From Acidithiobacillus marinus (GTDB lineage: Bacteria > Pseudomonadota > Gammaproteobacteria > Acidithiobacillales > Acidithiobacillaceae): a stretch of 61,843 nt of DNA. Position 1 is the stretch's first letter, and each line of letters begins with the position of its first letter. Where the stretch lies: NCBI RefSeq assembly GCF_002847505.1, contig NZ_MXAV01000004.1:225001-286843 (forward strand), read 5' to 3'. The position numbers and the translations under genes were made by a program. Of this stretch, positions 1-61,843 are shown one piece after another. The notes beneath the pieces are model-generated. The model did no database searches, was not told the origin of the DNA, and was given only the letters and a program-made list of their open reading frames with translations.

Positions 1-2
1 CC

Positions 3-254
3 ATCAACGGCGCTTATCGTCTGGAAGTTTCCAGCCCCGGACTGGATCGACCATTGAAAACCCTGCGGGATTTTGAACGTTTTCAGGGAGAGAATGCGGA
101 AGTGCATTTGCACGGATTGCATCTGGGTCGACGTCGCCTACTGGGGGTTTTACAGGGGCTGGAGGACCAGAAAGTGGTCATTGAAAATAATGAGGGGCGC
201 TGGTTGCTAGCGCTGGATGATATACACAAGGCAAAGCTGGTACCCCAATGGTAA
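3..254 (+). CDS. rimP: Ribosome maturation factor RimP, C-terminal part (5' end outside window)
   Basis: The frame is open from the left edge and ends at TAA. The residues match the RimP middle and C-terminal region: a VSSPGLDRPL motif followed by a small beta-rich SH3-like domain ending ALDDIHKAKLVPQW. RimP acts in 30S subunit maturation. It sits 30 bp upstream of nusA, the classical proteobacterial order rimP-nusA-infB. Only about 83 residues are visible, so the true start is unknown; the identity rests on the motif plus the operon context. Confidence 0.93.
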   Translation: MNGAYRLEVSSPGLDRPLKTLRDFERFQGENAEVHLHGLHLGRRRLLGVLQGLEDQKVVIENNEGRWLLALDDIHKAKLVPQW

Positions 255-284
255 AGGGACGGATATGCAGAGAGGAGCAAGTCA

Positions 285-1766
285 ATGAGTCGTGAACTTC
301 TTTATCTGGCGGATGCCGTCGCCCATGAGAAGGATGTGGATCGGGAGGTTATTTTTCAAGCTCTGGAAGCTTCTCTGGTATCTGCGTCCAAGAAAAAATA
401 TGGGGCGGACTGGCATGTTGTGGTGGATGTAGATCGCAAGACGGGAGATTACGTCACCCGACGTCTGTGGGAAGTGGTGGCCGATGATGCGGACGAATTT
501 GATGCAGACATACACATCCGTTTGCAAGATGCTCAGGCGCTGCGCCCCGATGTAGAGCTGGGTGGATTTGTCGAGGAAGTGCTACCACCAGTCGAGTTTG
601 GTCGCATTGCCGCCCAGACCGCCAAGCAAGTGATTGTCCAGAAGGTGCGCGATGCTGAGCGTGACCGGATAGTTTCCGACTTTGCCCTGCGTAAGGGTGA
701 GATCATAAGCGGCCTCGTCAAACGTATGGAAAAAGGCAATGCCATTGTCGATATGGGCAGAGCGGAAGCATTGCTGGCCAAAGAGGAAATGATGCCGCGT
801 GAAGCCATCCGTCCCGGCGATCGGGTCAAGGCCCATCTCCAGGATGTGCGCCGGGTGCAGCGCGGTCCGCAGTTGTTCCTGTCGCGGATCAGTCCGGAAT
901 TGCTGATCAAACTGTTCGCCCAGGAAGTGCCGGAGATTGGCAACGGGATGATTGAAATTATGGGAGCTGCGCGCGATCCCGGCTTGCGTGCGAAGTTGGC
1001 GGTGCGCTCCAATGATCCCCGGGTGGATCCGGTCGGCGCTTGCGTCGGCCTGCGCGGGAATCGGGTCCAGACCGTCATCAATGAACTGAAGGGGGAACGC
1101 ATTGATATTGTCATCTGGTCTGCTGATCCGGCCAGCTATGTGATCAATGCACTGTCACCGGCAGAAGTGTCGAGTATTGTGGTGGATGAAAACACGCACA
1201 GTATGGACGTGGTGGTGGATTCTGAAAATCTCTCCCAGGCCATTGGTCGTGGTGGTCAGAACGTCCGTCTGGCGACTCAGTTGACGGGTTGGACCATCAA
1301 CATCCTGACGGAAGAAGAGGCCCAGGCCAAAAGAGATGAGGAAGATGCCAAATTCCTCAACCATTTCATTCAGGAGCTCGGGGTGGACGAGGATCTGGCG
1401 CAACTGCTGGTCAGTGAAGGTTTCACCTCCTTGGAAGAAGTCGCCTATGTGCCCGTCGCCGAAATGATCGAAATCGAAGGGCTCGACGAGGAACTCGTCG
1501 GGGAATTACGCCGGCGGGCGCGAGATGTACTTTTGAATAAAGCCATTGCCCAGGAAGAACAAGTCGCCCTCAGCCAACCCGCCGAGGATCTGCTGCAACT
1601 GAAAGGCATGGACAAGGGTCTTGCCCATTTGCTGGCCAGTAAGGGGGTGGTGACTGCCGAAGATTTGGCAGAACTAGCTGCCAGTGAACTATGCGAGATG
1701 GTCGGTATTGAAGAAGAACGGGCCAAGGCCCTGATTCTGGAGGCGCGTGCGCCCTGGTTTGCTTGA
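285..1766 (+). CDS. nusA: Transcription termination/antitermination factor NusA
   Basis: At 493 aa this is the usual length for gamma-proteobacterial NusA. An N-terminal RNA-polymerase-binding domain (about 1-125) is followed by an S1 domain (about 136-200, starting GEIISGLV), two KH domains (the second with AIGRGGQNVRLA) and two C-terminal acidic helix-hairpin-helix repeats (about 360-425 and 435-490). The tandem C-terminal repeats are the type that in E. coli contact RNAP alpha and the lambda N protein. The ATG is preceded by GAGGAG. The gene lies between rimP and infB and is probably cotranscribed with both. It modulates pausing, termination and antitermination. Confidence 0.97.
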   Translation: MSRELLYLADAVAHEKDVDREVIFQALEASLVSASKKKYGADWHVVVDVDRKTGDYVTRRLWEVVADDADEFDADIHIRLQDAQALRPDVELGGFVEEVLPPVEFGRIAAQTAKQVIVQKVRDAERDRIVSDFALRKGEIISGLVKRMEKGNAIVDMGRAEALLAKEEMMPREAIRPGDRVKAHLQDVRRVQRGPQLFLSRISPELLIKLFAQEVPEIGNGMIEIMGAARDPGLRAKLAVRSNDPRVDPVGACVGLRGNRVQTVINELKGERIDIVIWSADPASYVINALSPAEVSSIVVDENTHSMDVVVDSENLSQAIGRGGQNVRLATQLTGWTINILTEEEAQAKRDEEDAKFLNHFIQELGVDEDLAQLLVSEGFTSLEEVAYVPVAEMIEIEGLDEELVGELRRRARDVLLNKAIAQEEQVALSQPAEDLLQLKGMDKGLAHLLASKGVVTAEDLAELAASELCEMVGIEEERAKALILEARAPWFA

Positions 1767-1817
1767 TACAACCCTGTAACGCATTGTGCGAACAAGTGGT
1801 TTTGGAGAAAGAGGATT

Positions 1818-4424
1818 ATGACGGTAACTGTCGCCAATTTTGCAGCTGAATTAGGTGTAACCGATGCGCGCTTGTTGGAGCAGTTGAATGCTGCGGGCAT
1901 CAAGAAGAAAACAGCCGAGGATCCGGTCACGGAAGAGGATAAGCATCGGCTGCTGGCTTCGTTGCGCAGCGCTCATGGAGAAGGCGGGGGTGAGCTGCGG
2001 CGCATCACGCTGAATCGTACCAGCACTTCGGAAATCAAGCAGTCTGTGGGTGCGGGTAAATCGCGCACTGTACAGGTGGAAGTCCGCCGCAAACGCACCT
2101 ATGTCAAACGCGAAGTGGCCGTGGAAGAACCTGTCGAACAGGCACCGATAGCAGAACGTCCTGTTGCTGAACCAGAAAATGTGGTTGAGCAGAAAGTGCC
2201 TGAACCTGAGACCGTAGCGACTCCGGTAGAAGTGCCGGCTGTGGAAACTGCCCACGAAGCTGCGGCAACGGTAGCACCAGAGTCTGAAAAAACAGTAGCA
2301 GCTGCGGAGGTCGAGGCGCATCAGGTTGAGACTGCGCGAGCCCCGGATAACCGTTCGCGTGGCGAAGGACAGGCAGATGCTGAGCGTCCCGCTACCGGGC
2401 GTACTCCCCCTGAACGGAATCGTGCACCAGTCAATGAGCGTCCGCGTCCTGCCGTGGCAGCTCCGGCCAAGGCCCCAGCGAGTCCGCCTCGTGGCAAGAA
2501 AACCGGTCCGGCTGGGCGTAGCGATGATGACCGGGCCGGTCGGCGTGGTGTGCGCCGCAATGAGGACGGTGGCAATGCCGAAGCTCTGGCCCGTCGCCGC
2601 AAACCTGGGGACAAGAAAAACCGCAATCGTGGCGGGCAGATGGGCAATGAAGCTGTCATGGCTCCGGTCATTCGTGAAGTGGCTGTTCCGGAAACCATTA
2701 CTGTAGGTGAGTTGGCCAGCCGGATGGCGATCAAGGCCACCGATGTCATCAGGGCCATGATGAAAATGGGGGTGATGGCTACCATCAATCAGGTGATTGA
2801 CCAGGAAACGGCAGCTATTGTGGTCGAAGAATTGGGGCATAAAGTCAAAATGGTTGCCATGACCAGCCCCGAAGCCTTCCTGATGGATGAAGGTCCGTCG
2901 GAAACGCCCATCATGCTGCGCCGGCCTCCGGTAGTCACGGTGATGGGGCATGTGGATCATGGTAAAACCTCGTTGCTGGATCGTATACGATCCGCCCAGG
3001 TTGCCAGTGGCGAAGCGGGTGGGATTACACAGCATATTGGTGCCTACCATGTGGAAACGCCCAAAGGGATGGTCACCTTTCTCGATACGCCGGGTCATGA
3101 GGCGTTTACGGCCATGCGTGCCCGTGGTGCCCAGGCCACAGATATTGTGATATTGGTGGTGGCCGCTGATGATGGCGTCATGCCCCAAACCATTGAAGCC
3201 ATTCACCATGCTAAAGCGGCACAGGTACCCATCGTGGTGGCGGTCAACAAGATCGACAAGCCGGGTGTGGATCCCGAGCGTATTCGTCAGGAACTGGCGG
3301 GTCACGAGGTGGTTCCCGAAGAATGGGGTGGTGATACCCAGTTTGTGAATGTGTCGGCCAAGGCGGGTCTGCATATCGATGACCTGCTGGACGCCATTTT
3401 GCTGCAGGCGGAAATGCTGGAATTGGATGTGCAGAGTAATGGTCCCGCCAAGGGCGTGGTCATCGAATCGCGTCTGGATCGTGGACGTGGCGTGGTGGCC
3501 ACTGTGTTGGTCCGGCAGGGAACCCTGCATGCCGGCGATATGCTCCTGGCCGGGGCTCAGTTCGGGCGTATCAAGGCATTGGTCAACGATGCCGGGCAGA
3601 ATACCCAGGATGTCGGCCCTGGTTTGCCAGCTGAAGTCCTCGGCCTCAGCGATGTTCCTCATGCGGGCGACGAGGTCGTGGTCGTGGCCGACGAACGCAA
3701 GGCCCGGGAAGTGGCATTGTTCCGGCAGGGCAAGTTCCGCGATGTGCGGCTGGCCAAAAACCAGAAGGCATCGCTGGAAAGTCTCTTCGAAGCGGCCGCA
3801 GATGGTCAGTTGCAGCAGTTGAACCTGTTGATCAAGGCCGACGTGCAAGGTTCGGTGGAGGCCTTGACCACGACGCTGGAACGCCTTTCTACCTCCGAAG
3901 TGAAAGTTACGGTCATCCATTCGGGGGTCGGAGGCATTACAGAATCGGACGTGAATCTGGCGGCCGCATCCCAGGCGGTGGTTATCGGTTTCAACGTCCG
4001 GGCCGAAGCCCAGGCGCGGCGGCTCATTGAAAGTACCGGTGTGGACGTCCGTTATCACAGCGTCATTTATGACGCAGTGGATGAAGTCAAGGCAGCCATG
4101 AGCGGGATGCTGGCTCCGGAAATTCGTGAAAAAATCATAGGTCATGCCGAAGTGCGGGAAACCTTCCGGGTTCCCAAGGTGGGAACCATTGCCGGGTGTA
4201 TGGTGACTGATGGTGTGGTGCGGCGCAATGCCAAGGTCCGGGTGCTGCGTCAGGATGTGGTGATTCACAGCGGTGAAATGGATTCGCTGCGCCGCTTCAA
4301 AGACGACGCCAAGGAAGTCCGGGAGGGTTTCGAGTGCGGTATCGGTCTGCGCAATTTCAATGACCTCAAGAACGGAGACGTGATTGAGGCCTTCGAAACC
4401 ACTGAAGTCGCGCGTACGGTCTAG
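1818..4424 (+). CDS. infB: Translation initiation factor IF-2
   Basis: An 868-aa GTPase that places initiator fMet-tRNA on the 30S subunit. An N-terminal IF2-N fold (about 1-50) is followed by a long, charged, low-complexity linker rich in Glu/Val/Pro/Ala and then Arg (about 70-285). A second IF2-N domain precedes the G domain, whose G1 motif GHVDHGKT is near residues 377-384, with DTPGHEAF and NKIDKPG following. Domains II, III and C2 complete the protein. A GGAGAAAGAGG ribosome-binding site lies just before the ATG. It is 51 bp from nusA and 3 bp from rbfA. The linker is lineage-variable, as usual in IF-2. Confidence 0.98.
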
Positions 4425-4427
4425 GGG

Positions 4428-4817
4428 TTGGCGTTGCAGCATACACATCGTGCCTATCCGCGTGGCGCCCGGGTTTCTCACCTGCTGCGCGAAGAAATCG
4501 CGGCCTTGTTGCGGGAGTTGCACGGCTTGCCGGCAGATCTGACACTCTTGCCGCCCACGATTACCATGGTCGATCTGCCTGCGGATATGCGTTCGGCGAC
4601 GGTGTTCTTTTCCTTGATGGATGGTCCCGAGCACGCCGAGCGGGTGCGGCATGCGCTGGATGCCCGGGCTGGTGAGATGCGCCAGATCCTAGGGAAGCGT
4701 CTGGCCCTGCGGCGCATCCCACCCCTGCATTTTATCTATGACGCCCGCTTTGATCGGGGCGCGGAAATGGCTGAAATTCTCGCTCATTTGCCGCCTGCCC
4801 CAGACGAGGAGGTGTGA
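4428..4817 (+). CDS. rbfA: 30S ribosome-binding factor RbfA
   Basis: A 129-aa single KH-like protein, normal in size for RbfA, which binds the 30S subunit and supports late 16S 5'-end maturation and cold adaptation. Visible family features are RGARVSHLLREEIAALL near the N-terminus and ATVFFSLMDG in the core. The likely start is TTG at 4428, or a second in-frame TTG at 4434; no ATG lies near the expected N-terminus, so a non-ATG start seems real. The gene begins 3 bp after the infB stop and its end abuts truB, so translation is probably coupled. Confidence 0.95.
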   Translation: MALQHTHRAYPRGARVSHLLREEIAALLRELHGLPADLTLLPPTITMVDLPADMRSATVFFSLMDGPEHAERVRHALDARAGEMRQILGKRLALRRIPPLHFIYDARFDRGAEMAEILAHLPPAPDEEV

Positions 4818-4819
4818 AT

Positions 4820-5701
4820 ATGTCCTGTCAGCACGGGCTGCTGCTCCTCGATAAACCTGAGGGTTTGACTTCCAATGCGGCTCTGCAAAGAGCTAAACGG
4901 ATTCTCGGCATCAAAAAGGCGGGACATACCGGCAGCCTGGATCCTATTGCCACCGGGCTGCTGGTATTGCTCTTCGGTGAGGCCACCAAGGTATCGGATT
5001 ACATCCTCAATGCCGACAAGTCCTACCGGGCAACCCTGCGACTGGGGCAGACGACCAATACCGGCGACCGCGAAGGCGAAATTCTGGAAGATAAGCCGGT
5101 GGCAGTGAACCGCGCTGACGTGGAAGCCATCCTTCCCCGTTTTCTCGGTGAAATTGCCCAGATTCCGCCCATGTATTCCGCGATCAAGCAAGGTGGCAAG
5201 CCCTTGTACGAGCTGGCGCGCAAAGGCATTGAAGTAGAAAGAGCGCCGCGTCAGGTACGCATAGACGGTTTGCGGCTGGTAGCATTGAGCGATAAGCGTC
5301 TGGTGGTGGATGTGGATTGCTCCAAAGGAACCTATATTCGCAGTCTGGCCATGGATCTGGGTACCGCCCTGGGTTGTGGCGCCCATGTCGAGGAATTGCG
5401 GCGCACTGTCACCGGCCCTTTTCGCATTGAGGATGCGTTGACGCTGGATGCCCTTGCGGAGAGTCACAAACAAGGGGAATGCCCCCTGAAGGCGATGGAT
5501 CTGGCCCTGGAATATCTGCCAGCCGTTACCCTCACAGAAAATACGGCATATTACTTGCGTCAGGGACAGGGGGTGGTGGTCGCTCACGCTCCCTCCCTGG
5601 GACGCATTCGCCTCTACGGTCCCGGGGAGCAGTTCCTGGGTTTGGGAGAGGTTATGGACGACGGAAAGGTGGCGCCGCGCCGCCTCATGAGCGTAAACTA
5701 G
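4820..5701 (+). CDS. truB: tRNA pseudouridine(55) synthase TruB
   Basis: Converts U55 to pseudouridine in the T-loop of tRNAs. The TruB signature is GHTGSLDPIATGLL, with the catalytic Asp at about residue 41. Downstream are KSYRATLRLGQTTNTGDREGE and a C-terminal PUA-like region. I chose ATG 4820 because GAGGAGG (4806-4812) lies 7 bp upstream; the in-frame GTG at 4814 would leave no spacing. Length is about 293 aa, slightly short of E. coli TruB. It is the fifth gene of the rimP-to-pnp operon. Confidence 0.96.
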   Translation: MSCQHGLLLLDKPEGLTSNAALQRAKRILGIKKAGHTGSLDPIATGLLVLLFGEATKVSDYILNADKSYRATLRLGQTTNTGDREGEILEDKPVAVNRADVEAILPRFLGEIAQIPPMYSAIKQGGKPLYELARKGIEVERAPRQVRIDGLRLVALSDKRLVVDVDCSKGTYIRSLAMDLGTALGCGAHVEELRRTVTGPFRIEDALTLDALAESHKQGECPLKAMDLALEYLPAVTLTENTAYYLRQGQGVVVAHAPSLGRIRLYGPGEQFLGLGEVMDDGKVAPRRLMSVN

Positions 5702-5740
5702 TGAGTATTGTTTTTTCAGAAGTTCCGAGGAGATGGAATT

Positions 5741-6010
5741 ATGTCGTTGTCGCGTGAAGTCAAAGCAGAAGTAGTTCAGGGTTATGCGACCCATGCCGGA
5801 GATACCGGTTCCCCCGAAGTGCAGGTAGCCCTGCTCACCACTCGTATTGAAGGATTGGCCGATCATTTCAAAAGCAACAAGCATGATCATCATTCCCGTC
5901 AGGGTTTGTTGAAGATGGTGGGTCAGCGTCGCAAGCTGCTCGATTATCTCAAGAAGCGGGATGTGAACCGTTATCGGACGCTGATTGAGCGTCTGGGTCT
6001 GCGCAAGTAA
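5741..6010 (+). CDS. rpsO: 30S ribosomal protein S15
   Basis: An 89-aa protein, the exact usual length of bacterial S15, which binds the 16S central domain early in 30S assembly. The sequence has [17 protein letters not shown], then [12 protein letters not shown]-like residues, then [16 protein letters not shown]. The ATG at 5741 has a GAGGAGA site 8 bp upstream; upstream in-frame codons would add a non-homologous extension. It sits between truB and pnp, as in many proteobacteria. Confidence 0.98.
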
Positions 6011-6020
6011 GGAGAAGGTT

Positions 6021-8099
6021 TTGGCCATCATTCGGAAAGAGTTGGATTTCGGCGGGCAGCGCCTGCAGTTGGAGACGGGCCGCATGGCGCGTCAGGCCAA
6101 TGGAGCAGTGCTGGTATCCAGTGGCGATACGGTGGTACTGGTGACGGCCGTAGGCCGCCGAGAAGTCAAACCGGGCCAGGATTTCTTTCCGTTGACGGTC
6201 AATTATCAGGAAAAAGCCTATTCCGCAGGGAAAATTCCCGGTGGGTTCTTCAAGCGGGAAGGACGGCCGACGGAAAAGGAAACCCTCACCTCCCGTTTGA
6301 TTGATCGCCCCATCCGTCCCTTGTTTCCGAAAGGATTCATGAATGAAGTGCAGGTGATTGCAACTGTACTTTCCGTGGATCGGGATCAGGATCCGGACAT
6401 TCTGGCCATGGTCGGCGCTTCCGCCGCTCTGGCCATTTCCGGTATTCCTTTTCAGGGACCGCTGGGTGCCGCGCGGGTAGGATACATCAACGGCCAATAT
6501 GTGCTGAATCCGGGCTATGCGCAATTGGCCGAATCGCAGCTGGATCTGGTGGTGGCCGGTACCCGCCATGCGGTATTGATGGTGGAATCCGAAGCCCAGC
6601 AGCTATCTGAAGAGGTCATGCTGGAGGCGGTGATGTATGGTCACGCGGGATTCCAGCCGGTGATTGAAACCATTGCCGCCCTGGCCAGCGAAGTGGGCAA
6701 TCCTGCCTGGGACTGGGTAGCTCCCGTTGCCGATGCAGCCCTGGGTGAGGCCGTGCAGGCCAAGGCCTCGGGCTTGTTGCAGGAAGCCTATTCCCTGGTG
6801 GAAAAACAGGCCCGCAGCCAAAAACTCGAAGCTATCCAGCAGTCCATGGTGGCGGAATTTGCCAGCGAAGATGCCCAGCGTGCCGATATGGTGCGGAGTT
6901 TTGTCAAGAAAATCGAAACCGGCATTGTCCGGGGCCGGATTCTCGATGGAGCGCCGCGTATTGACGGGCGCGACACCAAAACCGTGCGGCCCATTACCAT
7001 TGAGGCGGGAGTATTGCCCCGCACCCATGGTTCGGCGCTGTTTACCCGGGGAGAAACCCAGGCATTGGTTATCGCCACCCTGGGGACCAAGGGCGATGAG
7101 CAAATCATTGATGCCTTGCAGGGGGAAAGTCGAGACCGCTTCATGCTCCATTATAATTTCCCGCCATTTTCCACGGGTGAAACCGGCATGGTGGGTTCTC
7201 CCAAGCGTCGGGAAATTGGCCATGGACGGTTGGCAAAAAGAGCCATAGCGGCGGTGTTGCCAGAACCCGGTGAGTTTCCTTACAGCTTGCGGGTGGTTTC
7301 GGAAGTGCTCGAATCCAATGGTTCATCCAGTATGGCGACGGTCTGTGGTGCCTCTCTGGCGTTGATGGACGCCGGTGTGCCGCTGAAGGCGCCAGTCGCC
7401 GGGGTCGCCATGGGACTGATCAAGGATGGCGAGCGTTTTGCGGTATTGACCGATATTCTCGGAGATGAAGATCATCTGGGCGATATGGATTTCAAGGTGG
7501 CCGGAACGGAACAAGGGGTTACGGCCCTGCAGATGGACATCAAAATTGATGGGATTACCCGCGAAATCATGGCGAAGGCCTTGCAGCAGGCCCATGCCGG
7601 ACGCATTCACATACTGGGTCTGATGAATGCCGTGCTTGGTCAGGGACGAGTGGAACTTTCGGATAACGCGCCACGCATTATCACCATGCACATCAATCCG
7701 GACAAAATCCGCGATGTGATCGGACCGGGAGGCAAGGTCATCCGCGCCCTGACCGAAGAAACCGGTGCCGCCATTGATATTCAGGATAATGGTACGGTGA
7801 CCATTGCTACGGTGGACAGTGAGGCGGGTGCTACCGCGCGGCGGCGGATCGAGCTGCTGACCGCAGAAGTGCAGGTGGATACCATTTATGACGGCAAGGT
7901 TGCCAAGATCATGGACTTTGGTGCCTTTGTAACGATTCTGCCGGGTCGCGATGGCCTGCTGCATATTTCCCAGATCAGCAGCGAGCGGGTCAGTGATGTG
8001 CATGACTATCTCAAGGAAGGGCAGGCCGTGCGGGTCAAAGTCCTGGAAGTGGATCGCCAGGGCAAAATCAAGCTGAGCATGAAGGATATTACCCAATAA
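6021..8099 (+). CDS. pnp: Polyribonucleotide nucleotidyltransferase (PNPase)
   Basis: A 3'-to-5' phosphorolytic exoribonuclease and degradosome component of 692 aa. The order is RNase PH domain 1, an all-alpha linker, RNase PH domain 2 ([26 protein letters not shown]), a KH domain with [10 protein letters not shown], and a C-terminal S1 domain ending [11 protein letters not shown]. The start is taken as TTG 6021, 10 bp after the rpsO stop with GGAGAAGG just upstream. The next in-frame ATG (6083) would delete the conserved N-terminal strand. It closes the operon, followed by a strong hairpin at 8131-8159. Confidence 0.97.
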
Positions 8100-8130
8100 T
8101 TTCTGGCTGGTATTCCCTTTGGTATCAGAG

Positions 8131-8168
8131 CAGGGGTGGACTGCAGGTGTCCACCCCTGTTTGCATTT
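8131..8168 (+). terminator. Putative terminator after pnp
   Basis: A perfect 10-bp stem (CAGGGGTGGA at 8131-8140 pairing with TCCACCCCTG at 8150-8159) with a 9-nt loop, followed by TTTGCATTTT. It lies 31 bp past the pnp stop and before the M16 peptidase gene. The T-run is interrupted, so it may be only partly intrinsic or may serve as an mRNA-stabilising stem. Confidence 0.7.
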
Positions 8169-8232
8169 TCTGCCTGCGCGGGAAAGACATGCAAAAACTT
8201 TTCCATTGTCGCATTAACGGGTATGTATTGCT

Positions 8233-9480
8233 GTGATTAAAACTGTGGAAGCTTCGGTGACTACCCTGGATAACGGGGTGGTGGTGTTGAGCGAGCGCTT
8301 GCCGGGCCGGCAGAGTGTGGCGCTGTCCCTGACTCTGGGTAATGGCAGTCGGGATCAGCAAGACGATGAAAATGGGTTTGCCCATTTGCTGGAGCACATG
8401 CTGTTCAAGGGCAGTACTGAAAGAGACGGCGATGCCCTGAATGCCGCGATGGAATCCCTGGGAGGGACCATCAATGCGTTTACGGATCGTGAGAGCACGG
8501 TGTTTCACGGGACCGTTCTGGCAGAAGATGCCCGGGATGCTTTTGCCTTGCTCAGTGAAATGCTGACTCGGCCACGCTTTGCCCATGAGGATTTGCGCCT
8601 GGAAAAGCAGGTGGTGGCTCAGGAAGCGGCCATGGCGGCTGAAGATCTGGAGGACTGGGTACAGGAACGCGCCCTGCTGGAAATTTGGGGTGAACATCCC
8701 CTGGCCTGGCCGGTACTGGGCAAGGCTCAGTGTATTCGTACAGCCAGCCGCAAACGCCTGCAGGCCTACCATGAAAGAGTACTGGCGGAAGCGCCACTGA
8801 TTGTTACCGCCGTAGGGGATGTGGTTCATGAACGATACTGTGAATGGGCGCAGCAGGCATTTCCGGGAGGGCGACGTCCCGCCTCGGTGATGAATTCCCG
8901 CGTACCGCCCCGGTTTCAGTCCGGCAGAAAAAGTATCCGCCGCACCGAAGCGCGTCAGGCCCATCTGGTCTGGATGGCCCCGGCCTGTGCGGTAGAATCG
9001 CCGGATTATCTGGCCCATGTGCTGGCCAATGCCATTCTGGGTGGAGGTACGGCCTCTTATCTGTTTCGCGAGTTACGGGAAAGACGCGGCTTGGCGTATC
9101 AGGTATTTTCCCATCTGGATGCCTTGCGCGACTGCGGCGAATGGTCCTTGTACATAGCCACTCCTGAAGACAAGGCCCATGAAGCAGGCAAGGCCATGGC
9201 GGAAGTGCTGGCGAAGCTCTTAAGTGAAGGCCCGAGCCCGGCAGATATGGACTGGGCCAAACGCAGCTTGCGGATCCAGTTGTTACTGGCCCAGGAAGAT
9301 GCCGAACTGCGCATGAGCCGGTTGGCGCGGCAATGGTTGTACTTGGGGCGTTTGCAATCCGCCGAAACTTCCTTGCAGCAACTGGAGGCTGTGGATGCCG
9401 CCATGGTGCGTCGGGTATTGCGTGCGGCCTGGGAACAGCGCTTTGAACTCCATTGCCTGCCATTCCGCCGGCCAGGCTGA
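8233..9480 (+). CDS. M16-family zinc metallopeptidase (processing-peptidase-like)
   Basis: A 415-aa protein resembling the mitochondrial-processing-peptidase beta/PqqL type. The inverted zinc motif HLLEH is at residues 51-55, and the third ligand is expected in the Glu-rich stretch near residue 131 (EKQVVAQEAAMAAED). The C-terminal half carries the inactive M16 domain with the GGGTASYLFRELRERRGLAYQV signature. The start is GTG 8233; a near ATG is out of frame. There is no signal peptide, so it is probably cytoplasmic. It lies alone after the pnp terminator and convergent to gloB. Its substrate cannot be told from sequence. Confidence 0.88.
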   Translation: MIKTVEASVTTLDNGVVVLSERLPGRQSVALSLTLGNGSRDQQDDENGFAHLLEHMLFKGSTERDGDALNAAMESLGGTINAFTDRESTVFHGTVLAEDARDAFALLSEMLTRPRFAHEDLRLEKQVVAQEAAMAAEDLEDWVQERALLEIWGEHPLAWPVLGKAQCIRTASRKRLQAYHERVLAEAPLIVTAVGDVVHERYCEWAQQAFPGGRRPASVMNSRVPPRFQSGRKSIRRTEARQAHLVWMAPACAVESPDYLAHVLANAILGGGTASYLFRELRERRGLAYQVFSHLDALRDCGEWSLYIATPEDKAHEAGKAMAEVLAKLLSEGPSPADMDWAKRSLRIQLLLAQEDAELRMSRLARQWLYLGRLQSAETSLQQLEAVDAAMVRRVLRAAWEQRFELHCLPFRRPG

Positions 9481-9488
9481 AAGCGGGG

Positions 9489-10238
9489 CTAAAACTGGTC
9501 TTTCCAGCACCGCAGAGTAGTGAATACGGACAAGGGGCTGCCATCACAGTCCGGATCAAACTGTTGAGCACTGGCGATCAGCGCGGGCACATGACAGCGT
9601 AAAAAGGGATTGCTGGCGCATTCCAGGCCAATGCTCGACGGCAAGCTGGGTTCGCCGGCATCGCGTTGCTGGCGGACAAGCATTTGGCGCTGCTGAATGA
9701 CCGGATTTTCCGGATCAACCAAGGCGGCAAAGCGTAAATTATTCTGGGTGTATTCATGGGCACAATAAACGCGGGTGGCAGCAGGAAGAGTGGCCAGTTG
9801 TTGCAGGCTTTGAAACAGCATTTCGGGAGTCCCCTCAAATAGCCTGCCACAACCAGCGGCAAAGAGGGTATCGCCACAAAACAGGGACTGACTCCAGACA
9901 TAGGCAAGATGATCCCGGGTATGGCCAGGCACTTCGAGAACACTGAGTTCGGCTGCAGCAATGGTCAGCTTGCCAGCATGAACCGGGTGCGTGAGGGCCG
10001 GAATGCGGTCATTGGCGCCATAGACGGGAATTGCAAAATGCCTGGCCAGCGCCGCTACTCCACCCGTATGGTCCGGATGGTGGTGGGTACATAAAATGGC
10101 CGTTGGTTTCATCTGGCGTTGGTCCAGCCAGGAAAAAACCGGATCGGCGCTGCCGGGATCGACTACCCAGATTCCGGCGCGGCTCTCCAGCACATAAATG
10201 TAATTATCGGCAAAAGCAGGAATGAAATGCACAGACAT
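9489..10238 (-). CDS. gloB: Hydroxyacylglutathione hydrolase (glyoxalase II)
   Basis: Hydrolyses S-lactoylglutathione to D-lactate and glutathione, the second step of methylglyoxal detoxification. It is a metallo-beta-lactamase-fold enzyme of 249 aa. The metal motif THHHPDHTGG (residues 51-60) gives His52, His54, Asp56 and His57; downstream are FCGDTLF and YCAHEYTQNNLRFA. I chose the ATG at 10238 (MSVHFIPAFADNYIYVL), which matches the family N-terminus; the open frame upstream is not homologous. It is divergent from the methyltransferase gene, and its partner gloA lies 4 kb away on the same strand. Confidence 0.95.
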   Translation of the reverse strand: MSVHFIPAFADNYIYVLESRAGIWVVDPGSADPVFSWLDQRQMKPTAILCTHHHPDHTGGVAALARHFAIPVYGANDRIPALTHPVHAGKLTIAAAELSVLEVPGHTRDHLAYVWSQSLFCGDTLFAAGCGRLFEGTPEMLFQSLQQLATLPAATRVYCAHEYTQNNLRFAALVDPENPVIQQRQMLVRQQRDAGEPSLPSSIGLECASNPFLRCHVPALIASAQQFDPDCDGSPLSVFTTLRCWKDQF

Positions 10239-10258
10239 GTTTGGTTCTCGGCACAAGC

Positions 10259-10287
10259 GCGTTACCATAAGCCTACTCTGGTAATGC
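10259..10287. promoter_or_regulatory. Inverted repeat in the gloB/methyltransferase divergent region
   Basis: GCGTTACCA (10259-10267) and TGGTAATGC (10279-10287) are inverted copies matching at 8 of 9 positions, with centres 20 bp apart, about two helical turns. It lies between the divergent starts of gloB (10238) and the methyltransferase (10341). It could be an operator for a dimeric regulator or a hairpin in one 5' leader; no T-run follows, so a terminator is unlikely. Confidence 0.4.
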
Positions 10288-10340
10288 TTTGGGGTCACGT
10301 ACACTGGTGTGTCTGGATATTGTGAAGCGGTTTTACTGAA

Positions 10341-11117
10341 ATGGCGAGGCGAGGACGGCGGAGTCGACCCCAGGAACTGCGCGCGGCAGTCTGGTGGGAC
10401 AGCGGCGCGGGGCAACTGCTGTTGGACCGTGCCCGGGATATTCTGCCGCGCTGGATTGATCGTCTGCTGCCGGAAAGCATTTTGCAGCTGGGGCAGCCGG
10501 TGTTCTGGGGAATGCCTCCCGGCACCGGGCGCACCTGGGTGTTACTGAATGATGGCTTTGCTTTCCCCACAGAAGCTTATTTACAGGCCTACGGTGCTTG
10601 TCAGGAGATGCCATTTGCGGCTATGCGCTTTGATCTGGTCATTGTGCCTTTTTGCCTGACGCGTATGGGTGATCCCGAAGCTGTGCTGGAAGAATGCTGG
10701 CGGGTGCTGCGGCCCGAGGGGCATGTGTTGATCATGGATTTCAATCCTGGCGGTAGTCTGAGTTTCATGCGGCGCTGGCGTTTGTGGCGGCGCGACCGCG
10801 CCTGGCCCTGGCGCCGCCCCTTTCTGCCCCTCGGCAAGTTGCGCCACCTTCTCGAAACCCAGGATTTTATTTTGCGGGAGGGTCGTTATTTCCAATACAC
10901 CCTGCCCGGTCTGGGAAAAAATGCCCAGTGGATGGAGTTGATGGGTGATCGCTGGTGGCCAGCAGGTGCCAATGCTTATTTGTTACTGGCGCAGCGCCGC
11001 GACCCGGAGCGGCCACTGGTTGGTGCACTGACCTCGGTGAAAATGCGTCGGGAGCGGCGCAAGCTGCGCTCTGAAGCGCCGGCAGCGTATGATCCTCAGG
11101 ATGCCAGGCAGCCATAA
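10341..11117 (+). CDS. Putative class I SAM-dependent methyltransferase (YafS-like)
   Basis: A 258-aa protein whose middle region has the methyltransferase pattern RFDLVIVPFCLTRMGDPEAVLEECWRVLRPEGHVLIMDFNP (motifs II-III of UbiE-like enzymes). The order gloB / this gene / rnhA / dnaQ matches E. coli gloB-yafS-rnhA-dnaQ, which supports orthology with YafS. The usual glycine-rich SAM loop (E/DxGxGxG) is not clear: the corresponding strand reads ILQLGQPVFWGMP. The N- and C-termini are Arg-rich. Substrate is unknown. It ends 12 bp before rnhA, suggesting one transcript. Confidence 0.75.
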   Translation: MARRGRRSRPQELRAAVWWDSGAGQLLLDRARDILPRWIDRLLPESILQLGQPVFWGMPPGTGRTWVLLNDGFAFPTEAYLQAYGACQEMPFAAMRFDLVIVPFCLTRMGDPEAVLEECWRVLRPEGHVLIMDFNPGGSLSFMRRWRLWRRDRAWPWRRPFLPLGKLRHLLETQDFILREGRYFQYTLPGLGKNAQWMELMGDRWWPAGANAYLLLAQRRDPERPLVGALTSVKMRRERRKLRSEAPAAYDPQDARQP

Positions 11118-11129
11118 CAGGGATTCATC

Positions 11130-11615
11130 ATGTCTGAAAAAGTTGTGGAATTGTTTACCGATGGCGGCTGTCGGGGAAATCCGGGCATCGGTGCCTGGGG
11201 AGCCTGGTTGCGCCGGGAAAATCAGGAAAAGGTCCTCTGGGGATTTGAGCCGGAAAGTACCAATAATCGTATGGAATTGACGGCGGCCCTGCGCGGTCTT
11301 GAAGCCCTTAAGCGCCCGACCCGGGTGCAGGTTGTCAGCGATTCACGCTACTTGCGCGACGGCATGACCCAATGGTTGGCCGGTTGGCAAAAGCGGGGCT
11401 GGCGCACAGCGGGCGGTGCTCCGGTAAAAAACCAGGATATCTGGGAGCGTCTGGTGCAGGTGGCCGCACCCCATCAGATCGAATGGGTCTGGGTACGTGG
11501 TCATTCAGGGCATGCCGAAAATGAGCAAGTCGATGCCTTGCTCAATCGGGTCATGGATCAGTTCGGAGCAGGCAAGCAGCGTCAGGAGGGGGAAGGATGG
11601 CTTTACGACAAATAG
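11130..11615 (+). CDS. rnhA: Ribonuclease HI
   Basis: Cleaves the RNA strand of RNA-DNA hybrids. The catalytic carboxylates are visible as Asp11 (FTDGGCRGNPG), Glu49 (NNRMELTAAL), Asp71 (VVSDSRYL) and Asp135 after the GHSGHAENEQVD motif. At 161 aa it is standard RNase HI length with the basic-protrusion region (GWQKRGWRTAGGAPVKNQDIW). Its 3' end overlaps dnaQ by 19 bp, consistent with coupling of these two replication genes. Confidence 0.97.
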   Translation: MSEKVVELFTDGGCRGNPGIGAWGAWLRRENQEKVLWGFEPESTNNRMELTAALRGLEALKRPTRVQVVSDSRYLRDGMTQWLAGWQKRGWRTAGGAPVKNQDIWERLVQVAAPHQIEWVWVRGHSGHAENEQVDALLNRVMDQFGAGKQRQEGEGWLYDK

Positions 11616-12331
11616 TGCTGGACACCGAAACCACCGGAATTGACTGGAAACAGGGGCATCGGGTGATTGAAATCGGCGCCGTGGAGTTGATCGACCGGCG
11701 CCTGACCGGAAACAATTACCAGCAGTATCTCAACCCCCAGCGCAGTAGTGATCCCGAGGCGCTGCGCGTGCATGGACTCAGCGATGATTTTCTGGAGGAT
11801 AAGCCCCTGTTTGCTGAAGTGGCTGATGCTTTTCTGGAATATCTGGGAGAGGCGGAATTGATCATTCACAATGCCCCCTTTGATCTGGGCTTTCTCAATC
11901 ATGAGCTGGCGCTCGTGAAAAAAGCCCCCCTCAGTCACAAGGTGATGGATACCTTGCTGGATGCCCGACGTCGTCATCCCGGACAGAAAAATGATCTGAA
12001 CAGTCTGTGTCGTCGCTATAACGTCGATAACAGCCACCGTGAACTGCATGGCGCCTTGCTGGATTGCGAAATTCTTGCCCTGGTGTATCTCGGCATGACC
12101 GGAGGGCAGGTGGATATGATGGGTCTCTTGAGTGGCAGTGATGCCCAGTCTGGAACGGAAGCCAATGCGATGACGTCGGCACCTCTTCCCGATGCGGCAG
12201 GGAGTCATGTTGCTGGTATGGTGGCGGTGCGGCGGGGACTGAGGGTGATCATGGCCAGTGCCGAAGAATCCACACTGCACACACAATATTTGCAGCGTCT
12301 GGGTGAAAAAGCCCTATGGCATGAGGATTAA
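11597..12331 (+). CDS. dnaQ: DNA polymerase III epsilon subunit (3'-5' proofreading exonuclease)
   Basis: A 244-aa DEDDh exonuclease. ExoI is VLDTETTGID (Asp9, Glu11), ExoII is IIHNAPFDLGFLNHEL, and ExoIII is SHRELHGALLDCEILALVYLGMTGGQ with the catalytic His. The C-terminal tail after about residue 185 is the expected polymerase-alpha-binding region. The ATG lies inside rnhA. It proofreads within the Pol III core with alpha and theta. It is the last native gene before the inserted element at 12399. Confidence 0.96.
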   Translation: MALRQIVLDTETTGIDWKQGHRVIEIGAVELIDRRLTGNNYQQYLNPQRSSDPEALRVHGLSDDFLEDKPLFAEVADAFLEYLGEAELIIHNAPFDLGFLNHELALVKKAPLSHKVMDTLLDARRRHPGQKNDLNSLCRRYNVDNSHRELHGALLDCEILALVYLGMTGGQVDMMGLLSGSDAQSGTEANAMTSAPLPDAAGSHVAGMVAVRRGLRVIMASAEESTLHTQYLQRLGEKALWHED

Positions 12332-12393
12332 AAATAAGCCGTGAGCGGACTTTTTGATCAGGCCCGCTGCTGCTTGCTCGGATCAGGCTGGAT

Positions 12394-12398
12394 GCTCG
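12394..12398 (+). repeat. Left target-site duplication GCTCG
   Basis: GCTCG directly precedes the TG end of the element and is repeated directly after its CA end at 14232-14236. Removing the element plus one copy joins the dnaQ downstream region to the gloA 3' end. Confidence 0.8.
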
Positions 12399-12424
12399 TG
12401 TTAACGGACAAAATAGTATCATCC
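12399..12424 (+). repeat. Left terminal inverted repeat
   Basis: 26 bp, beginning TGTTAACGGACAAAAT and ending ATCATCC. It matches the complement of 14206-14231 except at positions 16 and 20. Confidence 0.8.
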
Positions 12425-12754
12425 GGGCTTCTCGCGGAGTCCCCAGGATTTCTGCTACGCGACGTGCTCCTTATCCCCATTGGCAGGTAAGCTGCAACTT
12501 CAGTCATTCGTTATTGGGCGTGTCACGGTTGGCATATATCAAGGTCGCCTACACCATCATGAATCATTGTGACGGCGTGCTCCGCTGGTTCGAAAGCCAG
12601 ATCACCAATGGGATTATTAAAGCTTCAATAGCCTCATCCAATCCGCCAAGGTCAAAGCTTGGGGCTATCGCACGCAGAAGAATGTTATTAACATGGCAAT
12701 CTGATTCTGGGTAAGCTGGATCTCAGGCTACCCACTTGAAACAGCGAGGAACAA
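12425..12754 (+). pseudogene. ISL3-family transposase relic (C-terminal fragment, frameshifted)
   Basis: From 12514 the frame reads RLAYIKVAYTIMNHCDGVLRWF, then ESQITNGII, a typical ISL3 transposase C-terminal segment. The reading then needs a shift to continue FNSLIQSAKVKAWGYRTQKN and a second shift to give NLILGKLDLRLPT before TGA at 12737-12739, the usual family C-terminus. At least two frameshifts and loss of about the first 85% of the protein make it a pseudogene. GGGCTTCTCGCGGAG at 12425 and GAAACAGCGAGGAAC at 12738-12752 are loosely inverted and may be remnants of the ISL3 ends. Confidence 0.7.
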
Positions 12755-12965
12755 AAAATTTGATGTTTATATTTTAGTCCATAGAGTTACGAAGCGTTAT
12801 AGCACTCCATAGGTGGCAAATGTTTGGTGCTGAGGCATGGTCAATGGCTGACGCTGATTTACATCCATAACGAACGAACGATATTGGGTTGCCGGAAGAC
12901 TGAGGAGACGATGAACCTGATGAGGGAAGCGAAGTTCACACACAATCTTGAGAAAAGGCATATTG
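12740..12965. other. Non-coding stretch inside the element upstream of the membrane-protein gene
   Basis: Base composition drops here, starting with an A/T-rich run (AAAAAATTTGATGTTTATATTTTAG). No convincing coding frame, RNA gene or terminator is visible. It should hold the promoter for the gene at 12966, but I cannot single out a -35/-10 pair with confidence. Confidence 0.5.
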
Positions 12966-13904
12966 ATGCGTGGAATTAGGAAGTTGTATGGAATAACGCG
13001 CCTCAACTCGATCGGCGTGATTTATCGAGAAACGAGGAAGTTCATCGCCAATAAGGATAATAGTTTTGTTTTTTCAATGATTGCAATTATTTTATCTGTA
13101 GTCAGCATTGTGTATTCCATTTACCAAGGAAATGTAGATATTAGTCATGAAAGATATGAACTTTGGACGCATGTTAATAGCTCGTTGGAGCGACAGGAGG
13201 ATTTAGATCTAGAAATTTACCCGTTGCTCTTTAACCGAATCGTGCAATCAAAGGCAGTGTTACTTGGAATCCATGGAGATGAACTTAAGTGTTCCTATCT
13301 TGTAAATCTTAGAAGGAATAATTTGAGTCTCAAAAGGATGCTATACTACAACGTAAAGAATGCGTCCTTGGTAAGGCTTGAGAATAGCGAGCAATATGGA
13401 TTGCAGGATGTTATATTAGAAAATGGAAGTCTAGCGGATGCCCTATCTGTTAATGGATGGATTCGCTTTCTTAAAGCTGATAACTATTCTAACAAATGGT
13501 GGACTTCTCTAAGCTGGGACACGATGCAACTCGGATTCTTCCCAAGACAATGGGCCTATAAATGCACTGGCACTCGCCCTGGCAAGAAAAAGGTCGTTAA
13601 AATAAAAATTTCATCCCAATCTCTCCGAAAATTTAAGGCAGACCTACAAGCGGCAATTCTTGATGACACATATATTCAAGATCGCTTGACTCCGAATGTA
13701 GCTGCTTTAAAGAATCTTGAGGCAGAAAATATGCCAAGCCCACATGAAGAGTATGGAAGTTTAGGCTCCGTCTTTGGCCCTTTAAATAAAGGCAATGCTA
13801 AAAATGATAGCCCTCTAAAAATAATGAATTATGCAACCAGCGTTCTGAATGATATTCTAGCGAGCGTATATGCGAAAGAGGCAGTTGCCACAGGGCAACG
13901 ATAA
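12966..13904 (+). CDS. Unknown protein with one N-terminal transmembrane segment (element cargo)
   Basis: I do not recognise this 312-aa protein. A basic N-terminus (about 1-30) is followed by one hydrophobic helix at about 34-54 (FVFSMIAIILSVVSIVYSIY) and a roughly 255-residue mostly soluble region, with a Lys-rich patch near 215-230. The pattern suggests a membrane-anchored protein with a large domain on one side. I chose ATG 12966, with GAAAAGG 8 bp before it; TTG 12948 would add six residues. Codons are A/T-rich (AAT, ATA, TTA), unlike the flanking genes, indicating separate ancestry. It is the only intact gene between the element's terminal repeats. A defence, immunity or surface role is possible but unsupported. 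Confidence 0.75.
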   Translation: MRGIRKLYGITRLNSIGVIYRETRKFIANKDNSFVFSMIAIILSVVSIVYSIYQGNVDISHERYELWTHVNSSLERQEDLDLEIYPLLFNRIVQSKAVLLGIHGDELKCSYLVNLRRNNLSLKRMLYYNVKNASLVRLENSEQYGLQDVILENGSLADALSVNGWIRFLKADNYSNKWWTSLSWDTMQLGFFPRQWAYKCTGTRPGKKKVVKIKISSQSLRKFKADLQAAILDDTYIQDRLTPNVAALKNLEAENMPSPHEEYGSLGSVFGPLNKGNAKNDSPLKIMNYATSVLNDILASVYAKEAVATGQR

Positions 13905-14185
13905 GGTGCCCTTCCGTGGTGACCTTGCGCCTCCACCACTTACGAGATTCACAGTGATAGTACCACAGCCCCGTTAGAACAGCGCGGAATTCACGGTCCC
14001 AGTTTAGAATGACCGCTACCAGTCTTTACCCGTCATTGGTGGTTTCGGAACGTGCCTAGCGAAAATGACGAATCATCATCATTTAGGAATGCTCCACCAA
14101 GGTCAGATGCACCGGCACAAGCTTTGCCGCTGAAACAGGGCCGCCGACCATTGCCAGACCAACTTACTTCAGAGCCGAAAACTCA
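13905..14185. other. Non-coding right arm of the element
   Basis: Base composition returns toward that of the chromosome. A weak open frame at 14052-14261 runs through the right terminal repeat into gloA and is probably not a gene. No RNA or transposase remnant was recognised. Confidence 0.5.
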
Positions 14186-14203
14186 GGATGAAACTATTTT
14201 GTC
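14186..14203 (-). repeat. Subterminal repeat near the right end
   Basis: Read on the minus strand it is GACAAAATAGTTTCATCC, a 17/18 match to positions 9-26 of the left end. It is a tandem copy of the right terminal repeat, offset by 20 bp. Such repeats commonly serve as extra transposase sites in IS21-type ends. Confidence 0.7.
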
Positions 14204-14205
14204 GA

Positions 14206-14231
14206 GGATGAGACTTTTTTGTCCGTTAACA
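14206..14231 (-). repeat. Right terminal inverted repeat
   Basis: 26 bp; on the minus strand it begins TGTTAACGGACAAAAAAG and ends CTCATCC. It matches the left end at 24 of 26 positions. Confidence 0.8.
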
Positions 14232-14236
14232 GCTCG
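14232..14236 (+). repeat. Right target-site duplication GCTCG
   Basis: Direct repeat of 12394-12398, touching the CA end of the element and lying only 5 bp beyond the gloA stop codon. Confidence 0.8.
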
Positions 14237-14241
14237 GCAAG

Positions 14242-14628
14242 CTAGCTTTTATGCTCAATGAGTTCGATGCGATAGCCATCAGGATCTTCGACAAAGGCGA
14301 TGATGGTGCTGCCATGCTTCATGGGCCCGGCTTCACGCACTACCTTGCCCCCTCTGGCGCGGATGGCATCACAGGCGGAAGCCGCATTGTCCACTTCCAG
14401 GGCAATATGCCCGAAGCCTGTGCCGAGATCATAGTGATCTACGCCCCAGTTATAGGTGAGTTCGATGACGGCCCCGGCGTTCTCCTCTTGGTAGCCCACA
14501 AAGGCGAGAGTGAATTTACCCTCAGAGTAATCCTTGCGGCGCAACAGGCGCATACCCAACACTTCGGTGTAAAACTGGATGGCGCGATCCATATCGCCCA
14601 CCCGCAGCATGGTGTGTAAAAGACGCAT
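14242..14628 (-). CDS. gloA: Lactoylglutathione lyase (glyoxalase I)
   Basis: Converts the methylglyoxal-glutathione hemithioacetal to S-lactoylglutathione, the substrate of GloB at 9489-10238. It is a 128-aa VOC-fold protein of normal bacterial length. Metal ligands fit His5 (LLHTMLRV), the Glu in VIELTYNWG, the His in GFGHIALEV and the Glu in YRIELIEHK. It starts 38 bp after argG and may be the last gene of the lysC-argDFG transcript. The foreign element lies immediately past its stop. Confidence 0.95.
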
Positions 14629-14666
14629 ACTTTTCTCCTTGCACAGAGTTCTGTGCGCGTTGAAAG

Positions 14667-15866
14667 TTATCCCTGCAGGCGTTTTTCGATACGCAGACGC
14701 AGGGCGTTAAGTTTAATGAATCCTTCCGCATCCTTCTGGTTATAGGCTCCGGCATCATCTTCAAAGGTGGCAATGCGCGGATCAAAAAGGCTTTCCTGGG
14801 ACTGGCGGCCCACTACGGTGCAGCTGCCCTTATAGAGCTTGACGCGCACCACACCATTGACGAGGCGCTGGGTCTGGTCAATCAGGGTTTGCAAAGCGCG
14901 ACGTTCCGGACTCCACCAGAAACCATTATAGACAATGCTGGCGTAGCGGGGCATGAGCTCATCCTTGAGATGGGCGACTTCCCGATCCAGGGTGATGGAT
15001 TCTATGGCGCGGTGAGCCTTGAGCAGGATGGTACCCCCCGGCGTTTCATAACAACCCCGGGATTTCATGCCGACATAACGGTTTTCGACAATATCCAGAC
15101 GGCCGATGCCATGCTCACCCCCCACCGTATTGAGATGGGCCAGCAATTGCGCGGGATTGAGGGCCTCTCCATCCACCGCGATGGGGTCTCCATGGGCATA
15201 GGTGATTTCCAGATATCGGGCTTGGTCAGGCGCCTTTTCTGGAGAAGTGGTCCAGCGCCACATGCTCTCTTCGGCTTCTGTCCAGGGGTCTTCGAGAATG
15301 CCGCCTTCATAGGAAATATGCAGCAGATTGGCATCCATGGAATAGGGGGATTTTTTGCCGTGTCTTTCCACCGCAATACCATGCTTTTCCGCATAATTCA
15401 GGAGTTTTTCCCGGGAGTTGAGATCCCATTCCCGCCAGGGAGCAATGACCTGAATAGCCGGATTCAGTGCATAGGCACCCAGCTCAAAGCGGACCTGGTC
15501 ATTACCCTTGCCGGTGGCACCGTGAGCTACGGCATCGGCACCCACCTCGGCGGCAATCTCCACCATGCGTTTGGCGATGAGGGGCCGGGCGATGGAGGTT
15601 CCCAGGAGATATTCTCCTTCATAAATGGTGTTGGCGCGAAACATGGGATAAACATAATCGCGGACAAACTCCTGACGCAGGTCATCAATGAAAATTTCCT
15701 TGGCGCCCAGCTTCTCTGCCTTAACGCGAGCAGGTTCGAGTTCTTCACCCTGGCCGATATCGGCCGTGAAGGTGACAACATCGCACTGGTATTGATCCTG
15801 CAGCCACTTGAGGATTACGGAAGTGTCCAGACCACCCGAATAGGCGAGAACGACTTTTTTGACCAT
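14667..15866 (-). CDS. argG: Argininosuccinate synthase
   Basis: Joins citrulline and aspartate with ATP in arginine synthesis. The 399-aa protein has the N-type ATP pyrophosphatase loop [11 protein letters not shown] at residues 8-18, followed by [10 protein letters not shown] and [10 protein letters not shown]. It is the short bacterial form. It begins immediately after argF (1 bp apart), so the two enzymes catalysing consecutive steps are likely translated together. Confidence 0.97.
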
Positions 15867-16805
15867 TTACAGAGCTCCTTGCAAAGCGGCCACCGGGCCG
15901 ATGCCAAATAAAAATTCCATGAGAGCTTTCTGGGCATGCAGACGGTTTTCCGCTTCTTCCCAGACGACAGAAAGGGGACCATCAATGACGTCAGCACTGA
16001 CTTCCTCGCCGCGATGCGCGGGCAGGCAGTGCATGAACAGGGCACCGGGTGCCGCCGCTGCCATGAGCGTGTGGTTCACCTGAAAGTCCTGAAGAATGGT
16101 ACGGCGTTGTTCGGCTTCCTGCTCTTGTCCCATGCTGGTCCAGACATCGGTCACAATCAGGTCAGCACCTTCCACTGCTGCAAAGGGTTCGTGGAGGACG
16201 GTGACATATTCTCCTCCCGTAGCCAACATTTCGGCGCTGGGCGAATATTTGGCAGGGCTGCCGATGCGCAGGCTGAAATTGAAAATGCGTGCCGCTTCCA
16301 TCCAGGAATGGGCCATATTGTTGGCGCCATCACCAATGTAGGCGACTTTGCGACCTTCCAGGCTGCCCCAGTGTTCAGTGGCGGTCATGAGATCGGCCAG
16401 AAGCTGGCAGGGGTGATGATCATCGGAAAGGCCATTGATGACAGGTACCCGGGAGGCGGCGGCAAAATGCTTCAGGGTGTCATGGCTGAAGGTGCGGATC
16501 ATCACCATATCAACCATGCGCGAAATGACCCGGGCGGTATCTTCGATGCTTTCCCCACGCCCCAGCTGGGTATCGCGGGGTGACAGAAAAAGGGCATGTC
16601 CACCCAGTTGCGCCATACCCGTTTCAAAGGAAACCCGGGTGCGGGTGGAAGATTTCTCAAAAATCATGGCCAGCGTTTTGCCGCTGCAGGGCATGTAGGT
16701 TTGGCCCTGTTGGCGCAGTTGCTTCAGAGTGATGGCACGGTTCAGAAGGGCCTTCAATTCGTCGGGACTGAGGTCGGCAAGGCTGAGAAAATGGCGCAGT
16801 TTCAT
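15867..16805 (-). CDS. argF: Ornithine carbamoyltransferase
   Basis: Makes citrulline from ornithine and carbamoyl phosphate. It is 312 aa with the carbamoyl-phosphate motif [10 protein letters not shown], the HPCQLLADL region and the ornithine-specific [11 protein letters not shown] near the C-terminus. The ATG at 16805 overlaps the argD stop in an ATGA arrangement. Cytoplasmic trimer by family. It sits between argD and argG in pathway order. Confidence 0.97.
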
Positions 16806-17968
16806 GAGCTGGGTTCCAGTAGACGGACAATGCCGGAAACCAGCAAATCTATTTCCGGTTCTGAGATGATGAGTGGGGGCAAGAGGCGAATGACTTTATC
16901 CGCAGTGACATTAATCAGCAATCCGGCTGCCAGCGCGCGTTCCACCAGATGTTCGGGTTTTTGATGGAGTTCAATGCCGACCATCAGACCCATGCCCCGG
17001 ATATCCTGCACATCAGGGTGCTGTTCCAATGCATGGCGCAGCTTTTCCTGCAACAGTGCTCCCATTTTTTCTGCCTGGGCAGGGATCTGGGCACTTTCCA
17101 TGGTGTCCAGAACGGCCTGGGCTGCCGCACAGACCAGGGGGCCGCCGCCAAAGGTGGTGCCGTGTTTACCGGGCCCAAACAGGTCTGCGGCGCTTTTGCG
17201 CGCCAGCAGGGCGCCAATGGGTACGCCGTTGCCCAGACCCTTGGCGAGGCTGAGCACATCTGGAACAACTCCGGCAAGCTGTTGATAGGCAAAAAAGCTC
17301 CCGGTGCGACCAATGCCCGTCTGCACTTCATCCAGCATGAGCAAGAGACCATGGGTATCACACAGAGCGCGCAGCTCTGCCAAAAATCCCTGGGGTGCCG
17401 GACGTACCCCGCCTTCACCTTGTATCGGTTCCACCAGGATGGCGACAATGCTGGGATTGGCAGCCAGCAGTCCCCGCACAGTAGCCAAATCACCATAGGG
17501 CGCACGCACAAAGCCCGGTACCAGCGGTGCAAAACCTTCCTGAATACGATAGTTGCCCGTCGCTGTCAATGTCGCCAGGGTGCGGCCATGAAAAGCCTGG
17601 GTAAATACCAGAATTTGCGGTTCGGCAATACCTTTCTGATGGCCGTGGAGCCGGGCCATTTTGATCGCGGCTTCGTTGGCTTCGGCTCCGCTGTTGCAGA
17701 AAAACGCCGCATCCAGACCACTGAGTCGACAGAGACTGTCGGCCAGTTTTTCCTGCAAGGGAATCTGGTACAGATTGGAGGTGTGCAGCAATGTGCTGGC
17801 CTGGGACTGTAACGCCGCCGTGACGGCCGGATGGCAGTGGCCGAGGCCCACTACGGCTATGCCCGCCAGAGCATCCAGATAACGGTGTCCTTCAGTATCG
17901 TAAAGCCACACTCCCTCGCCCCGGCTGAAAGCCACGGGCAGGCGGGCATAGTTGTGCATGAGTGTCAT
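16802..17968 (-). CDS. argD: Acetylornithine aminotransferase
   Basis: A class III PLP aminotransferase of 388 aa acting on N-acetylornithine; the family often also serves lysine synthesis as succinyl-DAP aminotransferase. The PLP-Lys lies in [17 protein letters not shown], with [21 protein letters not shown] before it and the [15 protein letters not shown] loop after. Its ATG overlaps the lysC stop. Adjacency to lysC makes the dual arginine/lysine role plausible here, but that is inference. Confidence 0.95.
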
Positions 17969-19194
17969 CAGACCGGAGCCTCGCCATCCAGAGCAAAAGC
18001 CGCATGCAGGGCGCGCACGGCCAGTTCCAGATATTTTTCTTCAATGACCACGGAAATCTTGATTTCCGAAGTGGAAATCATCTGGATATTGATATTTTCC
18101 TTGCCCAGGGTGGAAAACATGGTGGCGGCAATCCCGGCATGAGAGCGCATCCCCACGCCCACCACCGAAACCTTGACGATATGGTTGTCGCCCCGGACAT
18201 CTTCCGCGCCCAGCTTGGCGGCCACTTCTACGAGAATATCCCGGGCCTTGGCGTATTCATTGCGATCTACGGTAAAGGTAAAGTCAGTTTTGCCGGCCTC
18301 GGAAATATTTTGCAGGATCACGTCCACGTTGATGTTGGCGTCTGAGACGGGACCGAGAATGGAGTAAGCGATGCCGGGATGGTCAGGAACACCAACCATC
18401 GTCAGTTTGGCTTCGTTGCGGGAGAAGGCAATGCCAGAAACGCGGGGAGCTTCCACAGAATTTTCCTCGTTGGTAACCAGAGTGCCGGGGCCATCCTGAA
18501 AAGAGGACAATACCCGAACAGGAACATTGTACTTCATGGCAAATTCGACGGAGCGCGTTTGTAATACCTTAGCGCCGAGACTGGCCATTTCAAGCATTTC
18601 TTCAAAAGTAATGCGGTCGAGACGGCGTGCCCGGGATTCCACGCGCGGGTCTGTCGTGTAAATACCGTCTACGTCCGTAAAAATATCACATTCATCGGCA
18701 TGGAGGGCAGCCGCCAGGGCCACGGCAGTCGTATCAGAGCCACCCCGTCCCAGGGTGGTAATGTTACCGTGAGGATCCACACCCTGAAACCCGGCAACCA
18801 CGACAATTTTTCCAGCTTCCAGTGCTGACCGGATTTTGTGATCTTCAATGTGCTCGATACGAGCCTTGGTATGGGCAGAGTTCGTCGTAATCGCTACCTG
18901 GGTACCCGTAAACGATATGGCGGCTTGTCCCATCCCCTCCAAAGCCATACACAACAGGGCAATGGTCACCTGTTCTCCGGTACTGAGCAGGGTGTCGAGT
19001 TCGCGCTCGGCAGGGTCGGCGGCCATGGCGCGGGCCAGTTGCAGGAGACGATCGGTTTCGCCGGACATGGCCGAAACCACAACAACCACCTGATGTCCGG
19101 CCCGATGGTTGGCCATGACTTTTTCGGCAACCACACGAATGCGCTCCGGGTTGCCCACAGAAGTTCCACCAAATTTTTGTACGATGAGTGCCAT
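17968..19194 (-). CDS. lysC: Aspartate kinase
   Basis: Phosphorylates aspartate, the entry step to Lys, Thr and Met. It is a 408-aa monofunctional enzyme with KFGGTSVG at residues 6-13, GRGGSDTTAVALAAAL, and two C-terminal ACT domains (about 265-400). The ACT pair is the usual site of feedback inhibition by Lys/Thr. I chose the ATG at 19194 (MALIVQKFGGTSVG); upstream in-frame residues do not belong to the family. It is the first gene of a minus-strand run with argD, argF, argG and gloA. Confidence 0.96.
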   Translation of the reverse strand: MALIVQKFGGTSVGNPERIRVVAEKVMANHRAGHQVVVVVSAMSGETDRLLQLARAMAADPAERELDTLLSTGEQVTIALLCMALEGMGQAAISFTGTQVAITTNSAHTKARIEHIEDHKIRSALEAGKIVVVAGFQGVDPHGNITTLGRGGSDTTAVALAAALHADECDIFTDVDGIYTTDPRVESRARRLDRITFEEMLEMASLGAKVLQTRSVEFAMKYNVPVRVLSSFQDGPGTLVTNEENSVEAPRVSGIAFSRNEAKLTMVGVPDHPGIAYSILGPVSDANINVDVILQNISEAGKTDFTFTVDRNEYAKARDILVEVAAKLGAEDVRGDNHIVKVSVVGVGMRSHAGIAATMFSTLGKENINIQMISTSEIKISVVIEEKYLELAVRALHAAFALDGEAPV

Positions 19195-19359
19195 TTCAGT
19201 GATTTCAGAAAAAATTAAGGGCAAATAATAAAGCCTTGACGCACTTTCGTACAGGATGGGTAACGGGGCGCATAAAAAGTACCCCCTGTGAGCACCGCAG
19301 CAGCGGAAAGGAGGGATACCTGTATGTTGTCGAATGCGTATCCCCGATTAAGAAGGTGA

Positions 19360-19569
19360 TCAGGGCTGCAGTTTGGTCGAATCCCGGCTTTTCTTGAGAA
19401 AACTGTATACCGGACAATATCCCCAAATGCCTGTCGCGATGAGAAGCAGGCCGGAAAAGGTCCACTCACGGTAAGGAAAGGGATTGACGAAATAAATCAG
19501 AAAAATAATCGCACCGAAGTAAATGCGGAGCCAGCGCTCGGTGCTGTTCATGTTTTTGGTGATTTTCAT
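19360..19569 (-). CDS. Small inner-membrane protein, DUF2892/YgaP-like
   Basis: A 69-aa protein with two hydrophobic segments (about 16-29 and 37-52) and the DUF2892 pattern: NSTERWLRIYFGAIIF, then GLLLIATGIWGYCPVYSFL. In YgaP this module follows a rhodanese domain; here it stands alone. The ATG is preceded by AAGGAC. Function is unknown, though links to sulfur transfer are discussed for the family. The 19225-19359 gap to lysC holds no gene; the inverted pair GGGATAC/GTATCCC at 19313-19344 lacks a T-run. Confidence 0.8.
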   Translation of the reverse strand: MKITKNMNSTERWLRIYFGAIIFLIYFVNPFPYREWTFSGLLLIATGIWGYCPVYSFLKKSRDSTKLQP

Positions 19570-19774
19570 GATCTTGCCGTCCTTAAATGAGAGGGCTGGG
19601 TATGAATATTAGGCCGCTTCTGGAGTTGCTGCAAGGGCATAGTGGATACTTTCTGCATGATCTCCGGCTCTGGTCTACACTGAATGGCATGAACGGAGCT
19701 ATTGGTTAATCCGTAGATGGCTGGCTAGGGCGTAGCGAGAAGGTTTCTGACGAAATATTCGGAGGGATTCAGTA

Positions 19775-20866
19775 ATGACAACAGATTTGCATGCATTGCA
19801 CCAAGAGGTAGGCCAGAGTATCTGGCTGGATAATTTGTCGAGGACTTTAATTCACGATGATATTCTCAAGCAGTATATCAACGAGGATGGAGTCAGCGGA
19901 GTAACATCCAATCCCAGCATTTTCCAGAAGGCCATCCACTCCAGTCCTTATTATCGAGATGATCTGCGCCAGTCGGCAGAATCTGCCGAGCGGCTGTATG
20001 AGCAGTTGGTGTTGCAGGATTTGCGCATGGCCTGCGATCTTCTCCAGCCGGCCCATCAGGCCAGTGCTGGCGATGATGGCTGGGTGAGTTGGGAGGAGTC
20101 TCCACGTCTGGCCAAGGATGAAGCGGCCACGGTTGCCGAAGCCCATCGTTTGCGAGGATTGGTGCAACGCGACAACTTGCTCATCAAGGTGCCAGCCACA
20201 TCCCAGGGGATTGCCGCATTGCGTACCCTGATTGGTGAAGGTGTTTCTGTCAATGTCACCCTGATGTTTGGTCTGGATCATGTGCGCAAGGTGTTTGCTG
20301 CCTATCAGCAGGGACTGGCCCACTGGATAAAACAGGGGGGAGACCCGCGCAAGGTTAAGGCAGTAGCCAGCCTGTTTCTGTCCCGGGTGGATACGCTGGT
20401 TGATCAACAGCTCGAAAAAATCGGTACGACCGAAGCCTTGGCCCTGCGCGGGCGGGCGGCCGTGGCCTTGGCCAAAGTGGCGTACAGCATTTATCAGGAA
20501 ACTTTTCATGGGGAGGGTTTTGCGGAACAGACCAAGGCAGGTGGACGCCCACAGTATCTGCTCTGGGCAAGTACCAGTACCAAAAATCCCGCTTACTCGG
20601 ATCTACTTTATGTGGAGCCGTTGATGGGACCGGAAACCATCAACACCCTGCCTGATGAAACCCTGAACAAGTTACGGGATCATGGCCAGATTGCGAATCG
20701 TATCATGGAGGGAATGGACGCCGCACGGACGACCATGAATCAGCTCGAATCCCTGGGTATTCACATGGACCAGATCGCCGCACAATTACAGGAAGAAGGG
20801 CTTGCCGCTTTCGCCAAAAGCTTTGAAGAAATGCTTTCAGAAGTGGGCAAGGCCATGGCCGGATAA
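19775..20866 (+). CDS. tal: Transaldolase
   Basis: Moves the dihydroxyacetone unit between sedoheptulose-7-phosphate and glyceraldehyde-3-phosphate in the pentose phosphate pathway. At 363 aa it is the long form seen in cyanobacteria and actinobacteria rather than the E. coli TalB form. Visible motifs are GVTSNPSIFQKAI and the Schiff-base Lys138 in NLLIKVPAT, then SVNVTLMFGLDHV. A GGAGGGA site lies 9 bp before the ATG. It is convergent with fabI. No other pentose-phosphate or Calvin gene is adjacent. Confidence 0.94.
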   Translation: MTTDLHALHQEVGQSIWLDNLSRTLIHDDILKQYINEDGVSGVTSNPSIFQKAIHSSPYYRDDLRQSAESAERLYEQLVLQDLRMACDLLQPAHQASAGDDGWVSWEESPRLAKDEAATVAEAHRLRGLVQRDNLLIKVPATSQGIAALRTLIGEGVSVNVTLMFGLDHVRKVFAAYQQGLAHWIKQGGDPRKVKAVASLFLSRVDTLVDQQLEKIGTTEALALRGRAAVALAKVAYSIYQETFHGEGFAEQTKAGGRPQYLLWASTSTKNPAYSDLLYVEPLMGPETINTLPDETLNKLRDHGQIANRIMEGMDAARTTMNQLESLGIHMDQIAAQLQEEGLAAFAKSFEEMLSEVGKAMAG

Positions 20867-20897
20867 GTATTCCGGCCGAAAGCGCGTGAAAAAGGGC

Positions 20898-21671
20898 TTA
20901 AAAACCGACGGTATTGAAACCGGCATCCACATAGGTGATTTCGCCGGTAATACCGGAGGCTAAATCGGAGCAGAGGAAGGCTGCGGCATTACCCACTTCC
21001 TCCTGAGTCACATTACGATGCAGCGGGGCGTGCTCGGCATAATGGTCGAGAATTTTGCGGAATTCGCCGATGCCGCTGGCGGCCAGGGTGCGAATAGGGC
21101 CTGCGGAAATGGCATTCACCCGAATACCATCTGTTCCCAGGGAATAAGCCAGATAACGGATACTGGCTTCGAGGCTGGCCTTGGCCAGACCCATGACGTT
21201 GTAGTTGGCCATAGCCCGCTCGGCACCAAGATAGCTGAGGGCCAGCAGGGCACCCTGGCGACCCTGCATCAAGGGATGCATGGCCTTGGCCATGGCAGTG
21301 AAGCTGTAGGAAGAAACTTCGTGGGCAATACGGAAGCCTTCTCGAGTGGTGGCATCCAGATAGCTTCCGCTGAGCTCTTCCTTGGGCGCAAATGCGGCGC
21401 CATGAATACCGATATCCACGCCACCCCAAAGCGAGCGAACATGCTCCATGGCGCTCTGCAACTGTTGATCATCCATCAGATCCAGCTCGATAGGCTCGGG
21501 AGCATCGATTTGTCCGGCTAATTCTTCCACCCGGCTTTTGGTACGCTCACCCTGGTAGGTCAGCAATACTTCGGCGCCCTGGCGGTGCATGGCCTGGGCA
21601 ATTCCCCAGCAAATGGAACGATCATTGGCTACACCCACGATGAGTGCCTTTTTGCCTGCCATGAAACCCAT
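20898..21671 (-). CDS. fabI: Enoyl-[acyl-carrier-protein] reductase (NADH)
   Basis: The final reductive step of each fatty-acid elongation cycle. It is a 257-aa short-chain dehydrogenase-like enzyme with [19 protein letters not shown], the catalytic Tyr/Lys pair in [14 protein letters not shown], and [13 protein letters not shown] over the substrate loop. I chose the start MGFMAGKK at 21671; MAGKK at 21662 is possible. Its start is 23 bp downstream of the lytic transglycosylase stop. Confidence 0.96.
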
Positions 21672-21694
21672 AATAGAAACCCCTTGCTTGATAC

Positions 21695-23515
21695 TTAGCG
21701 TGTATAGATGGTGAGCTTTGAACCTGGTTGAATGTCGCTGGCGGAGGCCAGACGATTCCATTGAATCAGGGACTTGGGTTGGACATGATACTGCTGAGCG
21801 ATCTGCCAGAGGGTATCGCCCTTGCGCACAATGTAGGTGGTAGCATGCGGTTGGGTGGCAGCACGTTCCTGACGGGCACTGATGGCGGCCACAGCAGTGT
21901 CCGCAGGAATGTTCAACACCTGGCCAGGATGAATGACCGATCGCTCCGTCAAGTGATTCGCCTGAGCAATGGCACGCACGCCGACGCCGGCTCTTTGCGC
22001 AATCTGCCAGAGGCTTTCGCCGGGACGAACCGTCAATTGGCGATGACTGCGGGCCGCTGTATAAACCGGGGTTGCCCTGCCTTCATAAACGGTGAGTTTC
22101 TCGCCGATCTGCAGATCATTGGCCGAACGGATGTGATTCCAGTGCATCAGCTCCAGAACGCTGACACCAGCACGCTGTGCCAGCCCGGAAAGAGTGTCAC
22201 CGGAATGGACGACAAGATGCTGCTGCACGGGTTGGCGTTCAGTCGCATTTTCCAAGTGATGACCCCCATAAATCACCAGTTGCTGACCCACTTGGAGATC
22301 ACTGGCGGAACGTAAGTGGTTCCAGCGTTGAATCTGCGCCACGCTGACTCCGCTGCGCAAGGCAATTTGTGACAGGGTATTACCGGGATGGACGGTCAAA
22401 TGGCTGAGTGCAGGCGACGAAGCAAAGTGGTGTGGTGCTACCTGAGTCGCGAGGACAGCAGGTTGCGGACTGGGTAAAGCCTGGGCTGCGGCCTCCTGGG
22501 GCATGGTCAGTAAAGCGGTTTTCAGCGTGGCGGCCTTGTCTTTGGGAACCACCAGCTGATAGTCGGCGGGCACCATCCCATAACTGATACCGGCATTGAG
22601 ATGCTGTAACTCGGTCACCGGCACATTCATCAGATTGGCGGCCACATTCAGGGCGACGGATCGGGGTGTGGTGATTACTGCGACATGGGCGGTATTGGGA
22701 ATGTAAGGCAGACTGATGTGGTAAGCCTGGGCGTTTTTGATGACCTGGGCGAGGCCCAGCAATTCCGCCACATAGTTTTCAGTTTGTTCGGGAAGGTTGA
22801 GGTCCCAGAAATCTGTGGGTTTGCCGGCGGCCACATTTTGCTGGATGGCCGCCGAAACCGTACCTTGCCCCGCATTGTAGGCCGCAATGGCCAGCAGCCA
22901 GTTGCCGCCAAAATAATTGTACAGATAAGACAAATAATCCAGGGCTGCATGGGTGGAAGCCGTCAGGCTCAGGCGGGGATCACCATAACGGGTATTTTGC
23001 AGCCCGAAACTGCGTGCGGTTCCGGGTACAAACTGCCAGAGTCCAGCGGCGGCGGCAGGAGAAAAGGCCTTGGGGTTGTAGCCACTTTCGATGGCAGGCA
23101 ACAGGGCAAGTTCCATGGGCAGGCCCCGTTGGGAAACGGCATTGACTACGTAATAGAGGAAGGGACGGGAATTATTAAGAATTTGTTCCAGCTTGCCTTG
23201 ATGCTGCAAAAACCAGGTGCGCCATTTGTCCACTTCGACCCGGGACACATTACTTAGTCGCAGACCTTGATCAATATTCGTCCAGACGTTGCCGGTGCCA
23301 CCTTGTTCACCAAATGCGCCTGCCGCCTCAAACTGTTGAAGGGTTGCGGCAAGACTGTTAACAGAGCTATCGGGATTGCCGATAGTGCCTGTAATTACCG
23401 GTATTGAATTCTGAAGATCATTTTGTGGTAGGCCTATGATTTGGCTGTTGGCCCAAGCCATAGGAACATTCCCTAGCGCCAACACAGTGGCGATAGCGAT
23501 CATTCGCTTGTTCAT
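21695..23515 (-). CDS. mltD: Membrane-bound lytic murein transglycosylase D-like, four LysM domains
   Basis: A 606-aa exported protein. A signal peptide at 1-22 ([22 protein letters not shown]) is followed by an SLT domain with the catalytic Glu in [25 protein letters not shown]. Four LysM repeats follow ([44 protein letters not shown]). No lipobox Cys is visible at the signal end, unlike E. coli MltD, so it may be periplasmic rather than lipid-anchored. MltD of E. coli has two LysM domains, so four is an expansion. The ATG at 23515 is chosen because it begins the signal peptide. Confidence 0.92.
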
Positions 23516-23754
23516 GTTGCTCCTTCCAGGGCGGGTCAATCCACCATCGGGTGTCCCGCAGACGATACCCATCTCAATAAGGATGTCATTATAAACAGCA
23601 GCTTGGTATAGGCTTTGTTTGCTGACTTTGGGATAGTAAGCAAAACCCCCATTCAGAGTCAAACGACTTTTCATCGAATTTCTGTTGGGAACATGGCTGA
23701 ACATCATTTTTGTTTCTTCTGTTGTCTGCAAGGATACCGAATGCAAGGTGGGCC
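23516..23754. other. Divergent intergenic region between mltD and gltX
   Basis: No gene is supported here. The minus frame stays open upstream of the mltD start (to 23746), but the added residues look random and the signal peptide would be internal. It must hold the mltD promoter, which I cannot place. Confidence 0.5.
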
Positions 23755-23763
23755 TGTTATGAT
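23755..23763 (+). promoter_or_regulatory. Probable extended -10 element of gltX
   Basis: TGTTATGAT fits TGn-TATAAT with one mismatch in the -10. It lies 33 bp before the gltX ATG. No good -35 is seen 16-18 bp upstream, which is typical of extended -10 promoters. Confidence 0.45.
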
Positions 23764-23796
23764 TTGACCTTAGATTTTGCTGCAGGTTGATTGCTT

Positions 23797-25209
23797 ATGT
23801 CTGTTCGTACCCGTTTTGCGCCGAGTCCCACCGGTTATTTACATATCGGTGGAGTGCGTACCGCGCTTTATTCCTGGTTACATGCTCGCCGGCTGGGTGG
23901 GCGTTTTGTATTGCGTATTGAAGATACGGATCTGGAGCGTTCCACGCCCGCAGCCACGGCAGCCATTCTCGAGGGCATGGCCTGGTTAGGGCTGGACTGG
24001 GACGAAGGGCCCTTTTACCAAACCCAGCGTATGGACCGCTATCGGGAAGTGCTGGCGCAGATGCTGAAAGAGGGCAGCGCCTACTACTGCTATTGCAGTC
24101 GTGAAGAAGTGGATGCGATGCGCGAAGAGCAGCGCGCCCGGGGCGAGAAGCCGCGTTACGATGGTCGTTGCCGGACACGGAGCAGCGCACGCGAGGGGGT
24201 TTCACCGGTGATTCGCTTTCGCAGTCCGGATACCGGGGAAACGGTGGTCGAAGACCTGATCCATGGCCGGGTCAGCTTCCAGAACAGCGAGCTGGATGAT
24301 TTAATTATTGCGCGTTCGGACGGGACGCCCACCTACAATTTTTGCGTGGTGGTCGATGATTGGGACATGGGTATCACTCATGTGATTCGCGGCGATGATC
24401 ATCTCAATAATACGCCGAGACAAATGCAGATTTTGCAGGCTTTAGGCGCCGATTTGCCAGTCTACGCCCATGTGCCCATGATTCTCGGGCCGGACAAGCA
24501 GAAACTGTCCAAACGTCATGGTGCAGTCAGCGTGCTGGAATATCGGGAACAGGGGTTTCTGCCTGATGCATTGCTCAATTTCCTGATTCGTCTGGGTTGG
24601 TCCCATGGCGACGAGGAGGTCTTCAGCCGCGAAGAGATGATCGCCTTTTTCCGGATTGACGCAGTCAACAAGGCTGCTTCCGCTTTCAATCCAGAAAAGT
24701 TGCTGTGGATCAATGCCCAGCATATGCAACGTCTGAGCCCTGAAGGGTTGGCGCAACATCTGCGGCCTTATCTGGGCGCCCAGGGCGTAACAGAAGTTCT
24801 CCTCGCCCATGGGCCGGAGCTTTCAGCGGTGGTTGCCTTGTTGCAGGAGCGGGCAAAGACCCTGGTAGAAATGGCCGGTGCCGCGAGTATGTTTTATGTG
24901 GCTCCCGTATCCGGCGACAGCAAAGATGTGGAAAAACATTTGCATGGACAGACTGCCTTACTGGACAGGCTTATTCATCATCTACAGGCTTTGCCGGTCT
25001 GGACGGCCGCCGCCATTCACAGTGCCATCCAGGAGTTGGCGGTCAGTCATGCCGAGGGGAAAATGGGGAAAGTCGCCCAGCCGCTGCGGGTGGCGGTGGC
25101 AGGCCGGGCGGTTTCTCCGCCGATTGATGCGACCTTGGCGCTCCTGGGCAAGGATGAAACCCTGTCCCGCCTGCGCCGCGCCATAACCTGGACGCAGGCA
25201 GCCCCCTGA
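23797..25209 (+). CDS. gltX: Glutamyl-tRNA synthetase
   Basis: A class I aminoacyl-tRNA synthetase of 470 aa. The HIGH-like motif is in PSPTGYLHIGGVRTAL, and the KMSKS-like motif is KLSKRHG. The Zn-region Cys ligands appear as YYCYCSREE. ATG 23797 (MSVRTRFAPSP) is preferred over the in-frame TTG at 23791. Some Acidithiobacillus-type bacteria carry two GluRS copies, one acting on tRNAGln; which type this is cannot be decided here. Confidence 0.96.
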   Translation: MSVRTRFAPSPTGYLHIGGVRTALYSWLHARRLGGRFVLRIEDTDLERSTPAATAAILEGMAWLGLDWDEGPFYQTQRMDRYREVLAQMLKEGSAYYCYCSREEVDAMREEQRARGEKPRYDGRCRTRSSAREGVSPVIRFRSPDTGETVVEDLIHGRVSFQNSELDDLIIARSDGTPTYNFCVVVDDWDMGITHVIRGDDHLNNTPRQMQILQALGADLPVYAHVPMILGPDKQKLSKRHGAVSVLEYREQGFLPDALLNFLIRLGWSHGDEEVFSREEMIAFFRIDAVNKAASAFNPEKLLWINAQHMQRLSPEGLAQHLRPYLGAQGVTEVLLAHGPELSAVVALLQERAKTLVEMAGAASMFYVAPVSGDSKDVEKHLHGQTALLDRLIHHLQALPVWTAAAIHSAIQELAVSHAEGKMGKVAQPLRVAVAGRAVSPPIDATLALLGKDETLSRLRRAITWTQAAP

Positions 25210-25339
25210 TTTGCGTGCACCAAGAAGTTTCGTCAGCTTATATAAAGGTATTGCGCATGCTTGGCGCCAGCCTTTGCATTTGCGATGATGGAGTCAAACG
25301 TGGTTCTCGACCGTAACTTCCAGCTCAGGAGATTAGCTC

Positions 25340-27277
25340 ATGGCTATGAACGTCACCCAGAAAATTATTGCCGCCCACCTGGTGAGTGGTTCCCTCAAGG
25401 CGGGGAGTCCGATAGCGATTCGTATTGATCAGACCCTCACCCAGGATGCGACCGGGACCATGGCGTATCTGCAGTTTGAAGCCCTGGGTCTGCCCCGGGT
25501 GCGTACCGAGCTGTCAGTCTCCTATGTGGATCACAACATGCTGCAGTCCGGCTTTGAAAACGCCGATGACCATCGTTTCTTGCAGAGTTTTGCCGCCAAG
25601 TACGGGGTGCATTTCAGCCGTCCGGGGAATGGCATTTGTCATCAGGTCCATCTGGAACGCTTTTCGAAGCCGGGAGGCACCTTGCTGGGCTCTGATTCCC
25701 ATACCCCGACTTCTGGAGGGGCAGGGATGCTGGCCATTGGCGCGGGCGGCCTGGATATTGCCCTGGCCATGGGCGGTTTGCCTTTCAACCTGAATATGCC
25801 CGAAGTAGTGGGCGTCAAACTGACCGGAAAATTACAACCCTTTGTTAGTGCCAAGGACATCATTCTTGAGGTATTGCGGCGGAAAACCGTGAAAGGCGGG
25901 GTGGGTAAGGTGTTTGAATACTTCGGCCCGGGTGTTGCCCACCTGAGTGTGCCCGAGCGCGCCACCATTACCAACATGGGTGCGGAGTTGGGGGCCACTA
26001 CCAGTGTGTTCCCCAGTGATGCCGTGACCCAAAGTTACCTGACCGCCCAGGGGCGGGCAACGACCTGGTCCGAATGGGTGGCTGATGCCGATGCCACTTA
26101 CGACGAGGTCCTGGAAATTGATCTGGACGCCCTCGAACCCCTGATTGCTTGTCCCCACAGCCCTGATAATGTCAAAAAGGTGCGGGAAATAGCAGATACC
26201 AAAGTCGCACAGGTGGCTATTGGGTCCTGCACCAACTCTTCCTATACCGACCTGATGACCGTGGCACAGATGCTCAAGGGCAAGGTGGTTGCCGATGGGG
26301 TCAGTCTGGGGGTGTCCCCGGGTTCCCGTCAGGTCATGGAAATGGTCACCAAGGATGGGGGCTTGCTGGATTTCATCGGAGCCGGCTCGCGCATTCTCGA
26401 ATCGGCCTGTGGTCCTTGCATCGGCATGGGTTTTGCGCCGCCGACCCAGGGGGTTTCCGTACGTTCCTTCAACCGCAACTTTTACGGACGTTCCGGCACC
26501 AAAAATGCCGAAGTCTATCTTGCTAGCCCGGAAACTTGTGCGGCCTGTGCCTTGACCGGCGAAATAACCGATCCTCGCGACCTCGGATTGGCTCCCATTC
26601 ATGTGCCCCTGCCCGGGCAGTTTCTGGTGGATGATCGCATGGTGCTGGCCCCGGCGCCTGAAGGCAGTGACGTGGAAATCATCCGTGGCCCGAATATCGC
26701 CAAATTGCCCACCGGCAAGGCAGCCCCGGCGCGCCTGGAAGGCGAGGTGTTAATCCGTCTCGAAGACGACATCACCACTGATCACATCATGCCGGCGGGG
26801 GCCAAGGTGCTCCCCCTGCGCTCCAACCTGCCCGCTATCTCCGAATTTGTATTCCATATGGTCGACGAAACCTTCCCGAGTCGTGCCAAGGCCTCCGGCG
26901 GCGGTTTTATCGTGGCTGGACATAATTATGGTCAGGGTTCCAGCCGGGAACATGCGGCACTGGCACCACGCTATCTGGGAGTACGCGGGGTGCTGGTGCA
27001 GTCCTTTGCCCGTATTCATCTGGCCAATCTCATCAATTTCGGGATTTTACCCCTGACTTTTGTCCACTCTGAGGATTATGCCAAGGTCCAGGCGGCTGAC
27101 CAGCTCAGTCTCGACCTGACCGGACTGGCACTGGGGAAAACCCTGATGCTTCGCGATGACACCCAGGGGCTGGATATTGAAGTCATGCCGCAACTGGGCA
27201 GTGATCGGGACCTCGAACTCATTTTGAAAGGCGGTGCCCTTTCCTGGGCGAGTGAACAACTGGAGCAGGTGTCATGA
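25340..27277 (+). CDS. acnA: Aconitate hydratase, Aquifex type
   Basis: Isomerises citrate and isocitrate through a [4Fe-4S] cluster. At 645 aa it is shorter than AcnA/AcnB of E. coli and matches the Aquifex-type group. Cluster ligands are Cys in GSCTNSS and the CGPC pair in [34 protein letters not shown] is upstream, and the swivel domain has [34 protein letters not shown]. It opens the acn-icd-sucC-sucD cluster and overlaps icd by 4 bp. An AGGAGA site precedes the ATG. The symbol acnA is used loosely. Confidence 0.93.
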
Positions 27278-28563
27278 CGACACAAATTCAGAAGCCATCT
27301 AACGGAAGCCCCCTGACCGTCCGGGATGGAGTATTGCAGGTGCCCGATCAGCCTGTCATTCCTTTTATTGAGGGAGATGGTATTGGCTGTGATGTGACGC
27401 CCGCCATGCGCAGTGTCGTTGACGCGGCGCTGCAGAAAGTCTACGGCGGCCAGCGGCAGATTGCCTGGATGGAGTTGTATGCCGGGCAAAAAGCCGTGCA
27501 GCTTTATGGAGAGGGTCAGTATCTGCCCGATGAAACCATGGCCGCCATCCGGGAATATAAGGTCGCGATCAAGGGACCTTTGGAAACGCCGGTGGGTGGG
27601 GGCATTCGCAGCCTGAATGTCGCCATGCGCCAGGATCTGGATTTGTACGTCTGTTCGCGGCCAGTGCGCTACTTCGCGGGTACGCCCAGTCCCATGCGCC
27701 ATCCCGAAAAAGTGGACATGGTCATTTTTCGGGAAAACTCCGAAGATATTTACGCAGGGATCGAATGGCCAGCGGGTAGCCCCGAAGCTGAAAAAGTCAT
27801 CCGTTTTCTTCAGGAAGAAATGGGTGTCAAAAAAATCCGCTTTCCCGACAGTTCGGCCATCGGTATCAAGCCGGTTTCTCTGGAGGGTTCGGAGCGCCTC
27901 ATCCGGCGGGCCATCCAGTACGCTCTGGAGCAAGGTAAACCCTCGGTCAGCCTGGTGCACAAAGGCAATATCATGAAGTTCACCGAAGGAGGGTTCCGTG
28001 ACTGGGGGTATGCGCTGGCGGAAAGGGAATTCGCCGGACGAGTGTTCACCTGGAAGCAGAAGGCCGCTATCAGCAAGGCTGAAGGCAAGGCGGCTGCACA
28101 ACAGGCAGAAGCCCAGGCAATAGTCGACGGCAAGCTCATCATCAAGGACGTCATTGCTGATAATTTTCTGCAGCAAATTCTGTTGCGTCCCGAAGACTAC
28201 TCGGTAGTGGCCACCCTGAACCTCAATGGCGATTACGTTTCCGATGCCCTGGCCGCTGAGGTGGGTGGCATCGGTATGGCTCCGGGAGCGAATCTCTCCG
28301 ACACCCACGCTATTTTTGAGGCCACCCACGGTACTGCGCCCGATATTGCCGGGCAGGGTAAGGCCAATCCCAGTTCCCTGATTTTGTCGGCGGTCATGAT
28401 GCTCGAACATCTGGGCTGGAAGGAAGCCGCCGAGGCCATTGTCGAGGCCATGAATGGCGCCATTGCGGCAGGTGAAGTGACCGGCGATCTGGCGGTTTTG
28501 CGCGGAGATGTCCCGGCATTATCGACCAGTGCATTTACGGCAGCACTGATCCGGCGCTTGTAA
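27274..28563 (+). CDS. icd: Isocitrate dehydrogenase, NADP-type
   Basis: Oxidative decarboxylation of isocitrate to 2-oxoglutarate. It is a 429-aa homodimeric E. coli-type enzyme with [15 protein letters not shown], and [27 protein letters not shown] containing the Ser phosphorylated by AceK in E. coli. [21 protein letters not shown] and the coenzyme-binding [15 protein letters not shown] are also present. It overlaps acn by 4 bp (ATGA) and ends 10 bp before sucC, so the consecutive enzymes are co-expressed. Confidence 0.96.
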
Positions 28564-28573
28564 AGGAATCTGC

Positions 28574-29737
28574 ATGAATCTGCATGAGTATCAAGCCAAG
28601 CGATTGTTGGCCGAAGAAGGCGTCCCTGTTCCCCGTGCGATTCCCGCCTTTTCTGTGCGGGAGGCCGTGAACCAGGCCCGTGAGCTGGGTGGACCGGACT
28701 GGGTGGTAAAAGCCCAGGTCCATGCCGGAGGGCGGGGCAAGGCTGGAGGAGTGAGGCTTGTCCACAGTATTGCCGAGGTGGAAAAAACCGCCCAGGAATT
28801 GCTTGGCAAGAGACTGGTCACGGCCCAGACTGGTTCCCAGGGGCAGCATGTGGCGGCCTTGCTGATTGAAGAACCCAGCAGTATTGCCCGGGAACTCTAT
28901 CTGGCGCTGCTGGTGGATCGTGGTCAGGCGCGGATGACCTTTCTCGCCACCCAGGAAGGGGGTGTGGACATTGAAGAACTGGCCGCCACGCGACCCGAAG
29001 CCCTGATCAAGCTGGTGGTGGATCCACGCAGTGGATTTCTGCCCTTCCAGGCCCGGCAACTGGGCTTCCGGTTTGGTCTGGATGCCAGCCAGGTGCAGCA
29101 ACTGACCCGGATCATGCAGGGGATGTATCGCCTTGCCCTGAAGCTGGATGCTCTCATGGTGGAAATCAATCCGTTGGTAGTTACCCGTGATGGTCGCCTT
29201 CTGGCCCTGGATGCCAAGCTGGTCATGGATGACAATGCCTTGTACCGTCACCCCGAATCCGACGAGCTCTTTGATTCCACCCAGCAGGACGGACGGGAAA
29301 TCACCGCCCGACAGTTTGGACTGAACTATATTTCCCTGGACGGCAATATTGGTTGCATGGTGAATGGCGCCGGACTGGCCATGGCGACCATGGACATGAT
29401 CAAACTGCATGGAGGCGAACCCGCCAATTTCCTCGATGTGGGCGGCGGTGCGGCAGCCGACAAGGTGACCCAGGCTTTCAAGCTGATTTTATCGGATACC
29501 CGGGTGAAGGCGATCCTGGTGAATATTTTCGGCGGCATTACCCGCTGCGATTTGCTGGCGGAAGGGATCATCCAGGCGGCGGCAGAGGTGGGTATTCATC
29601 TACCGGTGGTGGTCCGCCTGGAAGGTACCCGCAAGGAGGAAGGGATGGCTTTGTTACAGGAGAGTGGTCTTTCATTGATCACTGCCGATGGACTCACCGA
29701 TGCTGCTGTGAAGGCCGTGGCGGCCGCGCAGGGCTAA
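28574..29737 (+). CDS. sucC: Succinyl-CoA synthetase beta subunit
   Basis: The ATP-grasp subunit of succinyl-CoA synthetase, 387 aa, usual length. MNLHEYQAKRLLAEEGVPVPR starts the ATP-grasp fold. KAQVHAGGRGKAGGV binds nucleotide, and the C-terminal CoA-ligase domain has FLDVGGGAAADKVTQAF and NIFGGITRCDLLAEGI. The alpha subunit gene sucD follows only after a small inserted gene, an unusual spacing. The operon links isocitrate dehydrogenase to succinate/succinyl-CoA with no 2-oxoglutarate dehydrogenase genes here. Confidence 0.96.
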   Translation: MNLHEYQAKRLLAEEGVPVPRAIPAFSVREAVNQARELGGPDWVVKAQVHAGGRGKAGGVRLVHSIAEVEKTAQELLGKRLVTAQTGSQGQHVAALLIEEPSSIARELYLALLVDRGQARMTFLATQEGGVDIEELAATRPEALIKLVVDPRSGFLPFQARQLGFRFGLDASQVQQLTRIMQGMYRLALKLDALMVEINPLVVTRDGRLLALDAKLVMDDNALYRHPESDELFDSTQQDGREITARQFGLNYISLDGNIGCMVNGAGLAMATMDMIKLHGGEPANFLDVGGGAAADKVTQAFKLILSDTRVKAILVNIFGGITRCDLLAEGIIQAAAEVGIHLPVVVRLEGTRKEEGMALLQESGLSLITADGLTDAAVKAVAAAQG

Positions 29738-29738
29738 G

Positions 29739-30083
29739 GTGTCCATCAATATTCTCTGGTTGCAGCGTTTGTGGCCGGTATTGCGCAATTCCGGTCCGTT
29801 GATTACCCGTCTGGCTGATGTCTACGTCAAACGGGGGGCCGATCAAAAATCGGCAGAGCGTATGGCGGAAATGGCCGTGCTGCTCGACCAGATTCTCGAT
29901 GAGCGCCTGAAAACCGTGGCCCAGGTGGACGACCTGGAGCATCTCCGGCAAGACTTTGCGGACCTGCGGACAGCTCTGAATCGAGTCCATCCCCCGGTGC
30001 GACGTAATCCCTACATACTGCTTCTGTTAGTGGGTGAAGCCGTGATAATTTTGCTGCTGATTCTGATTTTGGTGCATATATGA
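29739..30083 (+). CDS. Small tail-anchored membrane protein of unknown function between sucC and sucD
   Basis: A 114-aa protein I do not recognise. The N-terminal 85 residues are helical and charged, with a heptad-like stretch ([36 protein letters not shown]). A single hydrophobic segment at about 92-112 ([21 protein letters not shown]) ends the chain, so it looks tail-anchored. It starts with GTG 1 bp after the sucC stop and overlaps sucD by 4 bp, so it is translated within the operon. Codon use matches its neighbours. It could tether or regulate the synthetase, but that is speculation. Confidence 0.75.
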
Positions 30084-30951
30084 GCATATTGCTGTCTCGT
30101 GATACCCCCATTATCTGCCAGGGTTTTACTGGCAAACAGGGAACCTTTCATTCCCAGCAGGCCATAGCTTATGGTTCGCGGATGGTCGGCGGAGTGACTC
30201 CCGGTAAAGGTGGCAGTCGTCATCTGGACTTGCCGGTGTTCGATACGGTGGTTGATGCTGTCCGGGAAACGGGTGCTGAGGCCAGTGTCATTTACGTGCC
30301 TTCGCCCTTTGCCGCCGATGCCATCATCGAAGCGGCCGCTGCCGGTGTTGAGTTGATTGTCTGCATCACCGAGGGTATCCCGGTGCACGACATGCTCATG
30401 GTCAAACATTACCTGGCGGGCTCTGCGGTACGTCTGATCGGTCCCAATTGTCCGGGTATCATTACTCCGGGACAGTCGAAAGTCGGAATCATGCCCGGTT
30501 CCATTCACCGCAGCGGCAAGGTCGGCATTGTGTCCCGTTCCGGAACCCTGACCTATGAAGCCGTGGAGCAGACCACCCGTCTGGGTCTTGGACAAAGTAC
30601 CTGTGTGGGTATCGGTGGGGATCCCCTGATCGGCATGAGTTTTGTCGAAGTGCTGGCGCTTTTTGAAGCGGATCCGCAAACCGAACTGATTATCATGGTC
30701 GGGGAAATCGGTGGGCGCATGGAGGAAGAAGCAGCACAGTTCATCCAGTCCCAGGTGCGCAAGCCGGTGGTCGCCTTTATCGCCGGGTCCACGGCGCCCA
30801 AGGGCAAGCGGATGGGACATGCCGGAGCGATTATTGATGGCAATGCCGGCACAGCTGCGGCCAAATATGCGGTTCTGGAAGCCGCTGGTGTGCATTGTGT
30901 GCATTCTCCGGCGGAACTGGGTGCACGGGCTGCGGCCTTGCTGGAGGGCTG

Positions 30952-30952
<1 letters not shown>
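30080..30952 (+). CDS. sucD: Succinyl-CoA synthetase alpha subunit
   Basis: Carries the phosphohistidine that relays phosphate between nucleotide and succinyl-CoA. It is 290 aa. The CoA-binding fold opens with [38 protein letters not shown] follows, and the active-site His is in [17 protein letters not shown] 30080 overlaps the small upstream gene by 4 bp, and the stop overlaps the nadE ATG by 1 bp. Confidence 0.96.
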
Positions 30953-32938
<1,986 letters not shown>

Positions 32939-32952
32939 TTCAGGCTGGTGCA

Positions 32953-32999
32953 GGGCAAGTCGGGCGCAATGAACCGTGCCCGCCAACTGCCCCTATTTT
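32953..32999. terminator. Possible bidirectional terminator between glnB and bamD
   Basis: Nested inverted arms GGGCAAGT/AACTGCCC and CGGGC/GCCCG form one hairpin, followed on the plus strand by CTATTTTA. It lies between the convergent glnB (ends 32938) and bamD (ends 32998). A bulge and a short T-run lower confidence. Confidence 0.5.
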
Positions 33000-33747
33000 A
33001 TCCGTTGTTTTTGCCGAGATCTCCCAGGTATTTACTTTTGGGATAGTTATACGCCAGCACCTTGTAGACAGTTTCTGCCTGATTATGCAGATTCAAGTGC
33101 CGGTAGGAACGGACCAGATAGTAGAGGGCTTCCTGCCGTGCCGGACTGAGCTGGAAGCGGGTTACCACGGTATTACAGCGGTTGGCTGCGGCCACGTAAG
33201 CGTGGCGCACGTAATAGAACTTGCAGATATCGAGATTACGTTTGCCGAGAATATCGATGATTTTGGCCATGCGCAGGCGAGCATCCACGGCATAGGCGCT
33301 GTGCGGCCAGCGTTTGGCCAGAGTATCAAGCGCATTGAAGGCTTCTTCGGCCGGTTTGGGATTCCATTCGGCGCCCTGGATGCCTTCATAATAGGCAATG
33401 CCTTTGAGATACCAGGCATAATCCACATGGGGATTGGCCGGATGTAGTTTGATAAAGCGCTCGGCCGCTGCTGCTGCCGCATCGGAATCCCCGCTCTTGT
33501 AGTAGCTGTAAGCTGTATCCAGTTGCGCCTGTTCGGCATAAGGGCCATAAGGATAGCGGGTTTCCAGCGCTTCATAGTGGCGGATGGCCGCGCTGTAATC
33601 ACCGCGTTCCATGGCTTGTTTGCCCGGCTGGAACATGGCGGCGGCGGATTCGTGATTCAGTGCAGCCTGATCATCTTTGTGGGGATTGCTGGCACAACCG
33701 GCCAGAAGGGCAGTGCAACAACAGGTAACAAGTAAGCGTTTGCGCAT
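32998..33747 (-). CDS. bamD: Outer-membrane assembly lipoprotein BamD
   Basis: A 249-aa component of the Bam machine that inserts beta-barrel proteins. The lipoprotein signal MRKRLLVTCCCTALLAGC places the lipidated Cys at 18. TPR-like repeats follow: DYSAAIRHYEALETRYPYGPYAEQAQLDTAYSYYKSGD, then AAAERFIKLHPANPHVDYAWYLKGIAYY. Start 33747 was chosen for the signal peptide; an in-frame ATG ten codons earlier would break it. It is divergent from rluD, 28 bp apart, as in E. coli (yfiO/rluD). Confidence 0.94.
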   Translation of the reverse strand: MRKRLLVTCCCTALLAGCASNPHKDDQAALNHESAAAMFQPGKQAMERGDYSAAIRHYEALETRYPYGPYAEQAQLDTAYSYYKSGDSDAAAAAAERFIKLHPANPHVDYAWYLKGIAYYEGIQGAEWNPKPAEEAFNALDTLAKRWPHSAYAVDARLRMAKIIDILGKRNLDICKFYYVRHAYVAAANRCNTVVTRFQLSPARQEALYYLVRSYRHLNLHNQAETVYKVLAYNYPKSKYLGDLGKNNG

Positions 33748-33775
33748 GAAGGACAATAGTCTATAGTGGCGAGCC

Positions 33776-34735
33776 ATGAGCGATGATACTACGGGACTTT
33801 CGATGATTTTGCCAGTGGATCAAGCCGGTGAACGACTGGATGCGGTGTTGAGTGCCCTGCTTCCGGATGTCAGCCGTAGCCGGATCCAGGCCCTGCTGAA
33901 AGACGGGCATATTCGCGTGAATGGCACGGCGGAAAAACCCAGCCTGCGCATTCAGGGAGGCGAGGCGGTAGATATTGACTGGCCGGAAAGTGAACCCAGC
34001 GTTTGGGTGGCCCAGGATATTCCCCTGCATATTGTGTTTGAAGATGCGCAGATTCTGGTCCTGCACAAGCCGGCCGGGCAGTTGACCCATCCCGGTGCAG
34101 GCCATGCGGACGGTACGCTGGTGAACGGTGTGCTGGCGCATCTGCCGGAGAATGCCTATCTCCCCCGGGGGGGTATTGTGCATCGTCTTGACAAGGACAC
34201 TACCGGGCTGCTGGTGGTTGCCAAAACCGAAATGGCACGGCAATCCCTCATTGATCAGTTGGGTGACCATACCATGCATCGCGAATATCTGGCGCTGGTG
34301 AATGGCCCGATGACCGGCGGTGGACGGGTGGATGAACCCATCGGCCGCCATGCCCATGATCGCTTGCGGATGACGGTCCGGGCAGACGGTCGTCCTGCCC
34401 AGACGGATTTTCGCCTAGTCGAACGCTTTCCCCGCCATAGTTATTTGCGCTTGCGTCTGGCCACCGGGCGCACCCATCAGATTCGCGTACACATGGCGCA
34501 TCTGGGGCATGCATTGGTCGGCGATCCCGTTTATGGGGGGCGGATGACGGTGCCTCAGGGGCTGGATGCCGAGGGCTTGGCGTATTGGCAGCAGTTTCGG
34601 CGGCAGGCCCTGCATGCCTGGCGGCTGAAGTTGTATCATCCGGAAAGCGAAGAACTCATGAGCTGGGAAAGCCCACTTCCCGAGGATATGGAAAAACTGC
34701 TGGATGTGTTGCGGCAGGTCCGCCGTGCGCGCTGA
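33776..34735 (+). CDS. rluD: 23S rRNA pseudouridine synthase RluD
   Basis: Makes pseudouridines in helix 69 of 23S rRNA (U1911, U1915, U1917 in E. coli). The 319-aa protein has an N-terminal S4 domain (SRSRIQALLKDGHIRVNGT) and the RluA-family catalytic block GGIVHRLDKDTTGLLVVAKT with the catalytic Asp, then LRLATGRTHQIRVHMAHLGHALVGDPVYG. The divergent bamD and downstream pgeF reproduce the E. coli neighbourhood, which favours RluD over RluA/RluC. Confidence 0.94.
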   Translation: MSDDTTGLSMILPVDQAGERLDAVLSALLPDVSRSRIQALLKDGHIRVNGTAEKPSLRIQGGEAVDIDWPESEPSVWVAQDIPLHIVFEDAQILVLHKPAGQLTHPGAGHADGTLVNGVLAHLPENAYLPRGGIVHRLDKDTTGLLVVAKTEMARQSLIDQLGDHTMHREYLALVNGPMTGGGRVDEPIGRHAHDRLRMTVRADGRPAQTDFRLVERFPRHSYLRLRLATGRTHQIRVHMAHLGHALVGDPVYGGRMTVPQGLDAEGLAYWQQFRRQALHAWRLKLYHPESEELMSWESPLPEDMEKLLDVLRQVRRAR

Positions 34736-35474
34736 CTCCGGTCCCATCCGGATACCTGACTGGCCCCTGCCCAAAGGCGTTCGTAGTGCTTTTACCCTGC
34801 GCTACGGTGGATACAGTGGTGGCCCTTATGACAGCTTCAACCTGGGCGATCATGTGGGTGATGATCCCGAGGCGGTGGCGAAAAACCGACAGCATCTCGT
34901 CGCGTTGCTGAGTTTGCCGAGAGAGCCGCAGTGGTTGCGGCAGGTGCACGGTACGGAACTTTTGCAGATATGTGCTGATTCACCGGCCTGTGCTGACGCC
35001 GCAGCCGATGGAGCAGTGACGCACGCTGCCGGTTCGGTGCTGGCGGTGCTCAGCGCAGACTGCCTGCCGGTACTGGCTTGTAGTCGTGACGGACAGCATC
35101 TGGGGGCTTTTCATGCCGGTTGGCGGGGCCTGCTGGCCGGGATTCTCGAAAAAGGTGTGGCTGCTTTGGAGGTGCCCGGCGAGGAAGTTCTGATATACTT
35201 GGGACCAGCCATTGGCCCGGAGTCTTTTGAAGTGGGTCCGGAATTGCGGGCGGCTTTTCTGGCGGAGGATCCCGGTTCTGAGAGTGCCTTTCGGCCGGGC
35301 CAGGGGGATCGCTGGTGGGCCGATATTTACCAGCTGGCCCGGCAACGTCTGCAGCGCGTTGGGGTGACCGCCATTTATGGTGGGGACCACTGTACTTTCA
35401 GTGATCGCGATTTTTTTTCGTATCGACGTGATGGCGTCACTGGACGAATGGCATCTTTGCTCTGGAGGGAATGA
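34725..35474 (+). CDS. pgeF: Purine nucleoside/multicopper-oxidase-like protein PgeF (YfiH, DUF152)
   Basis: A YfiH-family protein of about 249 aa with the motif SADCLPVLACS followed by GAFHAGWRGLLAGI, which provides the Cys/His metal cluster, and GPAIGPESFEVG. E. coli YfiH edits cytoplasmic peptidoglycan precursors; other members act on purine nucleosides. I chose GTG 34725, overlapping the rluD stop, because its N-terminus matches family length; ATG 34704 would add seven residues. It follows rluD directly, as in E. coli. Confidence 0.88.
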   Translation: MRADSGPIRIPDWPLPKGVRSAFTLRYGGYSGGPYDSFNLGDHVGDDPEAVAKNRQHLVALLSLPREPQWLRQVHGTELLQICADSPACADAAADGAVTHAAGSVLAVLSADCLPVLACSRDGQHLGAFHAGWRGLLAGILEKGVAALEVPGEEVLIYLGPAIGPESFEVGPELRAAFLAEDPGSESAFRPGQGDRWWADIYQLARQRLQRVGVTAIYGGDHCTFSDRDFFSYRRDGVTGRMASLLWRE

Positions 35475-35480
35475 GTCATT

Positions 35481-36032
35481 ATGGCAACTTTGCGCAGAGC
35501 CGGTGATCCGGCATTGGTGTCAGATCCGGCGACTATCGCTGAAGTATTGGCAGGGCTGGGGGTCATACTCGAAACGCTGCCCGTGCCGACTGACGGGCAG
35601 ACCCTTGCCTTGCTGGCTGCACCCGAACTGGATGACGCCGAACAGGCCCGGCTGCTGGAAGGGCTGGATGGCGTTTTCCAGCGCCTGCAGACAGAAAAAG
35701 GCTATCAGGAACGGGATCTGGTGGTGCTCTACCCGGGGCATCCCCAGCTGGAGACCCTCAATACCCGTTTTCATCGCATCCACACCCATGATGATGAAGA
35801 GGTCCGCTATATTGTCGATGGTGAGGGGGTGTTTGGTTTTGTATTGCCCGATGACTCCCAGGTTGAGCTGACCGTGGTAGCAGGTGATTATATTCATGTG
35901 CCTTCCCATGTGGAGCACTGGTTTCGCCTCAATCAGCGGCAACGGATCAAGGCGGTACGCTATTTCAGCGCCCGGGGCGGCTGGACACCTCTGTACACCG
36001 ATCGGCCCCTGCAGGAATTCGCCCACCCATGA
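35481..36032 (+). CDS. mtnD: Acireductone dioxygenase
   Basis: Oxidises the acireductone of the methionine salvage pathway to the keto-acid precursor of methionine plus formate. It is a 183-aa cupin. Metal ligands fit His101, His103 and Glu107 (RIHTHDDEEVRY) and His146 (VPSHVEHWF), as in known ARDs. It overlaps the RuBisCO-like gene by 4 bp, first in a run mtnD-mtnW-mtnX-mtnB. Confidence 0.94.
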   Translation: MATLRRAGDPALVSDPATIAEVLAGLGVILETLPVPTDGQTLALLAAPELDDAEQARLLEGLDGVFQRLQTEKGYQERDLVVLYPGHPQLETLNTRFHRIHTHDDEEVRYIVDGEGVFGFVLPDDSQVELTVVAGDYIHVPSHVEHWFRLNQRQRIKAVRYFSARGGWTPLYTDRPLQEFAHP

Positions 36033-37201
36033 GCCACGTGATCGAAGTGGACTACCAATTCCCTGCGGGTGTGGATGCCGCCCGTCAGGCCCAGGCCATC
36101 GCCATCGGGCAGACGGCGGGAAGCTGGGACGCCCGCTTTCAGCACCGGGAGGCGCAGCTGCGTGGGCATCTGGCCGAGCTGCGGGATATTCGCAGCTTAC
36201 CTTCGGGGCGGCAGCTCGTGACCATCGCCTTTCCGGCAGAAAACGTCGATGGCCGCATGGGCAGTCTCCTGACCATGATTTTCGGCAAATATTCCCTGGC
36301 CGGTCCAGCCAAGGTGATGGCCATCCGCCTGCCTGTGGATTATGGGCAAGCCTGTCGTTTTGGTCTGGCGGGTATCCGCAAAAAACTCCATGTGGCAGAA
36401 CGCCCTCTGATCATGGCTATTTTCAAGCCTGCCCTGGGTTTGAGTGCCGAGGACCACGCTGAAATTCTGGCCGAAGTGGCCATGGCGGGTCTGGATATCA
36501 TCAAGGATGACGAAATTCTGCCCAATCTTCCCTCGGCAGCCACCCTGGCCCGCTGGGAAGCCTGTGTACCGATTATCGAAGCGCGCCGGGATCGAACCGG
36601 ACGGGACCTGCTTTATGCCATGAACCTCTCCGGGGATGCCCGGCAGGTTCAGGATCTCGCCCGGCAACTGGTGGCCCGGGGTGCCAATGCCCTGCTCCTG
36701 AATGTGCTGACCTACGGATTCCCGATCTTGGAAGCCCTGGCCGCCGATCCAGAGGTGAACGTCCCGATTTTCGCCCATCCCGCCTTGGCGGGAGCCTGGT
36801 GTGCTGCCCCGGATCATGGTTTTGCCTATCCCGCCCTGCTGGGCACGGTCATGTCCTACGCAGGCGCAGATGCGGTGCTGTATCCCGCCCATTATGGCAG
36901 CCTGCCTTTTCCGGAAACTGATGAGCAGGGCATTGTTCAGGCCTTGCGGGCCAGGGACGTGGCTCCGGTACCCTCGGCGGGCGTGCATCCCGGTATGCTG
37001 AGTGCCATTCTCAAAGATTACGGAAAGGACGTTATTCTCAATGCCGGAACGGGCATCATGGATCATCCCATGGGGCCTGCCAGTGGTGTGCTGGCCTTCC
37101 ATGAGGGGCTGGAGCGCTGGCAGGATGGTGCCTCCTGGCAGCTCTCCGATCTGCCCGCCGGACCCTTGCGTGCGGCCGTCGAAAAATGGGGGAATGCCTG
37201 A
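36029..37201 (+). CDS. mtnW: RuBisCO-like protein, probable 2,3-diketo-5-methylthiopentyl-1-phosphate enolase
   Basis: A 390-aa form IV RuBisCO homologue. The carbamylated Lys motif is intact: GLDIIKDDE, Lys159 with Asp161/Glu162. Lys133 (FKPALGLS) matches RuBisCO Lys175. His250 (FAHPALAG) and His288 (PAHYGS) match His294 and His327. The loop-6 region reads GSLPFPETDEQ without the catalytic Lys334, so it should not fix CO2. Its position between mtnD and mtnX/mtnB supports enolase function in methionine salvage. It overlaps mtnD by 4 bp and mtnX by 1 bp. Confidence 0.9.
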   Translation: MSHVIEVDYQFPAGVDAARQAQAIAIGQTAGSWDARFQHREAQLRGHLAELRDIRSLPSGRQLVTIAFPAENVDGRMGSLLTMIFGKYSLAGPAKVMAIRLPVDYGQACRFGLAGIRKKLHVAERPLIMAIFKPALGLSAEDHAEILAEVAMAGLDIIKDDEILPNLPSAATLARWEACVPIIEARRDRTGRDLLYAMNLSGDARQVQDLARQLVARGANALLLNVLTYGFPILEALAADPEVNVPIFAHPALAGAWCAAPDHGFAYPALLGTVMSYAGADAVLYPAHYGSLPFPETDEQGIVQALRARDVAPVPSAGVHPGMLSAILKDYGKDVILNAGTGIMDHPMGPASGVLAFHEGLERWQDGASWQLSDLPAGPLRAAVEKWGNA

Positions 37202-37857
37202 TGTTCGCGAAGGCCATTTTTTGCGATTTTGACGGCACCATCACCGAAACAGAAATATTTGTTGCCTTGATGCGCCATTTTGCGCCTGAGTCCGCCGCCG
37301 CCATTCTGCCGGAAATTTACGCGCAACGCCTGAGTTTGCGAGAAGGTTTGCCCCGCGTATTAGAGGGCATTCCCTCCCGGCGCTGGCCGGAAATGGAGGA
37401 TTTTGTGCGAGATACCGCCTTGCGCCCAGGCCTGCCCGCCTTGCTGGATGCGGCTCGCCGGGCCGAAGTGCCGTTTATTGTCGTCACCGGCGGTTTTACG
37501 CGTATGGCGGAAATCGTCCTGGCGCCTTATCGCAGGGCCATTCACGCCATTCATGGTCTGGAAGTGGATGTTTCCGGACCGACCCTGCGGGTTTTTTCAC
37601 CTTGGCAGGATGCCCAGGAACTGGTCGCCAAACGTCAGGTCCTCGATCACTATCATTCGGCTACCGCCGTGTGTATCGGGGACTCCATTACCGATCTGCG
37701 GGTGGCCAGAGACTGTCCACTGGTTTGTGCCCGGGATCGTCTGGCCCAGTATCTGGAGGCGGAAGGCAAGGCCTTCATACCTTTTGAAACCCTTGATGAT
37801 GTGAATACGGCACTGGCAAAACAGGGGTGGTGGCAGGAGCAACATCATGCACAGTGA
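37201..37857 (+). CDS. mtnX: 2-hydroxy-3-keto-5-methylthiopentenyl-1-phosphate phosphatase (MtnX-type HAD)
   Basis: A HAD-family phosphatase of 218 aa with the nucleophile motif IFCDFDGTITETE (Asp9, Asp11), motif II VVTGGF, and motif IV CIGDSITDLRVARDC. Together with the RLP enolase it replaces the bifunctional enolase-phosphatase MtnC. The start is ATG 37201, sharing one base with the RLP stop; GTG/ATG codons upstream lie inside that gene. Its end overlaps mtnB by 11 bp. Confidence 0.9.
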   Translation: MFAKAIFCDFDGTITETEIFVALMRHFAPESAAAILPEIYAQRLSLREGLPRVLEGIPSRRWPEMEDFVRDTALRPGLPALLDAARRAEVPFIVVTGGFTRMAEIVLAPYRRAIHAIHGLEVDVSGPTLRVFSPWQDAQELVAKRQVLDHYHSATAVCIGDSITDLRVARDCPLVCARDRLAQYLEAEGKAFIPFETLDDVNTALAKQGWWQEQHHAQ

Positions 37858-38470
37858 AGATGTCCGCCAGCAACTGGCGCAGTCGGCGCGCAGCTTTTAT
37901 GAACGGGGCTGGATGCTGGGAACCGCCGGCAATTTATCGGCGCGTGTGTCCGATGCTGCCTTCTGGATTACCGCCAGCGGGCGGCCCAAAGACTTGCTGA
38001 CCCCGGATGATTTTGTGTCCGTGAATCTGCAAGGGGAAGTGCTTTCTGCTCCGGCCGGTCGCAAACCTTCCGCAGAAACATCCATTCATCAGGTGATTTA
38101 TCGCCATGTCCCTGATGCCCGGGTGGTTTTTCATGTGCACTCCATCGAAGCCAATCTCTGCGGACATTTTGCCCGGAATGGACAGTTGCGTTTGCCGCCC
38201 TTGGAGATGCTCAAGGGCTTGGGCGTTCCCGATGCCGAACCCGAGGTGGATCTTCCGGTGTTTACGAATCATCAGAATGTGGCCCGGATTGCCGAAGATA
38301 TGGATAAAGCCCTTGCGCAATCCCTCCCCCGGGTGCCCGGTGCCCTGATTCACCAGCACGGGGTGACCGTCTGGGGACAGGACCTGCTCTCCGCTCGACA
38401 TCATCTGGAATTACTGGAATATTGTTTTCGTTATCTCGTACAGGCCAAAGCTATAGGAGTTCAGGCATGA
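37847..38470 (+). CDS. mtnB: Methylthioribulose-1-phosphate dehydratase
   Basis: A class II aldolase-fold enzyme of 207 aa that dehydrates 5-methylthioribulose-1-phosphate to the diketo substrate of the RLP enolase. Zn ligands fit VVFHVHSIEANL and HQHGVTVWGQDL; WMLGTAGNLSARV is the N-terminal signature. The genes mtnA and mtnP for earlier steps and an aminotransferase are not in this window and must lie elsewhere. Its stop overlaps the ACT protein ATG. Confidence 0.92.
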   Translation: MHSEDVRQQLAQSARSFYERGWMLGTAGNLSARVSDAAFWITASGRPKDLLTPDDFVSVNLQGEVLSAPAGRKPSAETSIHQVIYRHVPDARVVFHVHSIEANLCGHFARNGQLRLPPLEMLKGLGVPDAEPEVDLPVFTNHQNVARIAEDMDKALAQSLPRVPGALIHQHGVTVWGQDLLSARHHLELLEYCFRYLVQAKAIGVQA

Positions 38471-38988
38471 GTCAAGCGCTTCTCACCGTCATTGGCGAAG
38501 ATCGTCCCGGAATCGTCGCAGCAGTCACCCAGGCGCTGTTTACGGCGGACTGCTCCATTGGTGATGCCTCAATGATGCGTTTGGGTGGATATTTCACCAT
38601 CATGCAGGTCATCGATTACAGCCGGGATCTGGGTTCGGTGGAAATGGCCCTGGACCCCGCCATCAAACGCCTGAATTTGCGGGTGCATCTGGATCCGATT
38701 CCCAGTGTGGCTGTCACCGCAGCGCTGCCCAATACCCGGGTCACGGTTTACGGTGCCGACCATCCCGGTATTGTCGCCGGAGTAACCGGCGCCCTCGCAG
38801 CTATCGGCTTTAATGTGATTGATTTGGAAAGTGAAAGTTCCGGCAGTGCTGAGCGGCCCCTCTATGTCATGGTCATCCAGGGTTATGCGCCTGATGGTAT
38901 TGAGAGCGTGCGCCAAGCGGTCCTGCCCTTACGGGAAAAAGAAGGCATTGAAGTGGGGGTGCATCCCCTGGAAGCGGCGGTTTTCTGA
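38467..38988 (+). CDS. Double ACT-domain protein (GcvR-like)
   Basis: A 173-aa protein made of two ACT domains (about 5-75 and 90-165): LLTVIGEDRPGIVAAVTQAL and TVYGADHPGIVAGVTGAL are the repeated ligand-binding turns. This matches the GcvR group, where the protein antagonises GcvA at glycine-cleavage genes. No gcv gene is in the window, so the target is unknown. I chose ATG 38467 (MSQALLTVIGEDRPG), overlapping the mtnB stop as ATGA. A link to methionine or one-carbon metabolism is inference. Confidence 0.8.
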   Translation: MSQALLTVIGEDRPGIVAAVTQALFTADCSIGDASMMRLGGYFTIMQVIDYSRDLGSVEMALDPAIKRLNLRVHLDPIPSVAVTAALPNTRVTVYGADHPGIVAGVTGALAAIGFNVIDLESESSGSAERPLYVMVIQGYAPDGIESVRQAVLPLREKEGIEVGVHPLEAAVF

Positions 38989-39497
38989 TGGCCGTTCTGC
39001 CCATTCTGACTTATCCGGATGCCCGTCTGCAGCGCAAGGCCGAAGCGGTGCAGGTTTTTGACGATGCATTGCAACAATTTGTCCGTGATTTGACGGAAAC
39101 CATGTATGCCGGTCCCGGAGGGGTGGGTATTGCCGCCCCCCAGGTGGATCGTCCCCAGCGTATTGTGATCGTCGATGTGCGCCCCAAACTGGGCGATAAT
39201 TGCCACGGCCTAATGGTACTCATCAACCCGGAACTGCTGGCCTGGGAGGGCATGGCGGTGGGGCGAGAGGGATGCATGTCCGTGCCGGATTTCACCGGTA
39301 ATGTCATCCGCGCCGAACGCATTCAGGTGCAGGCTCAGGATGTGTTGGGTCGAGAACGCAGCTACGAGTGTGAAGGCTTTGAAGCCCGGGCCGTGCAGCA
39401 CGAAATGGACCACCTGGACGGTTTTTTGTTTCTGGATCGCCTGGTATCGCGCAAAACCGACTTGTTCCGGCGCAAGAATTACCAGAAATCCCGATAG
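38988..39497 (+). CDS. def: Peptide deformylase
   Basis: Removes the N-formyl group from nascent proteins. The 169-aa protein has all three motifs: GPGGVGIAAPQV (motif 1), EGCMSVP with metal-binding Cys96 (motif 2), and QHEMDHLDG with His138, Glu139 and His142 (motif 3). The stop of the ACT gene overlaps its ATG. No fmt follows, unlike the common def-fmt pair, so this may be a second copy. Stem GAGGGC/GCCCTC at 39527-39542, without a T-run, lies between it and the convergent rfbB. Confidence 0.93.
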   Translation: MAVLPILTYPDARLQRKAEAVQVFDDALQQFVRDLTETMYAGPGGVGIAAPQVDRPQRIVIVDVRPKLGDNCHGLMVLINPELLAWEGMAVGREGCMSVPDFTGNVIRAERIQVQAQDVLGRERSYECEGFEARAVQHEMDHLDGFLFLDRLVSRKTDLFRRKNYQKSR

Positions 39498-39540
39498 ATT
39501 ATAGGGCGTTGGGTATTGCTGGGCGGGAGGGCTATGGCCC

Positions 39541-40668
39541 TCATCCTGCTCCGTACTGCTGATCCAACCAGTTCCGGTAACTGCCATCCATGACTTGCTG
39601 CCACCACTGGGGATGCTCCAGATACCAGAGGATGGTGTCCTGGATGCCGGTGGGAAAATCCACGGCGGGCTCAAAGCCCAGTTCGCGGGTGATTTTGCCG
39701 GCATCTATGGCATAACGGCGGTCATGACCGGGACGGTCGCGGACGTACTCGATCAGCTCCGCGCTTTTGCGCTCCAGTGCAGGTGCAGCCTGAGGATATT
39801 GGCTGGCCCAGCGCGGCTGGCTGGCAAACAGATCATCCATACTCCGACAGATCAGTTGCACAATGTCCAGATTGGTCCATTCATTACAGCCGCCAATATT
39901 GTAGCTCTCGCCTTCCTGACCCTGCTCGAGAATAGCGGCGATTCCCCGGCAGTGATCTTCGACATAGAGCCAGTCGCGGATCTGCTGGCCATCACCATAA
40001 ATGGGCAGGGGCTTGTTGTGCAGAATGTTGACAATGATGAGGGGAATGAGCTTTTCCGGAAAATGAAAGGGGCCGTAATTGTTGGAGCAATTGCTGGTGG
40101 TGGTGCTCAGGCCATAGGTATGCTGATAGGCGCGGACCAGGTGATCGGAACCGGCCTTGCTGGCGGCGTAGGGAGAATTGGGAGCATAAGGGGTATCTTC
40201 GCGGAAAGGCGGATCCTGGGGGGCGAGGGTGCCATACACCTCGTCGGTGGAAATGTGATGAAAGCGATGGGGGACAGGGCCGTCCGGGTCGTCCAGCCAG
40301 AGGGCTTTGGCGACCTTGAGCAGGGTATGGGTGCCGACGATATTGGTCTGAATAAAGGCGTCGGGATCATGAATGGAGCGATCCACATGACTTTCTGCCG
40401 CAAAATGCACGATGACGTTAATGGCATGGCTGCGCAGGCTGTTTTCTAGCATCATGGCGTCATTGATATCGCCATGCACAAAATGAAAACCGGGGTGCTT
40501 TTCCAGTCCCTCCAGATTATGGCGATTGCCGGCATAGGTGAGGGCATCGAAGGCGATCAGTGTCCCCTGGGGGTGCGTGGCCAGCCAGTGATGACAGAAA
40601 TTGCTGCCGATGAAGCCGGCGGCACCGGTGACCAGCAAGCGCTTTTCGGCAATGGATGTGGTGCTCAT
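39541..40668 (-). CDS. rfbB: dTDP-glucose 4,6-dehydratase
   Basis: The second step of dTDP-L-rhamnose synthesis. A 375-aa extended SDR with the NAD loop LVTGAAGFIGSNFCHHW, the catalytic triad region HISTDEVYGTL, and YAASKAGSDHLVRAY carrying YxxxK. It is the last gene of the minus-strand rfb run. The C-terminus is slightly longer than that of E. coli RfbB. Confidence 0.95.
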   Translation of the reverse strand: MSTTSIAEKRLLVTGAAGFIGSNFCHHWLATHPQGTLIAFDALTYAGNRHNLEGLEKHPGFHFVHGDINDAMMLENSLRSHAINVIVHFAAESHVDRSIHDPDAFIQTNIVGTHTLLKVAKALWLDDPDGPVPHRFHHISTDEVYGTLAPQDPPFREDTPYAPNSPYAASKAGSDHLVRAYQHTYGLSTTTSNCSNNYGPFHFPEKLIPLIIVNILHNKPLPIYGDGQQIRDWLYVEDHCRGIAAILEQGQEGESYNIGGCNEWTNLDIVQLICRSMDDLFASQPRWASQYPQAAPALERKSAELIEYVRDRPGHDRRYAIDAGKITRELGFEPAVDFPTGIQDTILWYLEHPQWWQQVMDGSYRNWLDQQYGAG

Positions 40669-40688
40669 GGGGGTGGGATCTCCTGTCT

Positions 40689-41558
40689 TTATTCTGAATC
40701 TTTGTCGGCCAGCATCTGGCGAAGGGCCTGTCGCCAGTGGAGCGCGGCGCCCAAGGCGGCATAGCTGACACTTTTATCCAATACTGCACAAGCGGGACGA
40801 CGAGCAGGGGTGGGATAACTGCTGCTGGCAATCATCTGAATGGGAATGCTGCGGGGAAGCAGGCCCAGAGTCAGGGCTTCTTCCTGGATAGCGACAGCAA
40901 AGTCATACCAGGAAGCGACTCCTCCGTCCGTCCAGTGCTGGATGCCGTGGAATTCAGGTTGTTCGGCTGCCCGCCAAATGGCTGCGGCCAGTCCTGCCGC
41001 CCAGGTCGGACTGCCCAGTTGGTCTCCCACCACGCCCAGGCTCTCTTTTTCCTTCATCAGCCGTAGCATGGTTTTCACAAAGTTTTTACCGTGTGCGCTA
41101 TACACCCAGGCAGTTCTGAGAATCAGCACTTTATTGCCCAGGATACGTTCTACTTCGACCTCACCAGCCGCCTTGCTGGCCCCGTAAATCCCCAATGGTC
41201 GGCGCAGACTATCGGTAGGGTAGGGGGTAGGCCGGTTGCCGTCAAAGACGAAGTCGGTGGACAGGTGAATGAGTCGAGCGTCCTGTTCTGCAGCCGCTGC
41301 GGCGCAATGGGCGGCTCCATCACGATTGATGGCGTAGGCTTTTTCCGACTCAGATTCGGCCAGATCCACCGCCGTGTAGGCAGCAGCGTTGATGATCAGA
41401 TCGGGATGAAATGCGGCGGCTATCCTGGAGACCTGTTCCTGGTTGCTGATATCCGCCTGGCTGCGCGACAGAGCCAGCAGCTCGGCAGATTCGGGAAGCT
41501 GGCGCTGTAGCTCCCAGCCGACCTGACCGTTAGCTCCGAAAAGCAGTACCCGCTGCAT
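40689..41558 (-). CDS. rfbD: dTDP-4-dehydrorhamnose reductase
   Basis: The last step of dTDP-L-rhamnose synthesis. A 289-aa SDR-like protein with LLFGANGQVGWEL, LSTDFVFDG, and YGASKAAGEVEVERI holding YxxxK. It lies between rfbB and a small membrane-protein gene, downstream of galU-rfbA-rfbC. The sugar probably goes to LPS O-antigen or exopolysaccharide; no glycosyltransferases are adjacent. Confidence 0.94.
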   Translation of the reverse strand: MQRVLLFGANGQVGWELQRQLPESAELLALSRSQADISNQEQVSRIAAAFHPDLIINAAAYTAVDLAESESEKAYAINRDGAAHCAAAAAEQDARLIHLSTDFVFDGNRPTPYPTDSLRRPLGIYGASKAAGEVEVERILGNKVLILRTAWVYSAHGKNFVKTMLRLMKEKESLGVVGDQLGSPTWAAGLAAAIWRAAEQPEFHGIQHWTDGGVASWYDFAVAIQEEALTLGLLPRSIPIQMIASSSYPTPARRPACAVLDKSVSYAALGAALHWRQALRQMLADKDSE

Positions 41559-41591
41559 GCAACTTCTCCCTTGTTTAATAAGCCCGTTAAT

Positions 41592-42098
41592 TCAGTCAGA
41601 ACGTCCCGTTGGCGCGTACAAGAATTCATAAAAGTTATCCATGGCCATCCCCTGGGTGTCATACCCTGTCACCCGGACCTGATTATTTTTGATACCTACG
41701 ACCACCATACAGGCCCGCTGTTTGGGGAGTTCTTCAGGGGCAACAAAAGCAGGACGTTTTTGTCCGCAGGCAGGGTGGGGATATTCCTGATTCAGGCGGG
41801 TGATGAGCTGGTCAGCAATCAAACGGGCCTGTTGCGAGGATCCTGCGGCAAAAGCGCGATGATCCTGCCAGGCCCTGGTGATGGCGCTGCGGACATCTGC
41901 TGAACTGGCCGAAGCCATGGCTTCCTGGTGCAACTGATCGAGCGTTTCCAGAGCGGCATAGAGGTCTGTGCGGGCGCTGCTCTGCTGATCGATGACATGC
42001 ACACTGAGAATAACGGCGAATAGGCCATAAATGACGATGACCGCTACCAGCGCCCAGGCAAAACGGATCTGACTGGATTTTTCGGGGCGTCTGGTCAT
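41592..42098 (-). CDS. Unknown one-TM protein inside the rfb cluster
   Basis: A 168-aa protein I do not recognise. One hydrophobic helix at about 11-32 (IRFAWALVAVIVIYGLFAVIL) is followed by an Ala/Gln-rich helical region and a C-terminal part with two Cys and KNNQVRVTGYDTQGM. It probably faces the periplasm. Its ATG overlaps the stop of the upstream DUF3579 gene, so the two are likely translated together. A role in surface-polysaccharide assembly is only suggested by location. Confidence 0.7.
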   Translation of the reverse strand: MTRRPEKSSQIRFAWALVAVIVIYGLFAVILSVHVIDQQSSARTDLYAALETLDQLHQEAMASASSADVRSAITRAWQDHRAFAAGSSQQARLIADQLITRLNQEYPHPACGQKRPAFVAPEELPKQRACMVVVGIKNNQVRVTGYDTQGMAMDNFYEFLYAPTGRSD

Positions 42099-42430
42099 CA
42101 GAAAGGACGCCGCTGCGCCGGACGCGCTCGGCGCCGGCCAGGGCTTTTTTGTCGGTCGCTGATGCTGCCCTCCTCGTGACGGACCTGCAAGCGATTTTCT
42201 GCGGCAAAGCGCATGATTTCCGCGAAGGCTTCGGGACGAATCTCTTCCAGGCTTTCATCCATGATGATGGCCGCATTGCCATTGATGTTGGCGGGCTCAA
42301 TCAGAGGCAGATAATGAATTTTGTGATCGGCACCGAAATGGGCAAGGCCCACGCCCTCAATAAGCATTTCTGCCCAGGCCGAGGGACGGAACTTACCCCC
42401 GCTTTCGGTTACCCCGTCAATGATGATCAT
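42098..42430 (-). CDS. DUF3579-family protein
   Basis: A 110-aa protein of the small DUF3579 family, recognised by IDGVTESGGKFRPSAWAEML and NGNAAIIMDESLEEIRPEAFAEIM. There is no signal or TM segment, and the last 20 residues are Arg-rich and unlike the core. Function is unknown. It lies 63 bp after rfbC and overlaps the next gene by one base, so it is embedded in the dTDP-rhamnose operon. Confidence 0.75.
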   Translation of the reverse strand: MIIIDGVTESGGKFRPSAWAEMLIEGVGLAHFGADHKIHYLPLIEPANINGNAAIIMDESLEEIRPEAFAEIMRFAAENRLQVRHEEGSISDRQKSPGRRRARPAQRRPF

Positions 42431-42493
42431 GGATACCGCTGCTCCTCGGGAAAGTGGGCGATGATACCGCTCTTTGCGCAGACAATGAAGGGG

Positions 42494-43042
42494 TCACGAG
42501 TAGGTGTCTGCCTTGTTGAAAGCACAACCGGCGGCATCTTTGGCGGCCAACTGCGGCATGGAGCCTGCCGCCATCGGCCAGGCTACAGCGATATCAGGAT
42601 CATTCCAGATGATGCAGCGTTCGGCTTCCGGAGCATAAAATTCGGTGGTTTTATAGAGAAAATCGGCCATGTCGCTCTGGACGTAAAAGCCGTGGGCAAA
42701 GCCTGGAGGTACCCAGAGCATCTGGTGATTTTCGGCAGAAAGGGTGGCGCCGACCCACTGCCCGAAAGTGGGGGATGAGCGGCGTAAATCAACGGCCACA
42801 TCAAAAACGGCACCGGAAACCACTCGCACCAGTTTCCCCTGGGGCTGGTGAATCTGGTAGTGCAGGCCGCGCAGTACCCCTTGTTGAGAGCGACTGTGGT
42901 TGTCCTGCACAAAATCGAGCTGCAATCCGGCCTCGGCAAACTGCCGCTGGTTCCAGCTTTCCATGAAGAATCCTCGACTGTCCCCAAATACCTTGGGGGT
43001 GATGAGTAACACTTCGGGAATGCGTAATTTTTCAATTTTCAA
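42494..43042 (-). CDS. rfbC: dTDP-4-dehydrorhamnose 3,5-epimerase
   Basis: A 182-aa cupin of normal length. The active-site His is in [21 protein letters not shown], and the conserved [27 protein letters not shown] follows. The start overlaps rfbA by 4 bp. It converts the 4-keto-6-deoxy sugar to the L-rhamno configuration for RfbD. Confidence 0.95.
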
Positions 43043-43923
43043 AACAGCTTTCCTTCTTCGAGAAGGCGCAACAGATATTCACCGTAACCACTTTTTTTCA
43101 GGGGTTCAGCCAGGCGGCTTAGCGCTTCTGCGTCAATATAACCCATACGATAGGCGATTTCTTCGGGGCAGGCGACTTTCAGACCCTGACGCTCTTCCAG
43201 GGTGCGAATGAACTGCCCGGCATTGAGCAGATCAGCATGGGTGCCCGTGTCCAGCCACGCTGTGCCTCGTCCCAAGACTTCCACATGCAGGCGCTTTTGT
43301 TCGAGATACAGACGATTGAGGTCAGTGATTTCCAGTTCTCCGCGTGCCGAAGGGCGAATTTCCCGAGCCATGCGACTACCATCGGCATCATAAAAATACA
43401 GCCCGGTTACAGCGTAAGAAGAGCGCGGTTTGGCCGGCTTTTCTTCCAGACCAATGGCAATGCCCTGACGATCAAACTCCACCACACCATAAGCTTTCGG
43501 GTTGGCGACGTGGTAGGCAAAAATTGTTGCTCCATCTTCAGACTGATTGCATAACTGCAAGGACTCGCTGAGATCATGACCATAAAAGACGTTATCGCCG
43601 AGAACCAGCGCCGAAGGACTCTCCGCCAGAAACGCTTCGGCGATGAGCAGGGCCTGAGCAAGCCCATCCGGCCGCGCCTGTTCGGCATAGCAGAAATCCA
43701 GGCCCCACTGCTGACCATCCCCGAGGAGCTGCTGAAAACGTGGCAGGTCATTCGGAGTGGAAATAATCTGGATTTCGCGGATGCCGGCCAGCATCAGCGT
43801 AGCCAGTGGATAATAAATCAACGGCTTGTCATACACCGGCATCAACTGTTTACTGACCGCCTGAGTGAGGGGATACAGCCGGGTGCCGGAACCCCCGGCA
43901 AGGAGAATCCCCTTACGCTGCAT
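43039..43923 (-). CDS. rfbA: Glucose-1-phosphate thymidylyltransferase
   Basis: The first step of dTDP-rhamnose synthesis, 294 aa. The nucleotidyltransferase signature [36 protein letters not shown] is at the N-terminus, then [12 protein letters not shown]. It overlaps galU by 11 bp. Allosteric control by dTDP-rhamnose is known for the family. Confidence 0.95.
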
Positions 43924-44818
43924 TGCCAGCCTCGACGTCTTTGCATTGGCTATGACAGAGATCGTTCATGTATTCAGTAAATTCGGCACCGACTTCGGCA
44001 TGCCGTTTGCCAAAAGCGATGGTCGCCTTGAGATAACCCAATTTGTCGCCACAATCAAAGCGCTCGCCGGCAAAACGGTAGGCCAGCACCTGACGTTCGT
44101 TGAGGAGATGAGCTATGGCGTCCGTCAGCTGGATCTCGCCCCCGGCGCCTTTTTGGGTTTTTTCAAGAAAATGAAAGAGACGCGCCGGGAGAATATAGCG
44201 ACCCACGACGCCCAGATTGGAAGGCGCTTTCTCTGGTTTCGGCTTTTCGACAATGCTGCTGACCTGAAAAATCCGTTCGTCCCAGGGGCGGGCATCCACT
44301 ACGCCGTAGCGGGTGGAGTGTTCACGGGGGATTTCTTCGACGCCCAGAATCCCGGCCTGATAACGATGGTGTTGTTCGACCATCTGTGCCAGTACGGGCG
44401 GTTCTCCGAGCATGAGATCGTCGGCCAGTAGTACGGCAAAGGGTTCATCACCTACCACCGGTTTGGCCATCAGCACCGCATGACCAAGACCCAGGGGATA
44501 GGGCTGACGTAAAAAAATGGTGCTGACATGGCGGGGCAAAATACTTTGCACTTGTTCCAGGAGTGCTTTCTTGCCGCGTTTTTCCAGTTCGTTTTCCAGT
44601 TCGTAAGAGACGTCAAAATGATCTTCAATGGCGCGTTTGCCGCGACCACTGATGAAAATCAGCTGATCGCAGCCGGCCGCAATGGCTTCTTCGACGGCGT
44701 ACTGAATGAGTGGCTTATCCACAACCGGCATCATTTCCTTGGCGCTGGCTTTGGTGGCAGGCAAAAAACGGGTACCTAATCCAGCCACGGGGAACACTGC
44801 TTTACGGACTTCAGCCAT
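43913..44818 (-). CDS. galU: UTP-glucose-1-phosphate uridylyltransferase
   Basis: Makes UDP-glucose for polysaccharides and trehalose/LPS. The 301-aa protein carries [38 protein letters not shown] and the typical FVLPDDLM-like segment [10 protein letters not shown]. It heads the rfb run on the minus strand with a probable promoter at 44845-44874, so UDP-glucose and dTDP-rhamnose supply may be co-regulated. Confidence 0.95.
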
Positions 44819-44844
44819 GGTTCATCTCCTTTATGAATGAGGCG

Positions 44845-44874
44845 AGTATAACCAAGACCACCCGTTTGCCGCAA
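44845..44874 (-). promoter_or_regulatory. Probable sigma-70 promoter of the galU-rfb operon
   Basis: On the minus strand TTGCGG and TATACT are spaced by 18 bp, with the -10 ending 26 bp before the galU ATG. Each box matches the consensus at four or five of six positions. Confidence 0.45.
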
Positions 44875-44898
44875 AGCGACAGGAGTTCTTGAGTGAAT

Positions 44899-45588
44899 TT
44901 ATGAAAGCCCGTCTGCACCAGATTCCGGGATTTCCGGAGTGGTAATGTTTTCGGGCTTCTCCCGAGAAATTTTTCCACCCCCCACTCCGCCAGCCATGGC
45001 AAAGCGTAAAGCCTGTTGCGGGGTCATGTCCGGCAGTGGAATGATTTTTTCGCGGGGGATCAGGCAGGTGAAGCCACCGACGCCGTAGCTCATGGGAATG
45101 AAAACCGCCACGCAATCTTCAGGAAGATGGGGCAGCTCTTGCAGGCTGTCGCGGGTAACCAGCCCGATGATATAGCCCATATCGCCACCCTGGCGCACTA
45201 GAACCGCGCTGCGAAAGCCCCGGTCGGCACCGCCGAACAGTAAGCCCACAGTTTCCTGGATCGTGCTGTAAAGGCTGTGCAACACCGGGATCCGCGCCAA
45301 TGCCTTGTTCAGCCATTCAAAAATCCAGGCAGTCAGGACATGGGAAGCGAGAAATCCGACTCCCAGGATCGTCAGTAAGGTCAATACCAGTCCCAGGCCG
45401 GGAATGTCGATACCAAACACCGCCCTGATAGGCGCTTCAAAGAGATTGTTCAGCCAGCCGCCAATCCACAAGACCACATAAATGGTCAGGCCGATGGGCA
45501 GGGAGATGAGCAGCCCTTGGGCAAACCAGCGCCGTAAATGCCAATGTTGAAAACGCGGTTTTGGCGTAACCGGTACGGGTAGCGTCAT
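44899..45588 (-). CDS. DUF502-family membrane protein
   Basis: A 229-aa protein with two TM helices (about 22-42 and 60-84: LLISLPIGLTIYVVLWIGGWL and LGLVLTLLTILGVGFLASHVL), then a DUF502 soluble domain (PVLHSLYSTIQETVGLLFG, GVGGFTCLIPREKIIPLPDMTPQQALRFAMAGG). I chose the start at 45588 (MTLPVPV); the open frame runs to 45651 but its extra residues are poorly conserved-looking. Function is unknown; it is widespread in proteobacteria. It lies between galU and the glrR-type regulator. Confidence 0.85.
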   Translation of the reverse strand: MTLPVPVTPKPRFQHWHLRRWFAQGLLISLPIGLTIYVVLWIGGWLNNLFEAPIRAVFGIDIPGLGLVLTLLTILGVGFLASHVLTAWIFEWLNKALARIPVLHSLYSTIQETVGLLFGGADRGFRSAVLVRQGGDMGYIIGLVTRDSLQELPHLPEDCVAVFIPMSYGVGGFTCLIPREKIIPLPDMTPQQALRFAMAGGVGGGKISREKPENITTPEIPESGADGLS

Positions 45589-45651
45589 AAGTAAACCATG
45601 ATGAAAAGATCTCTTGTAGCATAACAAAAAATGGTTGAAACGGGATGCCAC

Positions 45652-47040
45652 TCAAGGCTGATCATCACGTATTTCCGGGCATTTAAAGAGTTGCGGAGCC
45701 AGGCCATGTTTGCGCATGAGTTTGTAGAGATCGGTGCGATGCCTGCCGGCAATGCGCGCTGCACGGGAAATATTGCCGTCGGTGGCACGCAGCAGGTTTT
45801 CCAGATACACCCGTTCAAAGGCTGTTTTGGCATCCTGTAAAGGGGGGAATGCGCTGAATCCGCCTTGCCTTCCGGCATCGGGAATGGCTTCACCGGCGAC
45901 CCAGCCCTTTTCGGTGACGGCGGCGGCAAAGCTGACGGCATTTTCGAGCTCCCGCACATTCCCGGGCCAAGGTCTTTGCATCAGTTTATCCATGGCGTCG
46001 GGGCTGAAGCCTCGTATGTTGCGATCCAGGCGCTGACTTTCCCGATCCAGAAAATGTTGGGCCAGAAGCAGGATATCTTCGGGTCGTTCGCTGAGACTGG
46101 GTACCCGCAGAGGGATGACGTGCAGGCGGTAATACAGGTCTTCACGGAAGGCGCCGCTGGCCGTGAGGGCATGAATATCGTGATGCGTGGCGCTGATAAT
46201 GCGTAAATCCACGGATAATTCACTTCTGGCTCCAACCGGCCGCAGGGTCCCTTCCTGCAGCACCCGCAGCAATTTGACCTGAAGCGCCAAGGGCAGATCA
46301 CCGATTTCATCAAGAAACAAAGTCCCTCGGTCAGCGCTGCGAAGCAGGCCGGCATGGTCCTGGGTGGCTCCAGTAAAAGCACCTTTGACATGGCCGAATA
46401 GTTCACTTTCAGCCAATTCGGCAGGAATGGCTCCACAATTAACGGCGATAAAGGGCTGCTCGTGACGGGCGCTGGCTTCGTGAATGGCGCGGGCGACCCG
46501 CTCTTTCCCGGAGCCGCTTTCTCCAGAAAGAAATACACTGGCTGAGGAAGAGGCTATGCGCGAAATTTCATCGACCAGACTGGCCATGATCGGGCTACGG
46601 TGGAGAATACTCTGCCCGGCTTGAGCGCGCAGATCCGCCCGCAATTTGCCCAGCTCGCGACTGGCATGGCGTTGCGCCAGAGCTGCAGTACACAGCGTTT
46701 GCAATTCTTCATTGCTGAAAGGTTTGCTGAGATACCCGAAGGCTTGGGCGCGCATGGCTTCTACAGCATTGGGAATGCTGCCATGGGCAGTCAGCAGGAT
46801 GACGGGTAAATCAGAGTCGCGGGCCTGAACGGTTTCCAGGACAGCCATGCCATCCATGACCGGCATGCGCAAATCAGTAATCAGCACATCTATATTTTCC
46901 CGATGAAGTATTTCCAATCCTTGCACGGGATGCTGGCTGCTCAGCACGCGATAATCCTCACTTTCCAGCCACAAACCCAGTAGCCGTAAAAAGTCCGGAT
47001 CGTCGTCGATGATGAGAATGGTTGGCATGGTTTTCGACAT
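45652..47040 (-). CDS. glrR: Sigma-54-dependent response regulator (GlrR/QseF-like)
   Basis: A 462-aa NtrC-family activator. The receiver domain has IDDDP at 11-15 and phospho-Asp56 (VLITDLRMP). The AAA+ domain has Walker A GESGSGKE, the sigma-54 contact loop GAFTGA, and Walker [12 protein letters not shown]-terminal Fis-type HTH follows ([23 protein letters not shown]). It follows the lipoprotein and kinase genes, reproducing the E. coli glrK-qseG-glrR order. Its target sigma-54 promoters could not be located here. Confidence 0.92.
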
Positions 47041-47041
47041 C

Positions 47042-47563
47042 TCAAGGCACCCGGTGGTCAGGCGTTTTCAGCGTTTTTTCCGCATGGTGCTGGAGCAGAC
47101 TTTCCAGTTGGTGCAAACGTGTTTCAGCAGTATGCGCCTCTTTCAGGGCTGTTTGGGTTTGCAACTGGCTTTGTTGAAGGCGAGACTTATATTGCTGCAG
47201 CAGAATCTGGTTTTCCAGAAGTGCGCGGACAACACGCCGCAAAGAGCGGGTCTGGAGAGCTAGTTTCTGATTTTGAGCTGCCAGATCCAGTTCCCGATCC
47301 GCATTATCCAAAGTGGTTTTGTTGAGAGAGCTGCTGTTCAAATAACTGTTTGCCAGGGCGAGATGAATATGGGTGCAGGCCAGTGAATTGGCTATTCCGC
47401 AATGGTGAAGGGCGAGCAGCAGATCGGGTCTGGAGAGCGCGCTCAGGTCTATTTGCGGGGACTTGTGTGGTGGCGCTGGCGTTTGAATGGTAGCGCAGGC
47501 ACTCAGGAACAATAGACTACTGAGTCCTGCCCACCAAGGAATAGAACGGTGATTTCGGTGCAT
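47042..47563 (-). CDS. QseG-like lipoprotein
   Basis: A 173-aa protein with a lipobox (WAGLSSLLFLSAC, Cys23) followed by a Pro-rich spacer and long coiled-coil-prone helices (about 90-165, rich in Gln/Leu). It sits between a kinase and a sigma-54 response regulator, as qseG does in E. coli; similarity is mostly positional. The ATG overlaps the kinase stop (ATGA). It may sense envelope state for the kinase. Confidence 0.75.
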   Translation of the reverse strand: MHRNHRSIPWWAGLSSLLFLSACATIQTPAPPHKSPQIDLSALSRPDLLLALHHCGIANSLACTHIHLALANSYLNSSSLNKTTLDNADRELDLAAQNQKLALQTRSLRRVVRALLENQILLQQYKSRLQQSQLQTQTALKEAHTAETRLHQLESLLQHHAEKTLKTPDHRVP

Positions 47564-49074
47564 CAGAGTTTGGCCTTCTGTGGAGATGACGGTAACCAGA
47601 TTTCGGCCTGGAGGCCTCCCAGTGGACGATTCTGAATCCGGATCCACCCGTTCTGGGCGGCTACCAGTTCGCGGGTGATGGCTAACCCCAGTCCGGTTCC
47701 CCTGGGGAGACTGTTTCGGACCGGCACCTGATAAAAACGTTCAAATACTCTCCCCAGCAATTCTTCGGGAATGCCCGGGCCTTCATCTTCCACCCGGAAC
47801 AACACTCCCTGCGCTTCGCTGCTGGCATGGACACTGATTTTTCCGCCGGCAGGACTATATTTATGGGCATTACTGACGAGGTTTCCGAGAATTTGCCGCA
47901 GACGTTGCGGGTCCGCATATACTTTCAGCGCGTCGTGACTGCTACTGCAGGAGAGAGCTTGTTGCTTTTTTTCAGTCAATGGCTGCAGGCGCTTGTGCAG
48001 GTCATCGAGAATTTCGGGCACAGATACCATTTGCGGTGAAAAATCCAGAGACTGTGCCTGCAGGGCGTGCATATCGAGCATTTCCTGGATGGCCGCGTAT
48101 AATTCCTTGACCTGTCGCACGACAATTTCGAGGACTTCGCGCTGTCGTGGCAGCAGGGGACCAATACGTTCGCTGAGTAGCAGTTCACTGCCGGAGCGGG
48201 CAGAGGCCAGAGGGGTTTTCAGCTCATGGGAAACCTGGCTGAGAAATTCATGGCGCAGGCGTTCTTCTTCGCGCAGCCGAGACTGCATGCTTTCGATGCT
48301 GCGGGCAAGATCCCGTAATTCCTGGGGGCCATCACTGGCCACATGGGTAAACTTGCCGGCACCGATGTCTTCCAGAGCCAGACGAAAGTCCCGAAGTGGG
48401 CGTGTTAGTGCGGTGGCCACCCGCCAGGGAATCAATAAGCTGAGCAGTGCAGTCATCGCCACCAGAGCATAGAGCAGTTCAACGGCCTGGGTGCGTGCGG
48501 TTTCCGCTGCGTTTCCCTGCAGCAGAAGCAAATGCTGCATGGCCAGATGCACCTGTTGAAAACTACTCTCCACTAATGTTTTGCTCTTGGCGATCTGGGT
48601 GGTTGCCGGATCTTTGGGGTCAGCAGTTGTCTGGGCCGTCTGAGCGTAATTGCTTAAACTGTTTTGTAGTTGTTCCAGTGCGCTGGTCAGGGCCGGAAAT
48701 GCTGCCGCACTGGTCTGAATGGTCCGCAAGCTGGCTTGTTCGCGGGCAATGAGCCGGGTAAAGGTTTTTTTATAGCCGGCATGGGGAAGTATTCGCGCCA
48801 GATCCTGATAAAATTCGGCTTGGCGCTGTTGCCCATGCATTTCCAGTAATTGTTTTTGTAGCGGTAGTCCGACGGTAACCAGGGTATTGCTGCTGTCACC
48901 CAAGGTATGGATAGCCTTGACAGCGACCAACACGACGCCTACGACCAGGAGAAGGATGAGAATGGCAAAAAGCAGCACCCGTCGGGGAATCGAAATGGTT
49001 TTATCTGGCGCTTTGCTCCGGGAATCCAAATGGTCCCTTTCTGTCCCGAAATTTTCCATGTAGTCCGCTGCCAT
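47563..49074 (-). CDS. glrK: Sensor histidine kinase (GlrK/QseE-like)
   Basis: A 503-aa membrane kinase. TM1 (about 32-53) and TM2 (about 199-219) flank a periplasmic helical domain; HAMP follows at about 220-272. HisKA has the H-box FLSQVSHELKTPLA with phospho-His283; HATPase has LGNLVSNAHKYSP, VEDEGPGIPEELLGRVFERFYQ and GTGLGLAITREL. ATG 49074 has GGAG just upstream. It is the first gene of the three-gene signalling operon. Confidence 0.92.
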   Translation of the reverse strand: MAADYMENFGTERDHLDSRSKAPDKTISIPRRVLLFAILILLLVVGVVLVAVKAIHTLGDSSNTLVTVGLPLQKQLLEMHGQQRQAEFYQDLARILPHAGYKKTFTRLIAREQASLRTIQTSAAAFPALTSALEQLQNSLSNYAQTAQTTADPKDPATTQIAKSKTLVESSFQQVHLAMQHLLLLQGNAAETARTQAVELLYALVAMTALLSLLIPWRVATALTRPLRDFRLALEDIGAGKFTHVASDGPQELRDLARSIESMQSRLREEERLRHEFLSQVSHELKTPLASARSGSELLLSERIGPLLPRQREVLEIVVRQVKELYAAIQEMLDMHALQAQSLDFSPQMVSVPEILDDLHKRLQPLTEKKQQALSCSSSHDALKVYADPQRLRQILGNLVSNAHKYSPAGGKISVHASSEAQGVLFRVEDEGPGIPEELLGRVFERFYQVPVRNSLPRGTGLGLAITRELVAAQNGWIRIQNRPLGGLQAEIWLPSSPQKAKL

Positions 49075-49210
49075 TCACTCCGCCCTGTAACACCCTGACA
49101 CTTTTCGCCACCGCTTGTCTCGCAGTGTATGCGACCCTGGTATTCTGGCCTAGTGTAGAAGATTGGCTACAGAGTTGAGTTGGAGCACAGCGCCCGACTG
49201 TGTCTGGGCA

Positions 49211-50890
49211 TCAGTCTTCTACATTGGCCAACAGTGTCGCCGCTGCTTCGTGTACAGCGGCATTGAGATCAATACCGCCCAGCATGCGGGCAACTTCCAG
49301 CTGACGCTCGCTCTCTGGCAGGCGCTGGATATTGCTGAGGGTCTGTCCATCGATAATCTGTTTTTCGATATGCAGGTGCTGGTGGCCCTGGGCCGCGACC
49401 TGGGCCAGATGGGTGACACAGAGGACCTGCTGCCGGGTGCCGAGGCGACGCAGCAGGCGACCTACCCGTTCGGCCACCGCTCCGCCAATACCCACGTCCA
49501 CTTCATCAAAAATCAGGGTATCCATGCGCTCGGGTGCTGCGAGAATGACCTGCAAGGCCAGGCTGATGCGCGACAGTTCCCCCCCGGAAGCCACTTTAGC
49601 CAAGGGTTGGGGCGGATGCCCGGGATTGGCGGTAATCCAGATTTCGGCCTGATCCCAGCCATGACTTCGCCAGATTTTTTCATCTTCGGGATGACTCTGC
49701 AGACGTAATTCCACTTCGGCGTGGGGCATCCCCAGTTGCCGGATCTGCTCGGCCACTGCTGCTGCCAGAGCCTGCTGTTGGGCTTGCCGGGCTGTGCTGA
49801 GTGCGCAACTGTGCGCGATATAAGCGGTTTTGGCCTGCAGCAGCGCCTCTTCGGCACTGCGCAGCTGACTCTCCAAGTCTTCGCTGCCCTGTAGTTCCTG
49901 GCGCAGGGTGTTGCGTTTGTCGATCAGACCTGCCAGATCGCAATGATACTTGCGCTGCAGATCCTGCAGTTGTTGCAGGCGGCGAGCAATGCTTTCCAGC
50001 CTTTCCGGATCCGCTTCCAGATCGGCGAGATAGGCGTGCAGGCTGGCGATACTTTCTTCGGTCTGAATCAGGGCGCCATTCAATAATTCGGCGTTTTCCT
50101 GCAAGTGCTGATCATGCTGGCTGGCCACGCTGAGATGCCGCTGGGCCTCTGCCAGTGCCCGGCTGGCCGGGCAGTCCTCACCTTCCAGGCGATCCAGGGC
50201 GGCATGCACATGTTCGCGCAGCTTTTCGAACGCGCCGAGCCGTTGCTCTTCACTGCGCAGGCTGTCCCATTCTTCTTCCTGCAGTGCTGCGGCTTCCAGC
50301 TCCTGCAATTGAAAGCGTTGCCAGTCGGCCTGCTCGTTCTGATGGGTTTGCTGCGTGCGCAAATCTTCACAGCGCCGGGCTTGTTGCCGCCACTGCTGAT
50401 GGCTGTCGGCCACCTGATCGAGGATTTCTGTGGATCCGGCAAAGCGGTCCAGAAGCGCCAGTTGCCGGTCTGGATGGAGCAGTTTCTGGTGTTCATGTTG
50501 ACCCAGCAACTCGATCAGATGTTCACCTAATTCCCGAAGCTGAGTGAGAGTGACGCTGCTACCGTTGATGAAGGCGCGGCTGCGACCATTGCGTTGGATG
50601 ATCCGGCGTAGCACACAGATGCCCTCAGCGCTGTCCATATCCTGTTCACGCAACCAGTGGCGGGCTTCATGCTCAGGATCCAGAGCATATTCTGCACTGA
50701 TTTCGGCCTGTTCGGCGCCGTGGCGGATACTGTCTGCGTGGCCTTTGTCACCGAGCAGCAGGGCGATGGCATCGACCAGCAGGGATTTACCCGCCCCGGT
50801 TTCTCCGGTCAGCACGGTCAGGCCGGGGTCCAGATCTATGCTGACGCTGTCAATCAGGGCAAAATTGCGCACCTGCAAACTGAGCAACAT
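49211..50890 (-). CDS. recN: DNA repair protein RecN
   Basis: An SMC-like ATPase of 559 aa that acts on double-strand breaks. Walker A is LTGETGAGKSLLVDAIALLLG; Walker B and signature motifs are VASGGELSRISLALQVILA and TLIFDEVDVGIGGAVAERVGRLL. A long central coiled coil (about 150-370) separates them. It starts directly after nadK, as in many proteobacteria. An imperfect hairpin, GCCCGAC/GTCTGGGC (49192-49209), lies just past its stop. Confidence 0.95.
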   Translation of the reverse strand: MLLSLQVRNFALIDSVSIDLDPGLTVLTGETGAGKSLLVDAIALLLGDKGHADSIRHGAEQAEISAEYALDPEHEARHWLREQDMDSAEGICVLRRIIQRNGRSRAFINGSSVTLTQLRELGEHLIELLGQHEHQKLLHPDRQLALLDRFAGSTEILDQVADSHQQWRQQARRCEDLRTQQTHQNEQADWQRFQLQELEAAALQEEEWDSLRSEEQRLGAFEKLREHVHAALDRLEGEDCPASRALAEAQRHLSVASQHDQHLQENAELLNGALIQTEESIASLHAYLADLEADPERLESIARRLQQLQDLQRKYHCDLAGLIDKRNTLRQELQGSEDLESQLRSAEEALLQAKTAYIAHSCALSTARQAQQQALAAAVAEQIRQLGMPHAEVELRLQSHPEDEKIWRSHGWDQAEIWITANPGHPPQPLAKVASGGELSRISLALQVILAAPERMDTLIFDEVDVGIGGAVAERVGRLLRRLGTRQQVLCVTHLAQVAAQGHQHLHIEKQIIDGQTLSNIQRLPESERQLEVARMLGGIDLNAAVHEAAATLLANVED

Positions 50891-51778
50891 TCAATCTTCT
50901 CCCGGAGATTCGGCCCAGTGCAATTTTTCGCGGAGTATCTGGAAGAAGTTTTTTTCTTCGGGATGAATAAAGTGGGCCGTACAGGGGGCGCGGCGAATGA
51001 GAATCTCATCGCCCGCCGTCAGGGGGACGCTGTTATGACTGTCCAGGCTGAGTGCTGCAGGTTGACGGCAAGCCGTCAGACGCACCCGAATCTGTACGCT
51101 GTCAGCAACCACGAGGGGCCGTGCGGTAAGCGTGTGGGGACAGATGGGAACCAGCAACAAGGCTTCCAGGCCAGGGGACAGAATCGGTCCACCGGCAGAC
51201 AGAGCGTAAGCCGTAGAACCGGTAGGGGTGGCGATGATGACGCCATCTGCGCGCTGGGTATACACAAAACGGCCATCCATGTGAACGCCCATTTCGATCA
51301 TGCTTTCGCCACAGCCCTTGTGAATGAAAATTTCGTTGATGGCCAGGCCGCTGTGGATTTGTGAATGGTCACGCCATAATTCTGCATGCAATACCCGACG
51401 TTTATCCTGCAAGTAGTGACCTTCCAGAATGGGGGGTAGTGCTGTTTCCATCTGATCAATGGAAAGGTCTGCCAGAAAACCGAGACGACCCTGGTTGATC
51501 CCGAGAATGGCTACACCATTGCTGGCAGTATTTCTGGCGGTACCCAGGAGTGTCCCATCACCACCGATAGCGATGACCAGATCAGTTTCTGGCCGGGTTT
51601 CCGCAAAGGCTAAGCGCTGCAGACCCAGGTCGTCATTGATCTCATGGGAACATTGGGTTTCGATGAAAACTTCAAAGCCCAGGGATTGAATAAAGTCGCG
51701 CAATTTCCGTAACCCCGGTAGCACCGAAGGATCACGGTATTTGCTGACGAGCAGAACGCGCTGGAAGGGCTGAGTCAT
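50891..51778 (-). CDS. nadK: NAD kinase
   Basis: Phosphorylates NAD to NADP. It is a 295-aa protein with the GGDGT motif in LVIAIGGDGTLLGTARN, the NE/D motif in LAINEIFIHKG, and ADGVIIATPTGSTAYALSAGGPI. It adjoins recN directly (nadK stop next to recN ATG), a common pairing. Together with nadE at 30952 the window holds two NAD-pool genes in separate operons. Confidence 0.95.
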   Translation of the reverse strand: MTQPFQRVLLVSKYRDPSVLPGLRKLRDFIQSLGFEVFIETQCSHEINDDLGLQRLAFAETRPETDLVIAIGGDGTLLGTARNTASNGVAILGINQGRLGFLADLSIDQMETALPPILEGHYLQDKRRVLHAELWRDHSQIHSGLAINEIFIHKGCGESMIEMGVHMDGRFVYTQRADGVIIATPTGSTAYALSAGGPILSPGLEALLLVPICPHTLTARPLVVADSVQIRVRLTACRQPAALSLDSHNSVPLTAGDEILIRRAPCTAHFIHPEEKNFFQILREKLHWAESPGED

Positions 51779-51872
51779 GGGAGTAGCCTACATGGGGGAG
51801 CGATAAACGCCAAGAGGAAAATGGAGATGCTGGTAGCGCATGGCTGCCAAGTGGCTGAACATTATTTTCGGG

Positions 51873-52601
51873 TCATGAAGAGCTTTGTAACCACCCATAA
51901 AATCCCCGCAGGAGCAGATCCGGTATATAGTGACTGCCGGGAATCCGGGCTTGCCATAGGGGCGCGTCCCCGCCAGTCAGCAAAACCTGTGCATCTGGAA
52001 ACAAGCCCTGAAATTGCTGAATGGCACCCAGCAAGGCATCGGTAAACATATGCCATACGCCGGATTGGATCGCCGCAGCGGTGGTATTCCCCGTGTCGGC
52101 TACGGTCATGGGCAGCTCCAGGTCAGGCAGCAAAGCCGTACCCAGATAGAGGGCATGTATGCTCATCGTGATTCCCGGCAGGATTCTGCCACCCTGGAAG
52201 CGCCCATCAGCCCATAAATCAATAGTAATGGCGGTGCCCATGTCGATGACGATGCTGCTTTGCGTCGGGAAATCACGGGCTGTTGCCAGCAGACAGCAGC
52301 GCCGGTCAAAACCCAGACTCTCAGCGGGTACATAGCTGTTGGGAATACGCTGCTGGAATACGGCCAGCTCGGGCTCGCGCAGGCGACCAGGGGGTAATGT
52401 TTCTCGCCAGCGCTGCATGGCTTCGGGGACAACCCCACCCAGGGCAAAATCTTCATCTTCCAACAACGGTCGGGTTTGTTCCCACAGCTGTAAAATATGG
52501 GTTGGATGCAAGGCAGTGGCTACACTGATGCTTTGAAAGTGCAGTCCATCCTCGCTGTAAGCCAGCAGGGTTCGGGTGTTGCCCACGGCGATCAAGATCA
52601 T
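51873..52601 (-). CDS. coaX: Type III pantothenate kinase (catalytic Asp replaced)
   Basis: A 242-aa ASKHA-fold enzyme for the first step of CoA synthesis. It has LGFDRRCCLLAT (GxDR, catalytic Asp99), VIDMGTAITIDLW (Asp120) and GGRILPGITMSIHALYLGTALLP. The N-terminal phosphate motif, normally DxGNT, reads AVGNT: the metal-binding Asp is Ala5. It is next to birA, as is typical. I chose ATG 52601; the upstream frame runs into birA. Either metal binding is rearranged or activity is reduced. Confidence 0.85.
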   Translation of the reverse strand: MILIAVGNTRTLLAYSEDGLHFQSISVATALHPTHILQLWEQTRPLLEDEDFALGGVVPEAMQRWRETLPPGRLREPELAVFQQRIPNSYVPAESLGFDRRCCLLATARDFPTQSSIVIDMGTAITIDLWADGRFQGGRILPGITMSIHALYLGTALLPDLELPMTVADTGNTTAAAIQSGVWHMFTDALLGAIQQFQGLFPDAQVLLTGGDAPLWQARIPGSHYIPDLLLRGFYGWLQSSS

Positions 52602-52611
52602 GCTGACATCA

Positions 52612-53595
52612 TCAAGAGGCGATCGGCCGCAAGCTGACTTCGCCAGCACTGAGCCAGACCGGAGCCTTGCCCGTTTCCTGAACGTGTAGACGCCCATCTG
52701 TGCCGATGCCTCTGACCAGAGCGGGATAATATCTATCGATATCACTGATCTGGACAATCTGACCCATCATGGGAGCAGCCGCATCATGCCAGAGGGGCAG
52801 AAAGGCTTGCAGGCCATCGCGGTCAAAGCGGGCAAAATCTGCCTGCCAGCGCTGCAGAATCTGACCCGCCAGTTGGCTGCGCGACAGGTGGACATGGAGT
52901 TGTGCCAGGCTCACGGCGCTATCCGGCAGGGAGGTGTCGTGGTGTACATTCAATCCCAGTCCCAGCACCAGCAGATTGGCCCCATGGGGTGGTGATGCAC
53001 GGAACTTGGTTTCATGGGGCAGGGGTTGCTGGGTGAGGCGTCGGGTTTCCAGCAATATACCGCCCAGCTTGCGGTCCTTGACCCAAATATCATTGGGCCA
53101 TTTGATCCAGAGCCCCTTGACGCTATTTTTCAGTACCTGAAATACGCCGAGGCCGGCGACCAGGGTCAGGGCGGGATTGATCCGAGTGTTTTGTGACCAG
53201 GCCATGCTCATGGCCAGGTGCAGGCCGAATGGCGAAGACCAGTGCCGGGCTCTGCGTCCCCGTCCGGCCCACTGGCTTTCCGCCAGACAAATACCCGGGT
53301 CGCCCGGGTTGTCGAGTAATTCCGTATTGGTCGACGCACAGGCTGGCAGAACCCGGATGCGGCTTTCGGGAATACCCGTACCATACGCAATTTCCGTAGC
53401 ACTGAGAGGCGCGTGGGGATACTCCAGAGAGAGGCTATCACCAGACCGGCGCAGGGGAATACCCCAATAGCGGGCTTCCTGCAGCAGGGCGTGAGGTTCA
53501 GTCAGCGTGGCAGCAGCCACAGACGGACTATGACCCAGCTTCTCCAGCAGCTGTTGCAGTGCCGCAGTGGGGGCTTCAGGCGCGGATATGGCCAT
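52612..53595 (-). CDS. birA: Biotin-protein ligase, bifunctional BirA type
   Basis: Attaches biotin to carboxylase carrier protein and, in this form, can repress biotin genes. The 327-aa protein has an N-terminal winged HTH (about 8-65), then the ligase motif [36 protein letters not shown] and ILLE. The C-terminal SH3-like domain follows. I chose ATG 53595; an in-frame codon at 53607 adds four residues. It overlaps the proA 3' end by 20 bp. Confidence 0.9.
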
Positions 53596-54832
53596 CTCCC
53601 AGAACAATCCATTTTTGCAGGGTCAGTCCTTCCAGGCCAACCGGGCCACGGACATGCAAGCGGTTGGTGGAAATGCCGATTTCCGCGCCCAGACCGTATT
53701 CAAAACCATCGGCGAAGCGGGTGGAGGCATTGACCATCACCGAGCTGGCATCGACTTCCCGCAGGAAACGGCGGGCATGAGTATAGTTTTCCGTCAGGAT
53801 GGATTCAGTATGTTGCGAACCGTAGTGATTGATGTGGGCGATAGCCGCATCGAGATCGTCCACAATTTTGAGCGAAATGATAGGGGCTAAATATTCCGTG
53901 GCGTAGTCTTCCTCACTGGCGGCCACGGCGCCGGGCAGCATGGGCAGACTGCGCTCACAGGCGCGCACTTCAATGCCTTTTTCCTGCAGGGCCTGAACAA
54001 TGGGCAGTAGCAAGTCATCCATGCGGCTTTGATGGATCAGCAGGCTTTCGGTCGTATTGCAGGTGCCCAGGCGTTGAGTTTTGGCGTTGACCACCACTTT
54101 CTGGGCTTTCCGGGCATCGGCTTCGGCATCTACATACACATGACAGTTACCATCCAGATGCATGATGACCGGTACGGTGGCATCGGATTTGATGCGGGAT
54201 ACCAGACTTTTCCCGCCGCGCGGAATGACTACGTCCACATGCTTATCCATGCTGATCAGCATGCCGACTGCCTCGCGATCAGCGGTATTGACGTACTGCA
54301 CCAGATCCAGGGGTAAACCGGCCTTGCCCAGCGCTGCTCGCAGGCGCTCGGCAATGGCCATGTTACTGTGCAGGGACTCGGATCCGCCGCGCAGGATGAC
54401 GGCGTTTCCCGACTTGACGCAAAGTCCGGCGGCATCTGCCGTAACATTGGGGCGGGACTCGTAAATCATGGCAATCACGCCCAGAGGGGCGCGCATGTGA
54501 CCCACCTGGATACCGCTGGGCCGATAGCGCAAATCCGTGATCTCCCCCACCGGGTCAGGAAGTGCCGCAATCTCTTCAAGGCCCTGGGCCATTCCTTCGA
54601 TGCGCGCATCGTCCAGGCGCAAACGATCAATAAAGGCGGAATCTTTACCGGCCTCCTCGGCGCTACGTAAATCCTTGCGGTTGGCGCGCTGCAAATTATC
54701 GGCATCGCGGCGCAAGAACTCCGCCATCAGGCGCAGGGCCTGGTCCTTGGCGGCGCTGTCTGCACTTTGCAGGCGACGTTGGGCTATGCGCGCCCGTTCA
54801 CCGATTTTTTCCATTTCCTGGTGTAATTCCAT
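53576..54832 (-). CDS. proA: Gamma-glutamyl phosphate reductase
   Basis: The second step of proline synthesis. It is a 418-aa aldehyde-dehydrogenase-like enzyme with the catalytic Cys in [14 protein letters not shown], and [28 protein letters not shown] and [10 protein letters not shown]. The partner kinase proB is not in this window. Its last bases overlap birA. Confidence 0.95.
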
Positions 54833-54920
54833 GATTCATTCTCCTCTACGGTGTCCACTGTCTGGCGGACATGAGAACAGCGAAGATCCATTTCGGCGCT
54901 ACTAGGTCGTAGCGTGGGGA

Positions 54921-55952
54921 TCAGTTCGCGCGGATATTCTCTCTATTGTGCCGATCTGCGGCGCTTCCGGCAATTCGCAGGCATAAATCGGTTAATGCCG
55001 GCCAGATGGGCGTGGGATCCTGACCCTTGATGCGCGCGTCAATGTCGAGGCATTCGCGGATGCCGGCCAGCAGTGACGCGCCGCTCAAGCGCTTGGCCGC
55101 ATGGCGCAACCAGGCCTGACGCGGGGGAAAAATCCGGTTCTGGCGAAAAAACTGTTCGGTGTTCATATGTCCACCGCGCAACTCAGCGAGAATGCGCAAG
55201 TCTTTGTGCAATGCCCAGAGGCAGAGGGCGGGTTCTCCGTCGCCACTGCGCAGACGGTCGATAATACGCAGAATCTGTGGCGCTTCGGCGCGGAGGCTGG
55301 CGTCAGCCAGATCATAAATCGTGAACTGGCTACTATCAGCCAGCACATGGCGAATGGCCCGGGCATCGATGGTCTGGCCGGGATGAATTTGTTGCAGACG
55401 CAAAATAGCCTGATGGCAGGCGCTGAGATTGCCGGCACCGAGGTCGGCCAGCAACTGGATGGCGTCGCGATCGGCGGAGATTTTTTGCAGGGCAAGGCGT
55501 TGCTCAATCCAGCGGATCCACTCTGCTCCTTCCGGGCGATACAACAACAGGGTCTGTCCCTGACTTTCCAGGGCCTTGAACCAGGCGGTTTTCTGGGTGT
55601 TGGCATCGGGGCGTGGACCACTGAGCACGAGCAGGGCGTCAGGGGCAGGCGAAGCCAGCCAGTATTGCAGGGCGCCGATCCCCTCCTTGGGGATTTTGGT
55701 GCTGTCCAGGCGCAGGAGCAGCAGCCGTGGTTCAGCAAATAGTGAGCCGGCATCCCGTTCATCCCGAAGGGCTTCCCAGGGTGCGGCGGAATGATTCAGG
55801 CGCTGGCGCTGGGCAAATCCCTGAACAGCCGCCGCCTCGCATAAAGCGTCTTCGGCCTCCTGCAGCAGGAGCGGCTCATCAGAAAACAGCCCGTAAACCG
55901 CCGCCAGCTTACCCTGTAGATGCGCCGACCACTGTCCCGGCTTGAGACGCAT
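54921..55952 (-). CDS. holA: DNA polymerase III delta subunit
   Basis: The clamp-loader subunit that opens the beta clamp, 343 aa, standard for proteobacterial HolA. Features: VYGLFSDEPLLLQEAEDALCEAA (N-terminal clamp-binding region), LLADLGAGNLSACHQAILRLQQIHPGQTIDARAIRHVLADSSQFTIYDLADA. It follows lptE by 2 bp, giving the conserved leuS-lptE-holA order. Confidence 0.93.
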   Translation of the reverse strand: MRLKPGQWSAHLQGKLAAVYGLFSDEPLLLQEAEDALCEAAAVQGFAQRQRLNHSAAPWEALRDERDAGSLFAEPRLLLLRLDSTKIPKEGIGALQYWLASPAPDALLVLSGPRPDANTQKTAWFKALESQGQTLLLYRPEGAEWIRWIEQRLALQKISADRDAIQLLADLGAGNLSACHQAILRLQQIHPGQTIDARAIRHVLADSSQFTIYDLADASLRAEAPQILRIIDRLRSGDGEPALCLWALHKDLRILAELRGGHMNTEQFFRQNRIFPPRQAWLRHAAKRLSGASLLAGIRECLDIDARIKGQDPTPIWPALTDLCLRIAGSAADRHNRENIRAN

Positions 55953-55954
55953 CT

Positions 55955-56473
55955 TCAGTCCCGGGGCTGGCGGACGGCCGGACTGTTCAGTACCCGCCGA
56001 AGGATCTGCCGGGCACCCTGATCCATCAATAAGCGTTCAACACGGATTTGTTGTTCATTGGTAGCCAGGGGGTTCCCGCTGTTATAACTGAAGCTGTTTT
56101 CCACCAGCAGGGATTGGGCAGGCAGCAGCACTTTTTTCTGCTGATTGATCACGTAGAATTGCGCATGCAGGGTATCCAGAAATTCTAGGGCCGCCCCGCT
56201 GCTGGGGCTGATGCTGATGATGCGCTGGGAGACATAGGCATTGTCAATCAGCAGGAGCGGGCCGTTGCTGCTGGCGATGTTACCGTTTTTTTGTAATTCC
56301 CGATGCACGACTTGAGCCAGAGCGCCGCCACTGGGGCCGATACCGGAAACACGCATGCCCTGCAGGCTGGGTGGAATGCTCGCTCCCGTCTGCAGATGAA
56401 ACCCGCAACCCGCCAAGGCGAGAAAGAGCAGGCTGATGAGCCAGTAAGCCCAGCGCTGGTGCAGCCAGCTCAT
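55955..56473 (-). CDS. lptE: LPS-assembly lipoprotein LptE
   Basis: A 172-aa outer-membrane lipoprotein that plugs the LptD barrel. The lipobox is [15 protein letters not shown], with the signal helix from about 11. The core has the RlpB fold with VHRELQKNG and [24 protein letters not shown]. The ATG overlaps the leuS stop (ATGA). It is transcribed between leuS and holA, as in E. coli. Confidence 0.92.
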
Positions 56474-58935
56474 CCCAGCACCAGATTCACCAGACGGCCC
56501 GGCACCACGATGACCTTGCGCACGGTTTTTCCTTCCAGATGGCGCTGCATGGCGGGGCTGCTCAGTACGGCTTTTTCGATGCTGTCATTATCTGCCCCGA
56601 CAGGAAAATCCATACGTTCCCGTAGCTTGCCGTTGACCTGGATGACCAGGGTCAGGGTATCCGATTGCAATGCTTCGGGGTCGGCTTCAGGCCAGCCAGT
56701 CTGGAGAAGAGGAATTTTCTGACCCAGAGCTTCCCAGAGTATTTCGGTCAGGTGAGGGGTAAAAGGCGAAAGCATCAGGACGATGGCGCGCAATCCCTCT
56801 CCCAGAACCGCGCGCAGGTCAGCGCTGGCCTCGGGAGTGATTTTCATGAGGCTGTTGCTCAGTTCCATGATGGCGGCAATGGCCACGTTGAAATGATACC
56901 GGCCTTCCATGTTGCGGCTGACCCGTTCGATGCACTGGTGCACCGCCCGGCGCAAATCTCTTGCCTCTGTCGACAATTCCGCTGGTATGGGCAGGGTAGC
57001 GGCCCCATATTCATGGACCAGGCGCCAGATGCGGCTGAGGAAACGATGGGCGCCCTCGACCGCTGCATCGGACCATTCCAGATGCTGTTCGGGAGGGGCC
57101 GCGAATAAAATGAAAAGACGCGCGGTATCCGCTCCATAGCGATCAATGAGTCCCTGGGGATCCACAGTATTGCCCTTGGACTTACTCATTTTGCTGCCGT
57201 CTTTCAAGACCATGCCCTGGGTGAGCAATTGCCGGAACGGTTCATCGTGGACCTTGTCGGCGGGCAGTAACCCCACATCCCGCAGCAGGCGATTAAAAAA
57301 ACGGGCATAAAGCAAATGCAGCACGGCATGTTCGACGCCGCCCACGTATTGGTCCACCGGTAACCATTGGGCCGCCCGTTCATCGAGCATGTTTTGCGCA
57401 TCCGGACAGGCAAAGCGGGCGTAATACCAGGAGCTTTCCACGAAAGTATCCATGGTGTCGGTTTCCCGGCGCGCCGGAGCTGCACAACGCGGGCAGGGTA
57501 CATTCAGAAATTCCGGGTCATCCAGCAAGGGCGAACGGGGATCCTTGAGCTGATAATGGGTCGGCAAGCGCACCGGCAAGTCCTCTTCAGGAACCGGCAC
57601 AACCCCGCAATGTTTGCAATGAATCATGGGGATGGGCGTTCCCCAGTAGCGTTGCCGGGAAATGCCCCAGTCGCGCAGGCGATAATTGACGGTTTTCTGC
57701 CCCAGTCCCTTTTCGCTGACCGCCTGGGTAATGCGGCTTTTGGCCTGTTCATTGTCCAGTCCATCAAATGGACCCGAATGTACCAGGATGCCTGCGCCAG
57801 TGTAGGCTTCCGTCATGGCATCAGCGGCTGGCACGGTGTTGTCTGCGGCAAGGACGACCTGAATCGGCAGATGATATTTGCGGGCAAACTCGAAGTCGCG
57901 TTGGTCATGGGCCGGGACGCTCATTACCGCGCCTTCGCCGTAACCCATCAACACAAAGTTGGCGGCCCAGACCGGCAGTTCAGCACCCGTTAAAGGATGT
58001 TGGACCTGGATGCCGAGGGGATGGCCTTCCTTCTCCTGGGTTTCGATGCTCGCTTCTGAAACTGAACCGTGACGGCAGCGTTCCAGAAATTCGGCCAGCT
58101 CCCTGTTTTGTTCCGCCGCCTGTACGGCGAGTGGATGTTCTGGCGCTACGGCCAGATAGGTCGCACCCATCAGGGTGTCGGGGCGGGTCGTAAAGACCTT
58201 GATGACACCTTCTCCGCTGCACAGGGGAAAATGGATTTCCGCGCCTTCGGAACGGCCAATCCAGTTGCGTTGCATGGTCAGCACCTGCTCCGGCCAGCCT
58301 CCCACCAGGGTATCCAGACCTTCCAATAATTCTTCAGCATAAGCGGTAATGCGCAGAAAATACTGCACAATTTCGCGCCGCTCGACGGGGGCCCCGGAGC
58401 GCCAGCCACATCCATCCACCACCTGTTCATTGGCGAGGACTGTCTGATCCACCGGGTCCCAGTTGACGGTACTGAGTTTCTGGTAAACCAGTCCTTTCTC
58501 CCAGAGCTTGATGAATAGCCACTGTTCCCAGCGGTAGTATTCGGGGGTGCAGGTGGCCAGCTCCCGTGACCAGTCATAGGCCAAGCCCAGGCGTTGAAGC
58601 TGACCACGCATGTGGGCGATGTTGTCCATGGTCCACTGGGCAGGCGCCAGGCCATTTTTCAGGGCGGCATTTTCCGCAGGCAAGCCAAAGGCGTCCCAAC
58701 CCATGGGCTGGAGTACGTCTTTCCCGCGCATGCGTTGATAACGGGCAATGGCGTCGGCAATACTGTAATTGCGCACATGGCCCATGTGCAGTTGTCCCGA
58801 GGGATACGGGAACATGGCCAGGGCATAGAATTTGTCTTTGCCGGGTACGCCGGGGGCGCGGAAGGTCTGCTGATCTTGCCAGCGTTTTTGTACCGCAGGC
58901 TCAAGGTCCTGGGGAGAGTAGGCGGGAATATCCAT
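56470..58935 (-). CDS. leuS: Leucyl-tRNA synthetase
   Basis: A class I synthetase of 821 aa. HIGH is in [23 protein letters not shown], and KMSKS is in [18 protein letters not shown]. The CP1 editing domain occupies about 220-420 ([22 protein letters not shown]), and the zinc-ribbon-like CKHCG and CPRC lie at about 450-500. It starts the minus-strand leuS-lptE-holA run. Confidence 0.97.
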
Positions 58936-59042
58936 GAATTCTGTCGTTCAGCCCGATTATGTTGAAGTGGCACAAAGGTTGCCACAGGCACCAGAGTGGC
59001 GCAATCTTCCGGGACGAAATGGGGGCTTTTGAGGCTTTGCCA

Positions 59043-59071
59043 TTGGCGCGTGATGGTGCGCAGGTTAGACT
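59043..59071 (+). promoter_or_regulatory. Candidate promoter upstream of the Fpg-like gene
   Basis: TTGGCG and TAGACT are spaced by exactly 17 bp, four of six matches each, about 40 bp before the ATG at 59112. Moderate support only. Confidence 0.3.
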
Positions 59072-59111
59072 AGCCCGCAACCTGAATTAAAAATCGAATA
59101 TGGAGTAAAGC

Positions 59112-59915
59112 ATGGCTGAATTGCCAGAACTGGAATTACTGAGACAAAAATTACGCCGCAATATCCTCAACAAGCGGGTGAATGTGTTGCAACTGCATAA
59201 TGCCAAAGGCGAACTGCAGGCAGATGCGGCAGGCATCGAGGAAGCGGCTTTCAAAGGCAAGCCCATTACCGATTTGCATCGTTATGGTCAGTACCTGTTT
59301 CTGGAGTTGGCGCGCAGGGATATTCTCGCCATGCAACTCGGCGGCGAACTCAGTGTCGAGCTGGAGCGCGGGTCGGTGCAGGCTGAAAGTGAAGAGGAAG
59401 CCCGGGCAGTTCTGGAAATCCAGATCAATGGCCATCAGCGCTTGCGGCTGCATGGAACCCAGTTAGGCAATCGCCTGCGCATGCTCGATGAAAATAGTGA
59501 TGTGGATTTTCTGACCAAGTTGGGTCCAGATCCCTTGATGGTTCAGGAAAAAGGGCTGGGGGTTTTGCGCGAAGCTCTTGCGCGGCGGCGTAGCGCCCTG
59601 CGCAATATTCTGCTGGATGACGCCTTTACTCCGGGTATCGGTGCCGTATGGGCTGACGAAATCCTCTATCAGGCGCGCCTGCGTCCTGATCGCACGGCTC
59701 CCAGTCTCAGTGACGAGGAGCGCGACCGCTTTCTGGAACAGATCCCGAAGGTCCTGGACCGGGCGGTGCGCTGTCAGGCCAAAACCAATTTACTCCCTAA
59801 AACTTTCCTCACCCGGCACCGGGAGGACAATCAATGTCCGGGATGCGGTGCGGCTCTGGAGACTTTGTCGGTGGGTGGTAAAAACGCTTTGTTTTGTCCT
59901 GTTTGCCAACACTGA
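59112..59915 (+). CDS. Fpg/MutM-fold protein lacking the usual catalytic residues
   Basis: A 267-aa protein with the Fpg/Nei fold: an N-terminal ELPELELLRQKL helix, an H2TH region (GIGAVWADEILYQARLRPDR), and a C-terminal zinc finger CPGC-x16-CPVC. Normal MutM starts MPELPE, and Pro after Met removal is the nucleophile; here it is MAELPE, with Ala. The Lys57 site (RRAKYLLLE) reads HRYGQYLFLE, Gln60. The DPRRFG void-filling motif reads GTQLGN, the H2TH Asn is Ala, and the zinc-finger Arg is Lys257. It may bind DNA damage without cleaving it, or use different chemistry. Convergent with the rhodanese gene. Confidence 0.8.
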   Translation: MAELPELELLRQKLRRNILNKRVNVLQLHNAKGELQADAAGIEEAAFKGKPITDLHRYGQYLFLELARRDILAMQLGGELSVELERGSVQAESEEEARAVLEIQINGHQRLRLHGTQLGNRLRMLDENSDVDFLTKLGPDPLMVQEKGLGVLREALARRRSALRNILLDDAFTPGIGAVWADEILYQARLRPDRTAPSLSDEERDRFLEQIPKVLDRAVRCQAKTNLLPKTFLTRHREDNQCPGCGAALETLSVGGKNALFCPVCQH

Positions 59916-59990
59916 ATTACATTTTAATCAGAGCATTCGGGATATATATATTGGATGTATCCCTGTATACCGACAAATTCTTCGGGGCTT

Positions 59991-60458
59991 TTATTTGTGT
60001 TTCCAGGGCAAACCGCTGGCCTTCCAACCCTCCACTTTGCCACGCTGGCCCTGAGGGTCATGCTTTCCTTCAAAACCACCAAGAATGTTGTAGCAGTGTT
60101 GGTAACCCAGGTCGGCCAAGTGCTCGGCAGCTGCCAGCGAGCGCCCGCCGGTGCGGCAGAGCAGGAGCAGGAGATGGTCTGGTTTGGCTGTTTCCGTAAT
60201 CTGTCGGTCAAAGTCTGGGTTGGCCGTCATACCGGGATAGTTTTGCCAGGGAATATGTTTGCTCCCTTCAATGAAGCCGACAAAGTCCAGTTCCGGGTGG
60301 GATCGCACGTCAATCAGCAGGGTATCAGGATGTTCGCGGAGCAAGGCGTGGGCTTCTTCCGGGGTGAGATCACCAGCATGGCGCTTGCCTGCGCTTTTGG
60401 CGCGTTCCTGGGCTTTTTTCAAAATTTCTGTGCTCGTCATGTTCGCTGTCATGGTCAT
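59991..60458 (-). CDS. Rhodanese-domain protein
   Basis: A 155-aa single-domain sulfurtransferase-like protein. The active loop is CRTGGRS with Cys101, preceded by LLIDVRSHPELDFVGFIEGSKHIPWQNYP. The loop is six residues after Cys, typical of single-domain thiosulfate or sulfane-sulfur carriers. ATG 60458 has AAGGAGA 5 bp upstream; 60452 and 60440 are alternative starts. In a sulfur oxidiser such a protein could handle sulfane sulfur, but this is inference. No signal peptide. Confidence 0.85.
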   Translation of the reverse strand: MTMTANMTSTEILKKAQERAKSAGKRHAGDLTPEEAHALLREHPDTLLIDVRSHPELDFVGFIEGSKHIPWQNYPGMTANPDFDRQITETAKPDHLLLLLCRTGGRSLAAAEHLADLGYQHCYNILGGFEGKHDPQGQRGKVEGWKASGLPWKHK

Positions 60459-60654
60459 TTTTGTCTCCTTGTATGGCCGTTTCTGGGGCTTGTCATTCAG
60501 CCATACTCGACTATATCACTACCTTGCGTTGGGAAGCAGCTCAGGATGGCCGTGCCAATATTTCAGATAGGGAGGAATGGTCTTCCTCGGATTTAAGGTG
60601 ACGTACATTCCGTGATGCTTGAGAGGCAGGTTGATGCAAATTACTTGAATCCAC
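60459..60654. other. Intergenic region between rhodanese and EAL genes (left part)
   Basis: No gene is supported. It holds the ribosome-binding site of the minus-strand rhodanese gene (60464-60470) and then becomes lower in GC toward the EAL promoter at 60655. No repeat or RNA was recognised. Confidence 0.5.
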
Positions 60655-60683
60655 TTGAAAACAAACCAACCGATTGGTATGTT
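60655..60683 (+). promoter_or_regulatory. Probable sigma-70 promoter of the EAL gene
   Basis: TTGAAA (60655-60660) and TATGTT (60678-60683) are separated by exactly 17 bp, and the start codon lies 98 bp downstream. The spacer is occupied by the palindrome at 60665-60678. Confidence 0.55.
60665..60678. promoter_or_regulatory. TetR-type operator-like palindrome in the promoter spacer
   Basis: ACCAACCGATTGGT has half-sites matching at 6 of 7 positions. Its placement between -35 and -10 is the standard geometry for repression by steric block. The sequence resembles known TetR/AcrR-family operators in style (inverted ACCAA/TTGGT), but no regulator gene is in the window, so the protein is unknown. 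Confidence 0.45.
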
Positions 60684-60780
60684 AATAGGGTCACTATCAA
60701 AGTACAGGGATAAGTCTAGCGCCGGTCTTGGTTGGTGAAATCATTTCTGCCATGCTGGCTATGAAGAGGTAAATTCGGGT

Positions 60781-61545
60781 ATGAAAAACAAGTTAGAAGT
60801 TAATGTTGCGTCGTGTAATCAATGTTCCGAGAATAATGGTCTTGATTTTGATTTTACGATGGCCTTCCAGCCAATCGTAAAATATTCTTCTAAAAACATA
60901 TTTGGTTATGAAGCCTTGGTTCGTGGATTAAATGAAGAGTCTGCTTATTCTGTTATAGCTCAAGTAAATGAAAATAATGTATATCACTTTGATCAGCTCT
61001 GTCGGGTTAAAGCAATTGCTTTAGCAGCGAAGCTTGGTATCGATTCAATGCTGAGTATTAATTTTCTTCCAAACGCGGTTTATCGTCCTGAACTTTGCAT
61101 ACGAACAACGCTTGAGGCAGCTAAAGAGTGCAACTTTCCTGTTCATCAGATTATGTTTGAGTTTACCGAAGTTGAAAAGGTAAAGGATAATGATCACCTC
61201 AAAAATATTGTTGAATACTATAAACGGTCTGGTTTTTTCACGGCTATTGATGACTTTGGCGCCGGGTATTCCGGCTTGGGTTTGCTCGCTGGTTTCCAGA
61301 CGAATCTAATTAAATTAGACATAGATTTAATTCGTAATATCCACAATGATCCCGTGCGTCAAGTAATTTTAAAAAATTGTTTGTCAATGTTTTCTGAGCT
61401 TAATATAACTCCCCTTGCAGAAGGGGTTGAGACCCGTGAGGAAATGCTTTTCTTATTTGGTATGGGTATTGACTTGATGCAAGGTTTTTATTTTGCAAAG
61501 CCAGGTTTTGAAATGTTGCCTAAGGTGAATTTTGATCTACTGTAA
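60781..61545 (+). CDS. Stand-alone EAL-domain protein (putative c-di-GMP phosphodiesterase)
   Basis: A 254-aa protein that is almost entirely one EAL domain (about 25-250). The key motifs look complete: YEALVRG (Glu44), SINFLPNAV, EFTEVE, the metal-binding DDFGAGYSGL, IKLDIDLI, LAEGVET and MQGFYFAKP, so activity is plausible. There is no GGDEF, sensor or TM segment. The gene is clearly A/T-rich, with codons such as ATT, AAA and GTT unlike the housekeeping genes, suggesting recent acquisition. GAAGAGG lies upstream of the ATG. Confidence 0.85.
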   Translation: MKNKLEVNVASCNQCSENNGLDFDFTMAFQPIVKYSSKNIFGYEALVRGLNEESAYSVIAQVNENNVYHFDQLCRVKAIALAAKLGIDSMLSINFLPNAVYRPELCIRTTLEAAKECNFPVHQIMFEFTEVEKVKDNDHLKNIVEYYKRSGFFTAIDDFGAGYSGLGLLAGFQTNLIKLDIDLIRNIHNDPVRQVILKNCLSMFSELNITPLAEGVETREEMLFLFGMGIDLMQGFYFAKPGFEMLPKVNFDLL

Positions 61546-61843
61546 CAATTAGCAATAAAATTCAAAGGGGTTGTGCTAATTGGATTTTCGATGATAAAGA
61601 TATTGATCGTATTCGATAAATCTCCCAGATTTTTTTGGGTGATATAGCATATTCTAAAACTCGTAAAACTCAAATTTATTCTGACATTGGTATTGCTGTT
61701 AGATGAGCCAAGAAGATATCTTTCATTTGTCATATGTGTTCGCTTTTTAAAGAAAATGCTAGTGCTTAAAATGGATGACTATCTTCCCATGGTGATGGCC
61801 TTCACTGAGAAGAGAATATGCTTGTGTAAATGCAGATTCATGG
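61546..61843. other. AT-rich tail of the window
   Basis: No gene is convincingly supported. A short frame from ATG 61757 (MLVLKMDDYLPMVMAFTEKR...) stays open to the right edge and could be the start of a gene, but it is too short to identify. A minus frame at 61488-61733 overlaps the EAL 3' end and looks spurious. The low GC continues from the EAL gene and suggests an island boundary near 60600. Confidence 0.4.

Follow-up and report, generated by a model that had tools for sequence, protein, structure and literature searches.

The 1,833-bp segment at positions 12399–14231 of the window (the whole 61,843-nt stretch of Acidithiobacillus marinus DNA under analysis) is bounded by transposon ends of the Tn7 type, and we consider it probable, with some reservation, that it represents a non-autonomous transposon which was moved in trans. 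As judged from the sequence, the assignment of the ends is regarded as settled, because the terminus is linked to tnsA, tnsB, tnsC, and tnsD and to glmS, and because it is accompanied by spaced 17-bp repeats. The unit shares its termini and repeats with other Tn7-type ends, is flanked by a 5-bp target duplication, and resides in a genome which also carries tns genes. We infer that the unit was already short when it transposed, with Tns proteins acting on it in trans, and that a target selector was used.

The inverted ends comprise 26 nt each and are complementary at 24 of 26 positions (92%), with TG...CA at their extremities. The left terminus (12399–12424, forward strand) reads TGTTAACGGACAAAATAGTATCATCC and contains one TnsB-type 17-bp repeat (12408–12424, 17/17 matches). 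The right terminus (14206–14231, reverse strand) reads TGTTAACGGACAAAAAAGTCTCATCC and contains the first right-end repeat (14206–14222, 16/17 matches); the second one is found at 14186–14202 (reverse strand, 17/17 matches). In the left subterminal region (12425–12538), there is no further 17-bp repeat with at least 12/17 matches. The pentamer GCTCG is present directly outside both termini (12394–12398 and 14232–14236) and represents the target duplication. The ends had been described in this way in an earlier note on this DNA (24/26 inverted repeats with TG...CA termini, a second copy on the right, and GCTCG on both sides), and each of these points was confirmed from the sequence. As a control, 200 dinucleotide shuffles of positions 12200–14500 were searched for inverted 26-mers whose arms were separated by 200 nt or more. 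The best pair from the shuffles matched at 21/26 positions, and 24/26 was reached in 0/200.

The unit is located between two genes. On its left is the stop codon of a gene for a 3'-exonuclease (dnaQ-like), and on its right a glyoxalase gene (gloA-like) ends which is read in the convergent direction, both names being based on reading of the proteins rather than on a family scan. While a match to the glyoxalase was obtained in 17/17 genomes searched from the genus, the left flank was matched at the DNA level in only two of these 17, the own genome and its sister genome G009. In G009, the exonuclease and glyoxalase genes are adjacent and the insert is absent. When aligned with one copy of the duplication kept, the own flanks read ...GATCAGGCTGGATGCTCGGCAAGCTAGC... 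as compared to ...GATCAGGCCGGATGTTCGGCAAACTCGC... in G009. The empty site thus has a single 5-bp copy, GTTCG, which is one base off GCTCG. An empty dnaQ–gloA site with a single pentamer had been predicted in the earlier note, and it is found in G009 in this slightly different form. Because the site is empty and carries a single 5-bp copy in G009, the insertion most likely postdates the split from that genome, as far as can be read from the alignment.

For the search in the own genome, the exact 15-base terminus pattern TGTTAACGGACAAAA was used. Four exact matches were obtained, namely both ends of the unit, C49, and C52. Only exact matches were considered, because with up to two mismatches the reversed control equals the signal (9 matches for the pattern vs. 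10 for the control). The 17-bp repeat, searched with up to two mismatches, is more specific, with 14 matches versus 2 for the reversed pattern. The assignment of the ends relies on the four exact matches, on these repeats, and on the longer 26-base pattern described below.

Inward of the terminus on C49 is a set of tns genes. These code for a 292-aa TnsA with both domains (PF08721/PF08722), a 722-aa TnsB (470.7 bits to TnsB from Tn7, 7pik), a 552-aa TnsC (PF05621) with TniB and AAA domains, and TnsD (PF15978, E 1.1e-103), for which a frame of 622 codons is open back to the end of tnsC. The names of TnsA, TnsB, and TnsC are based on Pfam and PDB matches; NCBIfam had no match for these three proteins. 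A 561-aa ORF follows tnsD. It has no match in Pfam, NCBIfam, or PDB and is, for this reason, not called TnsE. TnsB is present in the own genome in one copy, with its frame open and together with TnsA, TnsC, and TnsD on C49.

Outside the window, a single left end was found in the own genome, on C48. Here, repeats begin at 10, 75 (12/17 matches), and 132; in the right end on C49, they begin at 10, 30, 50, and 70. The flank of the C48 left end, ATTCT, is identical to the flank of the C49 right end. Because of this identity, and because there is only this one other left end, C48 and C49 are treated as the two sides of one element. We read them as a complete-looking tnsABCD element, with the reservation that the link between the two contigs consists of their matching 5-bp flanks. 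On the interior side of its tns genes, large repetitive ORFs of 3,220 and 1,074 aa were observed (L062, 53–9715 and 9890–13114), with long alanine–proline runs and C-termini which, by eye, resemble those of autotransporters.

On C52, the terminus starts 24 bp after the stop codon of glmS (L021, 5747–5904; glmS was named by reading of the protein). A corresponding relic in G009 (C5; L066 from 4733) also begins 24 bp after glmS and has the same flank, TGAGT. Both glmS-side copies are decayed, and they probably go back to one old shared insertion.

The interior of the unit is a composite. The left subterminal region (12425–12538, forward strand) is weakly related to a left end from G004 (L081), with an alignment score of 22.0; its own 300 shuffles did not exceed 18.5, but the shuffle sets of other ends reached up to 21.5. 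It is followed by what is left of a transposase gene from the ISL3 family, namely its 3' end (12539–12752, forward strand). Matches to this relic with 85–86% sequence identity are present at 17 places of the own genome, and plasmid-borne ISAtc3 matches it at 88%. Two interior ORFs were compared to Pfam: the cargo ORF had no match, and the ORF in the relic matched DDE_Tnp_ISL3 weakly (E 0.015, under the family cut-off). The rest of the interior was read by eye. Next is a 110-bp remnant (12754–12863, forward strand) of a longer repeat (about 165 bp) from several Acidithiobacillus relatives, with mostly 89–97% sequence identity among the matches listed and 91–95% in five copies compared. Longer copies of this repeat have TGTCAA...TTGACA ends and occur in several Acidithiobacillus genomes (L083, L085, L088); it may be a separate MITE. 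The right subterminal region (14008–14185, reverse strand) is common to the glmS-side relic on C52 and to G009. The right end including the terminus shows 91–92% sequence identity over 158–162 bp to the C52 relic; regions from G009 match at 73.7% (232 bp) and 78% (155 bp). The alignment score of the right end is 90 against C52 and 12 against C49, a value within the shuffles for C49, and beyond the repeats it has no resemblance to the C49 right end.

No TnsA, TnsB, or TnsC was detected within 12399–14231 at E<1e-3. When the limit was relaxed to E<=1 and the fifth ORF and a portion of TnsD were used as queries along with TnsA–C, there were three short matches (E 0.13 over 24 aa, E 0.16 over 27 aa, and E 0.37 over 11 aa), which are taken as noise. 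The core genes by which an autonomous Tn7-type element is recognized, tnsB and tnsC, were not found inside the unit. No second whole copy of the 1,833-bp unit was found in the own genome, nor among the matches listed for the genus. Eleven plasmid records were matched, none of them covering 80% of the unit, and the best place of each consists of the ISL3 relic only.

The cargo gene (12966–13904, forward strand) codes for a protein of 312 aa when started from ATG, or of 318 aa when started from TTG at 12948. It has a GC content of 39.7%, and the protein has one clear hydrophobic segment near residues 34–52, which is likely to be a membrane segment. This agrees with the earlier characterization of the only intact gene inside as coding for a low-GC protein with one transmembrane segment. 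The protein has no match in Pfam, PADLOC, or NCBIfam. Its two matches in PHROGs are weak (E 0.13 and 0.19), with no family above noise, and a PDB sequence search returned E 1.7 at best. When homologs were searched, one genome was matched among 57 relatives and one among 369 genomes of the class (the two sets overlap), in both cases the own copy. Plasmids and phages yielded none, and neither did genome_contigs and viral_contigs, in which a query consisting of one protein can find only close relatives. An AlphaFold2 model computed from the single sequence was uninformative (mean pLDDT 32.2). A role typical for Tn7 cargo, such as defense, is only a guess.

With up to two mismatches, the 26-base terminus pattern matches in 15/17 genomes of the genus, internal repeats being included in these matches, and the reversed pattern gave 0 matches in all 17. 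For the pairing of ends, the window and 27 loci picked from the matches, rather than all end matches, were used. This resulted in nine pairs within the same locus: four with exact 5-bp duplications, including the pair from the window, one with one mismatch, and four with 3–4 mismatches. Exact duplications flank three units without tnsB in other genomes. Two of these are MITE-sized: one of 207 bp in G001 (L134, 854–1060; AACGG) and one of 258 bp in G007 (L138, 451–708; GAATC). Sequences related to the latter along most of its length (79–82% sequence identity) are present at two places in G016 and at one place in G002. The third, of 2,511 bp, is located directly after glmS in G008 (L071, C137, 8994–11504; GGAGC) and carries a truncated tnsA and, as cargo, a gene for an AhpC/1-Cys peroxiredoxin. 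The duplication with one mismatch belongs to a pair in G002 (1,620 bp), and those with 3–4 mismatches to pairs in G001 (5,092 bp), G003 (5,885 bp), G010 (14,435 bp), and G016 (282 bp). Three further pairs extend over two loci: C48/C49 from the own genome (ATTCT, exact), a tns-bearing pair of 31 kb in G007 (CTTCC, exact), and a pair of 25 kb in G013, the flanks of which do not match (GATGG vs. CGACT). Relatives of TnsB at E<=1e-10 are present in 9/17 genomes, some of them distant (26–40% sequence identity), with one in the own genome and none in G009.

In genome_contigs, the exact pattern was found in 33 stretches, of which 26 are titled Acidithiobacillus and seven are MAG contigs. A Tns match is present in 6/33 of these stretches (up to 8 kb each), which is not a count of tns-less units because left ends stand far from tns genes. 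The MAG contigs are assigned to Proteobacteria (4), Rhodobacteraceae, Acidiphilium, and Bacillota; the stretches from the last three (L161, L171, L181) have no Tns match within them. The occurrence of 26-base ends in these three MAGs may be due to transfer or to mis-binning.

Two arrangements at other ends were observed. In G009 (C17; L065, 8065–13492), a Tn7-type right end adjoins three consecutive genes which, by eye, resemble those for tyrosine recombinases; res/mod-like genes are located at 77–4195 and signaling-like genes on the outer side. In G004, outward-facing Tn7-type ends are separated by exactly 5 bp at two loci (C94, L067 5614–5620; C31, L143 1634–1640). These may be either adjacent elements with a common duplication or a joined-end form.

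It may be asked if the ends belong to a mobile element at all and, if so, to which type. The 15-base terminus is weakly specific at two mismatches, and this could be taken as an indication that the unit is a chance inverted repeat with chance flanking pentamers, for which no other support is known. Such an origin is exceedingly improbable in view of the shuffle result, the empty site in G009, and the 26-base pattern, which 15/17 genomes contain as opposed to none for its reversal, and was rejected on these grounds. The earlier note had proposed either a decayed IS21-type insertion or a non-autonomous unit which is helped by a relative elsewhere in the genome. IS21 elements also show TG...CA ends with several end repeats, and the repeat at 12754–12863 has comparable extremities in its longer copies, although this repeat lies inside the unit and is distinct from its ends. 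Elsewhere in the own genome, the terminus adjoins tnsA, tnsB, tnsC, and tnsD in one case and glmS in another, and the right-end array with its 20-bp spacing is Tn7-like. Membership in IS21, to which we assign hardly any probability, was rejected based on the linkage of the ends to tns genes (C49) and to glmS (C52). The genome search for similar ends that had been suggested was successful (C49, C52, and C48), and the exact termini on C49 and C52 stand beside tns genes and after glmS, respectively. The other proposal, a unit which depends on a relative, fared better: the sequence data support it, since similar ends appear to bound a complete-looking tnsABCD element in the same genome and since the expected empty site is present in G009.

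A more serious contender is that a full-length Tn7-type element inserted at the dnaQ–gloA site and decayed in place, its tns genes and the greater part of its cargo being removed by IS-mediated deletions, so that the short form never moved. This is a realistic possibility, even if not the one that we favor. It would account for the two IS/repeat relics inside the unit, which indicate decay, and for the left end with its one repeat only; also, the glmS-side copies in the own genome (C52) and in G009 (C5) are decayed. On the other hand, the unit has kept its two termini and the duplication in intact form, the searches detected no remnant of a tns gene inside it, and the genus also contains short units with exact duplications, including two of MITE size.

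The reading that we favor, a non-autonomous unit moved in trans, would involve the following steps. The unit would have derived from a longer Tn7-type element which lost its tns genes, was subject to IS traffic, and kept one orphan gene for a membrane protein. TnsB, supplied by a complete Tn7-type element that is, or once was, present elsewhere, would recognize the 17-bp repeats in both ends; TnsB and TnsA would cut the unit out, and TnsC together with a target selector would insert it between dnaQ and gloA, leaving the 5-bp duplication. As this target differs from the glmS site, either another route of targeting or a relaxed selection of the target is implied. Because the unit has one left and two right repeats as compared to three and four in the complete element, its present mobility may be weak. 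The sub-type of the right end matches the relic on C52 rather than C49, so that the helper may have been an element which is now lost, a possibility with which the short end arrays are also compatible.

Non-autonomous derivatives of transposons are a known idea, and CRISPR-guided transposons arose from Tn7-type elements. In open-licence literature, as far as covered by titles and the beginnings of abstracts, we recognized no description of natural Tn7-type units without tns genes, be it with cargo or MITE-sized. Tn7-like elements are already known in Acidithiobacillus (PMC2621215, PMC10322971). In a survey of 6,549 Tn7-like transposons, tnsB was a minimal requirement, and tns-less units with Tn7-type ends would be absent from the survey for this reason; the same publication reports that Tn7-type elements carry defense and other cargo genes (PMC8649781). 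We tentatively suggest, as an idea which may well turn out to be wrong, that the Tn7-type elements in Acidithiobacillus form a population with several layers (complete tnsABCD elements, cargo units without tnsB, and MITE-sized units), the members of which have similar ends and are cross-mobilized by Tns proteins in trans, that the flow of cargo exceeds that seen by surveys anchored on tnsB, and that the unit from the window is a working carrier of a membrane protein whose role is one typical of Tn7 cargo, such as defense. Provided that such units do move in trans, some of the Tn7-borne gene flow has so far gone uncounted. Acidithiobacillus, with complete elements and short units having similar ends, would then be well suited for testing.

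The Tn7 terminus reads TGTGGGCGGACAAAATAGT. As described in PMC8649781, the ends of Tn7 have three left and four right repeats, and the complete relative, C48/C49, has the same 3 + 4 set. TnsB from C49 is homologous to that from Tn7 over residues 50–704. Tn7 is also resembled in the 5-bp duplications and in the location of relics just after glmS. The unit from the window differs from Tn7 in that it lacks tns genes and is not located at glmS; when compared to the asymmetric 3 + 4 arrays, repeats are present in its ends but are few (1 + 2). A closer comparison is offered by Tn5468 from the same genus. In A. ferrooxidans, two copies of Tn5468 with tnsABCD and orf5 have been reported, one of them near glmS (PMC2621215), and C49 from the own genome likewise carries tnsABCD followed by the 561-aa ORF. 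In contrast to Tn5468, the unit has no detectable tns gene, a size of 1.8 kb, a location at dnaQ–gloA, and fewer end repeats. The ISL3 family (ISAtc1, ISAtc3, ISTfe1) is represented inside the unit by the 3' portion of one of its transposase genes at 12539–12752, but only about 214 bp of the gene are left, and the outer ends are not from ISL3. Tn3-derived TIMEs (PMC4133298) are one example of non-autonomous derivatives of bacterial transposons. As in MITEs and TIMEs, the ends have been kept, the transposase is gone, and help in trans is presumed. The difference is that the helper would here consist of the separate Tn7-type proteins TnsA, TnsB, and TnsC together with a target selector, and that the unit from the window keeps a protein-coding cargo.
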